A stretch of DNA of 64,000 bases, taken from contig NZ_LIKT01000005.1 in the NCBI RefSeq assembly GCF_001294455.1, positions 62,001-126,000 on the forward strand, read 5' to 3'. Position 1 is the first letter of the stretch. Every line of letters starts with the position of its first letter. This document shows, piece by piece, positions 1 through 64,000 of the stretch. A model generated the notes under the pieces. It did no database searches. It worked only from the letters and a program-made list of their open reading frames with translations, and had not been told where the DNA came from. This DNA comes from Phaeobacter sp. 11ANDIMAR09. Lineage in GTDB: Bacteria; Pseudomonadota; Alphaproteobacteria; Rhodobacterales; Rhodobacteraceae. A program made the position numbers and the translations under genes.

Positions 1-472
1 CGAAGCCAACGATGGTGACGGTAAAGAACACCAGGCCCGCCAGGATCGCGGTGACAGCGATATGCGAGGTGGTGGTGAAGGACATCGGGATCAGGCCGAG
101 GAAGTTTGCCATCAGGATGAACATGAACAGAGTCATGATGTAGGGGAAGAACTTGACGCCGTCTTTGCCGGCGACGTCTTCAACCATTTTGTAGATGAAA
201 CCGTAGGTCAGTTCTGCGATCGACTGGGCCCGGCTGGGCACGATGGCACGACGCGAGGAACCAACAACCATCAGCAGGAAGACGCAGACAACGGCCAGGG
301 CAAGCCAGAGGGTCACATTGGTGATTGCGAAGGTGCTCACTGCGCCGCCCGTCAGAGAGGCCACGTTGAACTGATCCATCGGGTGGATCGCCAGAGCCGC
401 GTGCTCAGGTGCAAAAATCAAGCCAGACACCACTACCAGTGCCAATGCTACGTAAAAGAACAGCTTGCCCAT
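1..472 (-). CDS. atpB: ATP synthase F0 subunit a, partial (3' end beyond left edge)
   Basis: Membrane subunit of the F0 proton channel; it lies beside the c-ring and forms the proton half-channels. About 157 codons are visible from an ATG at 472 preceded by an AGGAGAAG ribosome-binding site. The translation begins [15 protein letters not shown] and contains HPMDQF and the [13 protein letters not shown] helix, then [22 protein letters not shown], split here as [11 protein letters not shown] and [11 protein letters not shown], the characteristic second helix of subunit a. The conserved arginine helix lies beyond the edge. It sits 38 bases downstream of atpI on the same strand, the usual atpIBEF order. 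The N-terminus is hydrophobic and may be a membrane anchor. Family assignment is secure. Confidence 0.9.
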
Positions 473-510
473 CGTTCCGCTTCTCCTGTCGTCAGGTGTT
501 GATCACGCGA

Positions 511-855
511 TCAGTCCTGAGCCTTTGCATTTTCATCGGCCTGTTCGGCCAGTTTCTGTTCCTGGATCTCCTGCGCGGTGCGAAGCATCACCTTCACGCC
601 TGCGGCAAGTCCCAGCAGTATAAACAGCACCATAAAGATCGGCAGGGTGCCAAAGAGGCGGTCCAAGCCGTATCCGATGCCAAAGCCGATCCCAAGACCG
701 ACTACCAATTCTATCACCATCCGCCAGGCCTGATTGGCCAGAGAGTAGTGCTCATCCGCGCGCGGCTTGGGCTCCTGGGCCTTACGCGCCGCTGCCAGTT
801 TGGCCTCCAGCTGCGCCATGCGCTGCTTTTGGTCGTCATCTGTCACGGGCGCCAT
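511..855 (-). CDS. atpI: ATP synthase protein I (AtpI family)
   Basis: Small membrane protein (114 residues) thought to help assemble the F0 c-ring. The start [10 protein letters not shown] at 855 is preferred over an upstream in-frame start at 957 because a GTGAGG site precedes it and the extra 34 residues have no family character. It has a charged N-terminal coil (about 10-40), then two transmembrane helices (about 48-68 and 73-92); the segment [18 protein letters not shown] is read from the sequence with the Gly-rich helix typical of the family. It ends with an acidic, Ala-rich tail. It directly precedes atpB on the same strand. Confidence 0.82.
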
Positions 856-1032
856 CCTCACGCGATTTCTATGAGAGGTGCTAAGGCGCTGGGGCTTCAG
901 AGTCAATTGTTCAAGCGTCGCAGGTGAAAATTCTTTAAGTATCTGAAAAATAATCAATTAAATCTCTCAATGGGAGTCCGTCACTTCGCCGCACAGGGTC
1001 TGGTGGCGGGTTGAGAGCCCCATTCCGCTTAT

Positions 1033-1048
1033 TCAACCATTCGGTTGA
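1033..1048. promoter_or_regulatory. palindrome upstream of the TauE/SafE gene (candidate operator)
   Basis: TCAACC-ATTC-GGTTGA, perfect 6-base arms in an AT-richer stretch about 125 bases before the exporter gene and 178 bases from the divergent atpI start. The ACC-N4-GGT core resembles sites bound by TetR or ArsR proteins. An ArsR-type gene lies downstream at 1965. Binding is inferred only. Confidence 0.35.
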
Positions 1049-1174
1049 TTTTGGATTCACCTGCACTCCGACGCCCCAAGCGCCCAAAATCCTGTGTCCA
1101 CTTGCCATTCCTCCGTGTCCGGCGGAAGGTGGCGATTGTGAGCAGGGAGCAGTCCGATCGAAATCCAGTTACTC

Positions 1175-1894
1175 TTGGCCTTGGCGGCGGGCGCAACGGC
1201 GGCTGGCTTTATCAATGGCTTTGCCGGCTTTGGCACCGCGCTTGTGGCCTCCGGCTTCTGGTTTCTCGTTTTGCCAGCCCATATCGTCCCGCCGCTCATC
1301 ATCATCTCGGCTTTGGTTGGACAGCTCATCGGGTTGCTGAAATTGTCGGTTGAGCTGAACTGGCGCAAAAGCAGCTACCTGCTGTCCGGGGGCATTCTTG
1401 GCGTTCCGTTTGGCGCGGCCATCCTGACCCTGATGGAGCCGACTTTGGTCAAAACCATCATTGGCGGCTTTCTGGTGGTCTACACCCTTTTGCAATTTGC
1501 AGGATGGCCACGGCCAGCCGCCTCTGCCTCTCCTGAAGGGATGGCTGATAGAGCCGTCGGGTTTGCCAGCGGAGTTTTGGGCGGGTTTGCCGGGCTTTCC
1601 GGTGTCTTGCCCCTGGTCTGGTTGCAGCTCAGAGGGTTTTCCGCGCGTCAACAGCGGGCACGGTATCAGCCCTTCAATCTTCTGGTTCTGGCCTTCGCCA
1701 GTGTCGCCATGCTTGTGATCGGTAAGCTGGACAGCGAGTTGATGATCTATGCAGCCATCTCGGCTCCATTTACAGTCATCGGGACACTTTTCGGTGTCAG
1801 GGCCTTCAGGGGCGTCAGTGACGCGCGTTTTCGCCAGGCCGTGTTGTTCCTGCTTTTGATATCTGGTGCGATCATTTTGGCCCAGGGCGTTTGA
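1175..1894 (+). CDS. TauE/SafE-family membrane transporter
   Basis: Integral membrane permease of about 240 residues in the TauE/SafE (DUF81) family, which exports sulfite, organosulfonates or related anions. The first helix holds the family signature GFINGFAGFGTALVAS, and a second half repeats it as GFASGVLGGFAGLSG near residue 130, matching the internal duplication of the family. About seven or eight hydrophobic helices can be seen. The start is unclear: no ATG or GTG lies in frame after a stop at 1139. TTG at 1175 is used here, but an AGGGAG site at 1144-1149 is correctly spaced for an ATC codon at 1157, which would add SPIEIQ-like residues. The ArsR gene follows at 1965. Substrate unknown. 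Confidence 0.75.
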   Translation: MALAAGATAAGFINGFAGFGTALVASGFWFLVLPAHIVPPLIIISALVGQLIGLLKLSVELNWRKSSYLLSGGILGVPFGAAILTLMEPTLVKTIIGGFLVVYTLLQFAGWPRPAASASPEGMADRAVGFASGVLGGFAGLSGVLPLVWLQLRGFSARQQRARYQPFNLLVLAFASVAMLVIGKLDSELMIYAAISAPFTVIGTLFGVRAFRGVSDARFRQAVLFLLLISGAIILAQGV

Positions 1895-1964
1895 CCTCCG
1901 GCGCAGGCCCCCTCGCCTTGCTCCCTGCTTTTCTTTATCGCCGCAGCCGCATACTGTGCGCCAC

Positions 1965-2318
1965 ATGTCCAGCGAACTTGATACCGTCTTTGCCGCTCTG
2001 GCCGATCCGACTCGTCGGTCGATCCTCACCATGTTGTTGGAAGACGACATGGCGGTGACCGATGTGGCGGAACCCTTTGAGATGTCTCTGGCAGCGATCT
2101 CCAAACATCTGGCCATCCTGACCCGCGCCGGGCTGATCGCCCAGGAGAAGCGCGGCCGGGTGAAGTGGTGCAAGCTGCAGCCCGATGCCATGCGCGCCGC
2201 ATCGGTCTGGATGCAGGGCTTTGGCCAGTTCGAGCCGGTGAACCTGGACGCCTTTGAGCGTTTCCTGGAAAGCGAGTTAAAAGACACCCCAGCAGCGAGC
2301 CTCCCCAGCGAGATCTAA
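1965..2318 (+). CDS. ArsR-family winged-helix transcriptional regulator
   Basis: A 117-residue repressor-type protein starting MSSELDTVFAALADPTRR. It has the ArsR fold: ALADPTRRSIL at the first helix, recognition helix around SLAAISKHLAILTRAGLI (about 40-57), and a wing EKRGRVKWCKL. It lacks an obvious ELCVCDL metal motif, so it belongs to the metal-independent SdpR/BigR-like group rather than an arsenic sensor. Its ATG lies 70 bases after the transporter stop on the same strand, suggesting co-transcription or regulation of that transporter. The upstream in-frame extension to 1866 overlaps the transporter and is rejected. Confidence 0.85.
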   Translation: MSSELDTVFAALADPTRRSILTMLLEDDMAVTDVAEPFEMSLAAISKHLAILTRAGLIAQEKRGRVKWCKLQPDAMRAASVWMQGFGQFEPVNLDAFERFLESELKDTPAASLPSEI

Positions 2319-2328
2319 CGCCTCGCGA

Positions 2329-3234
2329 TCAGGCTTTGGCAGCACGCGGGGGTCTGGCTGCATCTTCGAGCAATAGGACCAGGGCAACCACGGTCAGCCC
2401 AATCCCCACCAGTATCCACCCTGTCGGGGCTGGGTTGCCCAGCGCCATCTGCCAGACGATCACCCAGCTGGGTGTCAGATAGGTATAGGCCATGACCTTG
2501 GCCGCAGGCAGGTGCAGCGTGGCAAACTGCAGCAGAACAAAGGTCATCGCACTGGCAAAGATGGCGACGTAAAACAGGCCAATCCAAACCAGCACGGGCA
2601 AATTGCCCCAGTCAGTGGCCCAGATATCGCCCCAACCAACGACCAGCAACACCAGCGCTCCGGCAATCAGCGTGCCAAAGGTAAAGGCAATTGCAGGCTC
2701 GCCCCGGTTCAACCGACGCACCACGGGCGTATAGATTGCATGGGCAATGCAGCCGACAAAATAGATCAACTCTCCCTGGCCGATGTCAAAGGCCCGCAGC
2801 GCAGCCAGATCGGCGCGAAAAATCACCCAAAGCGCCCCGGCGGCCCCGATACCCAGGGCAAGCGCCATGCGCGACGTCGTGATTTGGCGCAGCAACAGAT
2901 AGCCAAAGACACCGCTAAGCACCGGCGTCAGGGTGAAAACAGCTGAAGCACTGACCGGATCTGCCGTCTGCAACCCGTAAAACATCAGCACAAAGTAGCT
3001 GGCAAAGAGCGCGCCCATCACAAGGTAACGCCAGGGCGCCGCATAGTGGCTGCGTTTGAGCTTGCCACTCATAGCCGCCACAAGACCAATAACCACGGCA
3101 GCGATGACAAAGCGTGCCGCATTCAGAGCCATGGGCGCGATATCATTTGCGATCAAGACCCCCAGCGAGAACGACCCAGCAACCAGCATCGAAAACAAAA
3201 GCATGGCACCATGGGCGCGCAACGTCAGGCTCAA
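2329..3234 (-). CDS. EamA/DMT-family transporter
   Basis: Ten-helix drug/metabolite exporter of about 301 residues with two EamA halves (the first ends near VIFRADLAALRAF; the second starts at IYFVGCIAHAIYTPVVR). Such proteins export amino acids or metabolites; the substrate cannot be read from sequence. The first in-frame start is GTG at 3243, but TTG at 3234 is used because an AAGGAG site from the end of the LysR gene is spaced 8 bases from it and TTGA overlaps the LysR stop. The overlap indicates a two-gene operon lysR-eamA. It converges on the ArsR gene with a 10-base gap. Confidence 0.82.
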   Translation of the reverse strand: MSLTLRAHGAMLLFSMLVAGSFSLGVLIANDIAPMALNAARFVIAAVVIGLVAAMSGKLKRSHYAAPWRYLVMGALFASYFVLMFYGLQTADPVSASAVFTLTPVLSGVFGYLLLRQITTSRMALALGIGAAGALWVIFRADLAALRAFDIGQGELIYFVGCIAHAIYTPVVRRLNRGEPAIAFTFGTLIAGALVLLVVGWGDIWATDWGNLPVLVWIGLFYVAIFASAMTFVLLQFATLHLPAAKVMAYTYLTPSWVIVWQMALGNPAPTGWILVGIGLTVVALVLLLEDAARPPRAAKA

Positions 3235-4109
3235 GCGCCCCACTCCTTGGAGCGTTCTTTCAAGAACGACAGGAAGCTCTGCACCTTATTGGTTCGGTGC
3301 AGATCCACATGCGTCACCAGCCACAGGCTGCCTTCCCATTCCGCCTGAGGATCCATCATTTTGACCAACCCTGAGCGGCGGGAGGCCTCCCACATTGACA
3401 TAAAGCCAATCCCGGCCCCTGCCATAATGGCCTCTTGCATCGCGACACCATCGGAACAGCGAAAGATGATGGTCTCTTGGGTGGTGTGTTCGCGCAACCA
3501 CTTGTTAAAGGGGGCGCGACTTTCGGCATTGTCGGCGCCGACAAACTGGTGGTTCTTCAAATCATCCACTCCCTTCAGCATGCCGTGCTGGTCAACATAG
3601 CTTTGGGCCGCGAACAGTCCGATTTTCTGTTTCAGGAACGGCTGCACCACATTGTCGGGCTGATCCGGTGCATTGCCCGCCCGCAGGGCCACATGAGCCT
3701 CGCCATACTCCAGGCGGAACAGGCGCTCGCCCGTGAGATAGCGAATGACCAGACCGGGGTGCATCTGCTGAAACTCAGTCAACACCGGAACCAGAAGATG
3801 CGACATTGACGACAGCGAGGTCACCACCAATTCGCCCGAGACTTCATCGCCTTGGCCTTTCAAGCGGCCAACCAACTGACTGAATTGGTCATCCGTTGCC
3901 TGCGCCACTCGCAGCAGATCCTGGCCCGATTCCGTTGGCGTATAGCCACGGGCGTGACGCTGAAACAGCTTGACCCCCAGACGTGCCTCGATGGCATCAA
4001 TGTGACGGATCACCGTAGCATGGTGCACGCCCAGCACTTCGGCGGCGCCGCTGACTGTGCCCATACGCGCCACCTGATAGGCCGTGCGGACTTCATCCCA
4101 ATTTTCCAT
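3231..4109 (-). CDS. LysR-family transcriptional regulator
   Basis: A 292-residue LysR regulator starting MENWDEVRTAYQVARMG. The N-terminal winged helix shows GAAEVLGVHHATVIRHIDAIE (read in two pieces, GAAEVLGVHHATV and IRHIDAIEARLG) and KLFQRHARGYTPTESG, followed by the effector-binding domain from about residue 90. It is transcribed away from azoR across a 150-base gap and overlaps the EamA gene downstream. Either the divergent azoR or the overlapping exporter is the likely target. The start at 4109 is chosen because the extra 19 upstream residues are not family-like. Confidence 0.87.
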   Translation of the reverse strand: MENWDEVRTAYQVARMGTVSGAAEVLGVHHATVIRHIDAIEARLGVKLFQRHARGYTPTESGQDLLRVAQATDDQFSQLVGRLKGQGDEVSGELVVTSLSSMSHLLVPVLTEFQQMHPGLVIRYLTGERLFRLEYGEAHVALRAGNAPDQPDNVVQPFLKQKIGLFAAQSYVDQHGMLKGVDDLKNHQFVGADNAESRAPFNKWLREHTTQETIIFRCSDGVAMQEAIMAGAGIGFMSMWEASRRSGLVKMMDPQAEWEGSLWLVTHVDLHRTNKVQSFLSFLKERSKEWGA

Positions 4110-4217
4110 GGCAATGCCCTCGCTCGAAATTCGCTTGATAAATCTCTGTATTTCCACCCTGCGCAATTTTGCACAAAACCTGTGCCGCGACAGGTATTGA
4201 GTTCATTTTTGCTATAA

Positions 4218-4250
4218 CCCATTTGTGAAGCAGACGAAACACCAAATGGG
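4218..4250. promoter_or_regulatory. inverted repeat just ahead of azoR
   Basis: CCCATTTG (4218-4225) and CAAATGGG (4243-4250) are perfect 8-base arms separated by 17 bases. The repeat overlaps the end of a TATAAC -10-like hexamer (4213-4218) and ends 9 bases before the azoR ATG. It could be a regulator site, or an RNA hairpin that hides the GGGAAA ribosome-binding region. Confidence 0.45.
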
Positions 4251-4259
4251 AAACAGATC

Positions 4260-4841
4260 ATGACCTCCACCGTTCTGCATATCGATTCCTCCGCCCGCTC
4301 CGAAAACTCGGTCACCCGTTCTCTGAGCGCCGAAATCACCGCGCGCCTCTCCCCGGAACATGTGATCCGCCGCGATCTCGCCGCGCCGCTGCCGCTGCTG
4401 GATGAGGCCTGGGTAGGCGCCAATTTCACACCTGCCGATCAGCGCAGTGACGCACAGAAAGCGCTTCTTGCCCAGTCTGACGCACTGATTGCAGAGCTGA
4501 AACAGGCCGACACTATTGTCATTGGCACACCCATCTACAATTTTTCGGTGCCTTCTACCCTAAAGGCCTGGATTGATTTGGTGGCCCGCGTTGGCGTCAC
4601 TTTCCGCTACACCGAAACCGGCCCCATCGGCCTGCTGGAAGGCAAGCGCGCCATCATCGCGGTGGCTTCGGGTGGCACCCAGGCCGGATCCGACATCGAT
4701 TTTGCCACCACCTATCTGCGCCACGTGCTGGGCTTTATCGGCATCACCGACGTAGCACTGGTTGCCGCAGATCAGCTGTCCATGGATGCCGAAGGTTCCA
4801 TGGCGCGGGCCAAATCCGCCATTGAAGGCCTGGCCGCCTAG
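4260..4841 (+). CDS. azoR: FMN-dependent NADH-azoreductase
   Basis: Cytosolic flavodoxin-fold NAD(P)H:quinone/azo reductase, 193 residues, the normal family size. The phosphate-binding loop DSSARSENSVTR (9-20) and the FMN-contacting motif GTPIYNFSVPSTLKAWID (about 88-105) are diagnostic; GGTQAG follows at about 139. It reduces quinones and azo dyes with NADH through bound FMN and is often part of the electrophile or quinone stress response. The divergent LysR gene is its likely regulator. A GC-rich terminator lies 32 bases after the stop. Confidence 0.93.
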   Translation: MTSTVLHIDSSARSENSVTRSLSAEITARLSPEHVIRRDLAAPLPLLDEAWVGANFTPADQRSDAQKALLAQSDALIAELKQADTIVIGTPIYNFSVPSTLKAWIDLVARVGVTFRYTETGPIGLLEGKRAIIAVASGGTQAGSDIDFATTYLRHVLGFIGITDVALVAADQLSMDAEGSMARAKSAIEGLAA

Positions 4842-4872
4842 CTGAACCCAAATACCAGCCCCGCCAGACCAG

Positions 4873-4899
4873 ACACCGCCCTTCCCGGGGCGGTGTTTC
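4873..4899 (+). terminator. rho-independent terminator after azoR
   Basis: ACACCGCCC (4873-4881) pairs perfectly with GGGCGGTGT (4888-4896) around a 6-base loop, ending in a short T run. The stem ACACCGCCC/GGGCGGTGT on the opposite strand also faces the end of the deacylase gene, so it may act in both directions. Confidence 0.65.
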
Positions 4900-5002
4900 G
4901 CATTGGCTCTCAGCCTCAGCCCCGCAAACCAGCCCCTCCTGGTCAAAGGCGAAAGGGAGCTGCTTGGGCTGAAGGGCGCACTGAGACCATGCACAGGCCC
5001 GG

Positions 5003-5530
5003 TCAGACCCAGCGGATCTCGCAGCCGATACGCTCCATAAAGGTCAGAAAGTCATCCCGCGCCATCACCACCGTACGGTCATTGACCAGCGGATGCATAT
5101 TGATTGCATCCACCTCCTTGGCCGCAGCATCCATGTAAAAGATCACCCCGGCCTTCACCCCATTTACCATAGCGAGCGGGCTAACGGCACCGGGCTTGAT
5201 ACCGAGGTTCTGCATCAGGCGATCCGCAGAGCCAAAGCTCAAACCCGCCGCGTCGATCTCTTTGCCCAGCGCCTTGAGATCCACCGCGCGATCCTGCTCT
5301 ACCGAGATCAGATAGTTGCGTTTCTTGCGGTCACGCAGATAGAGATTCTTGATCTTCAGGTTGGTGACCCCCGGCTGCTCCATCTCCGCTTCGACCTGCT
5401 TGGCCTCCTCGACAGTGCGCAGCGGCACATGGGCGTGCAGCTGATAGGCAATGCCCCAGCCGTCCAGCTGCGCCAATAGCGCATCCGGGCTGAGGGGCAG
5501 TACATCCGTGGCGGCTGTGGCAGCTTCCAT
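5003..5530 (-). CDS. YbaK/ProX-type aminoacyl-tRNA deacylase
   Basis: A 175-residue freestanding editing-domain protein that removes a wrong amino acid from tRNA (ProXp-ala removes Ala from tRNA-Pro; the same fold is the INS domain of bacterial ProRS). Family features are the early DGWGIAYQLHAHVPLRTVEEA, KIKNLYLRDRKKRNYLISV, GSADRLMQNLGIKPGAVSPLA (read in parts) and the late HPLVNDRTVVM. Most alphaproteobacterial ProRS enzymes lack the INS domain, which fits a trans-editing role. The start at 5530 has a GGAG site; a start at 5554 is also possible. It lies downstream of the EF-G-like gene on the same strand. Confidence 0.85.
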   Translation of the reverse strand: MEAATAATDVLPLSPDALLAQLDGWGIAYQLHAHVPLRTVEEAKQVEAEMEQPGVTNLKIKNLYLRDRKKRNYLISVEQDRAVDLKALGKEIDAAGLSFGSADRLMQNLGIKPGAVSPLAMVNGVKAGVIFYMDAAAKEVDAINMHPLVNDRTVVMARDDFLTFMERIGCEIRWV

Positions 5531-5595
5531 CTGAGATCTCCGAGCAGGGGGCATTTCAATCCAGCTAATTCACGCAGAAAAACACAAAGGCGCAA

Positions 5596-5610
5596 GGGGC
5601 GAAGCGCCCC
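5596..5610 (-). terminator. GC hairpin after the EF-G-like gene
   Basis: GGGGCG-AAG-CGCCCC, a perfect 6-base stem 40 bases past the EF-G-like stop. Read on the minus strand it becomes GGGGCGCTTCGCCCC followed by a T-rich tail about 12 bases on. It resembles the palindromes at 22053 and 23438. Weak terminator or intercistronic stem. Confidence 0.45.
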
Positions 5611-5649
5611 CTGACTCTGGCTATGCGGCAAATTTTCCGCCCCGAGGTC

Positions 5650-7560
5650 TCAGGCCAGTTCAAAATCGCCGCGCCGCGCCTCCTCGTAGTGGTCAAAGCC
5701 GGTCTCAAACCAACCGGTCCCGCGCGTCGCGCTGGCCAGACTGTGGCACAGCTCATCCTGGGCGGCCAGCGGCAGCAGGGTCTCAAAGACATCCCAACCG
5801 GCCGCGCCTTCATCCGCTGAAAACCCGAGGATCTGCCCCTTCATTCCGCTCACCACCGGCACCAAGCCCCCCGTAAAGACAGAGGGCACATGGATCGACA
5901 CCTTCATGATCGGCTGCAAAAGGACCAGCCCCGCCTGATCCAGCGCCTCGCGTACGGCGTGTTTGCCAGCGGTCCGGAAAGCAAAGTCCGAGCTATCCAC
6001 CGAATGGTGTTTGCCATCCTTGAGCAGGATCGCCACATCCACCACAGGATGCCCATTGCGCCCCTCACTCAAGGCGTCGCGGGCCCCGGCCTCAACCGAG
6101 GGAATATTGTTCTTGGGCACCGCGCCGCCCTTGACCGTATCGGTGAACTGAATACCGCCGCCGCGGGGCAGAGGACTGATTTCCACTACCACATCGGCAA
6201 ATTGCCCGGCGCCGCCCGACTGTTTGCGGTGGCGGTGATGTATCTGCACCGTCTTGGTGATGGTCTCGCACAGGGCCGGGGGCACCATCTCGCCCACCGC
6301 TTCGACACCAAACTCGTTCTCCAGTGTCGCCAGGATTCGGCGCAAATGCAGCGGTCCCTGCAGATGCAACAAGGCATGCCCTGAGATCGCATCCTGTTCG
6401 ATCCTGACCGCCGGGTCGATTTCGACCAAGCGCTCCAGCGCCGCCGAAAGCCGGGTTTCATCCCGTTCATGCACCGGCATCACCAGACGCCGATAGGTCG
6501 AGGGACGGGGGCGGGCCCAACTGGGCAACGCGGTGCTGCCCTCCGCCGAATAGCAATACCCAAGGTTGAGATGATCCGATTTCACCGCCTGACCGACATC
6601 GCCCGCCGAGATGACACCATTGCCTGCGCCAGGGACAACGACCGCCAGGGACCCAAGACTGCTGCCCGCAACCGGTTTGCCATTGCCCAACCCGCCATCC
6701 AGCGCCCGCACCAGAACTGTCTTGCCCAGATGTTTGACCTGATCCGCCATGCAACCTACGGCCACCACGTCTCCCAGCTCCGCCAGCCGCGCACGCGTGA
6801 CGTCAACCTGTGGCACCTCGTGACGCAGGCTTTTCATCAGTCGCAGGATGCCGTTGCTATGTTCCGCCGCACCCAGCAAGGCCGGGAACAGATCGTTGTG
6901 TTGCAGCACCCGGGTCGCAATTTCATAGGCCTCTTCCGCCAGAATCGTCTGATCCTCGATCAGCTCTTCCAACAGGTGGTCATCAAAATCCGCCAGGGCT
7001 TCGAGCATCTCAACCCGCGCCTTCTGCTCGCGCTCCTGCATCTCCACTGGCAGCTCAATGAGCGCCGAGGGCTGGCCTTCGATGTATTTCCAGGCCCGTT
7101 CCGAGATCAGATCAACAGCCCCGACAACCTGTCCTGCCTCGCGGATCGGCACCTGACGCAGGACGATATTGTGGTTTGAATAGGTTTGCAGAGCGGCAAT
7201 GATATCGGCGACCCGCCCATTGGCCTGATCTATCCGGTTCACAAACAAAAAGGCCGGGATACCCGCCTCTTCGATCTGGCGCAGATAGGGCGCGGCCAGC
7301 ACCGCGGCCTCTGGATCGGCAGGCACACAGAGCACCGCCGCATCGCTGGCTGCCAGTGCCGGTCCCGCCTGGGCCAGATTTTCCGCCCCCCCGGCAAGAT
7401 CAATCGCGGCCCAGTTCTCTCCCATAAAAGAAAACGGCTGCATCGCTGCAACCGCTGCCGTTTCTTGCCGTTTTCCCATGACCCCATCGAGGCCAGCCAA
7501 CGCCCTAGCCAGGGTCGTCTTTCCGGACTGCGACGGTCCCAAAATTGTAAATACGCGCAT
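5650..7560 (-). CDS. elongation factor G-like protein with degenerate G domain
   Basis: A 636-residue paralogue of EF-G. The P-loop GPSQSGKT is at 8-15 and NRID near 109-112 serves as the guanine-specificity motif. Domains III-V are well kept (for example ITKTVQIHHRHRKQSGGAGQF and PIMKVSIHVPSVFTGGLV, read in parts). The region between P-loop and the DxxG motif is only about 40 residues, so switch I (RGITI-type) is missing, and the catalytic DTPGH is replaced by DLAGG at 54-58, losing the histidine. GTP hydrolysis is probably impaired. A GGAGGAACAGGAGAA leader precedes the ATG at 7560. Function unknown; a ribosome-associated role is inferred. The main fusA must lie elsewhere. Confidence 0.85.
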   Translation of the reverse strand: MRVFTILGPSQSGKTTLARALAGLDGVMGKRQETAAVAAMQPFSFMGENWAAIDLAGGAENLAQAGPALAASDAAVLCVPADPEAAVLAAPYLRQIEEAGIPAFLFVNRIDQANGRVADIIAALQTYSNHNIVLRQVPIREAGQVVGAVDLISERAWKYIEGQPSALIELPVEMQEREQKARVEMLEALADFDDHLLEELIEDQTILAEEAYEIATRVLQHNDLFPALLGAAEHSNGILRLMKSLRHEVPQVDVTRARLAELGDVVAVGCMADQVKHLGKTVLVRALDGGLGNGKPVAGSSLGSLAVVVPGAGNGVISAGDVGQAVKSDHLNLGYCYSAEGSTALPSWARPRPSTYRRLVMPVHERDETRLSAALERLVEIDPAVRIEQDAISGHALLHLQGPLHLRRILATLENEFGVEAVGEMVPPALCETITKTVQIHHRHRKQSGGAGQFADVVVEISPLPRGGGIQFTDTVKGGAVPKNNIPSVEAGARDALSEGRNGHPVVDVAILLKDGKHHSVDSSDFAFRTAGKHAVREALDQAGLVLLQPIMKVSIHVPSVFTGGLVPVVSGMKGQILGFSADEGAAGWDVFETLLPLAAQDELCHSLASATRGTGWFETGFDHYEEARRGDFELA

Positions 7561-7600
7561 TTCTCCTGTTCCTCCCTCAGCGAAATGGCTGCTCGGGAAA

Positions 7601-7827
7601 GGCATGGCACGATCAAAGTGCCACCTGAATGCCTGAGATACGCCCTGCCTCGAATGGCGCAGATTGTGCTGACGACTGCCGGTCAGGTCCGCAATAGCTG
7701 CGGGGACTCACCCCGCAGGGGATAACCAGTCATCTAGCTGATCATCGCTATGCCGGGCGCAGCCTGTCAAGCCAGGCCACCTGCCCCGCCCATCAAAGGC
7801 CCCAAAAACCCGTCAGAATGCGGGGCA
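7601..7827. other. intergenic inverted repeats, first block
   Basis: Between divergent EF-G-like and ffh genes. Nested arms GGCAT/ATGCC and GGCAC/GTGCC at 7601-7633; CTGCGGGG-ACTCA-CCCCGCAG at 7698-7718, a perfect 8-base stem; TGCCCCGC (7782-7789) with GCGGGGCA (7820-7827). No coding potential is convincing and no T run follows the stems. Confidence 0.5.
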
Positions 7828-7861
7828 ATGGCTCAGCCGCGCCATATGGCGTTGACTCAAG

Positions 7862-8039
7862 AAGCCAATCGGCGTAACGACAGGCCGATATCCGGAAGCA
7901 TCTTCGAGTCTTCCGGTCCCTGACCTGTCGGGGATCGCCCTCCACCAGCGTGTTACGCCCGTGGGGGCAAAGCCGTTTGGCTTGCCCCCACGACTGACAT
8001 CTGGACTGAGCGGGCAATTGTGCATGGGCAGCCCGCTCA
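7862..8039 (+). promoter_or_regulatory. structured ffh upstream region (candidate RNA leader or small RNA)
   Basis: Three perfect 7-base helices stack: 7871-7877 with 7953-7959, 7878-7884 with 7924-7930, and 7892-7898 with 7910-7916. They are followed by a hairpin at 7961-7991 (GTGGGGGCAA arm) and a 9-base hairpin TGAGCGGGC/GCCCGCTCA at 8007-8039. Bases 7862-7873 can also pair 11 of 12 with 7972-7983, in competition with the first helix and the second hairpin, as in an attenuator. The region ends 48 bases before the ffh ATG. Neither the SRP RNA core sequence nor any riboswitch that I know is present. Transcription and strand are unproven. Confidence 0.4.
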
Positions 8040-8087
8040 CTACATTGGGGCTGTCTGATTTTGGAACCGGCGAAGGAGGCCGTAAGC

Positions 8088-9617
8088 ATGTTTGAAAATC
8101 TATCCGAACGGCTTTCCGGGGTCTTTGACCGGCTGACCAAACAGGGCGCCCTGTCCGAGGAAGACGTCAAAACCGCCCTGCGCGAAGTGCGTGTTGCCCT
8201 GCTTGAGGCCGATGTCTCGCTGCCGGTGGCGCGAGATTTTGTCAAAAAGGTTCAGGAACAGGCCACCGGCCAGTCGGTGACCAAATCGGTGACGCCCGGC
8301 CAGCAGGTCGTGAAAATCGTGCACGATGCCCTAGTGGATGTACTGCGCGGCGAAGAAGATCTCGGCACGCTCAAGGTGGACAGCCCGCCCGCGCCCATCC
8401 TGATGGTGGGTCTGCAAGGCTCTGGTAAGACCACCACCACCGGTAAGTTGGCAAAACGCCTGAAGGACAAAGAGGGCAAGCGGGTGCTGATGGCCTCGCT
8501 TGATGTCTACCGTCCAGCGGCGATGGATCAGCTGGCGGTACTGGGCACCCAGATTGGCGTAGACACCCTGCCGATCGTGGCAGGCCAGAAACCCGTCGAT
8601 ATCGCCAAGCGCGCCAAACAGCAGGCGGCCTTGGGCGGCTATGACGTCTATATGCTCGACACCGCTGGCCGGTTGCAGATCGACGAAGTCCTGATGCAGG
8701 AAGTCGAGGACGTCCGCGATGTGGTCTCACCGCGTGAGACCCTTCTGGTCGTCGATGGCCTGACCGGTCAGGTTGCGGTCGAAGTGGCCGAGGAATTCGA
8801 CGCCAAGATCGGCATTTCCGGCGTGGTTCTGACCCGGATGGATGGCGACGGACGCGGCGGTGCGGCGCTGTCGATGCGCGCCGTCACCGGCAAGCCGATC
8901 CGCTTTGTGGGCTTGGGCGAAAAGATGGACGCCATCGAGACCTTCGAACCCGAACGGGTCGCAGGTCGTATCCTCGGCATGGGCGACATCGTTGCCCTGG
9001 TTGAAAAGGCCCAGGAAACCATCGAGGCCGAACAGGCCGAGCGCATGATGAAGCGCATGATGAAGGGTCATTTCAATATGAATGACCTGAAGATGCAGCT
9101 GGAACAGATGCAGCAGATGGGCGGCATGGAGGGCATGATGTCGATGATGCCCGGCATGGGCAAGATGGCCAAGCAGGTGCAGGACGCCGGCATGGATGAC
9201 AAGGTGATCAAACGCCAGATCGCCATGATCCAGTCGATGACCAAAAAAGAACGCGCCAACCCTGCGCTGCTACAAGCGAGCCGCAAGAAACGTATTGCTG
9301 CGGGCTCTGGCCAGCAGGTTTCCGATCTCAACAAGCTTTTGAAAATGCACCGACAGATGTCGGACATGATGAAGAAGATGGGCAAGATGGGCAAAGGCAA
9401 GATGCTGAAGCAAGCCATGAAGGGCATGCTGGGCAAAGGCGGCGGCATGGGCGATATGGCAGGTATGGACCCCAGCCAGATGGACCCCAAGGCGCTGGAA
9501 GCCGCGGCCAAGGCCATGGGTGGCGGCAAGGGCATGCCCGGCGGATTGCCCGGTCTGGGTGGCATGGGTGGAATGGGTCTGCCCGGCGGTCTCTCTGGCT
9601 TTGGCAAAAAGAAGTAA
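8088..9617 (+). CDS. ffh: signal recognition particle protein Ffh
   Basis: SRP54-type GTPase (509 residues) that binds signal peptides of nascent inner-membrane proteins with 4.5S RNA and hands the ribosome to FtsY. N domain 1-90; G domain with P-loop GLQGSGKTTTTGK near 108-120, DVYRPAAMDQL, DTAGR and TRMDGDGRGG. The M domain from about 300 is extremely methionine-rich (MMKRMMKGHFNMNDLKMQL, read in parts, and many GMG repeats) as expected for the signal-peptide groove; the C-terminal Gly/Met tail is longer than in E. coli. ATG at 8088 has a GAAGGAGG site. It heads a run of closely spaced genes. Confidence 0.97.
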   Translation: MFENLSERLSGVFDRLTKQGALSEEDVKTALREVRVALLEADVSLPVARDFVKKVQEQATGQSVTKSVTPGQQVVKIVHDALVDVLRGEEDLGTLKVDSPPAPILMVGLQGSGKTTTTGKLAKRLKDKEGKRVLMASLDVYRPAAMDQLAVLGTQIGVDTLPIVAGQKPVDIAKRAKQQAALGGYDVYMLDTAGRLQIDEVLMQEVEDVRDVVSPRETLLVVDGLTGQVAVEVAEEFDAKIGISGVVLTRMDGDGRGGAALSMRAVTGKPIRFVGLGEKMDAIETFEPERVAGRILGMGDIVALVEKAQETIEAEQAERMMKRMMKGHFNMNDLKMQLEQMQQMGGMEGMMSMMPGMGKMAKQVQDAGMDDKVIKRQIAMIQSMTKKERANPALLQASRKKRIAAGSGQQVSDLNKLLKMHRQMSDMMKKMGKMGKGKMLKQAMKGMLGKGGGMGDMAGMDPSQMDPKALEAAAKAMGGGKGMPGGLPGLGGMGGMGLPGGLSGFGKKK

Positions 9618-9618
9618 C

Positions 9619-10161
9619 ATGATCCAGGTTCCCACCATAGAAACCCAACGCCTGGTGATGCGTATGCCAGAGTTGAGCGATTTCGAGCCGCTCTGCGCCT
9701 TCTATGCCTCGAAGCGGGCTGAGTTCGTCGGTGGGCAGATGGAGCCGGAACAGGTCTGGCGTCATCTGGCGCTGGAAATCGGCCACTGGCAGATGCTGGG
9801 CTATGGCCGCTGGACTTTGGTCGAAAAAGAAACCGGCAAAGCTGGGGGTATCATTGGCTTGTGGAATCCCGAAGGCTGGCCCGAGCCGGAAATCGGTTGG
9901 GACCTGTTCGAGGGTTTTGGCGGCAAGGGCTACGCCACAGAGGCCGCCACTGCTGCGCGCACATATGCCTATGAGACTCTGGGCTGGAAAACCGCGATCA
10001 GTCTGGTTGATCCGAGCAATCACGCCTCGCGCGCCGTTGCGCAACGCATGGGGGCAAGCCGCGATGGTGATTTTACCCATGTCCGCATGGGCACCCTGGA
10101 AATCTGGCGGCATATGAGCCCCGATGACCTCGCATCTGGCGGCATGGAGGGCTACGCATGA
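9619..10161 (+). CDS. GNAT-family N-acetyltransferase 1
   Basis: A 180-residue RimJ/RimL-like acetyltransferase beginning MIQVPTIETQRLVMRMPE. The acetyl-CoA binding motif is GFGGKGYATEAATAAR (about 108-123), and the late segment LVDPSNHASRAVAQRMGA is the typical C-terminal strand and helix. Its ATG is one base after the ffh stop and its end overlaps the next gene by ATGA, so translation is coupled. Substrate unknown. Confidence 0.85.
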   Translation: MIQVPTIETQRLVMRMPELSDFEPLCAFYASKRAEFVGGQMEPEQVWRHLALEIGHWQMLGYGRWTLVEKETGKAGGIIGLWNPEGWPEPEIGWDLFEGFGGKGYATEAATAARTYAYETLGWKTAISLVDPSNHASRAVAQRMGASRDGDFTHVRMGTLEIWRHMSPDDLASGGMEGYA

Positions 10162-10685
10162 CCGCAATGCCCCTGCCCATCCCGGTGATCGAAACCGATC
10201 GCCTGATTCTGCGCGCACCACATAGCACGGATCTGAAACCCCTGGCGGATTTCTTCACCACTGAGCGCAGCCACACGGTTGGCGGTCCGCGCGACGCGGC
10301 CGGTGCCTGGGACTCGCTTGTGGCCCGTCTGGGGCATTGGTCCCTGAATGGCTATGGCCTGTGGCATATCACCGACAAGGCCAACAAAGCCTTTGTTGGC
10401 TGGACCGGCATTATCTTTGCCCCGGGTTGGCAGGAACCAGAGCTGGGCTGGGCTCTGTTTGAGCAGGCCGAGGGCAAGGGCATCGCCGCTGAGGCGGCCA
10501 GAGCGGCCCGTCGCTATGCTGCGCTACATCAGGGGCATAATGGCGTCATCAGCTATATCCGCCCCACCAACGCCCGCTCCCGCGCGCTGGCGCAACGGCT
10601 TGGCGCCACACTGGAAGAGTTGGGCGACCTGCGCGGCACCCCTTGTGAAATCTGGCGCCACCCAAAGGCGGAGGAAGCCGCATGA
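10158..10685 (+). CDS. GNAT-family N-acetyltransferase 2
   Basis: A 175-residue acetyltransferase (IPVIETDRLILRAP start) clearly paralogous to its neighbours. Its acetyl-CoA loop EQAEGKGIAAEAARAARR is less canonical than the first copy. The C-terminal IRPTNARSRALAQRLGA matches the first copy's segment. It overlaps both neighbours by ATGA. The three genes probably arose by tandem duplication. Substrate unknown. Confidence 0.83.
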   Translation: MTAMPLPIPVIETDRLILRAPHSTDLKPLADFFTTERSHTVGGPRDAAGAWDSLVARLGHWSLNGYGLWHITDKANKAFVGWTGIIFAPGWQEPELGWALFEQAEGKGIAAEAARAARRYAALHQGHNGVISYIRPTNARSRALAQRLGATLEELGDLRGTPCEIWRHPKAEEAA

Positions 10686-11284
10686 CCCATAGCATACCCG
10701 TGATTGAGACCAAACGTCTGGTGCTGCGCGGCCCCGAGGCCGAGGATTACCCGGATTTTGAGGCGACCTTTTCCTCTTATCGCGCACGTTTCATGGGCGG
10801 GCCATTGAATGCCTACGAGGCCTGGATGCTCTATGCCGCCGAAATCGGCCATTGGCAGATCCACGGCTTTGGCATGTGGATGATCCACGACAAGGCGACA
10901 GATGAGACCTATGGCATGGCCGGCGGCTGGATGCCTGCGGGCTGGCCCGAACGGGAAATCGCCTGGATCATCTGGCCCGATGCAGCAGGCCATGGCTATG
11001 CGTTGGAAGCCACCAATGCCGCCCGCGCCTATTTCTACGAAACCATGCGCTGGGAGACGGCTGTGAGCTATCTCGACCCCAAGAACCTGGATTCGATCCG
11101 CTTAGCGGAACGCTTGGGCGCGGTGAAAGATCACGATGCCACCACCATCGACGGCAATGACGCGGTCTATCGCCATCCCAGCCCAGAGGCGCTGAAGGGC
11201 AGCCAGATCGCCCATGGGATCGAGATGGAAATCAGCCACTATGCTGACCCGCTGTTCAAACCAAAAGGATGGGCTCTTGACTGA
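10682..11284 (+). CDS. GNAT-family N-acetyltransferase 3
   Basis: A 200-residue member of the triplet (SIPVIETKRLVLRGPEAEDY start). The usual Q/RxxGxG/A acetyl-CoA loop is WPDAAGHGYALEATNAAR, and YLDPKNLDSIRLAERLGA matches the paralogues. It has an extra 25-residue C-terminal tail. It overlaps the previous gene by ATGA and the chorismate mutase gene by 8 bases. Substrate unknown. Confidence 0.83.
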   Translation: MTHSIPVIETKRLVLRGPEAEDYPDFEATFSSYRARFMGGPLNAYEAWMLYAAEIGHWQIHGFGMWMIHDKATDETYGMAGGWMPAGWPEREIAWIIWPDAAGHGYALEATNAARAYFYETMRWETAVSYLDPKNLDSIRLAERLGAVKDHDATTIDGNDAVYRHPSPEALKGSQIAHGIEMEISHYADPLFKPKGWALD

Positions 11285-11603
11285 TACAACCAACACCTCC
11301 GCGCCCGATCAGGACGATGCAGCCCGCGCCGCCGAGATCCTTATGGGACATCGCGAAAGTATCGACCGGCTGGACGCCATCCTTGTCTATACGCTGGGCG
11401 AGCGGTTCAAACACACACAGGCCGTTGGTCAGCTGAAAGCTGAACATGACCTGCCGCCCTCGGACCCCACCCGAGAGGCCAAGCAGATCGCGCGGCTCGA
11501 AGATTTGGCAAAACGGGCCAACCTGGACCCCGATTTTGCCAAGGCTTTCCTGAATTTCATCATTCAGGAAGTCATCAGACACCACAAGAAACACCAGGAA
11601 TAA
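11277..11603 (+). CDS. chorismate mutase (AroQ type)
   Basis: A 108-residue all-helical chorismate mutase converting chorismate to prephenate for phenylalanine and tyrosine synthesis. The motif HRESIDRLDAILVYTLGERF carries the first helix, followed by K in HTQAVGQLKAEHDLP and the terminal ALNFIIQEVIRHHKKHQE-like helix (FLNFIIQEVI). The start is TTG at 11277 with AAGGAT at 11265-11270; it overlaps the preceding stop. The only in-frame ATG (11214) would extend far into the GNAT gene. It stands alone, not fused to prephenate dehydratase. Confidence 0.88.
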   Translation: MTDTTNTSAPDQDDAARAAEILMGHRESIDRLDAILVYTLGERFKHTQAVGQLKAEHDLPPSDPTREAKQIARLEDLAKRANLDPDFAKAFLNFIIQEVIRHHKKHQE

Positions 11604-11644
11604 CAGGGCAATCCCTGTAAACGCCATCAAAGGAGACTTGACCC

Positions 11645-12007
11645 ATGGCTATTAAACTTCGCTTGGCCCGTGGCGGCTCGAAAAAACGCCCCTTCTACCG
11701 CATCGTGGCTGCTGACAGCCGCATGCCACGTGACGGCCGTTTTGTTGAAAAGCTCGGCACCTATAACCCTCTGCTGCCTAAAGACAGCGAAGAGCGCGTA
11801 AAAATGGATATGGAGCGCGTTCAGTACTGGCTCGACCAGGGTGCTCAGGTCACCGACCGTATCGCCCGTATGCTGGAAGCTGCTGGCGTCCGTGAGAAGA
11901 CCGAGCGCAACAACCCCAAAAAGGGCACCCCAGGCAAGAAAGCCCAGGAGCGCGCCGAAGAGAAAGCCGCCAAGGCTGCCAAAGCTGCTGACGCAGACGC
12001 GGAATAA
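11645..12007 (+). CDS. rpsP: 30S ribosomal protein S16
   Basis: S16 binds 16S rRNA early in 30S assembly. The protein begins [20 protein letters not shown], with [21 protein letters not shown] (read in two pieces) and YNPL. It is 120 residues, longer than the roughly 80-residue core because of a basic-acidic Ala/Lys/Glu tail common in alphaproteobacteria. AAAGGAG precedes the ATG. It begins the rpsP-bluB-small protein-rimM run. Confidence 0.97.
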
Positions 12008-12011
12008 GAGC

Positions 12012-12689
12012 ATGAGCGCGCGGGACCTGCCCCTTGAGGGGCACGAGGCAGAAGCCTCGGATGGGAGCTTTCCCAAGGTGTTCCGCGCTCAGCTCGACCA
12101 ATTGATGCGGATGCGCCGGGATGTCCGGCGCTTTCGCAGCGATCCGGTTGACGAGGCAGTGCTCACGCGCTGCCTCGCTGCCATTCAGCTGGCCCCCTCG
12201 GTGGGGCTCAGCGAACCCTGGCGGCTCCTGCGCATCCAAAGCGATCACGCCCGCAGCGCCGCCCTAAAGAATTTTGAACAGGCAAATGCCGAGGCCCTGG
12301 CCGGGTACTCAGGAGAAAAAGCCGAGCTCTATGCCGGGCTGAAACTCTCCGGCATGCGCGATGCCCCGGTGCAGTTGGCGATCTATTGCGACGATGAAAC
12401 CACCCAGGGGCACGGCTTGGGCGCTGCGACCATGCCGGAAATGCGGCGCTATTCGGTGGTCACCGCCATCACCCTGTTCTGGCTGGCACTGCGGGCCGAA
12501 GGCCTCGGGTTGGGCTGGGTTTCGGTGCTTGATCCAGAGCAGTTGAATCGTGATCTGAACACCCCCAAGGGCTGGCAGCTCATTGGCTATTTCTGCATTG
12601 GCCACCCCGAAGAGCTGTTTGACAGCCCCGAGCTGGAGCGCGAAGGCTGGGAAAACCGGCGCGCCACCCTGCCCGTCGAGACCCGCTGA
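12012..12689 (+). CDS. bluB: 5,6-dimethylbenzimidazole synthase
   Basis: BluB cleaves FMNH2 with oxygen to give 5,6-dimethylbenzimidazole, the lower ligand of vitamin B12. The 225-residue nitroreductase fold shows MRRDVRRFRSDPVDEA, the substrate region APSVGLSEPWR and the family segment GLGWVSVLDPEQL. Its ATG is 4 bases after rpsP, an unusual place for a cobalamin gene; most bluB genes cluster with cob genes. No cobalamin riboswitch is visible upstream. Confidence 0.9.
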   Translation: MSARDLPLEGHEAEASDGSFPKVFRAQLDQLMRMRRDVRRFRSDPVDEAVLTRCLAAIQLAPSVGLSEPWRLLRIQSDHARSAALKNFEQANAEALAGYSGEKAELYAGLKLSGMRDAPVQLAIYCDDETTQGHGLGAATMPEMRRYSVVTAITLFWLALRAEGLGLGWVSVLDPEQLNRDLNTPKGWQLIGYFCIGHPEELFDSPELEREGWENRRATLPVETR

Positions 12690-12695
12690 GCCAAT

Positions 12696-12836
12696 ATGGG
12701 ACGTCTGATCCGCCTTGTCTTTTTTACCGGAATCGCCTTTATCTCGGGCATTCTGTTTGAGCGCAGCCACCAAAAGGAAGAATGCGCAGCTGCGGGCGGC
12801 CAATGGGCACGCGCCGGGTTCTGCGTCGGAGAGTGA
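12696..12836 (+). CDS. small membrane protein with paired cysteines
   Basis: A 46-residue protein, [21 protein letters not shown] then ERSHQKEEC. One transmembrane helix (about 4-21) is followed by a short soluble tail with two cysteines in a C-x3-GG-x-W-x5-C arrangement. It fits exactly between bluB (6 bases) and rimM (4 bases), and the reading frame continues without interruption, which supports a real gene. Function unknown. The cysteine pair could form a disulfide if the tail is periplasmic. Confidence 0.75.
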
Positions 12837-12840
12837 AACC

Positions 12841-13344
12841 ATGAGTGATCTGATTTGTCTCGGTGCTATCGCGGGGTCTTATGGCGTGCGCGGCGAGGTG
12901 CGCCTCAAAAGTTTTTGCGCAAATCCCGAAGAAATTGCGACCTATTCGCCGCTCACTACCGAAGACGGCAGCCAGAGCTACACACTGACCCTGTCACGGG
13001 CCATCAAAGGCGGGTTCTGTGCCCGTCTGGGTGGGGTAGAGACCAAGGAACAGGCCGATGCGGTCAAAGGCTTGCGCCTCTTTGCACCGCGCGATCGGCT
13101 GCCAAAGCTGCCGGATGATGAATACTACTATACGGATCTGGTCGGGCTCGAGGTGTTTGACACCGGCGGCGCGCTGCTTGGCACGGTGAAATCGGTGCAA
13201 AACCACGGTGCCAGCGATTTGTTGGAACTGCAGGGCGACACTCTCAAAGGGACGGTTTTTCTGCCTTTTACCCTGGCAGCGGTGCCCACGGTCGATCTGG
13301 ATCAGGGTCGCATCATTGCAGATCCGCCAGAGGGGCTGTTTTAG
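12841..13344 (+). CDS. rimM: 16S rRNA processing protein RimM
   Basis: RimM (167 residues) helps mature the 30S head and binds S19. N-terminal RimM barrel: [22 protein letters not shown]-terminal PRC-barrel: [16 protein letters not shown] through [19 protein letters not shown] (read in parts). ATG at 12841 lies 4 bases after the small membrane protein; the longer frame from 12715 overlaps that gene and is rejected. trmD follows after the convergent-facing kinase gene. Confidence 0.95.
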
Positions 13345-13386
13345 GCCGCAAGCGCCCGCTCCCATCTCTTCCAGATTTCCCCCTGC

Positions 13387-14421
13387 TTACTCTTCAGCCA
13401 ACAGGGCCTCAAAAACCTGCGCATAGCGCTCTGCCAGCTGCGTTGTCTTGGCATCGGGCGGATGCGATCTTTGCGCCAGCAAAAGCCAGGACTTGTAGAG
13501 CCGCAGGGCAAAGAAGAAGCGAAACACCGGGTCGCTCACCAGATCGGCGCCATACCCCTGCTCAAAGGCCGCCCAATCCGCCCGCGCCACCAGCCCATAG
13601 CCCGGCGTTTGTCCTTCTTGCGCCAGATGATCGGGGCAATTTGCCAACCACAGGGTGGCCAGATCGCGCTGCGGAAAGATGCCTTTGTGGTTTGAGAAAT
13701 CAATAAAGGAGATCTCTGCTGCCTCAGCGCCCTCTGTGTCGCTGAACAGGAGATTGCGCAGATGCAGATCGCCGTGTTCGACAGCAGCATCAAAACTCTG
13801 CCCCCGCGCCGCACGCGCCAGCCGGTGCAACAGTGCACAAAGCCCTAGGAACTTATTGCGCCGTGGCAGCGCAATTTGCCTGTCCCGCAGCGCCTGCGCA
13901 CGCTCAGAAACACGCACGAGAAAGGGTTTGGGCCAGAATTGACGCTCCCCAACCCCAGAGACCTGGTGAAGGGCCGCAACCGCCGCACTAATCCGGCGCA
14001 GCACCGTGGCCCTGTCGCCAAACCCAAAAGTGGTGGCCTCCAGAGCGCGAAACGCCGTGTCCCCTGGAGCAAAGGCCATCAGATAGATAGGGCGTTCGAG
14101 ATGCTGCCACAGAATCGCAGGCGCTGAGACGCCGGGCAGGGCCTGCAAACCAGAGGCGGCCGCCCTGTGCCGGTCCAAATTTGCGGAAAAATGGGCCGAG
14201 GGGCTCTGGCCAAAATCAGCCCGCAGCACAAACCGATCGCCCTGCGGCAGCGTGATCAGCAGAACGCTGCGCCAGTCTTGCCTGCGGCTGTTGACCTGCA
14301 GGGGGCGAAACCGGGCACCTGCGATGGGCAGGTCCAGTTCTGCTGCAATCTTCGGCCACAGCGCCTTGGCCTGGGCCTGGGCCTGCTCACCTGTGCCGCC
14401 AGCAGCCGGCTCTATTTCCAT
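13387..14421 (-). CDS. aminoglycoside phosphotransferase (APH)-family kinase
   Basis: A 344-residue protein-kinase-like small-molecule kinase. The catalytic loop is VEHGDLHLRNLLF and the metal-binding aspartate is in ISFIDFSNHKG; the glycine loop is weak. The ATG at 14421 (MEIEPAAGG) with a GTGGGGATT site is chosen; a longer open frame reaching 14814 runs antisense into trmD and lacks family character. It lies on the opposite strand between rimM and trmD, breaking the usual rimM-trmD order. Not evidence for drug resistance: many such kinases act on choline, homoserine or sugars. Confidence 0.8.
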   Translation of the reverse strand: MEIEPAAGGTGEQAQAQAKALWPKIAAELDLPIAGARFRPLQVNSRRQDWRSVLLITLPQGDRFVLRADFGQSPSAHFSANLDRHRAAASGLQALPGVSAPAILWQHLERPIYLMAFAPGDTAFRALEATTFGFGDRATVLRRISAAVAALHQVSGVGERQFWPKPFLVRVSERAQALRDRQIALPRRNKFLGLCALLHRLARAARGQSFDAAVEHGDLHLRNLLFSDTEGAEAAEISFIDFSNHKGIFPQRDLATLWLANCPDHLAQEGQTPGYGLVARADWAAFEQGYGADLVSDPVFRFFFALRLYKSWLLLAQRSHPPDAKTTQLAERYAQVFEALLAEE

Positions 14422-14477
14422 CCAATCCCCACAGCTTTGTATTGCGTGTAATTCTATCTGAACTAAACAAGGGAGCC

Positions 14478-15311
14478 ATGACAACACCAAACAAATCCCA
14501 TGGCCGTAAGGCCATCCGCCCGACCCTGAAACCGCGCGAGCTGATGACGCCGACGCCCGATCTGGCTGGCGTCTGGAAGGCCCAGATCCTGACGCTCTTC
14601 CCCACCGCCTTCCCCGGCGTTCTGGGCGAAAGCCTGACAGGGAAAGCGTTGCAGGAGGGACTGTGGCAGCTGGAAACCGTGGATCTGCGCGAATTTGGCG
14701 TCGGCAAACACCGCAATGTCGATGACACCCCCGCAGGGGGCGGGGCCGGTATGGTGTTGCGCGCCGATGTTCTGGGCAATGCCATTGATCACGCCATGCA
14801 AAACACCACCGCACCAGGTGGCGGCAACTGGCCTCTGATCTATCTTACACCGCGCGGGCGGCGCATGGATCAGGCCATGATGCAGAACCTGGCGCGCTGT
14901 GATGGCATGACGCTGCTTTGTGGTCGTTTTGAAGGCGTCGATGAACGCGTGTTGGAGCACTACAACATTCAGGAAGTTTCCCTGGGAGATTTTGTCATGA
15001 CCGGCGGGGAGCTGGCCGCCCAGGCCTTGATCGATGCCACCGTGCGACTGATCCCCGGGGTGCTGGGCAACCAGGCCTCGACCGAGGAAGAGAGCTTCTC
15101 CTCCGGCCTGTTGGAACATCCGCAATATACCCGGCCAGCGGAATGGCAGGGGCGCAAGATTCCGGATGTGCTGATGTCGGGCCACCATGGCAAGGTGGCC
15201 GAGTGGCGCCAGGAGATGGCGGAAGAAATCACCAAGACCCGCCGCCCTGATCTGTGGCAAGCCTATGAGGCAAGCCGCCCGGCCCCAGGCCCAAAGCGCA
15301 AAAAGAAGTGA
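14478..15311 (+). CDS. trmD: tRNA (guanine-N1)-methyltransferase TrmD
   Basis: SPOUT-class enzyme that methylates G37 of tRNAs using S-adenosylmethionine and prevents frameshifting. The trefoil-knot motifs are LIYLTPRGRRMDQ, GRFEGVDERV and EVSLGDFVMTGGE. At 277 residues it is a little longer than usual because of the N-terminal leader MTTPNKSHGRK and a basic tail. The GGGAG site lies only 2 bases from ATG 14478, so a second ATG at 14544 (MTPTPDLAGVWK) is possible. Its promoter region overlaps the divergent kinase start. Confidence 0.96.
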   Translation: MTTPNKSHGRKAIRPTLKPRELMTPTPDLAGVWKAQILTLFPTAFPGVLGESLTGKALQEGLWQLETVDLREFGVGKHRNVDDTPAGGGAGMVLRADVLGNAIDHAMQNTTAPGGGNWPLIYLTPRGRRMDQAMMQNLARCDGMTLLCGRFEGVDERVLEHYNIQEVSLGDFVMTGGELAAQALIDATVRLIPGVLGNQASTEEESFSSGLLEHPQYTRPAEWQGRKIPDVLMSGHHGKVAEWRQEMAEEITKTRRPDLWQAYEASRPAPGPKRKKK

Positions 15312-15434
15312 CGCAGAGTTAGCCACGACAGTCCCCGGTCTTCTATGCATCATGCGAAAAATCATTTTGCATAGTGGCTGAGCCTGCCCCTCTTGAGATG
15401 CCTCAAAGGGCCGGTCAGACTGGGGAGAGAATTG

Positions 15435-16892
15435 ATGGGTCGTGTATTGCTACGCCTTTTGGCGGGATTTCTGTTGCTGGTTGTGGGGCTGGTTTGCGTG
15501 CTGCTGTTCAACACAATGCGCTACACGCCAGAGCCCGTGGCTGACACCGGCACGCCCTATGATCTGAACGCTGATATCGAACAGGCCACCAGAGATCTGT
15601 CGGCGGCCGTCAAATTCCGCACCGTTTCGACCGATCTAGAGCACCCAGATTTTGCCGCCTTCCTGACTTTCCTGGAAGAGACCTACCCGCTGGTCCACAG
15701 CACCATGAGCCGCGAAGTGCTGGCGCGGCAAACGCCGCTCTATATGTGGAAAGGCAGCGACGAAAGTCTGGCCCCTATCTTGCTGGCCGGACATTATGAC
15801 GTTGTGCCCATTGCTCCTGGTTCGCATGATCTCTGGGAGCATGAGCCTTTTGCCGGCGTCATCGACGAGGAGTTTGTCTGGGGGCGTGGCACCCTGGATG
15901 ACAAGGGCGCTGTCATTGCCATGCTAACGGCGGCGGAGAAAATGATCGCCGATGGTTTCACCCCCAAACGCACCGTCTATTTCAGCTTTGGTGGCGATGA
16001 GGAGGTCGGCGGCCTCGGTGCCATGGCTGTCGCCGTGCATTTCAATAAACTGGGCATCGAATTGGACTGGATGCTGGACGAAGGCTCCTTTGTGCTGGAC
16101 CGGGTCATCCCAGGGCTGGATCAGCCCGTGGCCAGTATCAACCTGTCGGAAAAGGGCTATGTGACGCTCGAACTGGTGGCCAAATCCACCGGTGGGCATT
16201 CGTCAATGCCGCCTCGGGTCACGGCCGTTGGTCGGATCTCAAAGGCTGTGGCCCGGCTGCAGGACACCCCGGTGCCCGGCGGTTTGAGCGGACTGTCCGA
16301 AGAGTTCTTTGACTCGCTGGGTCGGCATTTCTCCTTTGGTCAACGGGTGGTCTTTGCCAACCGCTGGCTGTTCAAGCCGCTGCTGGAATCCATCCTGGCC
16401 AGCTCGCCGACCACGGATGCCATGCTACGCACCACGACGGCTCCGACAATGCTGACGGGCTCCAGCAAGGAAAATGTGCTGGCAGCGGAAGCCTCAGCCA
16501 AGATCAACTTCCGCATCCACCCCCGCGATACCGTGGCCGATATCGTGGAACATGTGCGCAAAACCATCGACGATCCGGAAATTGAAATTCGCTATGATGA
16601 AAGCCTGGCCAACCCGGCTTCGCCAGTTTCCTCCTCCACGGCGGCAGGCTATGGCGATATCAAGACCTCGATCCTGGATGCCTTTGGCCCCCTTGCCACA
16701 GTGCCCGGCCTGACCATTGCCGCAACAGACGCGCGCCACTATGGCAAAGCCGCCAAGAACGCCTATCGCATCAATCCCTTCAAGATCGAAGGCTCGGATC
16801 TGGCGCGCTTTCACGGCACCAATGAGCGCCTATCGATCGAAAACCTGGAGACCGGCATCAATTTCTTTGGCGCCCTGCTGCAAAAGCAGTAA
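15435..16892 (+). CDS. M20-family zinc peptidase, membrane-anchored
   Basis: A 485-residue carboxypeptidase/amidohydrolase resembling PM20D1. An N-terminal helix (about 3-25, LLRLLAGFLLLVVGLVCVLL) anchors or exports it. Metal ligands of the two-zinc site are seen in GHYDVVP, GTLDDKG, GDEEVGG (catalytic glutamate), LDEGSF and the late FHGTNER. PM20D1-type enzymes condense or hydrolyse N-acyl amino acids; the substrate here is unknown. GGGGAGAG precedes ATG 15435. The gene stands alone between trmD and rplS. Confidence 0.88.
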   Translation: MGRVLLRLLAGFLLLVVGLVCVLLFNTMRYTPEPVADTGTPYDLNADIEQATRDLSAAVKFRTVSTDLEHPDFAAFLTFLEETYPLVHSTMSREVLARQTPLYMWKGSDESLAPILLAGHYDVVPIAPGSHDLWEHEPFAGVIDEEFVWGRGTLDDKGAVIAMLTAAEKMIADGFTPKRTVYFSFGGDEEVGGLGAMAVAVHFNKLGIELDWMLDEGSFVLDRVIPGLDQPVASINLSEKGYVTLELVAKSTGGHSSMPPRVTAVGRISKAVARLQDTPVPGGLSGLSEEFFDSLGRHFSFGQRVVFANRWLFKPLLESILASSPTTDAMLRTTTAPTMLTGSSKENVLAAEASAKINFRIHPRDTVADIVEHVRKTIDDPEIEIRYDESLANPASPVSSSTAAGYGDIKTSILDAFGPLATVPGLTIAATDARHYGKAAKNAYRINPFKIEGSDLARFHGTNERLSIENLETGINFFGALLQKQ

Positions 16893-17173
16893 CAAAGAGC
16901 TCCAGCGCGCCCAGGCCTCTTGATCCGGGCGCGCATTTCCCCTACAGACCGCCTACTTGGATTCGCATTTTGTGTTTCCGAGGTGTTGGGTATTGAACCG
17001 CAGACCCCTGCCCGGCCTTCTTCGGCCATCGCAGCGCGGGCCAAACCAACGGCTTAATGAACAGACGACCTAACCTCTGGCGGGCTGCAGATGCGGGACC
17101 CGGTGAAGACCAAGAGCTCTGAGGACGCGCAAATACGTCGTGGAAAACCACGAGCAAAATAGGAGAAGATCAG

Positions 17174-17548
17174 ATGGACCTGATCGCACAGCTGGAGGCG
17201 GAACAAGTTGCCGCCCTGGGGAAAGACATCCCCGACTTCAAAGCCGGTGACACCATCCGTGTTGGCTTTAAAGTAACCGAAGGTTCGCGTTCGCGCGTTC
17301 AGAACTACGAAGGCGTCTGCATCAGCCGTAAAAACGGCTCGAGCATCTCGGGTTCCTTCACCGTTCGCAAGATTTCTTTTGGTGAAGGCGTGGAACGTGT
17401 GTTCCCACTGCATTCCACCAATATCGACAGCATCACCGTTGTGCGTCGTGGCCGCGTGCGTCGCGCCAAGCTGTACTACCTGCGCGCCCTGCGCGGTAAG
17501 TCCGCACGTATCCGTGAAGATGCAAACTACAAAGCCAAAAAAGCCTAA
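17174..17548 (+). CDS. rplS: 50S ribosomal protein L19
   Basis: L19 (124 residues) lies at the 30S-50S interface. It begins [11 protein letters not shown] and has [20 protein letters not shown] and [20 protein letters not shown] as family hallmarks. AGGAG precedes the ATG. The 280-base leader holds a small perfect hairpin TCGTGG-AAAA-CCACGA at 17138-17153 just before the ribosome-binding site, a possible target of autoregulation. rpmE follows after 11 bases. Confidence 0.97.
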
Positions 17549-17559
17549 GGAGCGGTATC

Positions 17560-17781
17560 ATGAAAAAGGATATTCACCCCGATTATCACTTCATCGACGT
17601 CAAAATGACCGATGGCACCGTTCTGAAGATGCGCTCCACCTGGGGCAAAGAAGGCGACCAGATGGCGCTGGACATCGACCCCACAGTGCACCCTGCCTGG
17701 ACCGGTGGTAACACCCGTCTGATGGATGCCGGCGGCCGCGTCTCCAAGTTCAAAAAGAAATACGAAGGCCTGGGCTTCTAA
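17560..17781 (+). CDS. rpmE: 50S ribosomal protein L31
   Basis: A 73-residue L31 beginning [16 protein letters not shown]. It lacks the CxxC zinc cysteines, so it is the zinc-free form normal for alphaproteobacteria, while the region [15 protein letters not shown] keeps the family shape. It shares an operon with rplS and is followed by a strong terminator. Confidence 0.96.
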
Positions 17782-17803
17782 GCATCCCACCCTTGTGGTT
17801 TCG

Positions 17804-17835
17804 AAATGCCGCTCCCTCGGGGGCGGCATTTTTTG
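17804..17835 (+). terminator. terminator of the rplS-rpmE operon
   Basis: AAATGCCGC (17804-17812) pairs with GCGGCATTT around a CCC/GGG-extended loop and is followed by TTTT. It lies 23 bases past the rpmE stop. Confidence 0.85.
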
Positions 17836-18004
17836 TTGTGGGCTTGGGATCGTCAGGCAAGCAGCGGGCCTGTCAAATGCAACTGATACAGAGCCTAACT
17901 TGGGCCAATCCGGCAATTTGCATGCTTTTCATTGATTCGCGCCGTCTCTATAGTCGGCCTCAACGAAGGGCGCGAGCAGCGCAGCGAACCAAAGGGACCA
18001 TAAG

Positions 18005-18814
18005 ATGGCGCATATCATAGTCGTCGGCAACGAAAAGGGCGGCGCAGGGAAATCCACCGTCTCGATCCATGTGGCGACAACCCTGGCCCGGCTTGGCCAC
18101 AAGATCGCCGTGCTGGATCTGGATCTGCGGCAGCGCTCGCTGGGGCGCTATATTGAAAACCGCAAGGAGTTCATGGGGAAGGCCGCACTTGATCTGCCCC
18201 TGATCGACCTGCATGAACTGCCCGAAATTGATCCCGACAGCCTGCAGCCCGGTGAAAACATCTATGACCACCGGCTGTCTGCCGCCGTCTCCAGCCTGGA
18301 GCCGGACAATGACTTCATCCTGATTGACTGTCCCGGTTCACATACCCGCCTCAGCCAGGTGGCGCATTCACTGGCCGACACATTGATCACGCCGCTGAAC
18401 GACAGTTTTGTCGATTTTGACCTGCTGGCCCATACCGATCAGAAGGGCGAGAAAATCACCGGCCCCTCAGTCTATTCTGAGATGGTCTGGAACGCCCGCC
18501 AGCTGCGCGCCCAAGCGGGACTGAAACCCATCGACTGGGTAGTGATCCGCAACCGGGTCGGCACCCAGCGCATGGTCAACAAGGAAAAGATGGAACGCGC
18601 CATCAACATGCTGTCCAAGCGCATTGGCTTTCGTGTCGCCCCCGGCTTCTCTGAGCGAGTGATTTTCCGCGAACTGTTCCCCCGCGGACTGACCCTGCTG
18701 GACCTCAAGGATATCGGCATCAAGCAGCTGAACATCTCCAATATCGCCGCCCGTCAGGAGCTGCGCGACATGATGAAGGCGCTCAACCTTCCTGGCGTCG
18801 AAATCGACATCTAG
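18005..18814 (+). CDS. mipZ: division-plane positioning ATPase MipZ
   Basis: ParA-superfamily ATPase (269 residues) that forms gradients with ParB and keeps FtsZ at midcell in alphaproteobacteria. The deviant Walker A NEKGGAGKST is at 9-18, DLDLRQRSLGRYIENR follows, and DFILIDCPGSHTRLSQVAHS gives the Walker B/switch region. PLNDSFVDFDLL and the length match Caulobacter-type MipZ rather than ParA. It is monocistronic, with a TATAGT -10-like hexamer at 17949-17954. Confidence 0.93.
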   Translation: MAHIIVVGNEKGGAGKSTVSIHVATTLARLGHKIAVLDLDLRQRSLGRYIENRKEFMGKAALDLPLIDLHELPEIDPDSLQPGENIYDHRLSAAVSSLEPDNDFILIDCPGSHTRLSQVAHSLADTLITPLNDSFVDFDLLAHTDQKGEKITGPSVYSEMVWNARQLRAQAGLKPIDWVVIRNRVGTQRMVNKEKMERAINMLSKRIGFRVAPGFSERVIFRELFPRGLTLLDLKDIGIKQLNISNIAARQELRDMMKALNLPGVEIDI

Positions 18815-18853
18815 CCCCAGCCTCGCGGATCAAATCCCATGGGGTTTTAGGCT

Positions 18854-20104
18854 CTAATCCTCGGCATAAGGGGTGAGATCTGGCGACATTCCATGGGGCC
18901 GATAGACAGTGTAAAGCTCAAGCGGCTCAGCCACGCCGCGCAGCATGTAGCGCCCCAAGGACACGATGTCATGCGCATCCCCCACGATGGCCTGTTGCAC
19001 GATCTGGGAGAAGATCAGGTTCTGCCCAACTGACCGATGCATCCCGGCAATCCGCGCTGTCTGGTTCACCGCCGGGCCGATCACGGTGAAATCCAGCCGG
19101 TTCTCAGCCCCGATATTGCCATAGAGGATCGGCCCCGCATGCAGGGCCAATGTCCAATCGGTGACGGGCAGCCCCTGAGCCCGGCGCTCTTCGTTGCGCA
19201 ATCCGATGTTGCGGCAAAGCTCAGCCGCAGCTGCAAGGGCCGCTTGGGCGTCCCTTTCGATACTGCCCAGATTGAACATCACCAACATGCCATCGCCAAG
19301 GAATTTAAGGATATTGCCGCCATGGTCCTGGGTGGCGGCCACGGCGATGCCAAAGTAGTCGTTCAGCATCTCGATCAGCTCTTGCCCCGGCAGATCTCCG
19401 GCGAGGCTGGTAAAGCCCTTGAGGTCAAACAGGCCAATCACCGCGTCAATCTCGGTCGACGAACCGCGCTGGAATTCTCCAGATAGCACCCGCTGTCCGG
19501 GGTCTCGCCCCAGGTAGGTTTGCAGCAGATCACTGGCCATCTGCCGGTTCGACATGGATTTAAGCGCCAGGCCCAAAATCGGATAGAGCGACTGAATGAG
19601 GGCGCGATCTTCGGCCGAGAACCCTGTCGGGCTATCCGAGGTCCAGGAGGTCAGAACTCCCTCGGAGGGGGCATTGGGGTCAACAGCAGAATCATCATCG
19701 GTAAAGCGCAGCGTCAGCGCAAAATACTCTGTGGCTCCACGCTCTCTCAGCTCTTCCAGCAGCGGAAACCGCAGCGGCTCGTTCCCAGTAAGATCCAGCT
19801 GTAGGCGGTCTAACCCCTGCTCGAGCATCTGGTAAAATGGACTTCTGAGCCAGGCCTCCCGCGGGGTTTCACGGCGCTCGTAATGCTCGTGACTGATGCC
19901 GTCAGAGCGTGTCCAGTTGTAGCCGATGCCACCAAATTTGGGATGAAAGGCCCGTTGCGCCAGATGAAACCGCCAAAGCGGCACCCCCATTTCAACCAGC
20001 TTTTCACAGAAGGTGTTGAGCAGATCCTGACGCCCAGTGCTGCGCAGCCCTTTGTCAATAAGCCAGGGAACCAGCGCCGCCGCTCTTGCGTCCATGCATT
20101 CCAT
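18854..20104 (-). CDS. class III adenylate/guanylate cyclase
   Basis: A 416-residue soluble protein. The N-terminal half (1-200) is a ligand-sensing region of unknown type with RFHLAQRAFHPKFGG. The catalytic domain runs about 218-400: metal aspartates D227 (in GLFDLKGFTSL) and D271 (in KFLGDGMLVMF), and the later HAGPILYGNIGAENRLDFT and GPAVNQTARI give the transition-state and dimer elements. It probably makes cAMP. An alternative ATG at 20095 removes three residues. It converges on mipZ. Confidence 0.85.
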   Translation of the reverse strand: MECMDARAAALVPWLIDKGLRSTGRQDLLNTFCEKLVEMGVPLWRFHLAQRAFHPKFGGIGYNWTRSDGISHEHYERRETPREAWLRSPFYQMLEQGLDRLQLDLTGNEPLRFPLLEELRERGATEYFALTLRFTDDDSAVDPNAPSEGVLTSWTSDSPTGFSAEDRALIQSLYPILGLALKSMSNRQMASDLLQTYLGRDPGQRVLSGEFQRGSSTEIDAVIGLFDLKGFTSLAGDLPGQELIEMLNDYFGIAVAATQDHGGNILKFLGDGMLVMFNLGSIERDAQAALAAAAELCRNIGLRNEERRAQGLPVTDWTLALHAGPILYGNIGAENRLDFTVIGPAVNQTARIAGMHRSVGQNLIFSQIVQQAIVGDAHDIVSLGRYMLRGVAEPLELYTVYRPHGMSPDLTPYAED

Positions 20105-20159
20105 CTCTGCCCTGCCTTTCCTGCCCCGACCCTGGGCACCTTTCTCAGCCCTGGTCCAG

Positions 20160-20612
20160 TCACCTAGATGCGGGCTCTTCTATTCCTGCCAGCTGTCGCA
20201 GCATTCGGCGCAGCATCGCCACTTCTTCCGGCGTAAAGCGCTCTACAATCTGCGCATCATAGCTCTGCGCCTGGCTTCGCAGATCACGATAGGCGGCTTC
20301 GCCGGCCGGGGTAAGCCGCAAATGTTCTGAACGCCGGTCCTTTTCATCACGGCTGCGCGAAACGAATCGGCGTTCCGCCAATTTGGCCACAGCTCGGCTG
20401 ATTTTGGTTTTGTGGATCTTGGCCCGATCGCCAATATCTTTGGCTGTCATCTGGCCAAAGATCCCCAAATGAAACAGCACCCGCCACTCGTTGCGCAGCA
20501 TACCATAGCGATTCTTGTAATGGGCCTGAAACTCCAGCGAGGAATCCTCGGCTGCGCGGTTCAATAAAAAGGGCAAAAAATCCTGCAGCGAAAAATCATC
20601 TTTTTCAGTCAT
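20160..20612 (-). CDS. MarR-family regulator of the homogentisate genes
   Basis: A 150-residue MarR winged-helix protein starting [19 protein letters not shown]. The recognition segment is [21 protein letters not shown], split here as [12 protein letters not shown] and [12 protein letters not shown], with wing [18 protein letters not shown]. It is divergent from hmgA, with 70 bases between starts and a palindrome in the gap, so it most likely represses hmgA. The longer frame to 20690 would cover that site and is rejected. Confidence 0.88.
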
Positions 20613-20632
20613 GGGGCTCTCCTTTTCCTTGT

Positions 20633-20650
20633 TAGTTACAAAATCAACTA
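20633..20650. promoter_or_regulatory. MarR-type operator between the regulator and hmgA
   Basis: TAGTT-ACAAAATC-AACTA: perfect arms TAGTT and AACTA with an 8-base spacer, AT-rich, centred between the divergent starts at 20612 and 20683. Size and symmetry fit MarR sites. Confidence 0.6.
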
Positions 20651-20682
20651 TTAATTCCGCAAGCAGAAAAGGAGCGCGCGAT

Positions 20683-22038
20683 ATGAACAAAGCTGCTGAT
20701 CCACAGGAAATGATCCAGGCCCCCTCTCTTGCCGGCCCGCACGAAGGCTATATGCCCGGCTTTGGCAATGACTTTGAATCCGAGGTGCTGCCAGGGGCCA
20801 TGCCGCAGGGCATGAATAGCCCGCAGAAATGTAACTACGGTCTTTACGGCGAGCAGCTCTCCGGCACCGCCTTTACCGCCGATCCCCCCGAACGTACCTG
20901 GTGCTACCGCATCCGCCCCAGCGTAAAACATTCGCATCGCTATACCAAGATCGACCTGCCCTATTGGAAATCCGCGCCCCACGTCGATCCAGATGTCGCC
21001 AGCCTCGGCCAGTATCGCTGGGATCCGGTAGCTCATGATGGCGCCGCTCTGACCTGGCTCACCGGCATGAAGACCATGACCACCGCGGGCGATGTGAATA
21101 CTCAGGTGGGTATGGCCAGCCATGTCTATCTGGTGACAGAGAGCATGCAGGACGCCTATTTCTTCTCGGCTGATTCGGAACTGCTGGTGGTGCCACAGGA
21201 AGGCCGCCTACGCTTTGCTACCGAGCTGGGTATCATTGATCTGGAGCCACAGGAGATTGCCATTATCCCCCGTGGCCTTGTCTACCGGGTTGAGGTTCTG
21301 GAAGGTCCCGCCCGTGGCTTCGTCTGCGAAAACTACGGTCAAAAGTTTGAGTTGCCGGGCCGTGGCCCCATCGGCGCCAATTGCATGGCCAATCCGCGCG
21401 ACTTCAAGGCCCCCGTGGCGGCCTATGAGGATCGCGAAGTGCCCTCAACCGTGACCGTCAAATGGTGTGGACAGTTCCATGAGACCAAGATTGATCAGTC
21501 GCCGCTGGATGTTGTGGCCTGGCACGGCAATTACGCGCCCTACAAATATGACCTAAAGACCTATTGTCCGGTTGGGGCCATCCTGTTTGACCACCCGGAT
21601 CCTTCGATCTTTACCGTGCTCACGGCGCCCTCCGGCGTGCCGGGCACCGCCAATATCGACTTTGTGCTGTTTCGTGATCGTTGGATGGTGGCAGAAAACA
21701 CCTTCCGCCCGCCCTGGTATCACAAGAACATCATGTCCGAGATGATGGGCAATATCTATGGGCAATATGATGCCAAGCCAAAGGGGTTTGTGCCTGGTGG
21801 CATGTCACTGCACAATATGATGATCCCGCATGGACCCGACAAGAATGCCTTTGAGGGGGCATCGAATTCGAACCTCGGGCCGGAGAAGTTGGAAAACACC
21901 ATGTCCTTCATGTTCGAGACCCGGTTCCCGCAGCACCTGACCGAATTTGCCGCCAAGGAGGCGCCGCTGCAGGATGACTATATCGATTGCTGGAGTGACA
22001 TCGAGAAGAAGTTCGACGGCACACCTGGTATGAAATAA
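20683..22038 (+). CDS. hmgA: homogentisate 1,2-dioxygenase
   Basis: Iron(II) ring-cleaving enzyme (451 residues) converting homogentisate to maleylacetoacetate. Diagnostic segments are [35 protein letters not shown] and the iron-ligand regions [14 protein letters not shown] (His and Glu) and NMMIPHGPD (His). The ATG at 20683 has AAAAGGAG and a MNKAADPQE leader. First gene of the catabolic operon; a GGGGGCGCTGCCCCC palindrome follows the stop. Confidence 0.97.
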
Positions 22039-22052
22039 CAAAGAGATAAGAC

Positions 22053-22110
22053 GGGGGCGCTGCCCCCTCTGGGCCTCAAATGGCCCATTCACCCCCGGAA
22101 TATTTTCCGG
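22053..22110. repeat. intergenic palindrome cluster after hmgA
   Basis: GGGGGC-GCT-GCCCCC (22053-22067), then GGGCC/GGCCC, then CCGGAA-TATT-TTCCGG (22095-22110). The stretch ACCCCCGGAATATTTTCCGG looks like an extragenic element I have seen in other Rhodobacterales sequences; this is recollection, not a search. The first palindrome recurs at 23438. Confidence 0.6.
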
Positions 22111-22156
22111 AAAGATGATAATGAGGCCGCAAGTGCCTCGCATGATTGGAGGCACT

Positions 22157-23416
22157 ATGCCGCTTCTGAAATCCTGGGTTGCTTCGGCCAATGACGCCGC
22201 ACATCCTTTTCCGCTGAACAACCTGCCCTATGGGGTTTTCTCCACCGACGACAGCGATCCGCGCTGTGGTGTGGCGATTGGCGATATGATCCTGGACTGT
22301 CAGGCCGCTGAAGAAGCAGGCCTTTTGCAGCTGGCGGATTACCCGCTGTTTGAAGTGCCGTTTTGGAACGAAATGATGGAAGAGGGCCCTGCAGTTTGGG
22401 CCGCCCTGCGCGCCCGTTTGACAGCGTTGCTGGCTGAAGGTGCTGCTGAGCAGGCCAAGGTAGAGCCCCTGTTGGTTGCCCAGGCGAATGCCGAGTTGCA
22501 CATGCCAATGGCCGTGGCAGAATACACCGACTTCTATGCCGGCATGCAGCACGCTAAAAACATGGGCGCAATCCTGCGTGGCTCGCCGGATCTGCCAGCC
22601 AACTGGCTGCATATACCGATCGGTTATAATGGCCGCGCCTCTTCGGTTGTGGTCTCGGGCACCGAGATCCATCGCCCCAATGGGCAGACCAAGGCGCCGG
22701 ATGCTGAGATGCCATCCTTTGGTCCGACAAAACGTCTGGATATCGAGCTGGAGATGGGCGCAATTGTCGGCACCGGGTCCGAGTTTGGCCAGCCGATCAC
22801 CGTGGATGAAGCCGATGCCATGATCTTTGGCTATGTGCTGCTGAATGACTGGTCGGCCCGCGACATCCAGGGCTGGGAATATCAGCCCCTGGGGCCGTTT
22901 CAGGGCAAGGCCTTTGGCACCTCAATCTCTCCCTGGATCGTGACCGCTGCGGCGCTGGAAAGCTTTCGGGCGCCAACCCCTGCGCGTGAAAAAGAACTGC
23001 TGCCCTATCTGGATGGCAGCAAGGACGGATTGTATGACATCGAGTTGGAAGTTCTGATGCAGCCTGAAGGGGCGCCTGCGGCCACCTCAGTCTCCAAGAC
23101 CAACTACAACCGGATGTATTATTCTGCGGCTGAGCAGCTGTGCCACCACGCCATTGGCGGCTGTGAGATGAACACCGGGGATCTTTTGGGCTCGGGCACC
23201 ATTTCCGGGGCGGAGCGCTCTGAATATGGCTCCCTGATGGAGCTGAGCTGGGCCGGACGTGAGCCCTTTACGCTCGATACTGGCGAGAGCCGTGGCTTCA
23301 TTGAGGATGGCGATACCCTGACGCTGCGCGGCAATGCGCGCGGAGATGGTTTCACCATCGGCTTTGGCGATTGTGTGGGCAAGATCCTGCCCGCCAAAAC
23401 CTGGCCCGCAAAGTAA
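22157..23416 (+). CDS. fahA: fumarylacetoacetase
   Basis: Last enzyme of tyrosine catabolism: splits fumarylacetoacetate to fumarate and acetoacetate. 419 residues, starting MPLLKSWVASANDAAHPF. Family motifs are YTDFYAGMQHAKNMG (catalytic Asp and His), RPNGQTKAP, LDIELEMGAIVG and NDWSARDIQGWEYQPLGPF (split: NDWSARDIQGW, EYQPLGPF). TGGAGG precedes ATG 22157. It is the second gene of the operon. Also called hmgB. Confidence 0.96.
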   Translation: MPLLKSWVASANDAAHPFPLNNLPYGVFSTDDSDPRCGVAIGDMILDCQAAEEAGLLQLADYPLFEVPFWNEMMEEGPAVWAALRARLTALLAEGAAEQAKVEPLLVAQANAELHMPMAVAEYTDFYAGMQHAKNMGAILRGSPDLPANWLHIPIGYNGRASSVVVSGTEIHRPNGQTKAPDAEMPSFGPTKRLDIELEMGAIVGTGSEFGQPITVDEADAMIFGYVLLNDWSARDIQGWEYQPLGPFQGKAFGTSISPWIVTAAALESFRAPTPAREKELLPYLDGSKDGLYDIELEVLMQPEGAPAATSVSKTNYNRMYYSAAEQLCHHAIGGCEMNTGDLLGSGTISGAERSEYGSLMELSWAGREPFTLDTGESRGFIEDGDTLTLRGNARGDGFTIGFGDCVGKILPAKTWPAK

Positions 23417-23437
23417 GCAACAGACACTGATTATCAA

Positions 23438-23452
23438 GGGGGCGCTGCCCCC
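23438..23452. repeat. palindrome after fahA, same as after hmgA
   Basis: GGGGGC-GCT-GCCCCC, identical to 22053-22067. It sits in the short gap before the MBL gene, inside the operon, with no T run. Confidence 0.6.
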
Positions 23453-23477
23453 TTCGACCCGACAAAAGGATAGAGAC

Positions 23478-24428
23478 ATGGCCAAGGCATTTGCGTCCCA
23501 AGGGGACATGAGCGAAAAGAAAATCACCTTTGATGAGATCGGTGAGGGGCTGTATGCCTTTACAGCTGAAGGCGATCCCAACTCTGGTGTGATCATCGGT
23601 GATGATTCTGTGATGATCGTTGAGGCCCAGGCGACACCGCGTCTGGCCAACAAGGTGATCGAATGCGTGCGTTCCGTCACGGATAAGCCGATCACCCATG
23701 TGGTGCTGACCCACTACCATGCCGTGCGTGTTCTTGGGGCCTCGGCCTTCAACGCGCAGCAGGTGATCATGTCAAACGCCGCCTATAACATGGTGCTGGA
23801 ACGTGGCCAGGAAGACTGGGACAGCGAATTTCAGCGTTTCCCGCGCCTATTTGAGGGCCATGAGAGCATTCCCGGCCTGACCATGCCGACCACCACTTTC
23901 AGCGATGAAATGACCGTGTTCCTGGGCAAACGCCGGGTGAACATCAAGCAGATCGGTCGCGCCCATACGGCTGGGGACGCGGTGATCCATGTGCCGGATC
24001 AGAACGTCATGTTTACTGGCGATATCGTCGAAGATCACTCGGCCTGCTATTGTGGCGATGGGCATTTTGCCGATTGGGGTAATACCCTGGACAACATCAA
24101 AGCCTATGACGTGGACGCGATTGCGCCGGGTCGTGGTGGTGCCCTGGTGGGCAAAGAAGCGGTGAACCGCGCCATCGAGAGCACCCGTGACTTTGTGCAG
24201 AGCACCTATCTGCCCGCCGCCCGTGTGGCTGCACGTGGTGGTTCGCTGAAAGAAGCCTGGGATGCGGTGCGCGCCGAATGCGACCCCAAGTTTGCGGACT
24301 ATGCCATCTACGAGCACTGCCTGCCCTTCAACGTCGCCCGCGCCTATGACGAGGCCCGTGGCATTGCCCATCCGCGCATCTGGACCGCCGAGCGCGATCT
24401 GGAGATGTGGGCCGCCCTGCAAGGCTAA
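23478..24428 (+). CDS. metallo-beta-lactamase-fold protein with incomplete metal site
   Basis: A 316-residue MBL-fold protein. The HxHxDH motif is LTHYHAVRVLG: H79 and H81 are present, but the Asp and His of the second metal site are V83 and R84. H163 (GRAHTAGDAV) and D182 (MFTGDIVED) remain, so a one-metal or non-hydrolytic site is likely. It lies between fahA and the flavin hydroxylase on the same strand with AAAAGGA before its ATG, so a role in homogentisate or related aromatic catabolism is likely but unknown. MBL-fold thioesterases or lactonases are candidates. Confidence 0.8.
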   Translation: MAKAFASQGDMSEKKITFDEIGEGLYAFTAEGDPNSGVIIGDDSVMIVEAQATPRLANKVIECVRSVTDKPITHVVLTHYHAVRVLGASAFNAQQVIMSNAAYNMVLERGQEDWDSEFQRFPRLFEGHESIPGLTMPTTTFSDEMTVFLGKRRVNIKQIGRAHTAGDAVIHVPDQNVMFTGDIVEDHSACYCGDGHFADWGNTLDNIKAYDVDAIAPGRGGALVGKEAVNRAIESTRDFVQSTYLPAARVAARGGSLKEAWDAVRAECDPKFADYAIYEHCLPFNVARAYDEARGIAHPRIWTAERDLEMWAALQG

Positions 24429-24440
24429 CTGCCTCTGATC

Positions 24441-24476
24441 CCCCTGTGTGCTGATCTAGAACAAGGCGCACAGGGG
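24441..24476 (+). terminator. hairpin between MBL and flavin-hydroxylase genes
   Basis: CCCCTGTGTGC pairs with GCGCACAGGGG with one G-T wobble, loop 14 bases, 12 bases past the MBL stop. No T run, so weak or partial termination, or mRNA stabilisation. Confidence 0.45.
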
Positions 24477-24562
24477 CCAGAACACACTTAATTGGACTGC
24501 ATTGGCGCTACTCGAGGCAGTGGTTTCGATACCTGCGCCCGAAATCAGGAGGAGATGACCCC

Positions 24563-26185
24563 ATGTTTGACGATCGCTACACGCTCGCTTACAAACGCTA
24601 CCCCTACAAGAAATCCCCCGATCAGGACACCAGCACCCCAGTGCGCCACCCCGTCGTGGTGATGGGCGGCGGCCCAATTGGCATTGCCACCGCGCTGGAC
24701 CTGGGGTTGCAGGGCATTCCGACTCTTGTGCTGGATGACCACGAAGGTGTCGGCATGGGGTCGCGCGCCATTTGTTTTGCCAAGCGCTGCCTTGAGGTTG
24801 CTGACCGCTATGGCTGCGGCGAGCCGATGTTGGACAAGGGTGTTGTCTGGAATGTCGGCAAGGTCTTTCACAAGGACGATCAGGTCTTTGAGTTCAACCT
24901 ACTGCCCGAAGAGGGCCACAAGTACCCCGCCTTTATCAACATGCAGCAGCCCTATTACGAGAGCTTCCAGCTGGACCGCTTTGAAGAGCTGCAGGCCCAG
25001 GGTGCCCCCATCGAGATCCGCGGCAAGAACCGCATCGACAATGTCGAGGTAAAAGACGACCACGTTGTGTTGACGATCTCGACCCCAGATGGCGCATACA
25101 AGCTGGAAGCCGACTGGCTGGTGGGCTGTGATGGTGCCTCCTCGCCGCTGCGCGAGATGCTGGGCTATGATTTCACCGGCAAGGTTTTCCAGGACAGCTT
25201 CCTGATTGCCGATATCAAGATGAAGGGCGATGTCGATTTCCCGACTGAGCGCTGGTTCTGGTTTGAACCCTCGCATGGTGAAGGCGCCTCCATGTTGTTG
25301 CACCGCCAGCCTGACGATGTCTGGCGTGTCGACTTCCAGATCGGCTGGGATGTGGACCGCAAGGAAGAGATGAAAGAGGAAAACATCCGCCGTCGTCTTG
25401 ATGCTTTTCTGAAGGGCGTCGAATATGACATGGTCTGGTCCTCGATCTATACCTTCCAGTGCAAACGCATGGAGAGCTTCCGCCATGGTCGCGTCTTCTT
25501 TGCTGGCGATGCTGCGCATCAGGTTTCCCCCTTTGGCGCTCGCGGTGCCAACTCGGGCATCCAGGATGTGGACAACCTGGGCTGGAAGCTGGGGCTGGTG
25601 ATGGCCGGAAAGGCCCCCGACAGCCTGCTAGACAGCTACAATTACGAGCGCATCCATGGTGCCGATGAGAACATCCTGAATTCCACCCGTTCGACTGATT
25701 TCATCACGCCAAAATCAAAGATGTCGACCCTTCTGCGGGATTCGGTTCTGGCCCTGTCCGAACACTATGAGTTTGCCCGTCCGATGGTGAACTCGGGTCG
25801 CCTTTCAGTGCCCTGCACCTATGATGGCTCGCCGCTGAACTCCGCCGATGCGCTGGACGGCCCCGCCCGCACCCGGCCGGGCTCCCCCTGCCCCGATGTG
25901 CCGCTGGGCGATGAATTCCTGCTCTCCAAACTGGGCAATGATTTCATCCTGCTGACGATTGACGCAGACGCCCCCGAGGAAGTCGAGGAAGATGGCGTCA
26001 CCGTCAAGCGCCTCGCTCTCTCGACCAAGGATGATCATTCCATGCTCCTGAAAGAGCGCTATCTCGGCGAGGCCGCCTCAGGCATCTATCTGATCCGCCC
26101 AGATCAGCACGTGGCTGCGCGCCGTGAAACCTTTGACGAGACCCAGGTCCGCGCTGCCATCCGCCGCGCAACCGGCAAGGAGTAA
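24563..26185 (+). CDS. FAD-dependent aromatic hydroxylase, MhaA/MhpA-like
   Basis: A 540-residue class A flavoprotein monooxygenase. VMGGGPIGIATALDLGL (about 33-49) binds the FAD ADP part, WLVGCDGASSPLRE is the DG motif, and FFAGDAAHQVSPFGARGANS (around 310-330) is the GD motif. A C-terminal thioredoxin-like domain follows. The next gene is a DUF2783 protein of 69 residues. In Pseudomonas putida, 3-hydroxyphenylacetate 6-hydroxylase is a flavoprotein (MhaA) plus a small coupling protein (MhaB) that makes homogentisate; the arrangement here is the same. Hence I infer 3-hydroxyphenylacetate to homogentisate. AGGAGGAG precedes the ATG. Confidence 0.82.
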   Translation: MFDDRYTLAYKRYPYKKSPDQDTSTPVRHPVVVMGGGPIGIATALDLGLQGIPTLVLDDHEGVGMGSRAICFAKRCLEVADRYGCGEPMLDKGVVWNVGKVFHKDDQVFEFNLLPEEGHKYPAFINMQQPYYESFQLDRFEELQAQGAPIEIRGKNRIDNVEVKDDHVVLTISTPDGAYKLEADWLVGCDGASSPLREMLGYDFTGKVFQDSFLIADIKMKGDVDFPTERWFWFEPSHGEGASMLLHRQPDDVWRVDFQIGWDVDRKEEMKEENIRRRLDAFLKGVEYDMVWSSIYTFQCKRMESFRHGRVFFAGDAAHQVSPFGARGANSGIQDVDNLGWKLGLVMAGKAPDSLLDSYNYERIHGADENILNSTRSTDFITPKSKMSTLLRDSVLALSEHYEFARPMVNSGRLSVPCTYDGSPLNSADALDGPARTRPGSPCPDVPLGDEFLLSKLGNDFILLTIDADAPEEVEEDGVTVKRLALSTKDDHSMLLKERYLGEAASGIYLIRPDQHVAARRETFDETQVRAAIRRATGKE

Positions 26186-26191
26186 CCGAGC

Positions 26192-26401
26192 ATGTCTGAT
26201 CTGATCCTGACCGCAAACATCAATGGCGTTGACGACTTTTACGCCGAACTGATTGCCACCCACGAAGGCCTCTCTGACGAGGACAGCCAGGCGCTCAACG
26301 CGCGTCTGGTGCTGGTGCTGGCGAACCACATTGGAGACCGCGCGATCCTGAAACAGGCGCTGGCTGCGGCCGCGCTCAAGACTGAGGAGACATCCGCATG
26401 A
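26192..26401 (+). CDS. DUF2783 protein, possible MhaB-like coupling protein
   Basis: A 69-residue acidic protein, MSDLILTANINGVDDFYAEL then helical LSDEDSQALNARLVLVLANH. It follows the flavin hydroxylase by 6 bases and overlaps the VOC gene by ATGA. Its size and place fit the small coupling component of MhaAB-type hydroxylases. Biochemical role inferred only. Confidence 0.75.
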   Translation: MSDLILTANINGVDDFYAELIATHEGLSDEDSQALNARLVLVLANHIGDRAILKQALAAAALKTEETSA

Positions 26402-26940
26402 AGATCGAACAAATCCACCACGTCGCCTATCGCTGCAAAGACGCCAAACAGACCGTCGAGTGGTACAACCAGATGCTCAAGATGGATTTTGTCCTGGCGA
26501 TTGCCGAGGATCACGTCCCATCGACCCATGAGCCCGACCCCTACATGCACATCTTTATGGATGCAGGCAATGGCAACGTGTTGGCGTTTTTTGAGCTGCC
26601 CACCAAGCCGGAAATGGGCCGTGATCCCAACACCCCCATCTGGGTGCAGCACATTGCCTTCAAGGTGAAAGACCGTGAGACGCTGATCGAATTCAAAGAC
26701 CACCTGGAAGCCAATGGCGTCGAGGTGCTGGGTGTGACCGATCATTCGATCTTCCACTCGATCTACTTCTTTGATCCCAACGGTCACCGGGTCGAGCTGG
26801 CCTGCCCCGATCCAAAGGAAGAGGCGCTGCTAGAGAAGCTGGACGCGGTGAAATGGGAGATGCTGGAAGAATGGTCCAAGACCAAAAAAGCGCCCAAACA
26901 CGCCGATTGGCTGCATGCCAAAGAGCTGAGCGACGTCTGA
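26398..26940 (+). CDS. VOC-family protein (glyoxalase/extradiol dioxygenase fold)
   Basis: A 180-residue vicinal-oxygen-chelate protein, MKIEQIHHVAYRCKDAKQTV. Metal-site candidates are H8/H9, the H in WVQHIAFKVKD, and E in PNGHRVELACP. It is translationally coupled to the DUF2783 gene. It may be a dioxygenase, isomerase or lyase; single-domain size is nearer to lyases than to two-domain extradiol enzymes. Role in the aromatic route is inferred from location. Confidence 0.78.
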   Translation: MKIEQIHHVAYRCKDAKQTVEWYNQMLKMDFVLAIAEDHVPSTHEPDPYMHIFMDAGNGNVLAFFELPTKPEMGRDPNTPIWVQHIAFKVKDRETLIEFKDHLEANGVEVLGVTDHSIFHSIYFFDPNGHRVELACPDPKEEALLEKLDAVKWEMLEEWSKTKKAPKHADWLHAKELSDV

Positions 26941-26974
26941 TACCGGGCCCGCACACCGGCAAATGAATTGACAG

Positions 26975-27011
26975 AAAATGGGCAACCGGAGAGGCTTCGG
27001 TTGCCCATTTT
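26975..27011 (+). terminator. long perfect hairpin terminator before maiA
   Basis: AAAATGGGCAACCG (26975-26988) pairs perfectly with CGGTTGCCCATTTT (26998-27011), a 14-base stem with a 9-base loop. It ends the VOC gene's transcript and separates maiA, only 35 bases on, from the preceding genes. Confidence 0.88.
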
Positions 27012-27045
27012 CCCAATGTTAGACCCTTTTCATGAAAGATCAGTG

Positions 27046-27687
27046 ATGCACGACACCGTTCTCTTCGACTATTGGCGTTCCTCCGCCAGCTACCGCCTGC
27101 GCATTGCGCTTAATCTGGCTGGCATCGACTACCAGTCCATCAGCATTGATCTGGTCAAGGGCGAGCACAAAAGCCCCGAACATCTGGCCCGCAATCCGCA
27201 GGGTTTTGTGCCGGTGCTCGATATCGACGGGCTGCGCATGACGCAATCTCTGGCCATTCTGGACTACCTGGATCAGACCCGCGACCTGGGTCTGTTGCCA
27301 AAGGACCCTGCCGCGCGGGTTCAGGTTCAGGCTCTGGCCCATGCCATTGCGGTGGATCTGCACCCGGTCTGCAACCTGCAGGTGGCGAAACAGGCCACCC
27401 AGCTCTCTGGTGGTGCAGAGGGCATGCCAGGCAATTGGATGGTGCATTTCATCCGTCCCGGCCTTCAGGCATTTGAAGCCCTGTTGGCGGGCTATGACCA
27501 GAACCCCTATTGCACTGGCGATACGCCCGGTCTGGCGGATATCTGCCTGATGCCGCAGCTGTACAACGCGCGGCGCTGGGGGGCTGATTTTTCGGACATG
27601 CCACGCATCACTGCTGTTGAGACAGCCTGCGCCGCACATCCGGCCTTTGCCAAGGCTCACCCCGATGCGGTGAACCCAGGCGCCTGA
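27046..27687 (+). CDS. maiA: maleylacetoacetate isomerase
   Basis: Zeta-class glutathione transferase (213 residues) that isomerises maleylacetoacetate to fumarylacetoacetate, the step between HmgA and FahA. The glutathione serine motif is YWRSSASYRLRIALNL, with NPQGFVPVLDIDG and the C-terminal DLHPVCNLQV and TPGLADICLMPQLYNARRW (read in parts). ATG 27046 is chosen; the in-frame extension from 26968 crosses the terminator. Also called hmgC. Expression may come from its own promoter or readthrough. Confidence 0.93.
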   Translation: MHDTVLFDYWRSSASYRLRIALNLAGIDYQSISIDLVKGEHKSPEHLARNPQGFVPVLDIDGLRMTQSLAILDYLDQTRDLGLLPKDPAARVQVQALAHAIAVDLHPVCNLQVAKQATQLSGGAEGMPGNWMVHFIRPGLQAFEALLAGYDQNPYCTGDTPGLADICLMPQLYNARRWGADFSDMPRITAVETACAAHPAFAKAHPDAVNPGA

Positions 27688-27694
27688 ACCAAGA

Positions 27695-28618
27695 TCAGGC
27701 CGACCGCTTGCCCAGCAACAATCTGGGCAGGCGGCCATCGGTCACAACCAGTCCCAGCCCGATAATCACAAAGCCGGTAAAGGCCTCGGTGCCCAGCTGC
27801 TCGCCCAGGAACCCTGCCCCCAGAGCAACAGCCACTGGCGGGATCAGCAGAGTCACCAGCATCAGGTTGGCCGAGCCCGCCCGACGCAGGATCTCAAAAT
27901 ACATCAGATAGGCCAGGGCAGTCGACAACACAGCAATGCCAAGCAAGGCGCCCCAAACGTCAATGGATAGTTCAAAGCGCGGCACGCCATCGATATAGAG
28001 CACCAGCGGCAACATCAGCACCGTACTGCCAGTCACCATCCCCAGCGCATTCATCAAGGGTGGCTGGCCCCCTAGGAACAGCTTTCCCCAGACGCTGGCC
28101 AGGGCATAGGAAAAGGCCGCCGCCAGCACCGCCAGCTGTGCCAGATTGCGCGGATCCAGCGAGGTCAGCGCCGCTGGCCCCATGATCACCGCAACCCCCA
28201 GAAACCCCAGGCCTGCCCCCACTAGCTTTTGCGGCGTCAGTGGCTCATCCTTGAGCAGCAGCCCCGCCACTACAGCCCCAAACATCGCAGTGGTCCCGTT
28301 GAGGATTGAGGCCAACCCGCTTTCGATCTGGGTCTGCCCCCAAAAGATCAGTGAAAAGGGAAGGGCGTTGTTCAATGCCCCCATGCCAAGGTAAGCCCCC
28401 CAGATCGTGGCACCACGCGGAATGGCAATACCTTTAAGCCGCACCACCAGAAACAACACAGGCAGCGCCAGCGCCACGCGAAACAGGGTGATGGTCAGGG
28501 GCGGCAGCTCCCGCAGGGCGACCTCGGCAAAAAAGAACGATCCCCCCCAGACAAGCGCCAGAGCTGCCAAAAGCAGGCCGGAGGAAAGATCGATTGCAGG
28601 CGAAGAGGGGACGGCCAT
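27695..28618 (-). CDS. EamA/DMT-family transporter
   Basis: A 307-residue, ten-helix exporter with two EamA repeats: LALVWGGSFFFAEVALREL in the first, SYALASVWGKLFLGG at the start of the second. Converges on maiA with a gap of 7 bases. Substrate unknown. ATG at 28618 preceded by GGAG. Confidence 0.84.
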   Translation of the reverse strand: MAVPSSPAIDLSSGLLLAALALVWGGSFFFAEVALRELPPLTITLFRVALALPVLFLVVRLKGIAIPRGATIWGAYLGMGALNNALPFSLIFWGQTQIESGLASILNGTTAMFGAVVAGLLLKDEPLTPQKLVGAGLGFLGVAVIMGPAALTSLDPRNLAQLAVLAAAFSYALASVWGKLFLGGQPPLMNALGMVTGSTVLMLPLVLYIDGVPRFELSIDVWGALLGIAVLSTALAYLMYFEILRRAGSANLMLVTLLIPPVAVALGAGFLGEQLGTEAFTGFVIIGLGLVVTDGRLPRLLLGKRSA

Positions 28619-28705
28619 GGAGGGCTCCTTGAAACAGTACCCCTGTCCTAGATCAGTGCCGTCTTATAGACGACCCGTTTCATGCGCATATCCTGGAGGC
28701 TGCCC

Positions 28706-30868
28706 TCAAGACCCGCTGGTGCCCACTGCCATCTCCAGCAAGATTTCCGTCTCATAGGCTTTCAGCGCAGGTCGTGCGGCAGCAAAGCCCTGCGCTGAAA
28801 TCTCCGCCTCAGGAAACAGGGCCAGCAGCTCTTCCCGCTGAGCAACCCCCATGCCGGACAGGGTGAGATCACCGGGTTGAAAACTCTCGGTCCAGGCACC
28901 ATTGGCTCGGATAATTTCGTGGCAGTCAAACATCAGATGGATATAGGTGACCGCCTGCGGGTAGGCGCGCCGAACGCTCCGCTCGTTCACCAGATTGACG
29001 GCGGCGGCCAGCACCTCTGGCTCACCAAACAGCATTTCCGCATGAGCACTGCTCAGCAGCATTCTATGCTGCGGCGAGACCAGCAGGTCCTGCTTCGGCA
29101 GCCCCTCGCCCAAGGCGCCAGCCGCGATTTGCACGGGATTAAAGGCTGGGCGCGCCGCCAGATCGGCGGCTTGCAACTGCCGCGTGCCAATCCAGCGCAC
29201 CGTTTGGGCGCCGTGATCCAGGGTCATCACCTGATCCCCGACCTCGATCTCTTCCACCGCAACCTCGCCCTGCGGCGTCAGGATCATCGCACCGGGGGTA
29301 AAGCAGGCTACGGTTTCCTCGATCACTTCTTCAATGTTTTCAAAGGTCAGCGTACCGGTGACAGTGCCGTCATCATCGAGGAAATCGACCGTTCCGGCCT
29401 CACCATCATCCGGGTCATAGGTGACTCTGCTGCGCCCCGCTCCGCGCAGATCAAGCACGTCGTGGTCATCGCCGCCTTCGCCACCATCAACGCTATCGCC
29501 CGCGCCCCCATGAAACAGGTCGCGGTCATCGCCACCTGACAGGGTATCGGCCCCGGTTCCCCCGGTCAGCGTATCATTCCCGCTGCCGCCCTCAATACTA
29601 TCGGCTTCGCTGCCCCCGTCCAGCGCATCCGCGCCACTGCCGCCGTGCAGCGTGTCGCGGCCACTGTCGCCAAACAGAGTGTCATCGCCAACACCGCTGT
29701 TCATTCGGTCATCGCCACTGCCGCCCTCGCCATAAAAGGAAGAACCCGCCGAGCCACCATCGAGGAAGTCATTGCCCTCATCCAGGTAGATACTGTCCGA
29801 CCCCTCATGGACGCCGATAAAGGCGAGGTCATTGCCAGCGCCACCGTGGATTTCATCATTGCCTTGACTGCCGGCCAGGAGGTCATTGCCTTCGCCGCCC
29901 CAGACCGTATCGGTGCCCATGCTACCGATCAGGGTATCGTTGCCCTCTTCGCCATAGATCAGATCATCCTGATCACGGCCAAAGACATGATCATCCCCGG
30001 CACCCGCATAGATCAGATCATTGCCATAGAGGCCCTCGAGCTGGTCGTTGCCATCGCCGCCATACAGGGTGTCGTCGCCCCAACCACCGCGCAGGGTGTC
30101 ATCGCCCTCGCCACCCTCAACATAATCATCGCCGTCCCCGGCCTCGATTGAATCATTGCCCTCGCCCGCCAGCACGGTGTCATTGCCGTCCCCGGCTTCG
30201 ATCACATCGTCCTGCGACCCGTCCAGCGCGTCGCTGTTGTCGACCTGGTCGCCTTCGGGGTCGCCCAGATAGTTGACATCAATCAGATCATCGCCGCCGG
30301 TGCCCTCTACAATGTAGTTTAGCGCAGGTGGGATCGTAAAACTGAGATCCGAAATCCCCGCCCCCCCAGACAAAGCAGCGTCGCCGCCATTGTCGTAGGT
30401 CACAGAAAGCTGTGATACTGGTCCGGCGATACTGACACCAATGGTATCGGCAGAGCCGCCCTCGGCTTCGATTGTGACGGTGCCATCGGCGTTTATCGTT
30501 ACGCTCTGATGGGTCAGGCCGGTCAGGCCGGCGATTACCCGCTCGGCCGGGATCAAAGCGCCAGAGGCATCCAGAATGCGCAGGGTGAATTTGTCATCAT
30601 GGCTGCTGCCAGAGGAATTCACATGTTGCAGATCAAAGGACAGGGAGGTCACCGGATTGGAAAAGTCGTAGCGCGCCGTGATCGGTTCGCTAATGCCAAA
30701 GGCGCCAAAATCGGAGACCCCATAGCCTGACTGGCTGGCGTCCCAGGCTTTTTCGGTAAAAGTGCCGGTGACGGTGGTGCTATGGCCAGCCTCCACGAGG
30801 GTTGTACTCCCGCTTTCAGCAGTACTGTTGACCCCGGTCAACCAGATAGCATTATCCAAAACAGCCAT
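28706..30868 (-). CDS. RTX calcium-binding protein with C-terminal Hint domain
   Basis: A 720-residue acidic protein, very rich in Gly, Asp and Asn. Residues 1-180 form a beta-rich N-terminal domain. From about 190 to 480 there are many GGxGxDxLx nonapeptides (for example GGWGDDTLYGGDGNDQLEG), which bind calcium and are typical of type I secretion. A Hint domain begins at the cysteine near residue 520 (CFTPGAMILTPQGEVAVEEI) and contains LLVSPQHRMLL; the downstream part LKAYETEILLEMA is common in Hint_2 RTX proteins. Hint domains can self-cleave. No secretion ABC/HlyD genes adjoin, so export would use genes elsewhere. Confidence 0.9.
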   Translation of the reverse strand: MAVLDNAIWLTGVNSTAESGSTTLVEAGHSTTVTGTFTEKAWDASQSGYGVSDFGAFGISEPITARYDFSNPVTSLSFDLQHVNSSGSSHDDKFTLRILDASGALIPAERVIAGLTGLTHQSVTINADGTVTIEAEGGSADTIGVSIAGPVSQLSVTYDNGGDAALSGGAGISDLSFTIPPALNYIVEGTGGDDLIDVNYLGDPEGDQVDNSDALDGSQDDVIEAGDGNDTVLAGEGNDSIEAGDGDDYVEGGEGDDTLRGGWGDDTLYGGDGNDQLEGLYGNDLIYAGAGDDHVFGRDQDDLIYGEEGNDTLIGSMGTDTVWGGEGNDLLAGSQGNDEIHGGAGNDLAFIGVHEGSDSIYLDEGNDFLDGGSAGSSFYGEGGSGDDRMNSGVGDDTLFGDSGRDTLHGGSGADALDGGSEADSIEGGSGNDTLTGGTGADTLSGGDDRDLFHGGAGDSVDGGEGGDDHDVLDLRGAGRSRVTYDPDDGEAGTVDFLDDDGTVTGTLTFENIEEVIEETVACFTPGAMILTPQGEVAVEEIEVGDQVMTLDHGAQTVRWIGTRQLQAADLAARPAFNPVQIAAGALGEGLPKQDLLVSPQHRMLLSSAHAEMLFGEPEVLAAAVNLVNERSVRRAYPQAVTYIHLMFDCHEIIRANGAWTESFQPGDLTLSGMGVAQREELLALFPEAEISAQGFAAARPALKAYETEILLEMAVGTSGS

Positions 30869-31169
30869 GAAGACTTTGTCCCTAACCTGCGAATGCGGCG
30901 TTGGGCCAGTGCCAGGCCTTGCCGGGAATCCGCTTCAATTCGCTAGACCTGACATAGGAAAGCGTTAACGACTCGGCCCAACTGCGGTGAAGACAAGGCA
31001 GCTGAGGGCAAAACTGTGGCTTTTCCCCAAAGTTGTAGCAAAGCGCAGTACCCGCGCCCCTCGGGCCCCGTAGATCTGCAGCGGCATTTGGGTCAGGGTG
31101 GCTTGCCTCTTGCAGAGCCACAGATTGTCGGCAACTGTCTGGCAACTACCCCGCTGAGGAGCCCGAAGC
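30869..31169. other. divergent intergenic region
   Basis: About 300 bases between the RTX-Hint gene and the racemase-family gene. No coding potential, terminator or clear operator was seen. Promoters for both genes must lie here. Confidence 0.5.
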
Positions 31170-31928
31170 ATGAGCCATTTCCCCTATCGTCTGACCGGCC
31201 CGATCGGTTCTGCAGCCACACTGGGGCTGATCGCCCTGCAGGTGGACGAGACCATCGAACAGGATTTCCGCCGCCTCTTTGTGGCGCAGGATGTGGCGCT
31301 CTATATCAACCGCATCCCTTCGGGGGCAGAGCTCACCCCCGATACCATTGCCCAGATGGGGCGCGACCTGCCTGCGGCTGCCGCCCTCCTGCCGCAGGCT
31401 GCCGAGTTTGACGCCGTGGCCTACGGCTGTACCTCGGGCACTACGCTGATCGGTGTGGACCGGGTACGCGAATTGGTTCAGGGCGCCGTGAATACCCGGC
31501 ATGTTGCCCAACCGCTCAGCGCCACACTCGCGGCTTTTGCGGCGCTTGAAATCTCTAAAATCGGGCTGGTTTCGCCCTATATAGACACTGTTTCAGGCCC
31601 CATGCAGCGCACATTCGAGGCCGCGGGCTATGGCGTTCCTGCCATGGTCTCCTTTGGTGAAGAGGTCGAAGCCAATGTGGCGCGGATAGATCCCGCCTCG
31701 ATCCACGCAGCAGCACTGGAGGTCGGATCAAACCCAGAGGTCGAGGCGGTGTTCCTCAGTTGTACCAATCTGCGCACGCTGGACATCATTGCAGATCTGG
31801 AGCAACGTCTGGGTAAACCGGTGGTCAGCAGCAATCAGGCGCTGGCCTGGCATATGGCGCGACTCTCTGGTGCCCCCCTGGCGGAGGATGCACCGGGTCT
31901 TTTGTTTTCCAAGCCTCTGACGGCCTAG
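31170..31928 (+). CDS. Asp/Glu racemase-superfamily enzyme (maleate isomerase/EutA-like)
   Basis: A 252-residue protein with two catalytic-type cysteines: C in VAYGCTSGTTLIG (about residue 90) and C in FLSCTNLRTLD (about 192). The pattern fits the maleate cis-trans isomerase / arylmalonate decarboxylase / EutA group rather than amino-acid racemases. No ectoine genes adjoin, so a eutA call is not made. Stop at 31928 is followed by a strong bidirectional terminator. Confidence 0.8.
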   Translation: MSHFPYRLTGPIGSAATLGLIALQVDETIEQDFRRLFVAQDVALYINRIPSGAELTPDTIAQMGRDLPAAAALLPQAAEFDAVAYGCTSGTTLIGVDRVRELVQGAVNTRHVAQPLSATLAAFAALEISKIGLVSPYIDTVSGPMQRTFEAAGYGVPAMVSFGEEVEANVARIDPASIHAAALEVGSNPEVEAVFLSCTNLRTLDIIADLEQRLGKPVVSSNQALAWHMARLSGAPLAEDAPGLLFSKPLTA

Positions 31929-31951
31929 ATCAACAGACAATCTGCAATAGC

Positions 31952-31987
31952 AAACCCCGCCCGGCATCTCTGCAGGGCGGGGTTTTT
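31952..31987. terminator. bidirectional terminator
   Basis: AAACCCCGCCC (31952-31962) pairs with GGGCGGGGTTT (31975-31985), a perfect 11-base stem with T run on the plus strand and A run complement on the other. It serves the convergent racemase-family gene and the permease operon. Confidence 0.88.
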
Positions 31988-32011
31988 CTTGTGGTCAAAG
32001 GTGGTGCAGGA

Positions 32012-33289
32012 TCAGTTGCCCGCGCCCTCGCTTTCCTCTTCACTGTTCAGGCTGTTGGGCGCAAAGACACCACCAAAACCAGAGTTATTCCCTGTGTCTT
32101 CGGCTTCTGTCTCTGCTTCGCCTTCAAGATTGGTTGGAGCAAAGACCCCACCAAAACCTGAGTTGTTATCCGCAGGCTGAGACTGGCCCGGGGCGGTACT
32201 GCTGCCCTGCTCTGCCTCTTGCTGCTGGCGGCGCAGTTCACGCTGGCGTTGCAACTCCTGAATGCGCAGCTCCGTCTCCAGGCGCTTTTGCTCCTGAACA
32301 TCGGCGATGCACTGCTGCGGACTATAGACACTGGCTGTGCCCACCACCGCAACCGTCGCACAGGCCACAATCACCAGGGCAACAGCCGCCCAGTTGGAGC
32401 TAAGGAACCCTGGCAGTTTGAACTGACCTGAGCTCAGCTCTTCCACCGTGGCCTCTTTGCGGGCCTCGGCCACCAGTTCTTTGCGGCGGATATTGGCCTC
32501 GTTGAACAGGGCGGCAAAGACCGTGAGCAACACAATGATAAAGGCCAGAGCCGAAATCGCAGGAGTGATGCCGTAGCGGACCTTTTGGGCCAGTTCGATG
32601 GTAAGGGTTGGGTATTCCCCAAAGGTGAAGGTGGTGGTGTTGTAGTTTTCAAAGCTCGCCAGGAAGGCCAGCACCGCAGCCGAGGCGATGGCGGGCTTCA
32701 TGAAGGGCAAAAGCACCTTGCGAAAGGCCTGGGCATGGGTCGCGCCCAAGTCCAGTGCCGCCTCGGTCAGGGCTGTGTCATAGCGCTGCAGACGCGCCAC
32801 CAGCACCAGCATGCAGTAGCTGGCAATAAAGGTGGACTGGCCAATCACCGTCAGGAACAAGCCGTTGGACAGGAAACTGTCTGCCCCCAGTCCAACCATA
32901 CGGTTGATCCGGTCCCAGAACACCAGTGTCGAGATACCAATGACCACACCCGGCACCAGGATCGGTGCAATGATGATGGTGTAATAGGTCGCCCGCAGTT
33001 TGGGCCAGATCTGGGTCAGCATCAGCGCCCCAGCCAGACCCATCGCCACCGACAAGACAACAGTGCCAGCCCCAACAAGGATTGAGTTCTTGATACCGTT
33101 CAGGATCCGCTCATCCTGAAACAGCGCCGAGAACCATTCAAAGGTCAGGCATTCCCAGGGCGTCGCCCGCGGGAACTCTGGCGAGTTGAAGGCGGTAACA
33201 GACATGATCACCAGAGGCCCAAGCAGATAGGCAAAGAAGACCGCCAAATAGATCCAGATGCTCAGACGCATAAATGAGAGGTTCTTCAT
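32012..33289 (-). CDS. ABC transporter permease, PotC-like, with C-terminal extension
   Basis: Inner-membrane permease for polyamine-type import, 425 residues; PotC is normally about 260-270. The ABC signature loop EAALDLGATHAQAFRKVLLP (residues 176-195) contacts the ATPase. After the canonical core (to about 265) there is an added transmembrane helix (about 299-320), a Gln/Arg/Glu-rich coiled segment (326-361) and two copies of NNSGFGGVFAP (375-385 and 401-411), each in an acidic linker. The extension is outside the known family architecture. It overlaps the upstream permease by ATGA. Confidence 0.88.
   Translation of the reverse strand: MKNLSFMRLSIWIYLAVFFAYLLGPLVIMSVTAFNSPEFPRATPWECLTFEWFSALFQDERILNGIKNSILVGAGTVVLSVAMGLAGALMLTQIWPKLRATYYTIIIAPILVPGVVIGISTLVFWDRINRMVGLGADSFLSNGLFLTVIGQSTFIASYCMLVLVARLQRYDTALTEAALDLGATHAQAFRKVLLPFMKPAIASAAVLAFLASFENYNTTTFTFGEYPTLTIELAQKVRYGITPAISALAFIIVLLTVFAALFNEANIRRKELVAEARKEATVEELSSGQFKLPGFLSSNWAAVALVIVACATVAVVGTASVYSPQQCIADVQEQKRLETELRIQELQRQRELRRQQQEAEQGSSTAPGQSQPADNNSGFGGVFAPTNLEGEAETEAEDTGNNSGFGGVFAPNSLNSEEESEGAGN
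32048..32089 (-). repeat. second copy of the NNSGFGGVFAP coding repeat
   Basis: Codes for NNSGFGGVFAPNSL (residues 401-414) of the permease tail; the other copy is 26 codons upstream. Confidence 0.8.
32126..32167 (-). repeat. first copy of the NNSGFGGVFAP coding repeat
   Basis: Codes for NNSGFGGVFAPTNL (residues 375-388). DNA and protein are both clearly similar to the copy at 32048-32089, with mostly synonymous differences, suggesting selection on the peptide. Confidence 0.8.
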
Positions 33290-34206
33290 TTGCCGATATC
33301 CCCCATGTTCACCTTGAAGACTCGCATCAGTGCAAGCACCAAGAGGATACAGGTCACCAGCAGCACCACGGCATAGGCCGCGCCCTGTGGCCAGTCAGAG
33401 TTGTCGTTGAATTGCTGATAGATCAGCTGGGTAAACCAAAGCGACGAAGGACCGCCCAGGATCTGCGGTGCCGCCAGTGCCCCAGCCGAGAGCATAAACA
33501 CCATGGTACAGCCGGAGCTGATCCCCGGTTTGGCATAGGGGATGACCACCCGACGATGGATCATGGGCCAGCTGGCCCCCATGTCACGCGCCGCCTCGAT
33601 CTGGTTGCGATCCAGGCTTTCGATGACGTTGTAGATCGGAAAGATCATCAACAGGATATAGGCATAGCCCAGACCCGCATAAAGCGCGATATCGTTGCGG
33701 ACAAAGTCAAAGGGCGTGTCGAATATTCCAGCCGCCACCAGCAGATTGTTGAGCACCCCGGTTTCACCAAAGATGATGCGCAGCGCAAAGGCCCGCAGGA
33801 TCTCGTTGATCCAGTAGGGAATGATCAGCATCAGCGCAAAAATGCGGATGTGATTGCCCTTGGTCTGGGCCAGGTAATAGGCGATCGGGTAGCATAGGAT
33901 CAGGTTGAAGATGGTGACAAAAACCGCCGCGATCAGGGTGCGGTAGAACACCTTGAGATCAACCGCGTTGTAGTCCTGGCTGCCGCCTTCGGGGCCAAAG
34001 ACCAGATATTTGTAATTCTCCATCGTGTAGACGTCTTTTGGCCCACCGATCTCAGGCGGCGGCAGGTTGGGTCTAAAGGAGAAATCCAGCATCGACAGCT
34101 GCGGCAGGATGATCAGACCGACGGTCCAGAACAGCACCAGCCCCAGCATCAGCGACCCGATACCAAAGCCGTTGCGGTCAAAGAACTCTTTTAGGAAACG
34201 AGGCAT
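33286..34206 (-). CDS. ABC transporter permease, PotB-like
   Basis: A 306-residue inner-membrane permease. Loop EAARDMGASWPMIHRRVVIP is the EAA motif that docks on the ATPase; ILCYPIAYYLAQ and LIIPYWINEILRAFAL are helices typical of the PotB family. ATGA overlap with the PotC-like gene and 11 bases after the ATPase gene show one operon. Confidence 0.9.
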   Translation of the reverse strand: MPRFLKEFFDRNGFGIGSLMLGLVLFWTVGLIILPQLSMLDFSFRPNLPPPEIGGPKDVYTMENYKYLVFGPEGGSQDYNAVDLKVFYRTLIAAVFVTIFNLILCYPIAYYLAQTKGNHIRIFALMLIIPYWINEILRAFALRIIFGETGVLNNLLVAAGIFDTPFDFVRNDIALYAGLGYAYILLMIFPIYNVIESLDRNQIEAARDMGASWPMIHRRVVIPYAKPGISSGCTMVFMLSAGALAAPQILGGPSSLWFTQLIYQQFNDNSDWPQGAAYAVVLLVTCILLVLALMRVFKVNMGDIGK

Positions 34207-34217
34207 TGCCGCACCTC

Positions 34218-35330
34218 CTATTCGGTGGCCAGATCGCCAGCGGGCAGGGCCACAGCGTTCTGGACATCATATTGCAGGGTCATCGGTTCCCCCTTGTGGC
34301 TGTCAAAAGACTGCCCAAGATTTGGCAAGGACACTTTCATCTCCTTGCCGCCCTCTCCTTCCATGAAGATATTGAAGGTATTGCCTTCAAATTCCTCATT
34401 GGTGACGGTGGCGGTGACAAAGTGATCGCCCTCGGTGCCAACGGGGGCCAGCGCAAAGGCCTCGGGGCGGATGAACATCATGGCGTCATCGCCCGGCTTC
34501 ATCTTGCCCTTGTTGGCCGAGGAAATCCGCGCCAGCAAATCACCCGAACGATTGGTCGAGATCATCGCGGTATCGCCCTGCACCTGTTTGACCGTGCCGC
34601 GGAAGACGTTGTTTTCGCCAACAAAGGAGGCGGCAAAAGCAGTTGAAGGATCGTTGTAGATGGTCTTGCCATCGCCGATCTGGTCGATCACCCCGGCGCG
34701 CATCACCGCGATATTGTCCGACATGGTCAGGGCCTCACCCTGGTCATGGGTGATATAGATAAAGGTAATGCCCACCCGCTGCTGGATCTCGCGTAGCTCG
34801 GTACGCATATGCTGGCGCAGTTTCAGATCCAAAGCCGAAAGCGGCTCATCCAGCAGCAAAACATCCGGTTCCGCACAAAGCGCACGGGCGATCGCAACCC
34901 GCTGACGCTGGCCGCCGGAGAGCTCGGAAGGCAGCTTATCGCCCTGCCCCGGCAGAGCGATCATGTCCAGCAGCTCATCGGCGCGCTTGCGACGCTCCTT
35001 GGCAGAGGCGCCCTTGATCTCCATCGAGAAGGTGATGTTTTCCCAGACCTTCATCAGCGGAAACAGCGCCAGGTTCTGAAAAATCAGCGCGGTAGGACGT
35101 TTGTTCGGGCCGATGCCCTTCATGTCATTCCCGCCGATCAGCACCTGGCCTTCACTGGGGTCCAGAAAGCCGGACACAGCCCGCAAGATCGTGGTCTTGC
35201 CGCAGCCCGAAGGTCCAAGGAAGGAAAAGAAATCGCCCCCCTTGATATGCACATTTGCGTCGCGCACGGCGACAAAATCTCCAAAGCGGATCCAGAGGTT
35301 TTCAAGATCTACGCCGACCCCAGCACTCAT
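34218..35330 (-). CDS. potA: ABC transporter ATPase, PotA-like
   Basis: A 370-residue ATPase with Walker A GPSGCGKTTILR (about 40-51), Q-loop FQNLALFP, signature LSGGQRQRVAIARAL, Walker B VLLLDEPLSALD and H-switch ITHDQGEA. The C-terminal TOBE region (about 280-370) marks it as a CUT1/polyamine-type subunit. ATG 35330 preceded by GGAGAG is chosen over the frame extension to 35405. It energises the adjacent permeases. Confidence 0.9.
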   Translation of the reverse strand: MSAGVGVDLENLWIRFGDFVAVRDANVHIKGGDFFSFLGPSGCGKTTILRAVSGFLDPSEGQVLIGGNDMKGIGPNKRPTALIFQNLALFPLMKVWENITFSMEIKGASAKERRKRADELLDMIALPGQGDKLPSELSGGQRQRVAIARALCAEPDVLLLDEPLSALDLKLRQHMRTELREIQQRVGITFIYITHDQGEALTMSDNIAVMRAGVIDQIGDGKTIYNDPSTAFAASFVGENNVFRGTVKQVQGDTAMISTNRSGDLLARISSANKGKMKPGDDAMMFIRPEAFALAPVGTEGDHFVTATVTNEEFEGNTFNIFMEGEGGKEMKVSLPNLGQSFDSHKGEPMTLQYDVQNAVALPAGDLATE

Positions 35331-35495
35331 GTGGTCTCTCCTCAGCTCACAGCTCTCGTGCCCGGTGGAGAATACCCCCGGCGCAAACAGGCTGTTTCTG
35401 TTCATTCAGATGTGTTCACGCGCCCCATGATCCATGGCATGGCGCCCAGGCTGGCCCCCGGAAGATCCGGGAACCAGTTTGATGTCAAAAACGGA

Positions 35496-36620
35496 TCAGG
35501 CGCTTTTGAATTTGTTGACGAACTCAGTCCGCACCTCGGCGTACCAGGGCGCTTCAGCAGGCCATGGGTTCAGGTTGGCCAGGCTGCTGCCAGGATAGGC
35601 TTCGGCAAAGTTCTTTTTGTAGACGTCGCCCGAGAAGCTATCGGCCCCCAGAACCGGCGAGTTATAGCCATGGCTGTCGATCGCTTTGCCCGCAGGTTCC
35701 TGCTGGAAGGCATAGTCGATGAAGGCATAGATCTGCTCTTCGTTCTTGGCGCCAACCGGCATGGACATCCCGTCAACCCAGGCCATCGCACCCTCAACAG
35801 GGGCTTGATAATGCACGGGCTCACCGGCGGCTTTCAGAGCCAGTGGCGGACCATCCCAGGTCTGGCCAACAACAACACCTTCGTTCAGCAGGCCGTTTTT
35901 CTGCGTATCAGCATCGTTCCAGATCAGTTTGATGCGGTCTTTGCGCGCCATGCACCAATCGGTGATTTTGCCCCAGACTTCGCGCATGGTGTCTTCGTCA
36001 CCATAGGCCGCCCAGACAGATCCCTGATCCATCTCGCCAGAGGCTTCCATGTAAAGACCGGCACCCAACATCATCGAATGAGCGCGACCCATGGTTTTGC
36101 CGGCGTTTTCTTCGGACCAAACATCACCGTAAGAAGGCGCATCGCCCGCTGGCAGCCATTTGTCGGTACGATAAGCAATGCCTTCGGTACCCCAGATATG
36201 TGGCAGCCAATGCACGCCGGACCCTTCAAAGTTCCACGCATCCGTGCCGATCTTGGCCATCGCAGGGTTCACCGCGTCGATGTTGACCTTGCTCATGTCA
36301 AAGGGCTTCAGCAGCTCCAGCGGCCCCCACTGCAGCGAACGGTTGTTGGTGGGCGAGACAATGTCAAAGCCCTGGCCCTTGGTGGCCTTCATCTTGTTGA
36401 TGATTTCCTCGTTCGAGCCAATACCAGTGTAGTTCACCTTGATGCCGGTCTTGGCTTCAAAGCCTTCGATGAAGGCTGGTGGCAGGTAGTCCGACCACAT
36501 CAGAATGTTGATTTCACCCGAAGACGCCAGTGCGCTCTTGGAATACAGAGGTGCCGCAAGAGCAGCCGCACCGGCACTTTTCAGCAGGGTCCGGCGCGTG
36601 ACGCTAGATTTGGTAGTCAT
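35496..36620 (-). CDS. polyamine-type ABC transporter substrate-binding protein (Tat-exported)
   Basis: A 374-residue PotD/PotF-like periplasmic protein. The N-terminus has a twin-arginine signal TRRTLLKSAGAAALAA ending near ALA-SSGEINILMWSDYLPPA, split as ALASSGEINI and LMWSDYLPPA. The mature part keeps W-rich binding-site regions such as VGQTWDGPPLALKAAG. It lies 165 bases upstream of potA on the same strand, first gene of the operon. Ligand is putrescine, spermidine or a related cation by family; not proven. Confidence 0.9.
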   Translation of the reverse strand: MTTKSSVTRRTLLKSAGAAALAAPLYSKSALASSGEINILMWSDYLPPAFIEGFEAKTGIKVNYTGIGSNEEIINKMKATKGQGFDIVSPTNNRSLQWGPLELLKPFDMSKVNIDAVNPAMAKIGTDAWNFEGSGVHWLPHIWGTEGIAYRTDKWLPAGDAPSYGDVWSEENAGKTMGRAHSMMLGAGLYMEASGEMDQGSVWAAYGDEDTMREVWGKITDWCMARKDRIKLIWNDADTQKNGLLNEGVVVGQTWDGPPLALKAAGEPVHYQAPVEGAMAWVDGMSMPVGAKNEEQIYAFIDYAFQQEPAGKAIDSHGYNSPVLGADSFSGDVYKKNFAEAYPGSSLANLNPWPAEAPWYAEVRTEFVNKFKSA

Positions 36621-36941
36621 ATTCAAATTTCTCCCAGTTGGGTTTGTTGGTGACGTTTATTATTGTTTTTAGTCTCAAAAGAGTGCGGGGCATTGCGCCC
36701 AACAAACAGTGACAGTTTCAAAAACTGATAAGGCCAAAATGCCGCAACATCGCAAAACATGGCTCCAGTTTGTGAACAACACCGCTCGATTCCCCTCAAC
36801 CCTGGGAGAATAAGGAGGTGTTGTAACAGGAGTGTGCGCCCCTAGATCCATTCCGTCAATGTAAACAGATCAACAGGATAGCAGGCCAAGGGAAAATGCC
36901 TGCCAAACCATCAGCCTGAAAACCCTGCTCTGGCCAGCAGC
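36621..36941. other. intergenic region with potF-type promoter
   Basis: About 320 bases. AT-rich immediately upstream of the binding-protein gene, consistent with its promoter. A short GCAGGC/GCCTGC stem at 36881-36903 lies before the end of the DMT gene. No gene seen. Confidence 0.4.
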
Positions 36942-37781
36942 TCAAACGGACAGTCCGATCAGAGCCACGCCGAAGGCCATAACAACAGCTGCTCCAAGAC
37001 GGCGCATCCAGTTGCCTTCCCGCAAAAAAACAAACCCAATCAAGGCGGCAAAAATCACCGAAGTTTCCCGCAGGGCAGAGACCGCCCCAAGCGGTGCAAA
37101 GTTCTTGGCAAAGAGCACCAACCCATAGGCCGTCATTGAAACAAAACCACCGGCAATACCAATTGCCCAGCTGCGTACAGGAATCTGATGCAACTGCTGG
37201 CGTTTGCGCAGCCCGATAAATCCGGCAACAAACAGATGCCCAAAGGCCCCCCAGGCCCAATAGCTGAGCGTATTGCCCGACAGGCGCACCCCCAGCCCAT
37301 CGACCAGCGAGTAAAGCGAGATGCAAAACCCGGTGCCCAGCGCATAATAGAGCGCCGTGCGCCCCACCCCAGAGCGCAGCGCCCGCCAGCTGCTCAGCTG
37401 GATACCCAGACCGATCAGCGCAATGCCCACCCAGGCCTGCAGAGGCAAAAACTCACCGGCAAAGACCATCGCCCAAAGCGCCACCAGCGCCGGTACGATG
37501 CCGCGCGCAATCGGGTAGACGACGCTCAGATCACCGTGTTTGTAGGCCTGCCCCAGCATGTAGAAATAGCCAAAATGGATCAGTGTCGACAGCGCCACAT
37601 AGCCCAGGCTTTCCAGTTCGGGCAGCGGCAGATAGGCCACCATGACGGCCCCGGGGATCACATGACCCAGCGCCACCAGCCCCAGGGTCGTGGTGCGATC
37701 CGAGGCGGTTTTAACAATGGCATTCCACACCGCGTGCAGCATGGCAGCAGACAGAATAATCGCGACGACAAAGGGCGTCAT
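36942..37781 (-). CDS. EamA/DMT-family transporter
   Basis: A 279-residue ten-helix permease, MTPFVVAIILSAAMLHAVWN, with GDLSVVYPIARGIVPALVA typical of the first EamA half and GGFVSMTAYGLVLFAKNFAP of the second. It differs from the DMT proteins at 2329 and 27695 and belongs to another subgroup. Substrate unknown. Confidence 0.84.
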   Translation of the reverse strand: MTPFVVAIILSAAMLHAVWNAIVKTASDRTTTLGLVALGHVIPGAVMVAYLPLPELESLGYVALSTLIHFGYFYMLGQAYKHGDLSVVYPIARGIVPALVALWAMVFAGEFLPLQAWVGIALIGLGIQLSSWRALRSGVGRTALYYALGTGFCISLYSLVDGLGVRLSGNTLSYWAWGAFGHLFVAGFIGLRKRQQLHQIPVRSWAIGIAGGFVSMTAYGLVLFAKNFAPLGAVSALRETSVIFAALIGFVFLREGNWMRRLGAAVVMAFGVALIGLSV

Positions 37782-37839
37782 ATTTTGGAAAACCTTTCTG
37801 TTATGGCGTCATTCGGCCTATTTAGAGCCTGAATTTGGA

Positions 37840-39519
37840 TCAGCTGGCTTCCATTTCTTCGATCAATCGGGTCTCCAACAGCTGGCCATTCTGATAGAGT
37901 AAAGGATAAGAGACCGCTGCCACATGGCTGTTGAACTCGCGCAGCGCCCGCAGGGTTTCCAGATGAATATCCGAGGTGTCAAAGCTGTGGCGCTTATTGT
38001 TTTGCAGCCGCTTCAGGTGCCGCTTGCGGCTGTCGCGCTCCATCCGTTTCAACTCGGTTTTTTCCAGGTTGAGCAATCGCGCGCTTTCCAAATCATTGGA
38101 GATCAGCACATTCGATGCCAGCCGCAGATTGGCCATGATCGCTTCATGCATATGCAAAATCTCCGTCCAGCCCTCGCTTGAGAACCGCAGGTTCTTTTTG
38201 TTCAACCGTGCCGCCAGTACCGCCAGCCGCCGTGCCGCGACATCGCCGGCCGTTTCCAGACGGATGGCATATTCCACCATTTCGCGCGCCTGCTTCAACT
38301 CACCTTGGCTGAACCCTTCGGCGGGGATCTCTGCCACATAGGCGCGTATTCCTGACAGGCAGCTGTCCACTTCGAGGTCCAGAGCCTGCAGCGCCTTGAT
38401 CTGCTCCGGGTCCCCGCTTTGATACAGATCGGCCAGCGGGCGAAACATCGTCTCCACCAGATCGCTCATCCTGAGCAGCTCTCGTTTGAGGTTGGCCAAA
38501 ACCTGCGCCGAAGGACCATAGATGCCCGGCTCCAAGGCGCTTGCAGGCCTGCCCGTCAGACCGGGGTCCGGCGCGGGGGTTTCAGGCATCAGATGCCGCA
38601 TCAGGGGCTCGATCCGCGCGCAGATTGGCAGTGCCAACACCAAGAGCGAACTATTGAAGGCCAGATGCACATAGACCAGCATTTGGCCACCCGCCTGGGC
38701 GCCAAACAGCTCGCCCAACAGATCGCCAGAGACCGGGGTATTGAGCAGCAAAAGGCAAATCACCGCCCAGGCACCACGCAACCCAAGGTTGGCATAGGGA
38801 ATGCGCCGGGCGCTCTGGCACATACCACGGCTGAGCCAAACAGGAATGAACCCCGATCCAAAATTGGCCCCCAAAACCAGCGATAACCCGGCCTCAAACG
38901 GGATGGCACCGATCTGTACCAGGGTCACACACATCAAAATTGCCGCCACTGAAGAATGCATGACAAAGGCAAGCCCAGCCCCCACCAGAAAAGCGGTGAT
39001 GTAGTCGCGCGCCAGATAGCCCGCGACGGCAGGCAGAAAGGCGCTGTCGCGGATCGGATCCATCGCCTCGCGCAGGAACCGCAGTGAAATCAGAATAAAG
39101 GCGATGCCCATCAGGATACGTCCCGCCTGCCGGGTCTTCTTTCCGTCGGTTTTGACAAAGAGATAGCCCCCCACAGCCAAGAGCACCGGCACCAGCCAGT
39201 CCAACTTGAACGACAGGATTTGGATGATCAGCGCCGAGCCCAGATCCCCCCCCAGCACAATGGCCAGACCCGTGGGAAAGGCGAGATAGCCACCGGAGGC
39301 AAACCCCGTCACCAGCAGCGTCACCGCCGCCGAGCTTTGCAGTACCAGCGCCAACCCCAGCCCGACGCCACTGGCCTGCAGCTGACTGCCGGTGCCGGTC
39401 AGCAGACGTTGAAACGAAGCCCCATAGCTGCGTTCGATACCGGTGCGCACCATCCGCACCGCAAAAAGCAGAAACATCGTGGCCCCGGCGAGGCTGATGA
39501 GAAAGGTCAGAATGGCCAT
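37840..39519 (-). CDS. Na/Pi-cotransporter family protein with PhoU-like C-terminus
   Basis: A 559-residue protein. The N-terminal 300 residues form the NptA/PNaS permease, with two QSSA/HSSV-type repeats (LVLQSSAAVTLLVTGFASGG and FVMHSSVAAILMCVTLVQIG), and GANFGSGFIPVWLS. Residues about 340-550 are helical PhoU-like. Such proteins import or export phosphate with sodium. It is 1 base downstream of the DeoR gene's stop, so it is probably co-transcribed with and regulated by it. ATG 39519 with GGAGG is used. Confidence 0.87.
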   Translation of the reverse strand: MAILTFLISLAGATMFLLFAVRMVRTGIERSYGASFQRLLTGTGSQLQASGVGLGLALVLQSSAAVTLLVTGFASGGYLAFPTGLAIVLGGDLGSALIIQILSFKLDWLVPVLLAVGGYLFVKTDGKKTRQAGRILMGIAFILISLRFLREAMDPIRDSAFLPAVAGYLARDYITAFLVGAGLAFVMHSSVAAILMCVTLVQIGAIPFEAGLSLVLGANFGSGFIPVWLSRGMCQSARRIPYANLGLRGAWAVICLLLLNTPVSGDLLGELFGAQAGGQMLVYVHLAFNSSLLVLALPICARIEPLMRHLMPETPAPDPGLTGRPASALEPGIYGPSAQVLANLKRELLRMSDLVETMFRPLADLYQSGDPEQIKALQALDLEVDSCLSGIRAYVAEIPAEGFSQGELKQAREMVEYAIRLETAGDVAARRLAVLAARLNKKNLRFSSEGWTEILHMHEAIMANLRLASNVLISNDLESARLLNLEKTELKRMERDSRKRHLKRLQNNKRHSFDTSDIHLETLRALREFNSHVAAVSYPLLYQNGQLLETRLIEEMEAS

Positions 39520-39520
39520 G

Positions 39521-40327
39521 TCACGCCTCCTCGGCTGCTGGGCTGGCCAGGGCAAAAGCGACTCCCCAGTCCGTCAAAGCCCGCGCCAGCTTCTTGCCCG
39601 GCTCCCGGTCACTGACCAGGAGGCTCAAATGCTGCGGTGCAGGGCCGCGATGCGGGGCGCTTTCAGAAAATTTGGAATGGGTGGTTACCACGATTACCTG
39701 CTCAGCAGCGGCGGTGACGGCAAGCGTCAGCTCTGCCTCGGCTGGATTGTGGAACAGCAATCCATATTTGGGCGACAGCGCGTCGGCGGACAGGACCACC
39801 ACATCAAAGGCAAACCGCCCCGCCTGCGCCTCGGCCACCGGACCAAAGGTGCCACGATCATCGCTGCACATTTCACCGCCCAGCAGGTGCAGCCTGTTGC
39901 CATTGTGATTGGCCAATAGCTGCGCCACACCGATAGAGTTTGTCACCACCGTCAGATTACGGCGTTGCCGCAGCGCCTCGGCCACAAAAGAGGTGGTGGA
40001 GCCCACATCGAGGAACACCGTCATGCCATCCGCGATCTTTGGTAAAACCGCTGCTGCAATCTGGGCTTTCTCATCCGGGTTCTCGCCCATGCGCCGGAAA
40101 AAACTAGGGCCTGTTTCACCAGAGCTGCGCGGCCCCACCAGATAGGCCCCACCGTGTACCCGCTCCACCGATCCGGCCTTGGCCAGTGTCTTGATGGTGC
40201 GGCGCACGGTTTCCTCTGAGACATCCAGCATCAAGGCCAGCTCAGCACTACGCCCAGATCCCCCCAGCCGCCGCAGGGTTTCCAACAGCTCAACCTCCCG
40301 GTGAGATGGCGTAGCAGGGCGCGGCAT
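39521..40327 (-). CDS. DeoR-family transcriptional regulator
   Basis: A 268-residue DeoR repressor. The N-terminal helix-turn-helix is SAELALMLDVSEETVRRTIK (about 25-44) with VHGGAYL wing; the C-terminal sugar-phosphate sensor has FLDVGSTTSFVAEAL, and TNSIGVAQLL. DeoR regulators usually respond to phosphorylated sugars. It is divergent from the sulfatase-family gene and leads the Na/Pi transporter, so both are possible targets. Confidence 0.87.
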   Translation of the reverse strand: MPRPATPSHREVELLETLRRLGGSGRSAELALMLDVSEETVRRTIKTLAKAGSVERVHGGAYLVGPRSSGETGPSFFRRMGENPDEKAQIAAAVLPKIADGMTVFLDVGSTTSFVAEALRQRRNLTVVTNSIGVAQLLANHNGNRLHLLGGEMCSDDRGTFGPVAEAQAGRFAFDVVVLSADALSPKYGLLFHNPAEAELTLAVTAAAEQVIVVTTHSKFSESAPHRGPAPQHLSLLVSDREPGKKLARALTDWGVAFALASPAAEEA

Positions 40328-40468
40328 CGGGCAAAACTCCACAATATGACAAAAACATCGCACAAACTGCCGCGTTATCGCCCACAAGGCAAGTCATAAT
40401 CCACAAACTTCCAACAAAGCGGTCAATTTCGGTCATGCGGGGTGGAAATGCCTCTTCCCAAATCACGA

Positions 40469-40488
40469 GCCACAGGCTTATCTGTGGC
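40469..40488. promoter_or_regulatory. inverted repeat between deoR and the sulfatase gene
   Basis: GCCACAG-GCTTAT-CTGTGGC, perfect 7-base arms, 36 bases before the sulfatase ATG. Position fits an operator for the divergent DeoR regulator. Confidence 0.5.
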
Positions 40489-40524
40489 CAACAAGGCACC
40501 AGATCTGTCAAAGGAAGTCAGCAC

Positions 40525-42081
40525 ATGAGCAAAGATACGGCCCAGCAAAAGAACGTATTGTTCATTCTGATCGACCAGCTGCGGGCGGACTGTCTGAGCG
40601 GCGCCCTGGCAGAACACGTCGCCCTGCCAAATCTGCGGGCACTGATGGCCGAGGCGGTGACATTTGAGCAGAACTATACCGTGGTGAACCCCTGCGGTCC
40701 TTCGCGCGCCTCGATCCTGACCGGCCAATATGCGATGAACCACCGCTCGGTGCGCAATGGCACCCCGCTGCGCCATGATACCCCCACGCTGCCCGGTGAA
40801 ATGCGCAAGGCAGGCTATACGCCGATGCTTTTTGGCTACACGGATACCGCGCGCGATCCACGCGTGCATCACCCCAATGATCCGGCCATTCGCACCTATG
40901 AGCAGCACATGGACGGCTTCCAGGAGATGCTGGAAATGCGGCTGGAGATGTCCTTCCCGTGGCGCTCCGATCTGATCACCAAAGGATATAAGTTCGACGA
41001 CTATTGGGATCTGCACAAACCCGTCTCGCCGACTGGCGACAAGGCCAAACTGAATGATCCCGCCCCCTACCGGGCAGAAGACAGCGACACCGCCTTTCTG
41101 ACCGACAAGTTTCTGGCCACACTCCCGGCCTATCAAGACCAAAGCTGGTTCGCCCATCTCACCTATATTCGCCCCCACCCCCCGCTGGTGGCCCCAGCCC
41201 CCTTTAACAGCCTCTATGATCCTGCTGATCTGCCACTGCCCAGCCGGCGCGGGACAGTTGCCGATGAATGCGACATGCATCCGTTTTTCTCCCCCACAAC
41301 CCAGGCCTATACCCCGGCCTCTGCCGTCCTGGGGTTTCCGGACCTGGAACCAACGGATGACAACATCCAGACCCTGCGGGCGCTCTATCTGGGGCTGGCA
41401 AGCGAGGTTGACGCCCATATCGGCCGGGTCATGCAATTCCTGAAAGACAGCGGTCAGGAGGAAAACACCCTGGTTGTTCTGAGCGCCGATCATGGCGAAA
41501 TGCTGGGCGATCGCCACAGTTGGGGTAAGTTCACGGTCTTTGATGCTGCATATAAGACACCTTTGATCATCCGCATGCCTGGCAATGCGGCGCGTGCGGG
41601 ATCTGTGGTGCGCGAGATCACCGAATCCATCGACCTCACCCCCACCATTCTCGACTGGGTCGGTCAGGAAATCCCCAATGCGATGGACGGCGCCTCGCTG
41701 CTGCCGCTGCTGCACGGCGAGACCCCAGCAGACTGGCGAGACTATTCCTTTTCCGAGTTGGATTTTGGCGACCCTGAGGTGCCGACGCTCTGGCAGGAGA
41801 TGCTGGGCACCTCCACCTCTGAATCAAACCTCGCCATCCTGCGAGATGGCCGGTTTAGCCTGGTGGAGTTTGCCGCTGATTTGCCGCCGCTCTTGTTTGA
41901 TCATAGAGGCGCGGGCGAGATGGAGAATCTGGCTCTAATAGGCGAATTTCAGGCGGACCTGGCCCGACTCAGCCGGCAGATGCTACGCCACCGGATGCGC
42001 AATGCAGATCACAGCCTGTCACTTTACAGCATCACGCCAGAGGGCCCCCACCTCAAGCAGCGCGCCCGGCCCGGAGGCTAG
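40525..42081 (+). CDS. sulfatase / phosphonate monoester hydrolase family protein
   Basis: A 518-residue alkaline-phosphatase-superfamily hydrolase. VNPCGPSRASILTG contains the C-x-P-S-R signature, C57 being converted to formylglycine. Metal ligands are D17 (LIDQLRADC) and the SADHGEMLGDRHSWGK segment. Length and LFILIDQLRADCLSG resemble the phosphonate monoester/diester hydrolase branch. No signal peptide, so it is cytosolic, as in that branch. It depends on a formylglycine-generating enzyme elsewhere. The next gene is a glycerate kinase. Confidence 0.87.
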   Translation: MSKDTAQQKNVLFILIDQLRADCLSGALAEHVALPNLRALMAEAVTFEQNYTVVNPCGPSRASILTGQYAMNHRSVRNGTPLRHDTPTLPGEMRKAGYTPMLFGYTDTARDPRVHHPNDPAIRTYEQHMDGFQEMLEMRLEMSFPWRSDLITKGYKFDDYWDLHKPVSPTGDKAKLNDPAPYRAEDSDTAFLTDKFLATLPAYQDQSWFAHLTYIRPHPPLVAPAPFNSLYDPADLPLPSRRGTVADECDMHPFFSPTTQAYTPASAVLGFPDLEPTDDNIQTLRALYLGLASEVDAHIGRVMQFLKDSGQEENTLVVLSADHGEMLGDRHSWGKFTVFDAAYKTPLIIRMPGNAARAGSVVREITESIDLTPTILDWVGQEIPNAMDGASLLPLLHGETPADWRDYSFSELDFGDPEVPTLWQEMLGTSTSESNLAILRDGRFSLVEFAADLPPLLFDHRGAGEMENLALIGEFQADLARLSRQMLRHRMRNADHSLSLYSITPEGPHLKQRARPGG

Positions 42082-42154
42082 ACGCCTCTCTGAAAGACCT
42101 CCCCCTTGACCTCTGCCTCTGGCATCGGGCACAACCGCGACACCTTTAGCGATA

Positions 42155-42176
42155 ACAGGGCGAGACCTCGCCCTGT
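42155..42176. promoter_or_regulatory. 22-base near-perfect palindrome before the glycerate kinase gene
   Basis: ACAGGGCGAG-AC-CTCGCCCTGT: perfect 10-base arms around 2 bases. It ends 24 bases before ATG 42200. Too tight a loop for a normal hairpin, so a DNA-binding site is more likely. Confidence 0.5.
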
Positions 42177-42199
42177 GATACTGCGAGTCGGAGACCCGG

Positions 42200-43462
42200 A
42201 TGACCAGCCTTTTGCAAGATGCCACCGCCCTGTTTGATGCCGCCGTGGCCCGTGCCAATCCGCAGATGGCGCTGCGTCAGGCGCTTCAGTCCTCTCCGGT
42301 GCAGCCACTGGACGCAGACGGCAGGCATTTCCTGCTGGCCCTGGGCAAGGCTGCCGTACCTATGATGCGCGAGATGCTGACCCATGTCCCCAACCCACAT
42401 CGCGCGCTGGTCATTACCAATCCCGAAAATCTGACAGAACTTACCGGCGCGCAGGTTCTGGCCGGATCGCACCCGGTCCCGGATCAGGAAAGCGCTAATG
42501 CCGGCGCAGCAGTGATTGATTTCCTAGCACAGACCACGGCTCGAGACCGGGTCACAGTGCTGGTGTCAGGGGGCGGCTCAGCGCTGATGGTTGCACCGGC
42601 TGCCGGGCTCACTCTGGCGGACAAAGCCCAGGTTGGTCAGGCGCTGCTTGCTTCCGGGCTCGACATTAACGAGATGAACCTGGTGCGGCAGCAGCTTTCT
42701 GAGTTGAAAGGCGGCGGGGTGCTGCGCCATGCGGCACCGGCACCGGTGCAGGCCTATATTCTGTCGGATGTCATTGGCGACGATCTACGAGCCATTGCAT
42801 CGGGGCCGACGGTTTCGGCCCTGGGCGACCGGACCGCAGCGCGTGCCATATTGCAACAGGCCGGGATCTGGGAAGGCCTTCCCACTTCGGTCCAGACCCA
42901 TCTGACAACCACACCCAATGCCCCCCCTCTGCCCGAGGTGCAAAACACACTCATCGGCTCTAACCGGCACAGTCTGGCTGCGATGATGGACCACGCCCGC
43001 ATTCTGGGCTGGCAGCCGGAACTGGTCAGCGACCATTTGGTTGGTGATGTGGCGGCGGCGGTTGAGGAAATCCTGCAAGCGGTCAAAGCTGCGTCGGCAG
43101 ATCAGCCTTTGGCTCTAATTTTTGGCGGCGAGACCACCGTGCGCCTAGAGGGCGACGGGCGTGGGGGGCGCAATCAAGAGCTGGCCCTGCGCCTGGCCCA
43201 GCGTGGAGCGACAGAGCTAAGTGGGGACTGGTTGTTCCTGTCTGGCGGAACAGATGGGCGTGACGGGCCAACCGAGGCCGCAGGTGCCTTTGCGAGCCCC
43301 ACAACCTGGACAGATATCGCAAAGACCGGCGCAGATCCCAAAGCCCTGCTGGCCAATAATGACAGCTATGCTGCGCTCAAAGCCGCAAAGGCCCTGCTGG
43401 TCTGCGGTGGCACCGGAACCAATGTGGCTGATGTGCAGGTGTTTTTGCGCCGGGCCGGATAA
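42200..43462 (+). CDS. glycerate 2-kinase (DUF4147 / MOFRL family)
   Basis: A 420-residue kinase that phosphorylates glycerate to 2-phosphoglycerate. Family segments are LALGKAAVPMMREM, VLVSGGGSALMVAPAAGLT, SDVIGDDLRAIASGPT and the MOFRL end GGETTVRLEGDGRGGRNQELAL, split GGETTVRLEGDG and RGGRNQELAL. Symbol not assigned, since gckA, ttuD and garK-like names are used variably. It lies 118 bases downstream of the sulfatase-family gene. Confidence 0.9.
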   Translation: MTSLLQDATALFDAAVARANPQMALRQALQSSPVQPLDADGRHFLLALGKAAVPMMREMLTHVPNPHRALVITNPENLTELTGAQVLAGSHPVPDQESANAGAAVIDFLAQTTARDRVTVLVSGGGSALMVAPAAGLTLADKAQVGQALLASGLDINEMNLVRQQLSELKGGGVLRHAAPAPVQAYILSDVIGDDLRAIASGPTVSALGDRTAARAILQQAGIWEGLPTSVQTHLTTTPNAPPLPEVQNTLIGSNRHSLAAMMDHARILGWQPELVSDHLVGDVAAAVEEILQAVKAASADQPLALIFGGETTVRLEGDGRGGRNQELALRLAQRGATELSGDWLFLSGGTDGRDGPTEAAGAFASPTTWTDIAKTGADPKALLANNDSYAALKAAKALLVCGGTGTNVADVQVFLRRAG

Positions 43463-43471
43463 CGCGCAGGG

Positions 43472-43924
43472 CTAGAGCTCGATTTCGTCCAGATCATTCA
43501 GCAGATCCAAGAGCGCCTCATAGCGCTCCTCGCCCATTTTCTCGCGGGTGCGGTCAACGATGGCAATGCTCGCGGCGATATTGGCCTCGATGATTTTCTC
43601 TCCCGCTGCGGTGATACGGATGATCTGGCGGCGCCTGTCCACCTTGTCGCGTTCCCGGCTGATCAGACCTTTTTCGTCCAGCTTTTGCAGAATGCGGGTC
43701 AGGCTGGGCAGCAGCAGGCAGGCCTGATCGGCAATCTCGGTGGGATCAATGCCGTCGCTTTCCTGCACCACCCGCAAAACCCGCCATTGCTGTTCCGTCA
43801 GATCCACATCGCTTAGCAGCTTGCGGATCGGCCCCATGACACGCTCGCGCGCACGGAGCAGGGCAATTGGCAAAGAACGGGCAGTCGAGGGCAATCTGTT
43901 TTTCATATCCCGTTTATCACCCAT
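43472..43924 (-). CDS. hpaR: MarR-family regulator HpaR-like
   Basis: A 150-residue MarR protein. LTEQQWRVLRVVQESDGIDP and LLPSLTRILQKLDEKGLI match the HpaR subgroup that represses homoprotocatechuate genes. Start MGDKRDMKNRL at 43924 is chosen (AGGA upstream); 43906 is a second option. It is divergent from hpaD with TGTTAATAACA between them, and converges on the glycerate kinase. Confidence 0.82.
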   Translation of the reverse strand: MGDKRDMKNRLPSTARSLPIALLRARERVMGPIRKLLSDVDLTEQQWRVLRVVQESDGIDPTEIADQACLLLPSLTRILQKLDEKGLISRERDKVDRRRQIIRITAAGEKIIEANIAASIAIVDRTREKMGEERYEALLDLLNDLDEIEL

Positions 43925-43994
43925 ATTCCTGCCCAAAGGCAATTGCGGCGGTGATTTTTCACCATTTGACAGAGCTTTCACGAAAAGCTAAACA

Positions 43995-44005
43995 TGTTAA
44001 TAACA
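43995..44005. promoter_or_regulatory. palindrome in the hpaR-hpaD gap
   Basis: TGTTA-A-TAACA, perfect 5-base arms in an AT-rich stretch between divergent starts. Size and context fit a MarR-type operator. Confidence 0.5.
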
Positions 44006-44052
44006 GTGCGTTTCCCCAATCTCCAGTCCCCTCATCACTAAGGAGCCTGCCC

Positions 44053-45033
44053 ATGCCCGTTCCCGCCCCCGTGCTCTATCCGCCGTTCAACATCGTCCGG
44101 CTGTCCCATGTGGAATACCGCGTCACCGACCTGGCAGCCTCGCGCAGGTTCTATGTCGACACTCTGGGGCTGCAGGTCACACAGGAGGACGACAGCCACA
44201 TCTACCTGCGCGCCATGGAGGAACGTGGCCATCACTGCATCGTGCTGGTACAGGCTGAAAAGGCCGAGGTCGGGGTGTTGGGTTTCAAACTTTATGACGA
44301 TCCCGATCTCGACAAAGCAGCAGACTTCTTTGCCGCCAAGGGCCTGCCAGTGGACTGGGTTGAACGCCCCCATATGGGCCGGACCCTGCGCACCCGCGAT
44401 CCCTGGGGGATTCCGCTGGAATTCTACGTCAAGATGGACCGGTTGGAGCCGATCCACCAGAAATACAGGCTCTATAACGGGGTAAAACCTCTGCGTATCG
44501 ACCATTTCAACATGTTCTCGGCGGATGTGGATGCCTCTGTCGCCTTTTACAACGAGATCGGTTTCCGAGTGACGGAATACACCGAGGACGACGAGAGCGG
44601 TAAGGTCTGGGCGGCTTGGATGCACCGCAAGGGCGGCGTGCATGATGTGGCCTTTACCAATGGCACCGGGCCACGCCTGCATCACTCGGCTTTCTGGGTA
44701 CCGACGCCGCTCAACATCATTGACCTGCTCGATCTGATGTCCACCACCGGCTATGTCGCCAATATCGAGCGCGGCCCCGGTCGCCACGGTATCTCCAACG
44801 CCTTTTTCCTCTATGTGTTGGACCCCGATGGTCACCGGATCGAGATCTATTGTTCCGACTATCAGACCGTTGACCCCGACCTAGAAGCAATCAAGTGGTC
44901 CCTCACGGACCCGCAGCGCCAGACCCTTTGGGGCGAACCTGCGCCGCGCAGTTGGTTTGAGCATGGCTCGACCTTTGAAGGGGCAGAGCCGCAGGAAAGC
45001 GCGCTCAAGGCGCAGCCGATTATTGCACCCTAA
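44053..45033 (+). CDS. hpaD: 3,4-dihydroxyphenylacetate 2,3-dioxygenase
   Basis: Extradiol ring-cleavage enzyme of homoprotocatechuate degradation, 326 residues of the type I two-domain VOC class. Metal ligands are H151 (IDHFNMFSAD), H210 (LHHSAFWV) and E264 (GHRIEIYC), matching the known enzyme. LYNGVKPLRIDHFN and WFEHGSTFEGAEP are diagnostic. ATG 44053 is chosen over the upstream in-frame start that would run through hpaR's promoter. Other hpa genes are not in the window. Confidence 0.92.
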   Translation: MPVPAPVLYPPFNIVRLSHVEYRVTDLAASRRFYVDTLGLQVTQEDDSHIYLRAMEERGHHCIVLVQAEKAEVGVLGFKLYDDPDLDKAADFFAAKGLPVDWVERPHMGRTLRTRDPWGIPLEFYVKMDRLEPIHQKYRLYNGVKPLRIDHFNMFSADVDASVAFYNEIGFRVTEYTEDDESGKVWAAWMHRKGGVHDVAFTNGTGPRLHHSAFWVPTPLNIIDLLDLMSTTGYVANIERGPGRHGISNAFFLYVLDPDGHRIEIYCSDYQTVDPDLEAIKWSLTDPQRQTLWGEPAPRSWFEHGSTFEGAEPQESALKAQPIIAP

Positions 45034-45043
45034 CATGACCATA

Positions 45044-45074
45044 GGACAGCCCCCCCGTGGGGAGGGGGCTGTCC
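45044..45074 (+). other. intercistronic stem-loop between hpaD and the decarboxylase gene
   Basis: GGACAGCCCCC (45044-45054) pairs perfectly with GGGGGCTGTCC (45064-45074), loop 9 bases. No T run. It lies 10 bases after hpaD and 31 before the next ATG; a partial attenuator or stabilising hairpin. Confidence 0.55.
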
Positions 45075-45105
45075 GGGCCAAGGCCCGAACACTGGAGTTT
45101 TGAAA

Positions 45106-46515
45106 ATGAAATGGGATGAATTCTCGGACTGGGGCCGCCGCGTGGCCGACTGGGCGCAGGACTACCATCTGACCGTTGGTGACAAACCGGTCCGCGCCAC
45201 TACCGAACCCGGCGATGTGCTGAATGCCCTGCCCGCCATGCCGCCCGAAGGTGGTGAGGGTATGGAGGCGATCTTTGCCGATTTTGAAGAGATCGTGATG
45301 CCGGGGATCACCCATTGGCAACACCCACGCTTCTTTGCCTATTTCACCTCAAATGCCGCCGCGCCCTCGGTCCTGGCGGAATTCCTGACCTCGGCCATCG
45401 CGCCGCAATGCATGCTCTGGCAGACCTCTCCGGCGGCGACCGAAATGGAAACCCGGATGATGGATTGGCTGCGTCAGGCGTTGGACCTGCCCGGTGAATT
45501 CCAGGGCGTCATACAGGATTCGGCCTCCTCAGCCACGCTGGCAGCGGTACTGACCATGCGCGAAAAGGCCCTGAACTGGCAGGGCAACCAACAGGGGCTG
45601 TTCGCACAGAAACCCCTGCGGATCTATTGCTCCTCTGAGGTCCATACCTCGGTGGATCGCGCCATCTGGGTCGCGGGCATCGGCCAGCAGAATCTGGTGC
45701 GGGTGCCGATCAAAGGCACCTGGCGCGGCATGGACCCTGCGGCCCTGCGCAGCGCCATCGAAGCGGATATCGCCGCCGGATTGCAGCCTGCCGGGCTGAT
45801 CCTTTGTGTTGGTGGCACCGGGACCGGCGCCACGGATCCAGTGGATGAATGCCTGCAGATCGCCGAAGAATACGGGCTTTACAGCCATATCGACGCCGCT
45901 TGGGCCGGATCGGCAATGATCTGTCCTGAGTATCGCCACTATTGGCCGGGGGTTGAGCGCGCCGACAGCATCGTCTTCAACCCGCATAAATGGTTGGGCG
46001 TGCAATTTGATTGCTCGGCACATTTCCTGAAGAACCCCGATGATCTGGTGCAAACACTCGCGATCAGCCCGGAATACCTGAAGACCCACGGCAAGGATGG
46101 GATCATCAACTACTCGGAATGGTCGGTGCCGCTGGGGCGACGTTTTCGGGCGCTGAAGATCTGGTTCCTGATCCGCACCTATGGCCTGGAGGGCCTGCGC
46201 GAACGGCTGCGCAATCACATCAATTGGTCCAATAAGCTGCATGATAGGCTTGCATTAGAGCCTGATTTTGAGATCATAACCCCACCGATGTGGTCGCTTT
46301 GGACCTTCCGCTTTGCCCCCGAGGGCGCGACGGATCTGGATGATCTGAACCTGCGGTTGGTCAATGCCATCAATGATGACGGGCGCATTTATCTGACCCA
46401 GACACGGGTTGACGGCGATCTGGTGATCCGCTTCCAGGCGGGCCAGTTTGAAACCACCGAAGCCGACGTGATGATGGCCCATGCGGTCATCACAGAAATC
46501 GCCGCCACTCTCTGA
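45106..46515 (+). CDS. PLP-dependent aromatic-type amino-acid decarboxylase
   Basis: A 469-residue group II decarboxylase. The PLP lysine is K295 in FNPHKWLGVQ, with HIDAAWAG (H261, D263) before it and GTTTTGAT-type segment CVGGTGTGATDPVDE. Substrate set (tyrosine, DOPA, tryptophan or phenylalanine) cannot be fixed. Its place behind hpaD suggests it supplies an amine such as tyramine or dopamine to the homoprotocatechuate pathway. GGAG precedes ATG 45106. Confidence 0.88.
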   Translation: MKWDEFSDWGRRVADWAQDYHLTVGDKPVRATTEPGDVLNALPAMPPEGGEGMEAIFADFEEIVMPGITHWQHPRFFAYFTSNAAAPSVLAEFLTSAIAPQCMLWQTSPAATEMETRMMDWLRQALDLPGEFQGVIQDSASSATLAAVLTMREKALNWQGNQQGLFAQKPLRIYCSSEVHTSVDRAIWVAGIGQQNLVRVPIKGTWRGMDPAALRSAIEADIAAGLQPAGLILCVGGTGTGATDPVDECLQIAEEYGLYSHIDAAWAGSAMICPEYRHYWPGVERADSIVFNPHKWLGVQFDCSAHFLKNPDDLVQTLAISPEYLKTHGKDGIINYSEWSVPLGRRFRALKIWFLIRTYGLEGLRERLRNHINWSNKLHDRLALEPDFEIITPPMWSLWTFRFAPEGATDLDDLNLRLVNAINDDGRIYLTQTRVDGDLVIRFQAGQFETTEADVMMAHAVITEIAATL

Positions 46516-46557
46516 CGGCCTTCCCCACCCTCCCCTCGCGGCACCTTGCAGCGGGGG

Positions 46558-46578
46558 GAGAGGCAAAGTAAGCCTCTC
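46558..46578 (+). other. short hairpin after the decarboxylase gene
   Basis: GAGAGGC-AAAGTAA-GCCTCTC, perfect 7-base stem in a 190-base gap before the next gene. Possible weak terminator; no T run. Confidence 0.35.
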
Positions 46579-46707
46579 GCTGTGGGAGAGCTGCGACATA
46601 CGTATTTCCCTGCAATTGACCAAAACGTGAGGCCGCCGTTAGCCTGAAGGCACAGGAGCGAGACTGCGCCAGCCCTATAAATTGGCGCGCCCTCAGGGAG
46701 GAACGAC

Positions 46708-47883
46708 ATGAAACGCACTTTGCTTGCAGGAATGGTCTCTGCATTGGCGCTGGCTTCTGCCGCCGCCGCAGATATCAAAATTGCCCATATCTATGGCAAG
46801 ACCGGCCCGTTTGAGGCCTATGCCAAACAGAGTCACGACGGTCTGATGCTGGGGCTGGAATATGCCACCGGCGGCACCATGGAGATCAATGGTGAGCCGA
46901 TCGTGATGATTGAAAAAGACACTCAGCTGAAGCCGGAAAACGGCAAAGCGCTGCTCGAAGAAGCCTATGGCGACGACGAAGTCGACCTGGCGATTGGTCC
47001 GGTCAGTTCTGGCGTGGCTCTGGCGATGCTGCCGGTTGCTGAAGAATATGAGAAGATCCTGATTGTCGAGCCCGCCGTGGCCGACAGCATCACCGGCTCC
47101 AACTGGAACCGCTATATCTTCCGCACCTCGCGCAACTCGTCGCAGGACGCTGTGTCGAGCGCCATCGCGCTGGCCGGTGACAACGTCAAGATCGCCACCC
47201 TGGCGCAGGACTATGCCTTTGGTCGCGACGGGATCGCTGCCTTCCGCGAGGCGCTGGCAACCCAGGGGATCGAGATCGTCCACGAGGAATACGCCCCCAC
47301 CGATACCACCGATTTCACTGCCGCAGGCGAACGCATTTTTAATGCGATGAAAGATCTGGACGGCCCCAAGAAGCTCTTTGTGATCTGGGCCGGTGGTGGC
47401 AACCCGCTGGGCAAGATCCACGCCATGGATCCCGGCCGCTTTGGCATCGAATTTGCCGGCGTTGGTAATATCCTCGCAGCCCTCAAAGGTTTCAAAGACT
47501 ATGAAGGCATGGAAGGCGGCACCTATTACTACTATGAGCTGCCCGACAACGACGTGAACGACTGGCTGGTGAAAACCCATTTTGAGCGCTTTGACAGCCC
47601 TCCGGATTTCTTCACCGCAGGGGGCATGGCTGCAGGCATCGCCGCGGTTGAGGCGATCCGCAAGGCAGGTTCCACCGATACCGAAGCGCTGATCACCGCC
47701 ATGGAAGGCATGGAATGGGAGACCCCCAAGGGCACCATGCGGTTCCGCGCCGAGGATCACCAGGCGTTGCAGACCATGTACCACTTCAAGCTGACGGTGC
47801 AGGACGGCGTGGAATGGGCGGTGCCAGAGCTGGTGCGCGAACTCTCGATCGATGAGATGCCGATCCCGATCCGCAACCAGTAA
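46708..47883 (+). CDS. ABC transporter substrate-binding protein (branched-chain amino acid/amide type)
   Basis: A 391-residue periplasmic type I binding protein (Peripla_BP_6). Signal peptide MKRTLLAGMVSALALASAAA ends before DIKIAHIYGKTGPFEAYAKQ. AIGPVSSGVALAMLPVAEE and LAQDYAFGRDGIAAFREAL are family segments. It heads the transporter but is separated from livG by a terminator-like hairpin. Ligand could be an amino acid, amide or aromatic acid; the neighbouring hpa genes suggest the last. Confidence 0.88.
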   Translation: MKRTLLAGMVSALALASAAAADIKIAHIYGKTGPFEAYAKQSHDGLMLGLEYATGGTMEINGEPIVMIEKDTQLKPENGKALLEEAYGDDEVDLAIGPVSSGVALAMLPVAEEYEKILIVEPAVADSITGSNWNRYIFRTSRNSSQDAVSSAIALAGDNVKIATLAQDYAFGRDGIAAFREALATQGIEIVHEEYAPTDTTDFTAAGERIFNAMKDLDGPKKLFVIWAGGGNPLGKIHAMDPGRFGIEFAGVGNILAALKGFKDYEGMEGGTYYYYELPDNDVNDWLVKTHFERFDSPPDFFTAGGMAAGIAAVEAIRKAGSTDTEALITAMEGMEWETPKGTMRFRAEDHQALQTMYHFKLTVQDGVEWAVPELVRELSIDEMPIPIRNQ

Positions 47884-47902
47884 GCCTGTCTCGACCCAAT
47901 GC

Positions 47903-47940
47903 CCATGGCCCAAGGATCACAGTCTTTGGGCCATGGTTTT
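47903..47940 (+). terminator. terminator-like hairpin between binding protein and livG
   Basis: CCATGGCCCAA (47903-47913) pairs with TTGGGCCATGG (47926-47936), then TTTT. Probably partial: it would raise binding protein over transporter levels. Confidence 0.75.
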
Positions 47941-48036
47941 CGCAGAGCGCCGCCGCGCCCTTGCCTGCCTTTTCTCTCAAGCTAGGTGCACAACTGTCCC
48001 AGTGGCAGGCCCATCAGAGAACACTCCGAGACCAAA

Positions 48037-48813
48037 ATGACAGATCCCATTCTGAAGACCCGTGACCTGACCGTCCGATTTGGTGGCCATGTGGCCGTTG
48101 ATGCCGTCACCTGCGCCTTTCATTCCGGAGAGCTCACCGCGATTGTCGGGCCCAATGGCGCAGGCAAAACCACCTATTTCAACCTGATCTCCGGCCAGAT
48201 CCCCGCCTCTGGTGGCTCGGTCTCCCTGCGCGGTCAGGACATCACCCGTGCGTCAGTGTCGGCCCGTACCAAGGCCGGCATTGGCCGCGCCTTTCAGCTC
48301 ACCAACCTGTTCCCCGGACTTTCGGTGCTGGAGAACCTGCGCCTGGTGGTACAGGCCAAAAAGGGACGGGGGTTCAATCTGTGGTCGATGGTATCGCGCC
48401 ATCAGGACCTGATAGATGAGGCCGAAGCCATTCTGGCCCGCGTACGTCTGCTGGATCAGCGCGATCAGGTGGTCTCGGAACTGTCCCACGGCAATCAGCG
48501 CAAGCTCGAGGTTGCCCTGCTGATCGCTCAAGACCCGGATGTTTACATGTTCGACGAGCCCACCGCGGGCATGAGTGTCGACGAGGCCCCGGTGGTGCTG
48601 GATCTGATTGCCGAGCTGAAAGAGAAGAAAGACCGCAGCATCCTGCTGGTCGAGCACAAGATGGACGTGATCCGCAGCCTCGCCGATCGCATCATTGTTT
48701 TGCACAATGGCGCCCTTGCCGCAGATGGCGCCCCGGCTGAGGTCATGGCCTCAGATGTTGTCCAGGAAGCCTATATGGGCCGTGGTCTCGAAGGAATTCT
48801 CGCAGATGTCTGA
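48037..48813 (+). CDS. livG: ABC transporter ATPase, LivG-like
   Basis: A 258-residue ATPase. Walker A GPNGAGKTTYFN, Q-loop FQLTNLFP, signature LSHGNQRKLEVALLIA and Walker B VYMFDEPTAGMS fit LivG. Its C-terminal end overlaps livF by 8 bases. The ATG lies after ACCAAA without a strong ribosome site. Confidence 0.9.
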   Translation: MTDPILKTRDLTVRFGGHVAVDAVTCAFHSGELTAIVGPNGAGKTTYFNLISGQIPASGGSVSLRGQDITRASVSARTKAGIGRAFQLTNLFPGLSVLENLRLVVQAKKGRGFNLWSMVSRHQDLIDEAEAILARVRLLDQRDQVVSELSHGNQRKLEVALLIAQDPDVYMFDEPTAGMSVDEAPVVLDLIAELKEKKDRSILLVEHKMDVIRSLADRIIVLHNGALAADGAPAEVMASDVVQEAYMGRGLEGILADV

Positions 48814-49555
48814 TGCCATGCTGACGCCAAGCTCCTCTGAACCGATCCTCCGGATCGAAGGCGTCTATACCAATATCGCCCAGTACCACATCCTGCAGGG
48901 GGTCGATCTGGTGGTGCCGCGCGGCGGTGTCACCATGTTGTTGGGCCGCAACGGAGTGGGCAAAACCACCACATTGCGCACCGTGATCGGTCATTGGCGC
49001 GCCCATCAGGGGCGGATCCTGTTTGACGGGGAAGATATCACCAAACTGCCCACCCCTGCCATTGCCCGGCTTGGCATTGGCTTTGTCCCCGAAGACATGG
49101 GGATCTTTGCCGACCTGACGGTCGAGGAAAACATGATCCTCGCTGCGGTGTCCGGCCCGATCAATTCCGCCCGGCTGGACTGGATTTTTACCGCCTTTCC
49201 ACCGCTCAAGACCTTTTGGAAGTCCGACGCCGGCACCCTGTCGGGCGGGCAGAAACAGATGCTGTCGATTGCCCGCGCCATGGTCGAGGAACGCAAGCTC
49301 TACCTGATTGACGAACCCACTAAGGGCCTGGCCCCCGCGATCATCTCCACCATGGCCAAGGCCCTGAAAGACCTTAAGGATCAGGGATCTTCCGTGCTCT
49401 TGGTCGAGCAAAATTTTGCGGTGGCCAAGGCCCTGGGCGACAGTGCCAATGTGATGGATGACGGTCGCATGATCTGGTCCGGCGACATGGCAGAGCTGGC
49501 CCATGACGCCACCCTGCAAGAACGGCTCATGGGCCTCAGTCTGGAGGCACATTGA
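48806..49555 (+). CDS. livF: ABC transporter ATPase, LivF-like
   Basis: A 249-residue ATPase. Walker A GRNGVGKTTTLR, GIGFVPEDMGIFADLTVEEN (the LivF P-E-D/R loop), signature LSGGQKQMLSIARAM, Walker B LYLIDEPTKGLAP. Overlaps livG by 8 bases, with livH 64 bases on. Confidence 0.9.
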   Translation: MSDAMLTPSSSEPILRIEGVYTNIAQYHILQGVDLVVPRGGVTMLLGRNGVGKTTTLRTVIGHWRAHQGRILFDGEDITKLPTPAIARLGIGFVPEDMGIFADLTVEENMILAAVSGPINSARLDWIFTAFPPLKTFWKSDAGTLSGGQKQMLSIARAMVEERKLYLIDEPTKGLAPAIISTMAKALKDLKDQGSSVLLVEQNFAVAKALGDSANVMDDGRMIWSGDMAELAHDATLQERLMGLSLEAH

Positions 49556-49619
49556 GAATGACACGAACCACAAAAACGCCGCCGCAGAAATTCCCCCCCT
49601 CAGGTTTGGAGGCTCAGAC

Positions 49620-50651
49620 ATGAGTGCCGCACCGGAACATGCCCCCACCATGGCACGGCTCTCGCTCAGCGATCGTCTTGCCCCCCATATGCCGGTGCTT
49701 CTGGTGCCCCTGCTGGCGCTGGCGGGCTTTGTCGCCATCATGAATCCGGCCAGCTGGCTCACCCTCACGGTCTCGGGGCTCGCCATGGGGATGATGATTT
49801 TTATCATGGCCTCCGGCCTGACCCTGGTCTTTGGGCTGATGGATGTCATCAACTTTGGCCATGGCGCCTTTGTTTCGGTCGGGGCCTTTGTTGGCATCTC
49901 CGTGCTGATGCTGCTGGGCCATATGACCTCCGCGCCCTCGCTGATCCTGAACCTTGCAGCGGTGCTACTGGCCGTCATCGGCGCCATGCTGGCGACCGGT
50001 GCCATGGGCTGGGCCTTTGAAAAGATCATCGTCGCACCGGTCTATGGCCACCACCTGAAACAGATCCTTGTGACCATGGGCGGGCTCATCGTGGTAGAGC
50101 AGCTGATCATCGTGCTCTGGGGACCGGAAGAAATCTATTTCAACCGCCCCGAAGCCCTGAAGGGAGCGATCACCTTTGCCGGCGCCGCAATCGAGAAATA
50201 CCGTCTGGTGGCCGTTGCCGTGGGTCTTGCAGTCTTTGCCGCCATGCGCTGGGTGCTGCGCGGCACCAAAATCGGCTTGATCGTACGCGCGGGTGTTGAA
50301 AACGGCGAAATGGTACAGGCGCTTGGCTATCGGCTGAAACTGATCTTTGTCGGCGTCTTCATCGCAGGTTCTGCCCTCGCGGGACTCGGCGGTGTGATGT
50401 GGGCGCTCTATCAAGAGGTGATCACCGCCCATATGGGCAACCATGCGATGATCCTGATCTTTATCGTGGTGATCATTGGCGGGCTTGGCTCGGTCGAGGG
50501 CTGTTTCATTGGTGCCCTCCTGGTGGGCTTGATGCAGAACTACATCGCCTTCCTTGAGCCCAAAGCGGCTCTGATCTCCAATATTGCCCTCATGGTCACC
50601 ATCCTGATGTGGCGTCCCATGGGTATGATTCCGGTGGTAAAAGCAAAATGA
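49620..50651 (+). CDS. livH: branched-chain amino acid-type ABC permease, LivH-like
   Basis: A 343-residue permease with eight or so helices; FGLMDVINFGHGAFVSVGAF is the LivH signature, and ALGYRLKLIFVGVFIAGSAL the ATPase-contact and helix segment. An extra 30-residue N-terminal leader (MSAAPEHAPTMARLSLSDRL) precedes the first helix. It overlaps livM by ATGA. Confidence 0.9.
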   Translation: MSAAPEHAPTMARLSLSDRLAPHMPVLLVPLLALAGFVAIMNPASWLTLTVSGLAMGMMIFIMASGLTLVFGLMDVINFGHGAFVSVGAFVGISVLMLLGHMTSAPSLILNLAAVLLAVIGAMLATGAMGWAFEKIIVAPVYGHHLKQILVTMGGLIVVEQLIIVLWGPEEIYFNRPEALKGAITFAGAAIEKYRLVAVAVGLAVFAAMRWVLRGTKIGLIVRAGVENGEMVQALGYRLKLIFVGVFIAGSALAGLGGVMWALYQEVITAHMGNHAMILIFIVVIIGGLGSVEGCFIGALLVGLMQNYIAFLEPKAALISNIALMVTILMWRPMGMIPVVKAK

Positions 50652-51718
50652 TCCGTTCTCTCCTCTCCGGCGACACCCCACGCTCGCTGCCCCTCGCGCT
50701 GATCCTTGGTGGCATCCTCCTCTGCCTGGCGTTGGCCCCCTTCCTGTTCCCCGGCGTGCGCACCGTCGATACCGCCGCCCGGATCTGCATCTTCATTGTA
50801 CTGGTGGCCAGCTACGATCTGCTTCTGGGGTATGGAGGTATCGTCAGCTTTGCTCATACCATGTTCTTTGGCATCGGCGCCTATGGCGTGGCTCTGACCT
50901 CGACCCATATGGGACGCGGCTTTGACGCCATCGCCATCGGCGCACTCGCCGGGGCCGGGTTGGCGGCCGCTCTGGCGCTGCTGATCGGGCTGTTTTCCCT
51001 GCGGGTGCGGGCCATTTTCTTTGCTATGATCACACTGGCCGTAGCCTCCGCCGTGGCCGTATTGGTCAGCCAGCTCTCCGGCCTCACCGGCGGCGAGGAT
51101 GGGCTCACCTTTAAAACGCCGCGCGAGCTGGGACCGGCTTTCAAATTCGGCAAGGAGGCCTTTGATGGCAGGCTCTTTGGCGTCAAACTGAACGGCAAAC
51201 TGCTGGCCTATTACTTTGTCTTCACCGGGGCTGCCCTCTTGTTCCTGGCCATGTTGCGGGTGGTGAACTCCCCCTTTGGGCGGGTGTTGCAGGCCATCCG
51301 CGAGAATGATTTTCGCAGCGAATCCATCGGCTACCGCGTGGTCTATTACCGCGTTGCCGCCACCTGCCTCTCAGCCGCCATTGCGGCCCTGGCGGGCTCC
51401 CTCTATGCGGTCTGGCTGCGCTATGTCGGGCCGGACACCGTGCTGTCGATGGAGATCATGATTGATATCCTGCTGATGGTGGTGATTGGCGGTATGGGCA
51501 CGCTCTATGGCGCCATGATCGGAGCGACCCTCTTTGTGCTGGCGCAGAACTACCTGCAAAACCTGATGGGCGCAGCATCACATCTGGTCGAAGACCTGCC
51601 ACTCTTACCCGAGCTGCTCAGCGCGGACCGTTGGCTCTTGTGGCTTGGTGTGTTGTTTGTCCTCAGTGTCTATTTCTTCCCAACTGGAATCGTGGGCCGT
51701 CTGCGCGAAAAGGCCTAG
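50648..51718 (+). CDS. livM: branched-chain amino acid-type ABC permease, LivM-like
   Basis: A 356-residue permease with LLLGYGGIVSFAHTMFFGIG and AIRENDFRSESIGYRVVYYR as LivM landmarks. ATG 50648 overlaps the livH stop. Last gene of the operon, followed by a palindrome-rich gap. Confidence 0.9.
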   Translation: MIRSLLSGDTPRSLPLALILGGILLCLALAPFLFPGVRTVDTAARICIFIVLVASYDLLLGYGGIVSFAHTMFFGIGAYGVALTSTHMGRGFDAIAIGALAGAGLAAALALLIGLFSLRVRAIFFAMITLAVASAVAVLVSQLSGLTGGEDGLTFKTPRELGPAFKFGKEAFDGRLFGVKLNGKLLAYYFVFTGAALLFLAMLRVVNSPFGRVLQAIRENDFRSESIGYRVVYYRVAATCLSAAIAALAGSLYAVWLRYVGPDTVLSMEIMIDILLMVVIGGMGTLYGAMIGATLFVLAQNYLQNLMGAASHLVEDLPLLPELLSADRWLLWLGVLFVLSVYFFPTGIVGRLREKA

Positions 51719-51724
51719 CCCGGC

Positions 51725-51945
51725 GGGGCAGTGCCCCAACGTCCCGCGTGTCAAGGGCCGCCATGGGCGGCCGCGCGCCAGCGCGGTTCACCCTTGACGC
51801 GCAGCTGTTCTTACAAAATCAAAAAAGGCTTCTCAGGGGCAGGCCTGCCCCTGAGGACCGTCTCAGCAAATCTTCTGCCTTTGGCACCGCGCCAGCGGTG
51901 CCGAGCCCAACGGGAGCGGATGGTTCTATGATCCATCCCTGCTCC
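51725..51945. repeat. cluster of perfect palindromes between livM and muiA-like gene
   Basis: GGGGC-AGT-GCCCC (51725-51737); outer GTCAAGGG/CCCTTGAC (51750-51757, 51791-51798) enclosing GGCCGCC-ATG-GGCGGCC (51756-51772, sharing two bases); CTCAGGGGCAGG-CCTGCCCCTGAG (51832-51855), a perfect 24-base palindrome; GGCACCGC-GCCA-GCGGTGCC (51883-51902); GGAGC/GGATGG with CCATCC/GCTCC (51913-51945). The genes converge, so the region may hold terminators or an extragenic repeat element. Confidence 0.6.
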
Positions 51946-51996
51946 GGGCGGGAGCCCCCCCTTTATTAGGGGAGAGAACCCACGCCGCACGATGGC

Positions 51997-53652
51997 TCAG
52001 CGCAGCAGCTTTCCCTCGGGCCAGCTCAAGGTGGTTTCCAGACGGATCAGCTTGTCCTCTCCCGGAGCCAGATCGAACTCCCAGGCCAGAATGCCACGCT
52101 CTTTTTCGACATTTGCCTCACTGACACTGGGCTGGGCTGTCCAGGTGATCTCCAACTCTTCCTGCTCGCTATAGGGCACCCGATCCAACAGGCGCAGCGG
52201 CCAGCTTTCCTCGGTCAGGTTCTCCACGGTGATCTCGACCACTTCCTCTTGCTGATTGCTGCGCGAAATCACCCCGCGCTCACCTTCGCTTCTTTGCAAG
52301 GTGCGGCGCGTCAGCTGCAAGCCGGGGATCGCCCCAAAGCCGAGGTCGAACGCCTGCCCGGCGACAGCTCCGACAAAGTAGGTCAGCGTCACCAGCTTGC
52401 CATCAACAAACATAGGCACCTCCTCACCCGGCAGCAAGTCCTCGCCAAAGGTATTGGTGACTTTTGCCACGCGGTAAGCGGTCTCATCGCTCATTGGCAC
52501 CGCAACTGCCAACACCTCCGCCTCTGTGCTCAGGGCATCCATATCGAGCTTAACAATATCCGCCCCCGAGGCCAGAGACACGGGATAGCCAAAGCGATAG
52601 GTCACCCCGGGTCCGCTGGTATCCGCCCCCCAGGTTGGCGCAGCCGCTTCCTCTATTACTACCGGCTCCATCATCGGCTCAGGCGCCGCGGCCGCCATAT
52701 AATCCGCCGCCTGGCTGCGCATCTTGGGTTCCGGGCGCTGATCTGAGATCCAGCGACGCTGGGCATAGAGGTCGGATGGCGATCCCTGTTCTTCCGGCTG
52801 TAGGGTCGAAATGGTGAGGGCGACGTTCTCCCAGTTTTCTCCCGTTCCCTGCTGCAGACCAAAGCCGCGTTTCAGCGTCACCTCAGATGTCTCGCCCGTG
52901 ATCAGATGCCATTCATAACTTGGCATGGAAAAAACCTCACCGCCGGACAGATAGCGCAACTCCAGCGCCCCGGGCCCGGTTTCGGCCACATCGACCTCAA
53001 TCACCAGATAATGGCGATCCTCATCTTCACGGTCGATCGCCTCCAGCGCCTGCTCCGCCCGTGCCAGCTCTTCTTCCAGATCCTCGAGCTGGTCTTCGAT
53101 GGCACGGGCGCGGATCTGCGCCTCCAATGCCTGTTTGCCTGCTGCATCGGCCTCGCTGGCGATCATGCGGGTGATGTCGCGCAGAGCCTCTGCCCCCGCT
53201 TCAGCCAACCCCTCGTTGCTGCCGAGCTGTTCCAAAAAGCCAATGGCGGTGCGGGCAGCCGTTGCTTCGGTACGGGCACGGCGGACGTCATCCTCGACCT
53301 TGTCAATGCGCCCTTCCACCTCGCGAATCAGCGCCTCGGCGGCCAGCACCTTGGGATCATCAGCGCTCCGGGGCGGCACCCCCTCCTCGCGATACAGTAG
53401 CGCCTTCTGCGTGGCACCGCTCAGCCCGATTTGCAACGTCTCCAGATAAGCGCTCTGCGGGATATTGCGCAGAACCAGCCGATGCAGCCCTGCTGGCAGG
53501 TCAAAATCCGCTCGGCGAGTGATTTCTGCCATATTCGGAAACACGGTGACCGCAGCCACCCGGCTGTTGACGGCAATGTCGTCAGCCCAGGCGGATGTTG
53601 CGACCGAACTGGCCAGCAGCGACAGTAGGGAAAGGGAAAAACGCATCTGCAT
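51997..53652 (-). CDS. MuiA-like envelope protein (DUF4140/DUF4139)
   Basis: A 551-residue secreted or periplasmic protein. Signal peptide MQMRFSLSLLSLLASSVATS ends at AWA. An N-terminal DUF4140 region (VTVFPNMAEITRRADFDLPAG, split VTVFPNMAEI and TRRADFDLPAG) leads to a long coiled coil (about 85-200, Glu/Ala/Arg-rich). The C-terminal DUF4139 part has YRFGYPVSLASG, TLTYFVGAVAG and ITVENLTEESWPLRLLDRVP. First noted as mucoidy inhibitor A; biochemical role unknown. Start 53652 is preferred to 53646. Confidence 0.82.
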   Translation of the reverse strand: MQMRFSLSLLSLLASSVATSAWADDIAVNSRVAAVTVFPNMAEITRRADFDLPAGLHRLVLRNIPQSAYLETLQIGLSGATQKALLYREEGVPPRSADDPKVLAAEALIREVEGRIDKVEDDVRRARTEATAARTAIGFLEQLGSNEGLAEAGAEALRDITRMIASEADAAGKQALEAQIRARAIEDQLEDLEEELARAEQALEAIDREDEDRHYLVIEVDVAETGPGALELRYLSGGEVFSMPSYEWHLITGETSEVTLKRGFGLQQGTGENWENVALTISTLQPEEQGSPSDLYAQRRWISDQRPEPKMRSQAADYMAAAAPEPMMEPVVIEEAAAPTWGADTSGPGVTYRFGYPVSLASGADIVKLDMDALSTEAEVLAVAVPMSDETAYRVAKVTNTFGEDLLPGEEVPMFVDGKLVTLTYFVGAVAGQAFDLGFGAIPGLQLTRRTLQRSEGERGVISRSNQQEEVVEITVENLTEESWPLRLLDRVPYSEQEELEITWTAQPSVSEANVEKERGILAWEFDLAPGEDKLIRLETTLSWPEGKLLR

Positions 53653-53828
53653 CTCACAATCGGGTTTTGGGGCGCAGGCTATGTCTCTAGCCGGCCCCAT
53701 TGGACCCACAGTCAGCCTACTCAATTGCTCTGATAGTAGAGTGTCTCTGCGCAGATTAAAGCAACAGTTGCCAGTGGCTTGTGATCTGGCGCAAATTTGC
53801 CGAAGCCCGACCTGGCCGTCGCAGACAA

Positions 53829-53860
53829 AACAAAAACGGCGCCGTTCTGGCACCGTTTTG
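53829..53860 (-). terminator. terminator of the 53959-54324 gene
   Basis: AAAACGG/CCGTTTT arms (53833-53839, 53853-53859) plus GCC/GGC, one mismatch. On the minus strand it is followed by TTTTTGTTTTG, a clear T run. Confidence 0.75.
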
Positions 53861-53958
53861 TTCCGCAGGGGCCGCCGCCATCATAGGGCGCTGCCGCTGG
53901 TAATGTTGTGATCTGCGTAGGGGCTTCCAGCCGGGCAGACCCTCGGGCGAGGCTCAGA

Positions 53959-54324
53959 TCAGTGCTGCACCCCACCCAGCTGGCGCACGGGCTTGCGTAC
54001 GGGCAGCACCCGCTTGAACCGCTCCTCCAGATCCTTGGAAGGGAAGCCCAGGAAAGCGCAGTTACAGATTTGCACATGGCTGGCCGAGTCATAGATGTGC
54101 ATATGGCCCTTGCTGCGCTTCATGTAAAAGCCCGCAACCTGCAAGCCGCTGCGCAGCTCCGACCAGGTCTTGGCCTTTTTAAACTGCGGTGTCAGCAGAA
54201 TGCGCAGCTGGATGGCCATCTCGGTATCCATACGATCCTGATCGCTGGCGCTGGACCAGGCGGTCTGCTGCAGGGCTGCATCCCCGGTTGTCACTGTTTC
54301 GCGTTCAAAGTCCTTCGAGTACAT
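53959..54324 (-). CDS. conserved hypothetical protein
   Basis: A 121-residue protein I do not recognise as a named family. It starts MYSKDFERETVTTGDAALQQ. The segment TWSELRSGLQVAGFYMKRSK with HIYDS...GFPSKDLEERF resembles a C-terminal module seen in some relaxases (a W-x-E-L / G-x-x-L / L-E-x-R-F pattern), but no catalytic domain is present. It is monocistronic with its own terminator, so it is a real gene. Function unknown. Confidence 0.7.
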   Translation of the reverse strand: MYSKDFERETVTTGDAALQQTAWSSASDQDRMDTEMAIQLRILLTPQFKKAKTWSELRSGLQVAGFYMKRSKGHMHIYDSASHVQICNCAFLGFPSKDLEERFKRVLPVRKPVRQLGGVQH

Positions 54325-54394
54325 GGCTCACGTCCCCTTTTCATATCCCTCTCCTAGAATATTGCGGTTTATGGCCAGATTTGGGCAGTCCTGC

Positions 54395-54430
54395 AAAAGA
54401 ATGAGGGCCGCCTCTTGCGAAGCAGCCCCC
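54395..54430 (-). terminator. terminator after asd
   Basis: On the minus strand GGGGGCTGC pairs with GCGGCCCTC using two wobbles, then ATTCTTTT. Located 22 bases past the asd stop. Confidence 0.5.
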
Positions 54431-54451
54431 TAACCCAAAGTGTAAAAAGCT

Positions 54452-55474
54452 TTAGCCTTTTTTGAGCACTTCCCGGCCCAGCAATTCAGCAATTTGCACG
54501 GCGTTCAGCGCCGCACCCTTGCGCAGGTTGTCGCTGACGCACCACATGTTCAGGCCGTTGTCGATGGTGGAATCCTGACGTATCCGGCTGATAAACGTGG
54601 CAAAATCGCCAACGCATTCAACCGGGGTCACATAGCCGCCGTCTTCGCGCTTATCGATCACCATCACACCTGGCGCCTCGCGCAGGATGTCGCGGGCCTC
54701 GTCCTCATCAAGGAAGTCTTCTGTTTCAATATTGATCGATTCAGAGTGCCCCACAAAGACAGGGACTCGCACGCAGGTGGCTGTCACCTTGATCGAGGTG
54801 TCGATGATCTTCTTGGTTTCGGCGACCATTTTCCACTCTTCCTTGGTGGAACCATCGTCCAGGAAGACGTCAATATGGGGAATCACATTGAAGGCGATCT
54901 GCTTGGGGTAAACTTTTGGCGGCACCTCTTTGGTGGGGTTGTAGATCGCCTTGGTCTGTTCCCACAGCTCATCGATCGCATCCTTGCCGGAGCCGGATAC
55001 AGATTGATAGGTTGAGACCACAACGCGCTTTATCTTAGCCCGGTCATGCAAAGGCTTCAGCGCCACAACCATCTGCGCAGTCGAGCAGTTGGGGTTGGCG
55101 ATGATGTTCTTTTTGGCATAGCCATGCACGGCCTCAGGATTCACCTCAGGCACGATCAGCGGCACATCGGGATCGTAGCGGTACAGCGACGAGTTATCGA
55201 TGACCACGCAGCCAGCCTTGGCAGCTTTGGGGGCATAGACCTTGGTGGCATCAGAGCCGACAGCAAACAGTGCCATATCCCAGCCGGTGAAATCAAAGGT
55301 GTCGAGATCCTGGGTCTTCAACGTCTTCTCGCCGAACGTCACCTCGGTTCCCAGCGATTTACGGCTGGCCAGAACGGCAACCTCATCCGCAGGAAACTGG
55401 CGCTCAGCCAGGATGTTCAACATTTCGTGGCCCACATTGCCTGTGGCGCCAACGACGACGACGCGATAACCCAT
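54452..55474 (-). CDS. asd: aspartate-semialdehyde dehydrogenase
   Basis: A 340-residue NADP-dependent enzyme that reduces aspartyl phosphate to the semialdehyde, for lysine, DAP, threonine and methionine synthesis. GATGNVGHEMLNILAE is the dinucleotide loop, the catalytic cysteine is in NPNCSTAQMVVAL, VSTYQSVSGSGKDAIDEL follows, and HSESINIETED holds the substrate-binding basic site. Start ATG 55474 (MGYRVVVVGATG). Confidence 0.97.
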   Translation of the reverse strand: MGYRVVVVGATGNVGHEMLNILAERQFPADEVAVLASRKSLGTEVTFGEKTLKTQDLDTFDFTGWDMALFAVGSDATKVYAPKAAKAGCVVIDNSSLYRYDPDVPLIVPEVNPEAVHGYAKKNIIANPNCSTAQMVVALKPLHDRAKIKRVVVSTYQSVSGSGKDAIDELWEQTKAIYNPTKEVPPKVYPKQIAFNVIPHIDVFLDDGSTKEEWKMVAETKKIIDTSIKVTATCVRVPVFVGHSESINIETEDFLDEDEARDILREAPGVMVIDKREDGGYVTPVECVGDFATFISRIRQDSTIDNGLNMWCVSDNLRKGAALNAVQIAELLGREVLKKG

Positions 55475-55553
55475 ATCGTTTCTCCAGTATCACCCGGCCT
55501 TATGGCCGGCTGGGGTCTCTTATAGGCAAATGCCCTGCAAATAAAGGGCCTGG

Positions 55554-56726
55554 TCAGTCCAGCCGGTCACGGCTGAACAGATAAATCACAGATCCCACTG
55601 CCAGAGCTGCGGCAAAAAAGCCAAAAATCGCCAGATAGGGGGCTGATGGTTCCGCTCCGGCCATGTTCGCATGCAGCCTGCCGGAAACAAACTGCATGAT
55701 TCCCACGCCGCCAATACCAAAGAAGTTCAGCAGCGTCACACCCCGCCCCACCAGATGTGGCGGCACAAAGGCACGCCCATGGGCGATGATCACCGGAAAG
55801 GAGCCGCCGACAAAACCAATAAAGGCCATCACCGCGATGGGCGTCCAGATCGGAGCACCGGTGACTGCAATCAGCGCCAACAGGGCCAGAACGCCCAGCG
55901 CGTTGCCACCAAAGATCACCCATTTGCGACTGCCAAAGATCCGATCCAGCGGCCCGTAGACAAAGGTTCCGGCCACCATGGCCACGCCCATCACCAGCGC
56001 TGCCAACCCCACCTCGCCGGTATCCAGACCATAGACATCGCTCAGGTAGGGGCCAATCCACAGCCCCCGCAGCGCGCCGGAGGGCGCATAACAGACAAAC
56101 ATCAAGGGGAAGATCGCCCAGAGCACCGGCATTTTCAGCAGCTCCAGCACCGAACCCTTTTGATTGCCCTCAGGTTTGGCCGGGTCTTGAACCGTCAGGA
56201 AAATCCCGGCCGCAACCAACCAAGAAGCCAGTGCCAGCCCCCAAAGCGTTGCGCGCCATCCCAGGTGCTCCACCGCAAAGGCAGTGGGGTAAGAGGCCAC
56301 CAGATTGCCCACCGATCCCATGCCCAACATCAAGGCCGCCAGCGTGGCAAAGCGTGCCGCCGGGTATTGCCGGGCAAAGATATAGTAGGATGCCATCAGG
56401 ACGGGTGAGCAGCCGATGCCGATAAAGAACATCGCCATACTGACATGAAAGGGAGACGCCGCCAGCGCAAAGATCGCTGCCCCGCCGGTTCCACCCAGGA
56501 ACAAGAGCCAGGCAGAGGTCCGGCGTGGTCCAATATGATCCAGCGCCCAGCCCACAGGCAATTGCATCGCCGCAAAGGACAGAAACCACATGCCCGAGGC
56601 ATTGGCCAAATCGCTGGGTGTTGCGCCGATATCCTGCCCCAGCACGGTGGTCAGAACGCCAAGGAAAGCCCGGAAAAACTGGCTCAGCACATAGGCCAGG
56701 CACAACATGATCAATCCAGCCTGCAT
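55554..56726 (-). CDS. MFS transporter
   Basis: A 390-residue major facilitator protein with 12 helices. The first cytosolic loop DHIGPRRTSAWLL gives the DRxGRR-like motif; GCSPVLMASYYIFARQYP and GPLDRIFGSRKWVIFGG (the second half copy) are others. Substrate unknown. ATG 56726 is preceded by GAAGGAG. A start at 56828 would run antisense to the next gene and is rejected. Confidence 0.85.
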   Translation of the reverse strand: MQAGLIMLCLAYVLSQFFRAFLGVLTTVLGQDIGATPSDLANASGMWFLSFAAMQLPVGWALDHIGPRRTSAWLLFLGGTGGAAIFALAASPFHVSMAMFFIGIGCSPVLMASYYIFARQYPAARFATLAALMLGMGSVGNLVASYPTAFAVEHLGWRATLWGLALASWLVAAGIFLTVQDPAKPEGNQKGSVLELLKMPVLWAIFPLMFVCYAPSGALRGLWIGPYLSDVYGLDTGEVGLAALVMGVAMVAGTFVYGPLDRIFGSRKWVIFGGNALGVLALLALIAVTGAPIWTPIAVMAFIGFVGGSFPVIIAHGRAFVPPHLVGRGVTLLNFFGIGGVGIMQFVSGRLHANMAGAEPSAPYLAIFGFFAAALAVGSVIYLFSRDRLD

Positions 56727-56888
56727 ATGCGGCGCTCCTTCTTTCGGATGGGACTTTCTTTTTGCGGGCTGATCATCACCAGTCACATCCCCGCGACGCG
56801 AGCTTGCATGTTTGACGCTGGGGTACAATTGTTTTGCGAAGCCTTTTACGGAACGCCGCGTAAGGAACTCAACAAGGATGGGGATGGG

Positions 56889-58037
56889 ATGAAAGATCTA
56901 GACAGCTTTTATGAGGCTCTCCCCCGTCAGCCGCATTTTGCCAGTCTGACCAGTACCGCGGCCTTTACCCCTTTGCCGGATGGCTGGGTGATCTGCTGCA
57001 GCGATATCATCGATTCCACTGGGCTGATTGCGGCGGGTAAATACAAGATGGTCAATATGATCGGTGCCTCAGTGATTGCCGCCATGCAGAATGCGCTTCA
57101 CGGGGCGGCCTTCCCCTTTGTCTTTGGCGGCGATGGCACCTCTTTTGCCGTCCCCCCCGAACATGGCGATACCGCCCGCATCACCCTGGCCCGGCTGCGC
57201 CACTGGGTGCTGCAAGAGTTTGATATCTCGCTGCGGGTGGCGACGTTTCCTCTCACAGAGGTGCGGGCGCAGGGGCTGGACGTGACTGTTGCCCGCCATG
57301 CGGTCTCTCCGCATGCTGATTACGCGATGTTTTCAGGTGGAGGCCTGACATGGGCCGAAGGACAGATGAAACAGGGCGCACCTATGATCTCGGATCTCGC
57401 CGAATATGAGCCCCCTGACCTGAGCGGGTTATCCTGTCGCTGGAACACTATTCCGGCACGCAACGGGGTGATTCTGTCATTGGTAATGCTGCCGACCACC
57501 AAGGCTACTCCGGCGCAGTTTTCCAAAGTCGCCTCACAGATATTGGACTGTGCAGCAGGGCTGCCCCGTGGCGGCCATCCCGTGCCCCTGGAGGGGCCGG
57601 GGATTGATACCCTGCCACAAGCGCTGGATATCGAGGCCCACCTCACCCGTGGCAAGGGATCCCTGTGGCGCAAGAAACTCTATCTGCTCGCCGCTGCTCC
57701 TCTGGCCAGCTGGCTGTTTCGTCGGGGCAAGCCCCTGGGTCAGTTCGACCCCAGCCACTATATGGCGGTGATGAGCGCAAATGCAGACTATCAGAAATTT
57801 GATGATGGGCTGAAAATGACCCTGGACTGTGACCCCAAGGCGCGAGAGCAGATCGGCACAATCTTGCAAAATGCAGAGGCGGAAGGCCTCATTCACTTTG
57901 GGCTTCATGATCAGGCCGAGGCCCGACTCACCTGCATCGTGCCCTCCGCCAGCCGCGATGATCACGTGCATTTTGTGGATGGCGCCGCAGGTGGGTACAC
58001 CCGCGCCGCCAGCAATATGAAAAAGTCTATGGATTAA
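56889..58037 (+). CDS. DUF3095 protein, nucleotide-cyclase-like
   Basis: A 382-residue soluble protein. CCSDIIDSTGLIAAGKYKMV (D39, D42) and FPFVFGGDGTSFAVP (D82) resemble the two metal-binding aspartates of class III cyclases (compare FLGDGMLVMF of the cyclase at 18854). An N-terminal part MKDLDSFYEALPRQPHFASL and a long C-terminal half (150-380, unknown fold) follow. Some DUF3095 proteins are annotated only as unknown. A second-messenger role is inferred from motifs, not shown. AAGGATGGGG lies before ATG 56889; divergent from the MFS gene and converging on the carbonic anhydrase. Confidence 0.8.
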   Translation: MKDLDSFYEALPRQPHFASLTSTAAFTPLPDGWVICCSDIIDSTGLIAAGKYKMVNMIGASVIAAMQNALHGAAFPFVFGGDGTSFAVPPEHGDTARITLARLRHWVLQEFDISLRVATFPLTEVRAQGLDVTVARHAVSPHADYAMFSGGGLTWAEGQMKQGAPMISDLAEYEPPDLSGLSCRWNTIPARNGVILSLVMLPTTKATPAQFSKVASQILDCAAGLPRGGHPVPLEGPGIDTLPQALDIEAHLTRGKGSLWRKKLYLLAAAPLASWLFRRGKPLGQFDPSHYMAVMSANADYQKFDDGLKMTLDCDPKAREQIGTILQNAEAEGLIHFGLHDQAEARLTCIVPSASRDDHVHFVDGAAGGYTRAASNMKKSMD

Positions 58038-58041
58038 TACC

Positions 58042-58692
58042 TCAGACTTTCTGGAATCGCATAGCATCAGGGTCGTAGCATTCCAGCCCGCCTTCACCGA
58101 TGTCAGTCCACAACCCATGCAGGCTGAGAGTGCCTTCTTTCACCGAGTTCTCGATGAATGGGAAAGTCATCAGGTTCTCCAAAGAGGCAACAACCGCCTG
58201 GCGCTCGAACTGACGCGCCTGGTCTTCGGGATCCTCGATATCCGCGACCCCTTCGAATTTGGGTTTCAAGATATCCATCCAACGCCCAACAAAGCTGGTC
58301 TTCTCTTCCAGCGCCGGGGCATTGCCCTTGCACATGTCGATGCAGCCCTGCACGCCGCCACATTGCGAATGGCCCAGAACGATCAGATGAGACACCTTTA
58401 GCGCCGTCACCGCATATTCAATGGCCGCAGAAGTACCATGATGGTCGCCATCCGGCGCATAGGGGGGCACCAGATTGGCGATATTGCGGTGAATAAAGAA
58501 CTCACCCTGATCCGCCCCAAAGATCGAGGTCACATGCACCCGGCTGTCACAACAGGAAATCACCATGGCGCGCGGACGCTGGCCTTCGGTGGCAAGGCGG
58601 CGGTACCAGCCCTGGTTTTCCGCATAGGACGTGGCCTTCCAGCCATGGTAGCGGGTGACCAGATAGGTCGGTAGAGGTTTGGCGAATTCCAT
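58042..58692 (-). CDS. beta-carbonic anhydrase
   Basis: A 216-residue zinc enzyme interconverting CO2 and bicarbonate. Zinc site CCDSR (C47, D49) plus GHSQCGG (H108, C111). ATG 58692 is chosen because AAAGGGG lies 9 bases upstream; an ATG at 58701 abuts that site. Converges on the DUF3095 gene with a gap of 4 bases. Confidence 0.94.
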   Translation of the reverse strand: MEFAKPLPTYLVTRYHGWKATSYAENQGWYRRLATEGQRPRAMVISCCDSRVHVTSIFGADQGEFFIHRNIANLVPPYAPDGDHHGTSAAIEYAVTALKVSHLIVLGHSQCGGVQGCIDMCKGNAPALEEKTSFVGRWMDILKPKFEGVADIEDPEDQARQFERQAVVASLENLMTFPFIENSVKEGTLSLHGLWTDIGEGGLECYDPDAMRFQKV

Positions 58693-58849
58693 ATGTAGCA
58701 TCCCCTTTTTGTGAGCGTTGGCGGTGCTGATAGCCTGAATTGATAGCAAATTCGAGAGATTTGCACAGTCTTGCGGAAACCTTTTGACAACCACTCACAG
58801 GCAAATTGGCCTCGTGCCGTGGGGGTACATTAAATTTAGGGTGAATGTG

Positions 58850-59230
58850 GTGGCTAATATACTCACTGTCATGCAAGCAGAAAACGTACGTCTTGATCCA
58901 GATAAATTGGGAGAGTTGTACGCGCAATTGGGCGAAGCCGGAGCCGAGGATGTCGTCTGTCGCGCCATCGAAGAACTGGCTGTGCGTCTGACACATTGCG
59001 AACGACTATGGCGACAGAACAACATGGTTGATCTGCGCAAGAACGCGCGATCCTTGATCGCGATTTCAGAACAGATCGGGATGAACGCGATGGCGTCAAT
59101 TGCCCGCGACGTAACCGTTTCCATTGATAGCGAGGATGCGCCGGCCGTGGCCGCGATCCTATTCCGCCTGCTTCGGGTCGGAGAGCGCTCCCTGACAGCC
59201 GTCTGGGATCAACAAGACGTCACTGTTTGA
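58850..59230 (+). CDS. conserved hypothetical helical protein
   Basis: A 126-residue protein, no family recognised. The region LDPDKLGELYAQLGEAGAED and LTHCERLWRQNNMVDLRKNA is predicted helical; no transmembrane or signal peptide. The start is a GTG at 58850 with AGGG 8 bases upstream; an ATG at 58871 (MQAENVRLD) is an alternative without a ribosome site. It resembles a helix-bundle (Hpt-like) size but lacks a clear phosphorylatable His context. A large hairpin follows at 59344. Confidence 0.7.
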   Translation: MANILTVMQAENVRLDPDKLGELYAQLGEAGAEDVVCRAIEELAVRLTHCERLWRQNNMVDLRKNARSLIAISEQIGMNAMASIARDVTVSIDSEDAPAVAAILFRLLRVGERSLTAVWDQQDVTV

Positions 59231-59343
59231 ACGCATAGATCAAACGAAAAGACCAAAGACACGACCAAACGCACTTTCTGAACGGCAAGACTGAACAGAA
59301 AGACTGATTGCACAGATCTGTAGTGTAAAATGCCTACATGCCC

Positions 59344-59378
59344 GGCCGCCCTTGAGACTTAAATGGTCTCCGGCGGCC
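59344..59378 (+). terminator. hairpin before the leucyl aminopeptidase gene
   Basis: GGCCGCC (59344-59350) pairs with GGCGGCC (59372-59378), and inside it GAGAC (59354-59358) pairs with GTCTC (59366-59370). TTGGCCTGTTTG follows. Plausible terminator of the preceding gene, 124 bases before ATG 59503. Confidence 0.6.
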
Positions 59379-59502
59379 TTGGCCTGTTTGTGCACCCCAT
59401 TTGAAAATCGGCGTTCCCAAAGACCTGAGGTTGCAAGCAGGGCTTGCAGGCCGCTGGCGGAGGGCTAGTCTAGCGGCAGCCGCGCCCAAATGGAGTATCC
59501 TC

Positions 59503-60909
59503 ATGGCCCCCTGCTTTGCCCCTACCTCTGACACAGCTGTTTCCCTTTATCTGATTGAGCAGGATCAGCTGCAAAGCTGGCTGACCGATCAGCCCGCTTT
59601 CGTACAGGACTGGGTCGCCGCCAATGGGTTTACTGCAGGAGGTGGTCAGGCGCTGTTGGTTCCTGAGCAGGATGGCGCCGCATCTTTTGCGCTGGCGGGC
59701 TATGGCTTGGCCGCGCAACGACTGCGCAAACGCTTCACCCTCGCAGCGGCTGCAGAAAAGCTGCCCAAAGGCAGCTATCAGCTGCAGACCGAGGCTCCGC
59801 ATGTTGCCCAGCTGGATCCTGAGTGCTTGGCGAGCGAATGCCTCGGCTGGCTGCTCAGCCAATACCGTTTCACCCGCTACAAAAGCGCCACAGCAATGGC
59901 GGCAAGCCTGATCGCCCCTGTAGCTGTCGATGCAGCGGCAATCGAATCGCTGGCCGCTGCCGAATGGCTGACGCGGGATCTGATCAACACCCCCGCCGCC
60001 GACATGGGGCCCGCGCAGCTGGAAGAGGCGATTGAGGCCCTAGCGGATGAATTTGAGGCCTCGGTCGGGGTGATCAGTGGCGCAGATCTGCTGGAGGCCA
60101 ATATGCCGCTGATCCACGCGGTTGGACGTGCAGCAGAACAGTCCCCCCGGCTGATTGACATGCACTGGGGCAATTCTGGGCCAAAACTGACCCTGGTGGG
60201 CAAGGGCGTCTGCTTTGACACTGGCGGGCTCAACCTGAAACCTGGCGCCAGCATGGGGCTAATGAAAAAAGACATGGGCGGTGCCGCCAATGTGCTGGGT
60301 CTGGCGCGGATGATCATGGCCGCGCGCCTGCCCGTGCAGCTGCGGGTTCTTATCCCGGCGGTCGAAAACGCCGTTGCAGGTAATGCCTTTCGCCCCGGAG
60401 ACGTGCTGACCTCACGCAAGGGATTGACGGTTGAGATCAACAATACCGATGCCGAGGGCCGCCTGGTGCTGGCAGATGCCCTGACCCTGGCGGATGAGGG
60501 CGCCCCCGACCTGGTGATCTCGATGGCGACCCTGACGGGGGCCGCGCGGGTGGCAGTTGGCCCGGATCTGGCCCCGTTTTATACCGATCACGATGCGGAT
60601 GCTACGGCGCTCACTGCCAGCGCTGGTCCGCAGGCAGACCCTGTCTGGCGGATGCCGTTCCACGCCCCCTACGAGAGTATGATCGAGCCCGCCATTGCCG
60701 ATCTCGACAATGCGCCTGCAGGTGGCTTTGCCGGCTCCATCACGGCGGCGCTGTTCCTGCGCCGCTTTGTGGGCGACAGCCGCTATATGCATTTTGACAT
60801 CTACGGCTGGAACCCCAGCGCCGCCCCTGCCCGCCCCAAGGGCGGTGCCCTGCAGGGCGCCCGTGCGCTCTTTGCTGCGCTGCCAGCAATGTTGGAGCTC
60901 AAATCGTGA
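59503..60909 (+). CDS. leucyl aminopeptidase (M17)
   Basis: A 468-residue M17 zinc aminopeptidase. Active site NNTDAEGRL (D316, E318) and K234/D239 of VGKGVCFDTGGLNLKPG, and D257 of KKDMGGAAN are all kept. Cleaves N-terminal residues from peptides. TGGAG precedes ATG 59503. The stop overlaps the NlpC/P60 gene by GTGA, so the two are coupled. Confidence 0.93.
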   Translation: MAPCFAPTSDTAVSLYLIEQDQLQSWLTDQPAFVQDWVAANGFTAGGGQALLVPEQDGAASFALAGYGLAAQRLRKRFTLAAAAEKLPKGSYQLQTEAPHVAQLDPECLASECLGWLLSQYRFTRYKSATAMAASLIAPVAVDAAAIESLAAAEWLTRDLINTPAADMGPAQLEEAIEALADEFEASVGVISGADLLEANMPLIHAVGRAAEQSPRLIDMHWGNSGPKLTLVGKGVCFDTGGLNLKPGASMGLMKKDMGGAANVLGLARMIMAARLPVQLRVLIPAVENAVAGNAFRPGDVLTSRKGLTVEINNTDAEGRLVLADALTLADEGAPDLVISMATLTGAARVAVGPDLAPFYTDHDADATALTASAGPQADPVWRMPFHAPYESMIEPAIADLDNAPAGGFAGSITAALFLRRFVGDSRYMHFDIYGWNPSAAPARPKGGALQGARALFAALPAMLELKS

Positions 60910-61664
60910 GCGAGCCTCTTTCCCCCGCGCAGGCCCGCATCGCCCTGCCGGTTGTCGATCTGCTGCGCGCGCCGGATGGGCCGCGTGATCGGCAGCTTTT
61001 ATGTGGTGAGACGGTAGAGGTTTTGAACCAGACCCAGGACTGGCATCATGTTCGCGCCGCCAAGGATGGGTATCAGGGCTACTTGCCCAGCGCTGCTATG
61101 GCCTCCGCGCAGATCAATAGCCACTGGATCAGCGCCCCCTCCAGCCATAGCTATTGCGCAGCCGATTTCAAATCCCGCGAATGCGTCGCGCTGAGCCATG
61201 GCAGCCGGGTTCTGGTCTCAGGGTATGAGGATCGGTTTGCAAAAACCGATCAGGGGTACATCCCCAAGGTACATCTCACGCCCCTGGGGCAGCACATGAG
61301 CGATCCGGTGGCGGTAGCGCTGCTGTTACTGGGCACCCCCTACCTATGGGGCGGCAACAGCCGCTTTGGCATCGATTGCTCAGGGCTGGTCCAGACTGCC
61401 TGTCTTGCCTGTGGCATTGCCTGCCCGGGAGACAGTGGCCCGCAGGAGCGTGAGCTCGGGGAGCTGCTGCCCGAGGGCAGTCCCTATCAGCGCAATGATC
61501 TGTTGTTCTGGAAAGGCCATGTGGCACTGGTGCATGATCCGGACACCCTGCTGCATGCCAATGTGCATGCCATGGCCGTGGCACTGGAACCACTAGATGC
61601 CGCCATTTCCCGCATTGCGGAACAAGGCGATGGACCAGTGACAGCGCACCGCCGGCTGGCCTAG
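60906..61664 (+). CDS. NlpC/P60 cysteine peptidase with SH3-like domains
   Basis: A 252-residue protein with GTG start. Two bacterial SH3-like regions (about 10-120) are followed by NlpC/P60: C158 in FGIDCSGLVQ and H205 in WKGHVALVHD. No signal peptide visible, so it probably acts in the cytosol on cell-wall peptides such as gamma-D-Glu-Dap peptides. Coupled to the M17 peptidase, which suggests a peptide-recycling pair. Confidence 0.88.
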   Translation: MSEPLSPAQARIALPVVDLLRAPDGPRDRQLLCGETVEVLNQTQDWHHVRAAKDGYQGYLPSAAMASAQINSHWISAPSSHSYCAADFKSRECVALSHGSRVLVSGYEDRFAKTDQGYIPKVHLTPLGQHMSDPVAVALLLLGTPYLWGGNSRFGIDCSGLVQTACLACGIACPGDSGPQERELGELLPEGSPYQRNDLLFWKGHVALVHDPDTLLHANVHAMAVALEPLDAAISRIAEQGDGPVTAHRRLA

Positions 61665-61690
61665 GTCAGCGGCGCCGCGGTCAAGGACCG

Positions 61691-62044
61691 CTATTTCACC
61701 GCCCGGATCAGCTTGCGCTCCAGCACCCGCAACACCGCTTTGAGATCGCTGCCGCGTTTCAGGATCTGGCCGTCCATGCCCACCACCGCATAGAGCCCCT
61801 GGCGATTGCGCAGTTTGGGGTGTTTTTCGATCCGATACAGCGGGTGTTCAGCGGTGCGGCGAAACACCGAGAACACCGCGAGGTCACGCAGGCAGGAAAT
61901 CCCGTAGTCCCGCCATTCTCCGGCGGCGACCATACGGCCATAGAGCGACATGATTACCGACATTTCACGCCGGTCAAAAGCCACTTGCTGTGGGATAGGT
62001 GCGCTGGGAGCGGAGGGCGCGGGCGGAATAGCATCCATTGTCAT
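61691..62044 (-). CDS. DUF2794 protein
   Basis: A 117-residue protein with proline-rich N-terminus (MTMDAIPPAPSAPSAPIPQQ) and a compact C-terminal part, FDRREMSVIMSLYGRMVAAG and DLAVFSVFRRTAEHPLYRIE. Matches the alphaproteobacterial DUF2794 family as I recall it. Function unknown. An ATG at 62038 is an alternative start. Confidence 0.8.
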   Translation of the reverse strand: MTMDAIPPAPSAPSAPIPQQVAFDRREMSVIMSLYGRMVAAGEWRDYGISCLRDLAVFSVFRRTAEHPLYRIEKHPKLRNRQGLYAVVGMDGQILKRGSDLKAVLRVLERKLIRAVK

Positions 62045-62101
62045 GCTGCAAGACTCGCTGCAACGGCGGCAAGAATCAAGCCATTTCAGGCGCACCAGAG
62101 T

Positions 62102-62551
62102 TCAACGATGCGCCTGAGGCACCCAGTCGGCGGCCTCCTGGTTCCAGAACCGGTTCGGGTTGTCCTCGTCCTGACCACGCCGATGCAGGCTGCGCGCCGC
62201 CGCAATCAGCTGGATCACTGGCTCTTCATAGGGGTGAGCATGATAGATGGTCCGCAACAGCGGCTCCAAGTCCTGCCCCTGCTTGGGCACAAAGATCTGC
62301 AGCTCGACACAGGTCACCTCGACAGCCTGATCCGTCGCCAGATTGCGTCCGCCAGGAAGCGAGCGAAACTGCTGAACCCCGGGACGGGTGATATAGGCCA
62401 CCTGATCATAATCGCCCCAGCGCAAAGTCTCCCGAGACAGGATCGCCTGCAACAGGCCCGCAGCGGCCTGCTGGGGCACCTGGATCAGCAACCTGGTGCC
62501 CGCTTCGATGGTAAACCGGTCGGAGCGGAGAGTGGTCAGGCTATCAGGCAT
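62102..62551 (-). CDS. CutA/NIF3-middle-domain-like protein
   Basis: A 149-residue protein. CVELQIFVPKQGQDLEPLL and TIYHAHPYEEPVIQLI resemble the AHPYEEP segment of the NIF3/YqfO insert and the CutA fold, so the C-terminal half is probably a ferredoxin-like trimer. N-terminal half unknown. It overlaps the ArsR gene by 8 bases and is likely co-regulated with it. Confidence 0.65.
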   Translation of the reverse strand: MPDSLTTLRSDRFTIEAGTRLLIQVPQQAAAGLLQAILSRETLRWGDYDQVAYITRPGVQQFRSLPGGRNLATDQAVEVTCVELQIFVPKQGQDLEPLLRTIYHAHPYEEPVIQLIAAARSLHRRGQDEDNPNRFWNQEAADWVPQAHR

Positions 62552-63245
62552 TGATCAAGGCCTCACACCGCAGTCCCAGAATTTGCTCCAGCGCCCGCTG
62601 CCCCAGCCCAGTGATCTCCAGCCCGCGCTTGTGCCTGCTGCGCGTCACCCAACCTTGGTCAAAGAAATAGGTCAGGATCTGTTTGCCCAGCGGCCCGGAG
62701 ACATGCAGGCGCCGCTCGGTCCAGTCCATGCAGGGGCGAGCAAAAGGCTGACGCGCATCGCCGGTCAGGTTTTTTTGCGGCACCTGCACCCCCAGCCGGT
62801 GCCAGACCTCATGGCCGCAGATGCGAAAACCGCCGTTTTCCTCGACCAGCATACCACGCGCCAGAAACTCTCCGGTCATGGCCACGGCCACTGGACCGGC
62901 CAGATGGTCGTAGCAGCTGCGCAATTGGGCGATATCCCCCGCCTTGCGTCGCTGGGCCAGATGCAGATGCGAACTGGGGGCAATGGCCGCCAGTTGCTCC
63001 AACACCTGCGCCACTTCGCCATTGGCGAGGCGATGAAAAACACAGCGCCCGCGTTTCTCAGCGAGCACCAGTCCGGCATTTTGCAACATCCGTAGATGCG
63101 CGCTGGCGGTCTGCGCCGTGATCCCTGCAGCCGAGGCCAGCTCCTTGTTGGTAAAGGAGCGCCCCTCCATCAGCTCACAAAGCATTCGGGTGCGGCTGGC
63201 ATCGCTCAGGGCCTGGCCAATGATATCAAAACGTGGTGTTGTCAT
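62544..63245 (-). CDS. ArsR-family transcriptional regulator, long form
   Basis: A 233-residue winged-helix protein. The N-terminal ArsR domain has QALSDASRTRMLCELMEGRS and ELASAAGITAQTASAHLRML, wing EKRGRCVFHRLAN. The remaining 130 residues are an added helical domain of unknown role, seen in some large ArsR proteins. The 8-base overlap with the downstream CutA-like gene suggests a bicistronic unit. Confidence 0.83.
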   Translation of the reverse strand: MTTPRFDIIGQALSDASRTRMLCELMEGRSFTNKELASAAGITAQTASAHLRMLQNAGLVLAEKRGRCVFHRLANGEVAQVLEQLAAIAPSSHLHLAQRRKAGDIAQLRSCYDHLAGPVAVAMTGEFLARGMLVEENGGFRICGHEVWHRLGVQVPQKNLTGDARQPFARPCMDWTERRLHVSGPLGKQILTYFFDQGWVTRSRHKRGLEITGLGQRALEQILGLRCEALINA

Positions 63246-63497
63246 GCCCCAAGGCTAATCCCCTGCCGCGGGCTTGCCCATAAAAATCCCTTCGCTGCGG
63301 AACGAACTAACAGGCCCTGACCTGCCGGATCAGCGAAAGCGACCCAAACCACGCCAGCCCAGCGCAGTTTAACGCAGAAATAACCTGAGTGTTGGACACT
63401 GCCCTCGCACGGGACTGCAGGCCGCTTAAACCGACCTGCGCCCTACACAAGATGAGTTCGGCCCCAGGCCGTAGAAATCAAAAGATAGGAGGCGGCA
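63246..63497. other. intergenic region before the small ORF
   Basis: About 250 bases between the ArsR start and a possible small ORF. No gene, hairpin or clear operator recognised. Confidence 0.4.
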
Positions 63498-63698
63498 ATG
63501 GGCCATGCAAAAACCGCTCTACCTGTCAGGGCCGAAGATCCGGGTTCAACAGGAGCACAGCCGCATTGGCAGAAGGGGCATCGCAAAATGTTCCCAGATC
63601 CGTTCCGCTTCACGATGCCATACACCCCGCCGCTATGGCCGGCCCGCGCCAAGGCTACAGCCCTCTTGGGAGAGGAGATACCGTTTTGTTTGGGATAG
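63498..63698 (+). CDS. possible small ORF, 66 codons
   Basis: MGHAKTALPVRAEDPGSTGA then a basic, proline-rich sequence with no known domain. An AGGAGG site precedes its ATG, which is unusually good. Its end overlaps the possible start of the cytochrome gene by 13 bases. It may be a leader peptide or a chance ORF. Confidence 0.3.
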   Translation: MGHAKTALPVRAEDPGSTGAQPHWQKGHRKMFPDPFRFTMPYTPPLWPARAKATALLGEEIPFCLG

Positions 63699-64000
63699 GA
63701 TCCATTTTACAGCTGATCGAGCGCACAGTGTTCAAACATAGTTGGCGGATAGTCCTGTCCCGCCAAGGTGCTGTCTGCATATTCTGTCTCAGCTTCGGCG
63801 TCCTGGGCGCGGAATTGACGGCGGGCAGCGCTGTCATTACCGATAAACATATCCAAGCCCGCCTGACCTTGATGCGCGCCCAGAAAGACGCGCTTCTTAC
63901 CTTAAGTGATATGGTGGCCGGACGCCGGGTCTTTGAGCCAAAGACCGCGCGGGCGGCGCGCCGGGTATTGATGGAAAACACCCGCAGGATCCCCAAGGTC
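63686..64000 (+). CDS. cytochrome c'-like protein, partial (right edge)
   Basis: Open frame running off the edge. After a hydrophobic stretch (GAVCIFCLSFGVLGAELTAG) come IQARLTLMRAQKDALLTLSD and MVAGRRVFEPKTARAARRVL, which match the first helices of four-helix cytochrome c' (R-x6-M pattern). The CxxCH haem motif would lie beyond the edge, so the call is not confirmed. Start is unclear: TTG 63686 with GAGGAG, GTG 63728 giving a better signal peptide, or ATG 63635. Confidence 0.6.
   Translation, partial: MFGIGSILQLIERTVFKHSWRIVLSRQGAVCIFCLSFGVLGAELTAGSAVITDKHIQARLTLMRAQKDALLTLSDMVAGRRVFEPKTARAARRVLMENTRRIPKV

Follow-up and report, generated by a model that had tools for sequence, protein, structure and literature searches.

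The ffh motif (RF01793) before ffh in a Rhodobacteraceae genome: conserved hairpins, a promoter-like sequence and a lineage-specific insert

The closest described system is the ffh motif of Meyer et al. 2009 (PMC2704228), held in Rfam as RF01793: a single bulged hairpin that precedes ffh in Alphaproteobacteria. According to the text of that paper, the motif is carried by all fully sequenced Rhizobiales, its transcript has been detected in metatranscriptomes and a role in the regulation of ffh is proposed; the regulation of Ffh levels is described there as not fully understood. Two reports on Sinorhizobium meliloti, as far as their article texts describe the loci, are also relevant. Sm5 has a sigma-70 promoter, a predicted terminator, a length of 108 nt when counted from the nearer of its predicted starts and an array signal, and comes with no Northern blot (PMC2573895), and SmelC778 is a sequenced small RNA of 115 nt (3522269-3522383; PMC2873474). 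A small-RNA listing for Bartonella includes a leader RNA named after ffh (PMC7717549, listing as given in the text). Here we compare these systems with the DNA preceding ffh in the window, by which we mean the whole 64-kb stretch of Phaeobacter sp. 11ANDIMAR09 that was analysed. All coordinates are those of the window, and the features are collected in Table 1.

Identity, structure and distribution of the element

Positions 7924-7975 (+) match RF01793 over model positions 1-52 of 52, scoring 56.2 bits where the gathering score is 35 (E 5.2e-08), and this is the sole Rfam match at gathering level in the 64-kb window. The locus is a known alphaproteobacterial RNA element, not a new family. An initial annotation had suggested a two-state RNA switch or a small RNA, and had found no likeness to any known riboswitch. 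On the last point it was right: the Rfam search returned a known family and no riboswitch, RF01793 being alone at its gathering score and no riboswitch family appearing with E up to 10 in 7600-8300.

Table 1. Features of the ffh leader and its surroundings in the window
Feature	Position	Strand	Remarks
Putative -35 element	7852..7857	+	TTGACT; absent from the consensus-scan output
Putative -10 element	7875..7880	+	TAACGA, 17-nt spacer; start predicted at about 7887
Hairpin P1	7892..7916	+	Arms 7892-7898/7910-7916; innermost helix of the initial annotation; outside the Rfam model
Hairpin P2	7917..7934	+	Outer arms TCCC/GGGA; 5' part outside the Rfam model
Hairpin P3	7939..7967	+	CA/CC internal loop; arms 7939-7945/7961-7967 and 7948-7951/7955-7958
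Hairpin P4, lineage-specific	7961..7991	+	Shares the 3' arm of P3; a hairpin of the initial annotation
Insert, 47 nt	7971..8017	+	Between GGGCAA copies 7965-7970/8012-8017; ends ambiguous within the repeat
Possible second promoter	8018..8046	+	TTGTGC-17-TACATT, right before ffh; overlaps hairpin 8007-8039; putative
Ribosome-binding site of ffh	8075-8079	+	GGAGG, read from the sequence
ffh	8088..9617	+	SRP54-type protein; Pfam SRP54 9e-68, SRP_SPB 2.6e-28, SRP54_N 2.3e-19

Comparisons were made over 139 loci, namely the window, the 59 best-scoring loci found through the RNA and 79 of the 80 to which the Ffh protein had led. The eightieth, L073, is omitted from these counts, as its loop is one base longer and escaped a fixed pattern, and L001 and loci fetched later stand outside the set. 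Two alignments, A1 (79 sequences) and A2 (75), are diverse subsets of the 139; most loci from other families were withheld from both and tested separately.

In the 79 aligned sequences the three hairpins P1, P2 and P3 are paired in 95.2% of cells, and versions slid along the alignment in 36-51%. Twelve pairs are doubly changed (shuffle mean 8.4) and the covariation score is 0.285 (shuffle mean 0.122); 0/500 shuffles reach the observed value for either measure or for the share of cells paired, and 5/500 reach the number of pair types. Support is spread over the three hairpins. P3 is paired in 99.9% of cells with 6 doubly changed pairs, and its bulge bases C7946, A7947, C7959 and C7960 are invariant in 79/79 sequences; it shows the features that mark RF01793, a bulged hairpin whose stem covaries and whose CA/CC bulge is conserved, and the initial annotation did not list it. 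P1, which that annotation had drawn as its innermost helix, is paired in 96.6% of cells with 2 doubly changed pairs. P2 is paired in 84.7% of cells over 6 pairs, 4 of them doubly changed; its outer 4 pairs are at 100% and its inner part is weak, the fifth and sixth pairs failing in 30 and 41 sequences. A more distant set, in an alignment fitted to the model (21 rows including the window and one chance match, L120, with 7.6 bits and E 6.1), has 6 doubly changed pairs in P1, 3 in P2 and 16/22 overall.

Some details of P1 are of interest in themselves. Its 3' arm and the bases that follow (TTCCGGTCC, 7911-7919) are more conserved than its 5' arm, and at one of its pairs 16/79 sequences retain the pairing solely in the form of G-U; a constraint other than pairing is hinted at. 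The GG at 7915-7916 that closes P1 could instead extend P2 through 7935-7936 (GGTCC/GGATC); the alignment is neutral between the two arrangements because both partners are identical in 79/79 sequences.

RF01793 was found in 189/198 genomes of the family, 106/385 of the class and 0/14 control genomes, and in all of the 12 genomes of the window's genus. In a sample of 299 genomes from the phylum, whose share from outside the class is unstated, it was found in 55, every one of them a member of the class. A covariance model of P1-P2-P3 (R1) was built from 75 sequences. It gives 82.5 bits for the window, itself one of the training rows, and finds 19/19 other-family loci left out of training (28.6-53.5 bits). 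In the class R1 is no more sensitive than RF01793 (59/289 genomes vs 106/385, in samples of different size). Eleven genomes that it matches in the 289-genome sample lie outside the RF01793 matches of the 385-genome sample. The nine Rhodobacteraceae genomes without RF01793 gave no R1 match either. Five genomes that lack both (G017, G029, G090, G172 and G180) are rated at least 90% complete, and true absence of the RNA is possible in these near-complete Rhodobacteraceae genomes.

As expected of RF01793, the element lies upstream of ffh, both in the window and elsewhere: ffh follows on the same strand, at 16-285 nt, in 59/59 RNA-found loci, which are the best-scoring matches of family and class and not a random draw. 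Beyond ffh in the window, three consecutive GNAT acetyltransferase genes (9619-11284; Pfam Acetyltransf_3 in all three) stand before a chorismate mutase type II gene, which is followed by rpsP (ribosomal protein S16). The three GNAT genes may be tandem duplicates.

Predicted ends of the transcript

The conserved sequence before P1 is likely to be a sigma-70-type promoter (7852-7880), with transcription starting near 7887. TTGAC occurs upstream in 139/139 loci and is the best hit in every one, although the search pattern was TTGA within a 65-nt stretch. The best-scoring -10 lies at a 17-nt spacer in 111/139 loci and starts with TA in 116/139, under a scoring that favours TTGACT and an A at the second -10 base. 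For the window itself the script favoured an 18-nt spacer (AACGAC), one base later than the TAACGA of Table 1. With the start set 7 nt past the -10, following the rule given in the text of Valverde 2008, an RNA running from the predicted start through P3 would measure 74-110 nt, with a median of 81 nt. A scan of 7500-8200 with an E. coli-type sigma-70 consensus reported no promoter on the + strand and one on the - strand. Both this promoter and the second one proposed before ffh are argued from conservation, since the scan reports neither.

The evidence for the second promoter is of a similar kind. A looser pattern is found in 64/113 Rhodobacteraceae loci, against 1.8 expected from shuffles; its -35 overlaps a conserved T-rich tail, so that only the spaced -10 counts as independent evidence. 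The consensus scan of 7500-8200 did not report it. The hairpin at 8007-8039, which the initial annotation had correctly noted, has its 5' arm partly in an insert that Roseobacter sp. MED193 lacks.

Sequence rich in T often comes after P3. T makes up a mean of 47% of the 12 nt following the hairpin vs 18% in the rest of the leader. At least four T in the 8 nt after P3 are present in 51/95 Rhodobacteraceae loci without P4 (6.5% of background 8-mers), in 10/25 loci of other families (10.7%) and in 5/19 loci with P4 (9.6%). In one large-genome family TTTTT comes right after P3 in 3/3 loci, which hold two distinct RNA sequences; the RNA predicted up to TTTTT would be about 96-101 nt, in agreement with the lengths given for Sm5 and SmelC778 in the texts cited above. 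For the window itself termination at P3 is doubtful: the hairpin runs into AAAGCCGTTTGG, and a scan of 7500-8200 gave nothing resembling a terminator on the + strand. The conserved internal loop of P3 is also unusual for a plain terminator.

A lineage-specific insert and the pairings first proposed

The distance from the RF01793 match to ffh is 113 in the window and 66 in Roseobacter sp. MED193 (L003), which is without the insert of Table 1 and has an Ffh 98% identical to that of the window. Judged by spacing, the insert is present in 10/11 congeners and absent in L173, whose leader is like that of L003. As copies of GGGCAA flank the insert, its loss or gain by recombination is easily imagined.

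The insert creates P4, which is predicted to displace P3, the two forming a mutually exclusive pair. In the window the predicted energy of P4 is -26.5 kcal/mol vs -15.9 for P3. When 7887-7995 is folded, an outer P4 pair has a probability >0.99 and a lower-stem P3 pair 0.0; when the fold ends at 7975 (7887-7975), the same P3 pair has 0.985. Among 20 P4 loci, chosen by eye from spacing and sequence and therefore a biased choice, P4 has z <= -3 in 17 (L045, L050 and L065 lie above -3) and beats P3 in predicted energy in 13. Its pairing is preserved mostly through G-U changes (91.6% of cells paired, reached by 10/500 shuffles), and covariation is weak, with 1 doubly changed pair (reached by 131/500 shuffles) in a count over 12 of the 20 loci, which make up the majority of the loci that show no change in length. 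A loose test for P4-like hairpins that tolerated G-U pairs was discarded: it was passed by 73/139 loci and by 50% of shuffles. In L123, from another family of the class, a P4-like hairpin (GGGCAAAACC/GGTTTTGCCC, z -5.05) overlaps the 3' arm of P3, which is there predicted to be slightly more stable than that hairpin.

The switch drawn in the initial annotation was a different one. It set three perfect helices (7871-7877/7953-7959, 7878-7884/7924-7930 and 7892-7898/7910-7916) against a pairing of 7862-7873 with 7972-7983. All of these pairings are present, each helix with 7/7 Watson-Crick pairs and the competing one with 11/12, as is the P4 hairpin, and 7862-7995 folded alone yields the nested helices. 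The region is also more structured than chance: the fold of 7862-7995 has z -5.36 and that of 7840-8090 z -3.63 (0/200 shuffles as good in either), perfect complementary 7-mer windows number 13 in 7862-8039, whereas shuffles average 0.97 and 0/60 reach that number, and a pairing of 11/12 or better arose in only 2/60 shuffles. It is probably not all one RNA, however, as 7862-7884 would stay untranscribed with a start at about 7887. The predicted promoter DNA before that start holds the 5' arms 7871-7877 and 7878-7884 together with the strand 7862-7873.

Comparison with relatives separates the helices. The two outer ones are paired in 51.4% of cells in the 79 sequences (66.0% and 35.2%), which column shuffles equal (average 51.9%; 372/500 reach the observed value). 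Slid versions reach 28-40%; because the column shuffles give an equal value, we read the excess over these versions as an effect of base composition and of the first helix happening to use conserved bases of the -10 and of P3. In 11 congeners, with G-U allowed, the helix at 7871 is complete in 3/11 and that at 7878 in 0/11, and the competing pairing reaches at most 8/12. The 7871/7953 and 7878/7924 helices were rejected as RNA structure on the shuffle-level pairing and these genus counts; of the three helices, only the innermost, P1, is borne out in relatives. Two of its three helices and its competing strand draw on bases at or beside the -10 of the conserved promoter-like sequence; with no covariation and poor retention inside the genus, the switch as first drawn is highly improbable, even though its pairings exist and stand above slid versions. 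The idea of mutually exclusive pairing survives in another form: P3/P4, a lineage-specific feature, is the one two-state arrangement for which there is some support.

Possible functions and comparison with known systems

The reading that we favour, with a probability of roughly 0.55, is a promoter-proximal leader or attenuator that gives a short RNA before ffh, with leaky termination at P3. A transcript begun at about 7887 from the putative promoter at 7852-7880 would fold into P1, P2 and P3, and P3 would serve as an intrinsic terminator or attenuator that leaks: many transcripts would stop as an RNA of about 80-115 nt, while a fraction would read on into ffh. A regulator may act at the invariant single-stranded pieces, the GATCG linker and the CA/CC loop of P3. 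In Rhodobacteraceae a second promoter would often stand before ffh, and in the window's genus the insert-borne P4 could dismantle P3 in read-through RNA. The constant place before ffh speaks for a role in cis. That transcripts can stop at P3 is argued from the promoter-like sequence, from the T-rich end seen in many loci and from the small RNA of S. meliloti. The leaky attenuator is favoured because it covers both. The small RNA of the initial annotation also gains support, from membership of RF01793, the promoter-like sequence, the covarying structure and SmelC778 at the equivalent place in S. meliloti.

Several observations pull against the attenuator. The negative consensus scan, the sequence after P3 in the window and the internal loop of P3 were noted above. 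In 8/139 loci, moreover, ffh starts <35 nt past the Rfam match, where a separate RNA and a promoter would hardly fit, and four or more T in the 8 nt after P3 occur in only 5/19 P4 loci and 10/25 other-family loci. The short distances, four of which are 16-21 nt in genomes of 1.2-1.3 Mb, fit another model, in which a protein (Ffh or some other operon product) binds the mRNA leader and thereby governs the translation or stability of ffh, and in which transcripts do not terminate at P3. Such a leader would also account for ffh lying directly downstream in 59/59 RNA-found loci and for the conservation of bases that stay unpaired in P3 and the linker, and it accords with the ffh regulation suggested in the text of Meyer 2009 (PMC2704228). 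It is harder to reconcile with distances that reach 285 nt, with the second-promoter pattern between RNA and ffh in 64/113 Rhodobacteraceae loci and with the 115-nt RNA that PMC2873474 gives for S. meliloti, and we regard it as unlikely. A conserved promoter-like sequence of its own, and the small RNAs detected in S. meliloti (PMC2573895, PMC2873474) and listed in Bartonella (PMC7717549), as their texts present them, could belong to an independent RNA with other mRNAs as its targets in trans, one that lies before ffh by chance. For action in trans, however, the constant ffh neighbour would be needless and the conserved unpaired stretches are short; this explanation seems to us quite unlikely.

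If the leaky attenuator is taken as the general case, a further step can be suggested, though we hold it to be speculative and on balance rather improbable: RF01793 would be the 3' part of a three-hairpin ffh attenuator, and in Pseudophaeobacter, its kin and several relatives the insert would make a two-state P4/P3 RNA, in which read-through transcripts lose the P3 site and short ones keep it. That P4 occurs in some close relatives and is missing from others offers a ready-made natural comparison.

Among known RNAs, the 4.5S RNA (RF00169), the RNA partner of Ffh, invites comparison through nine letters that it has in common with P1: ATCCGGAAG, at the start of P1 (7890-7898), is also found around the GGAA loop of the genome's 4.5S RNA (L141 1542-1550), which lies at a locus separate from the ffh leader. 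Mimicry of the 4.5S RNA, or an antisense action on it, was rejected. A same-sense 9-mer is reached by 4% of shuffles and an antisense 7-mer by 44%, joint folding of leader and 4.5S RNA gives -1.3, weaker than the average of -4.68 for the controls, and P1 departs from GGAA in several sequences. The text of Meyer 2009 (PMC2704228) likewise states that the motif does not resemble the Ffh-binding part.

Sm5/SmelC778 (PMC2573895, PMC2873474) has, on the published descriptions, the place and strand before ffh that the window's element has, a sigma-70 promoter, which is putative in the window, a length of 108-115 nt, close to that predicted here, and a predicted 3' terminator. The window differs in having no clear T-tract after P3. 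That Sm5/SmelC778 belongs to RF01793 is suggested by its position together with the statement of Meyer on Rhizobiales. The ffH leader RNA of Bartonella bacilliformis (PMC7717549) is, as listed, an expressed leader named after ffh.

In the article texts searched, the conserved P1 and P2 are undescribed, as are the promoter-like sequence and the P4 insert; a drawing of Sm5 exists in Additional file 15 of PMC2573895, and P1 and P2 may have been drawn before. An RNA defined more fully in this way, by P1-P2-P3, a likely promoter and a likely 5' end, is a direct object for ligand, protein and termination tests, and the results suggest that a 5' extension of the 52-position Rfam model would be possible. 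The window's element resembles the ffh motif, as drawn in the text of Meyer 2009 (PMC2704228), in all 52 model positions, in a P3 with a two-cytosine bulge and in its place before ffh. The motif of Meyer and Rfam is P3 alone; to it the window region adds P1 and P2 with covariation, a conserved promoter-like sequence that indicates the 5' end, and, at the level of the genus, the P4 insert.
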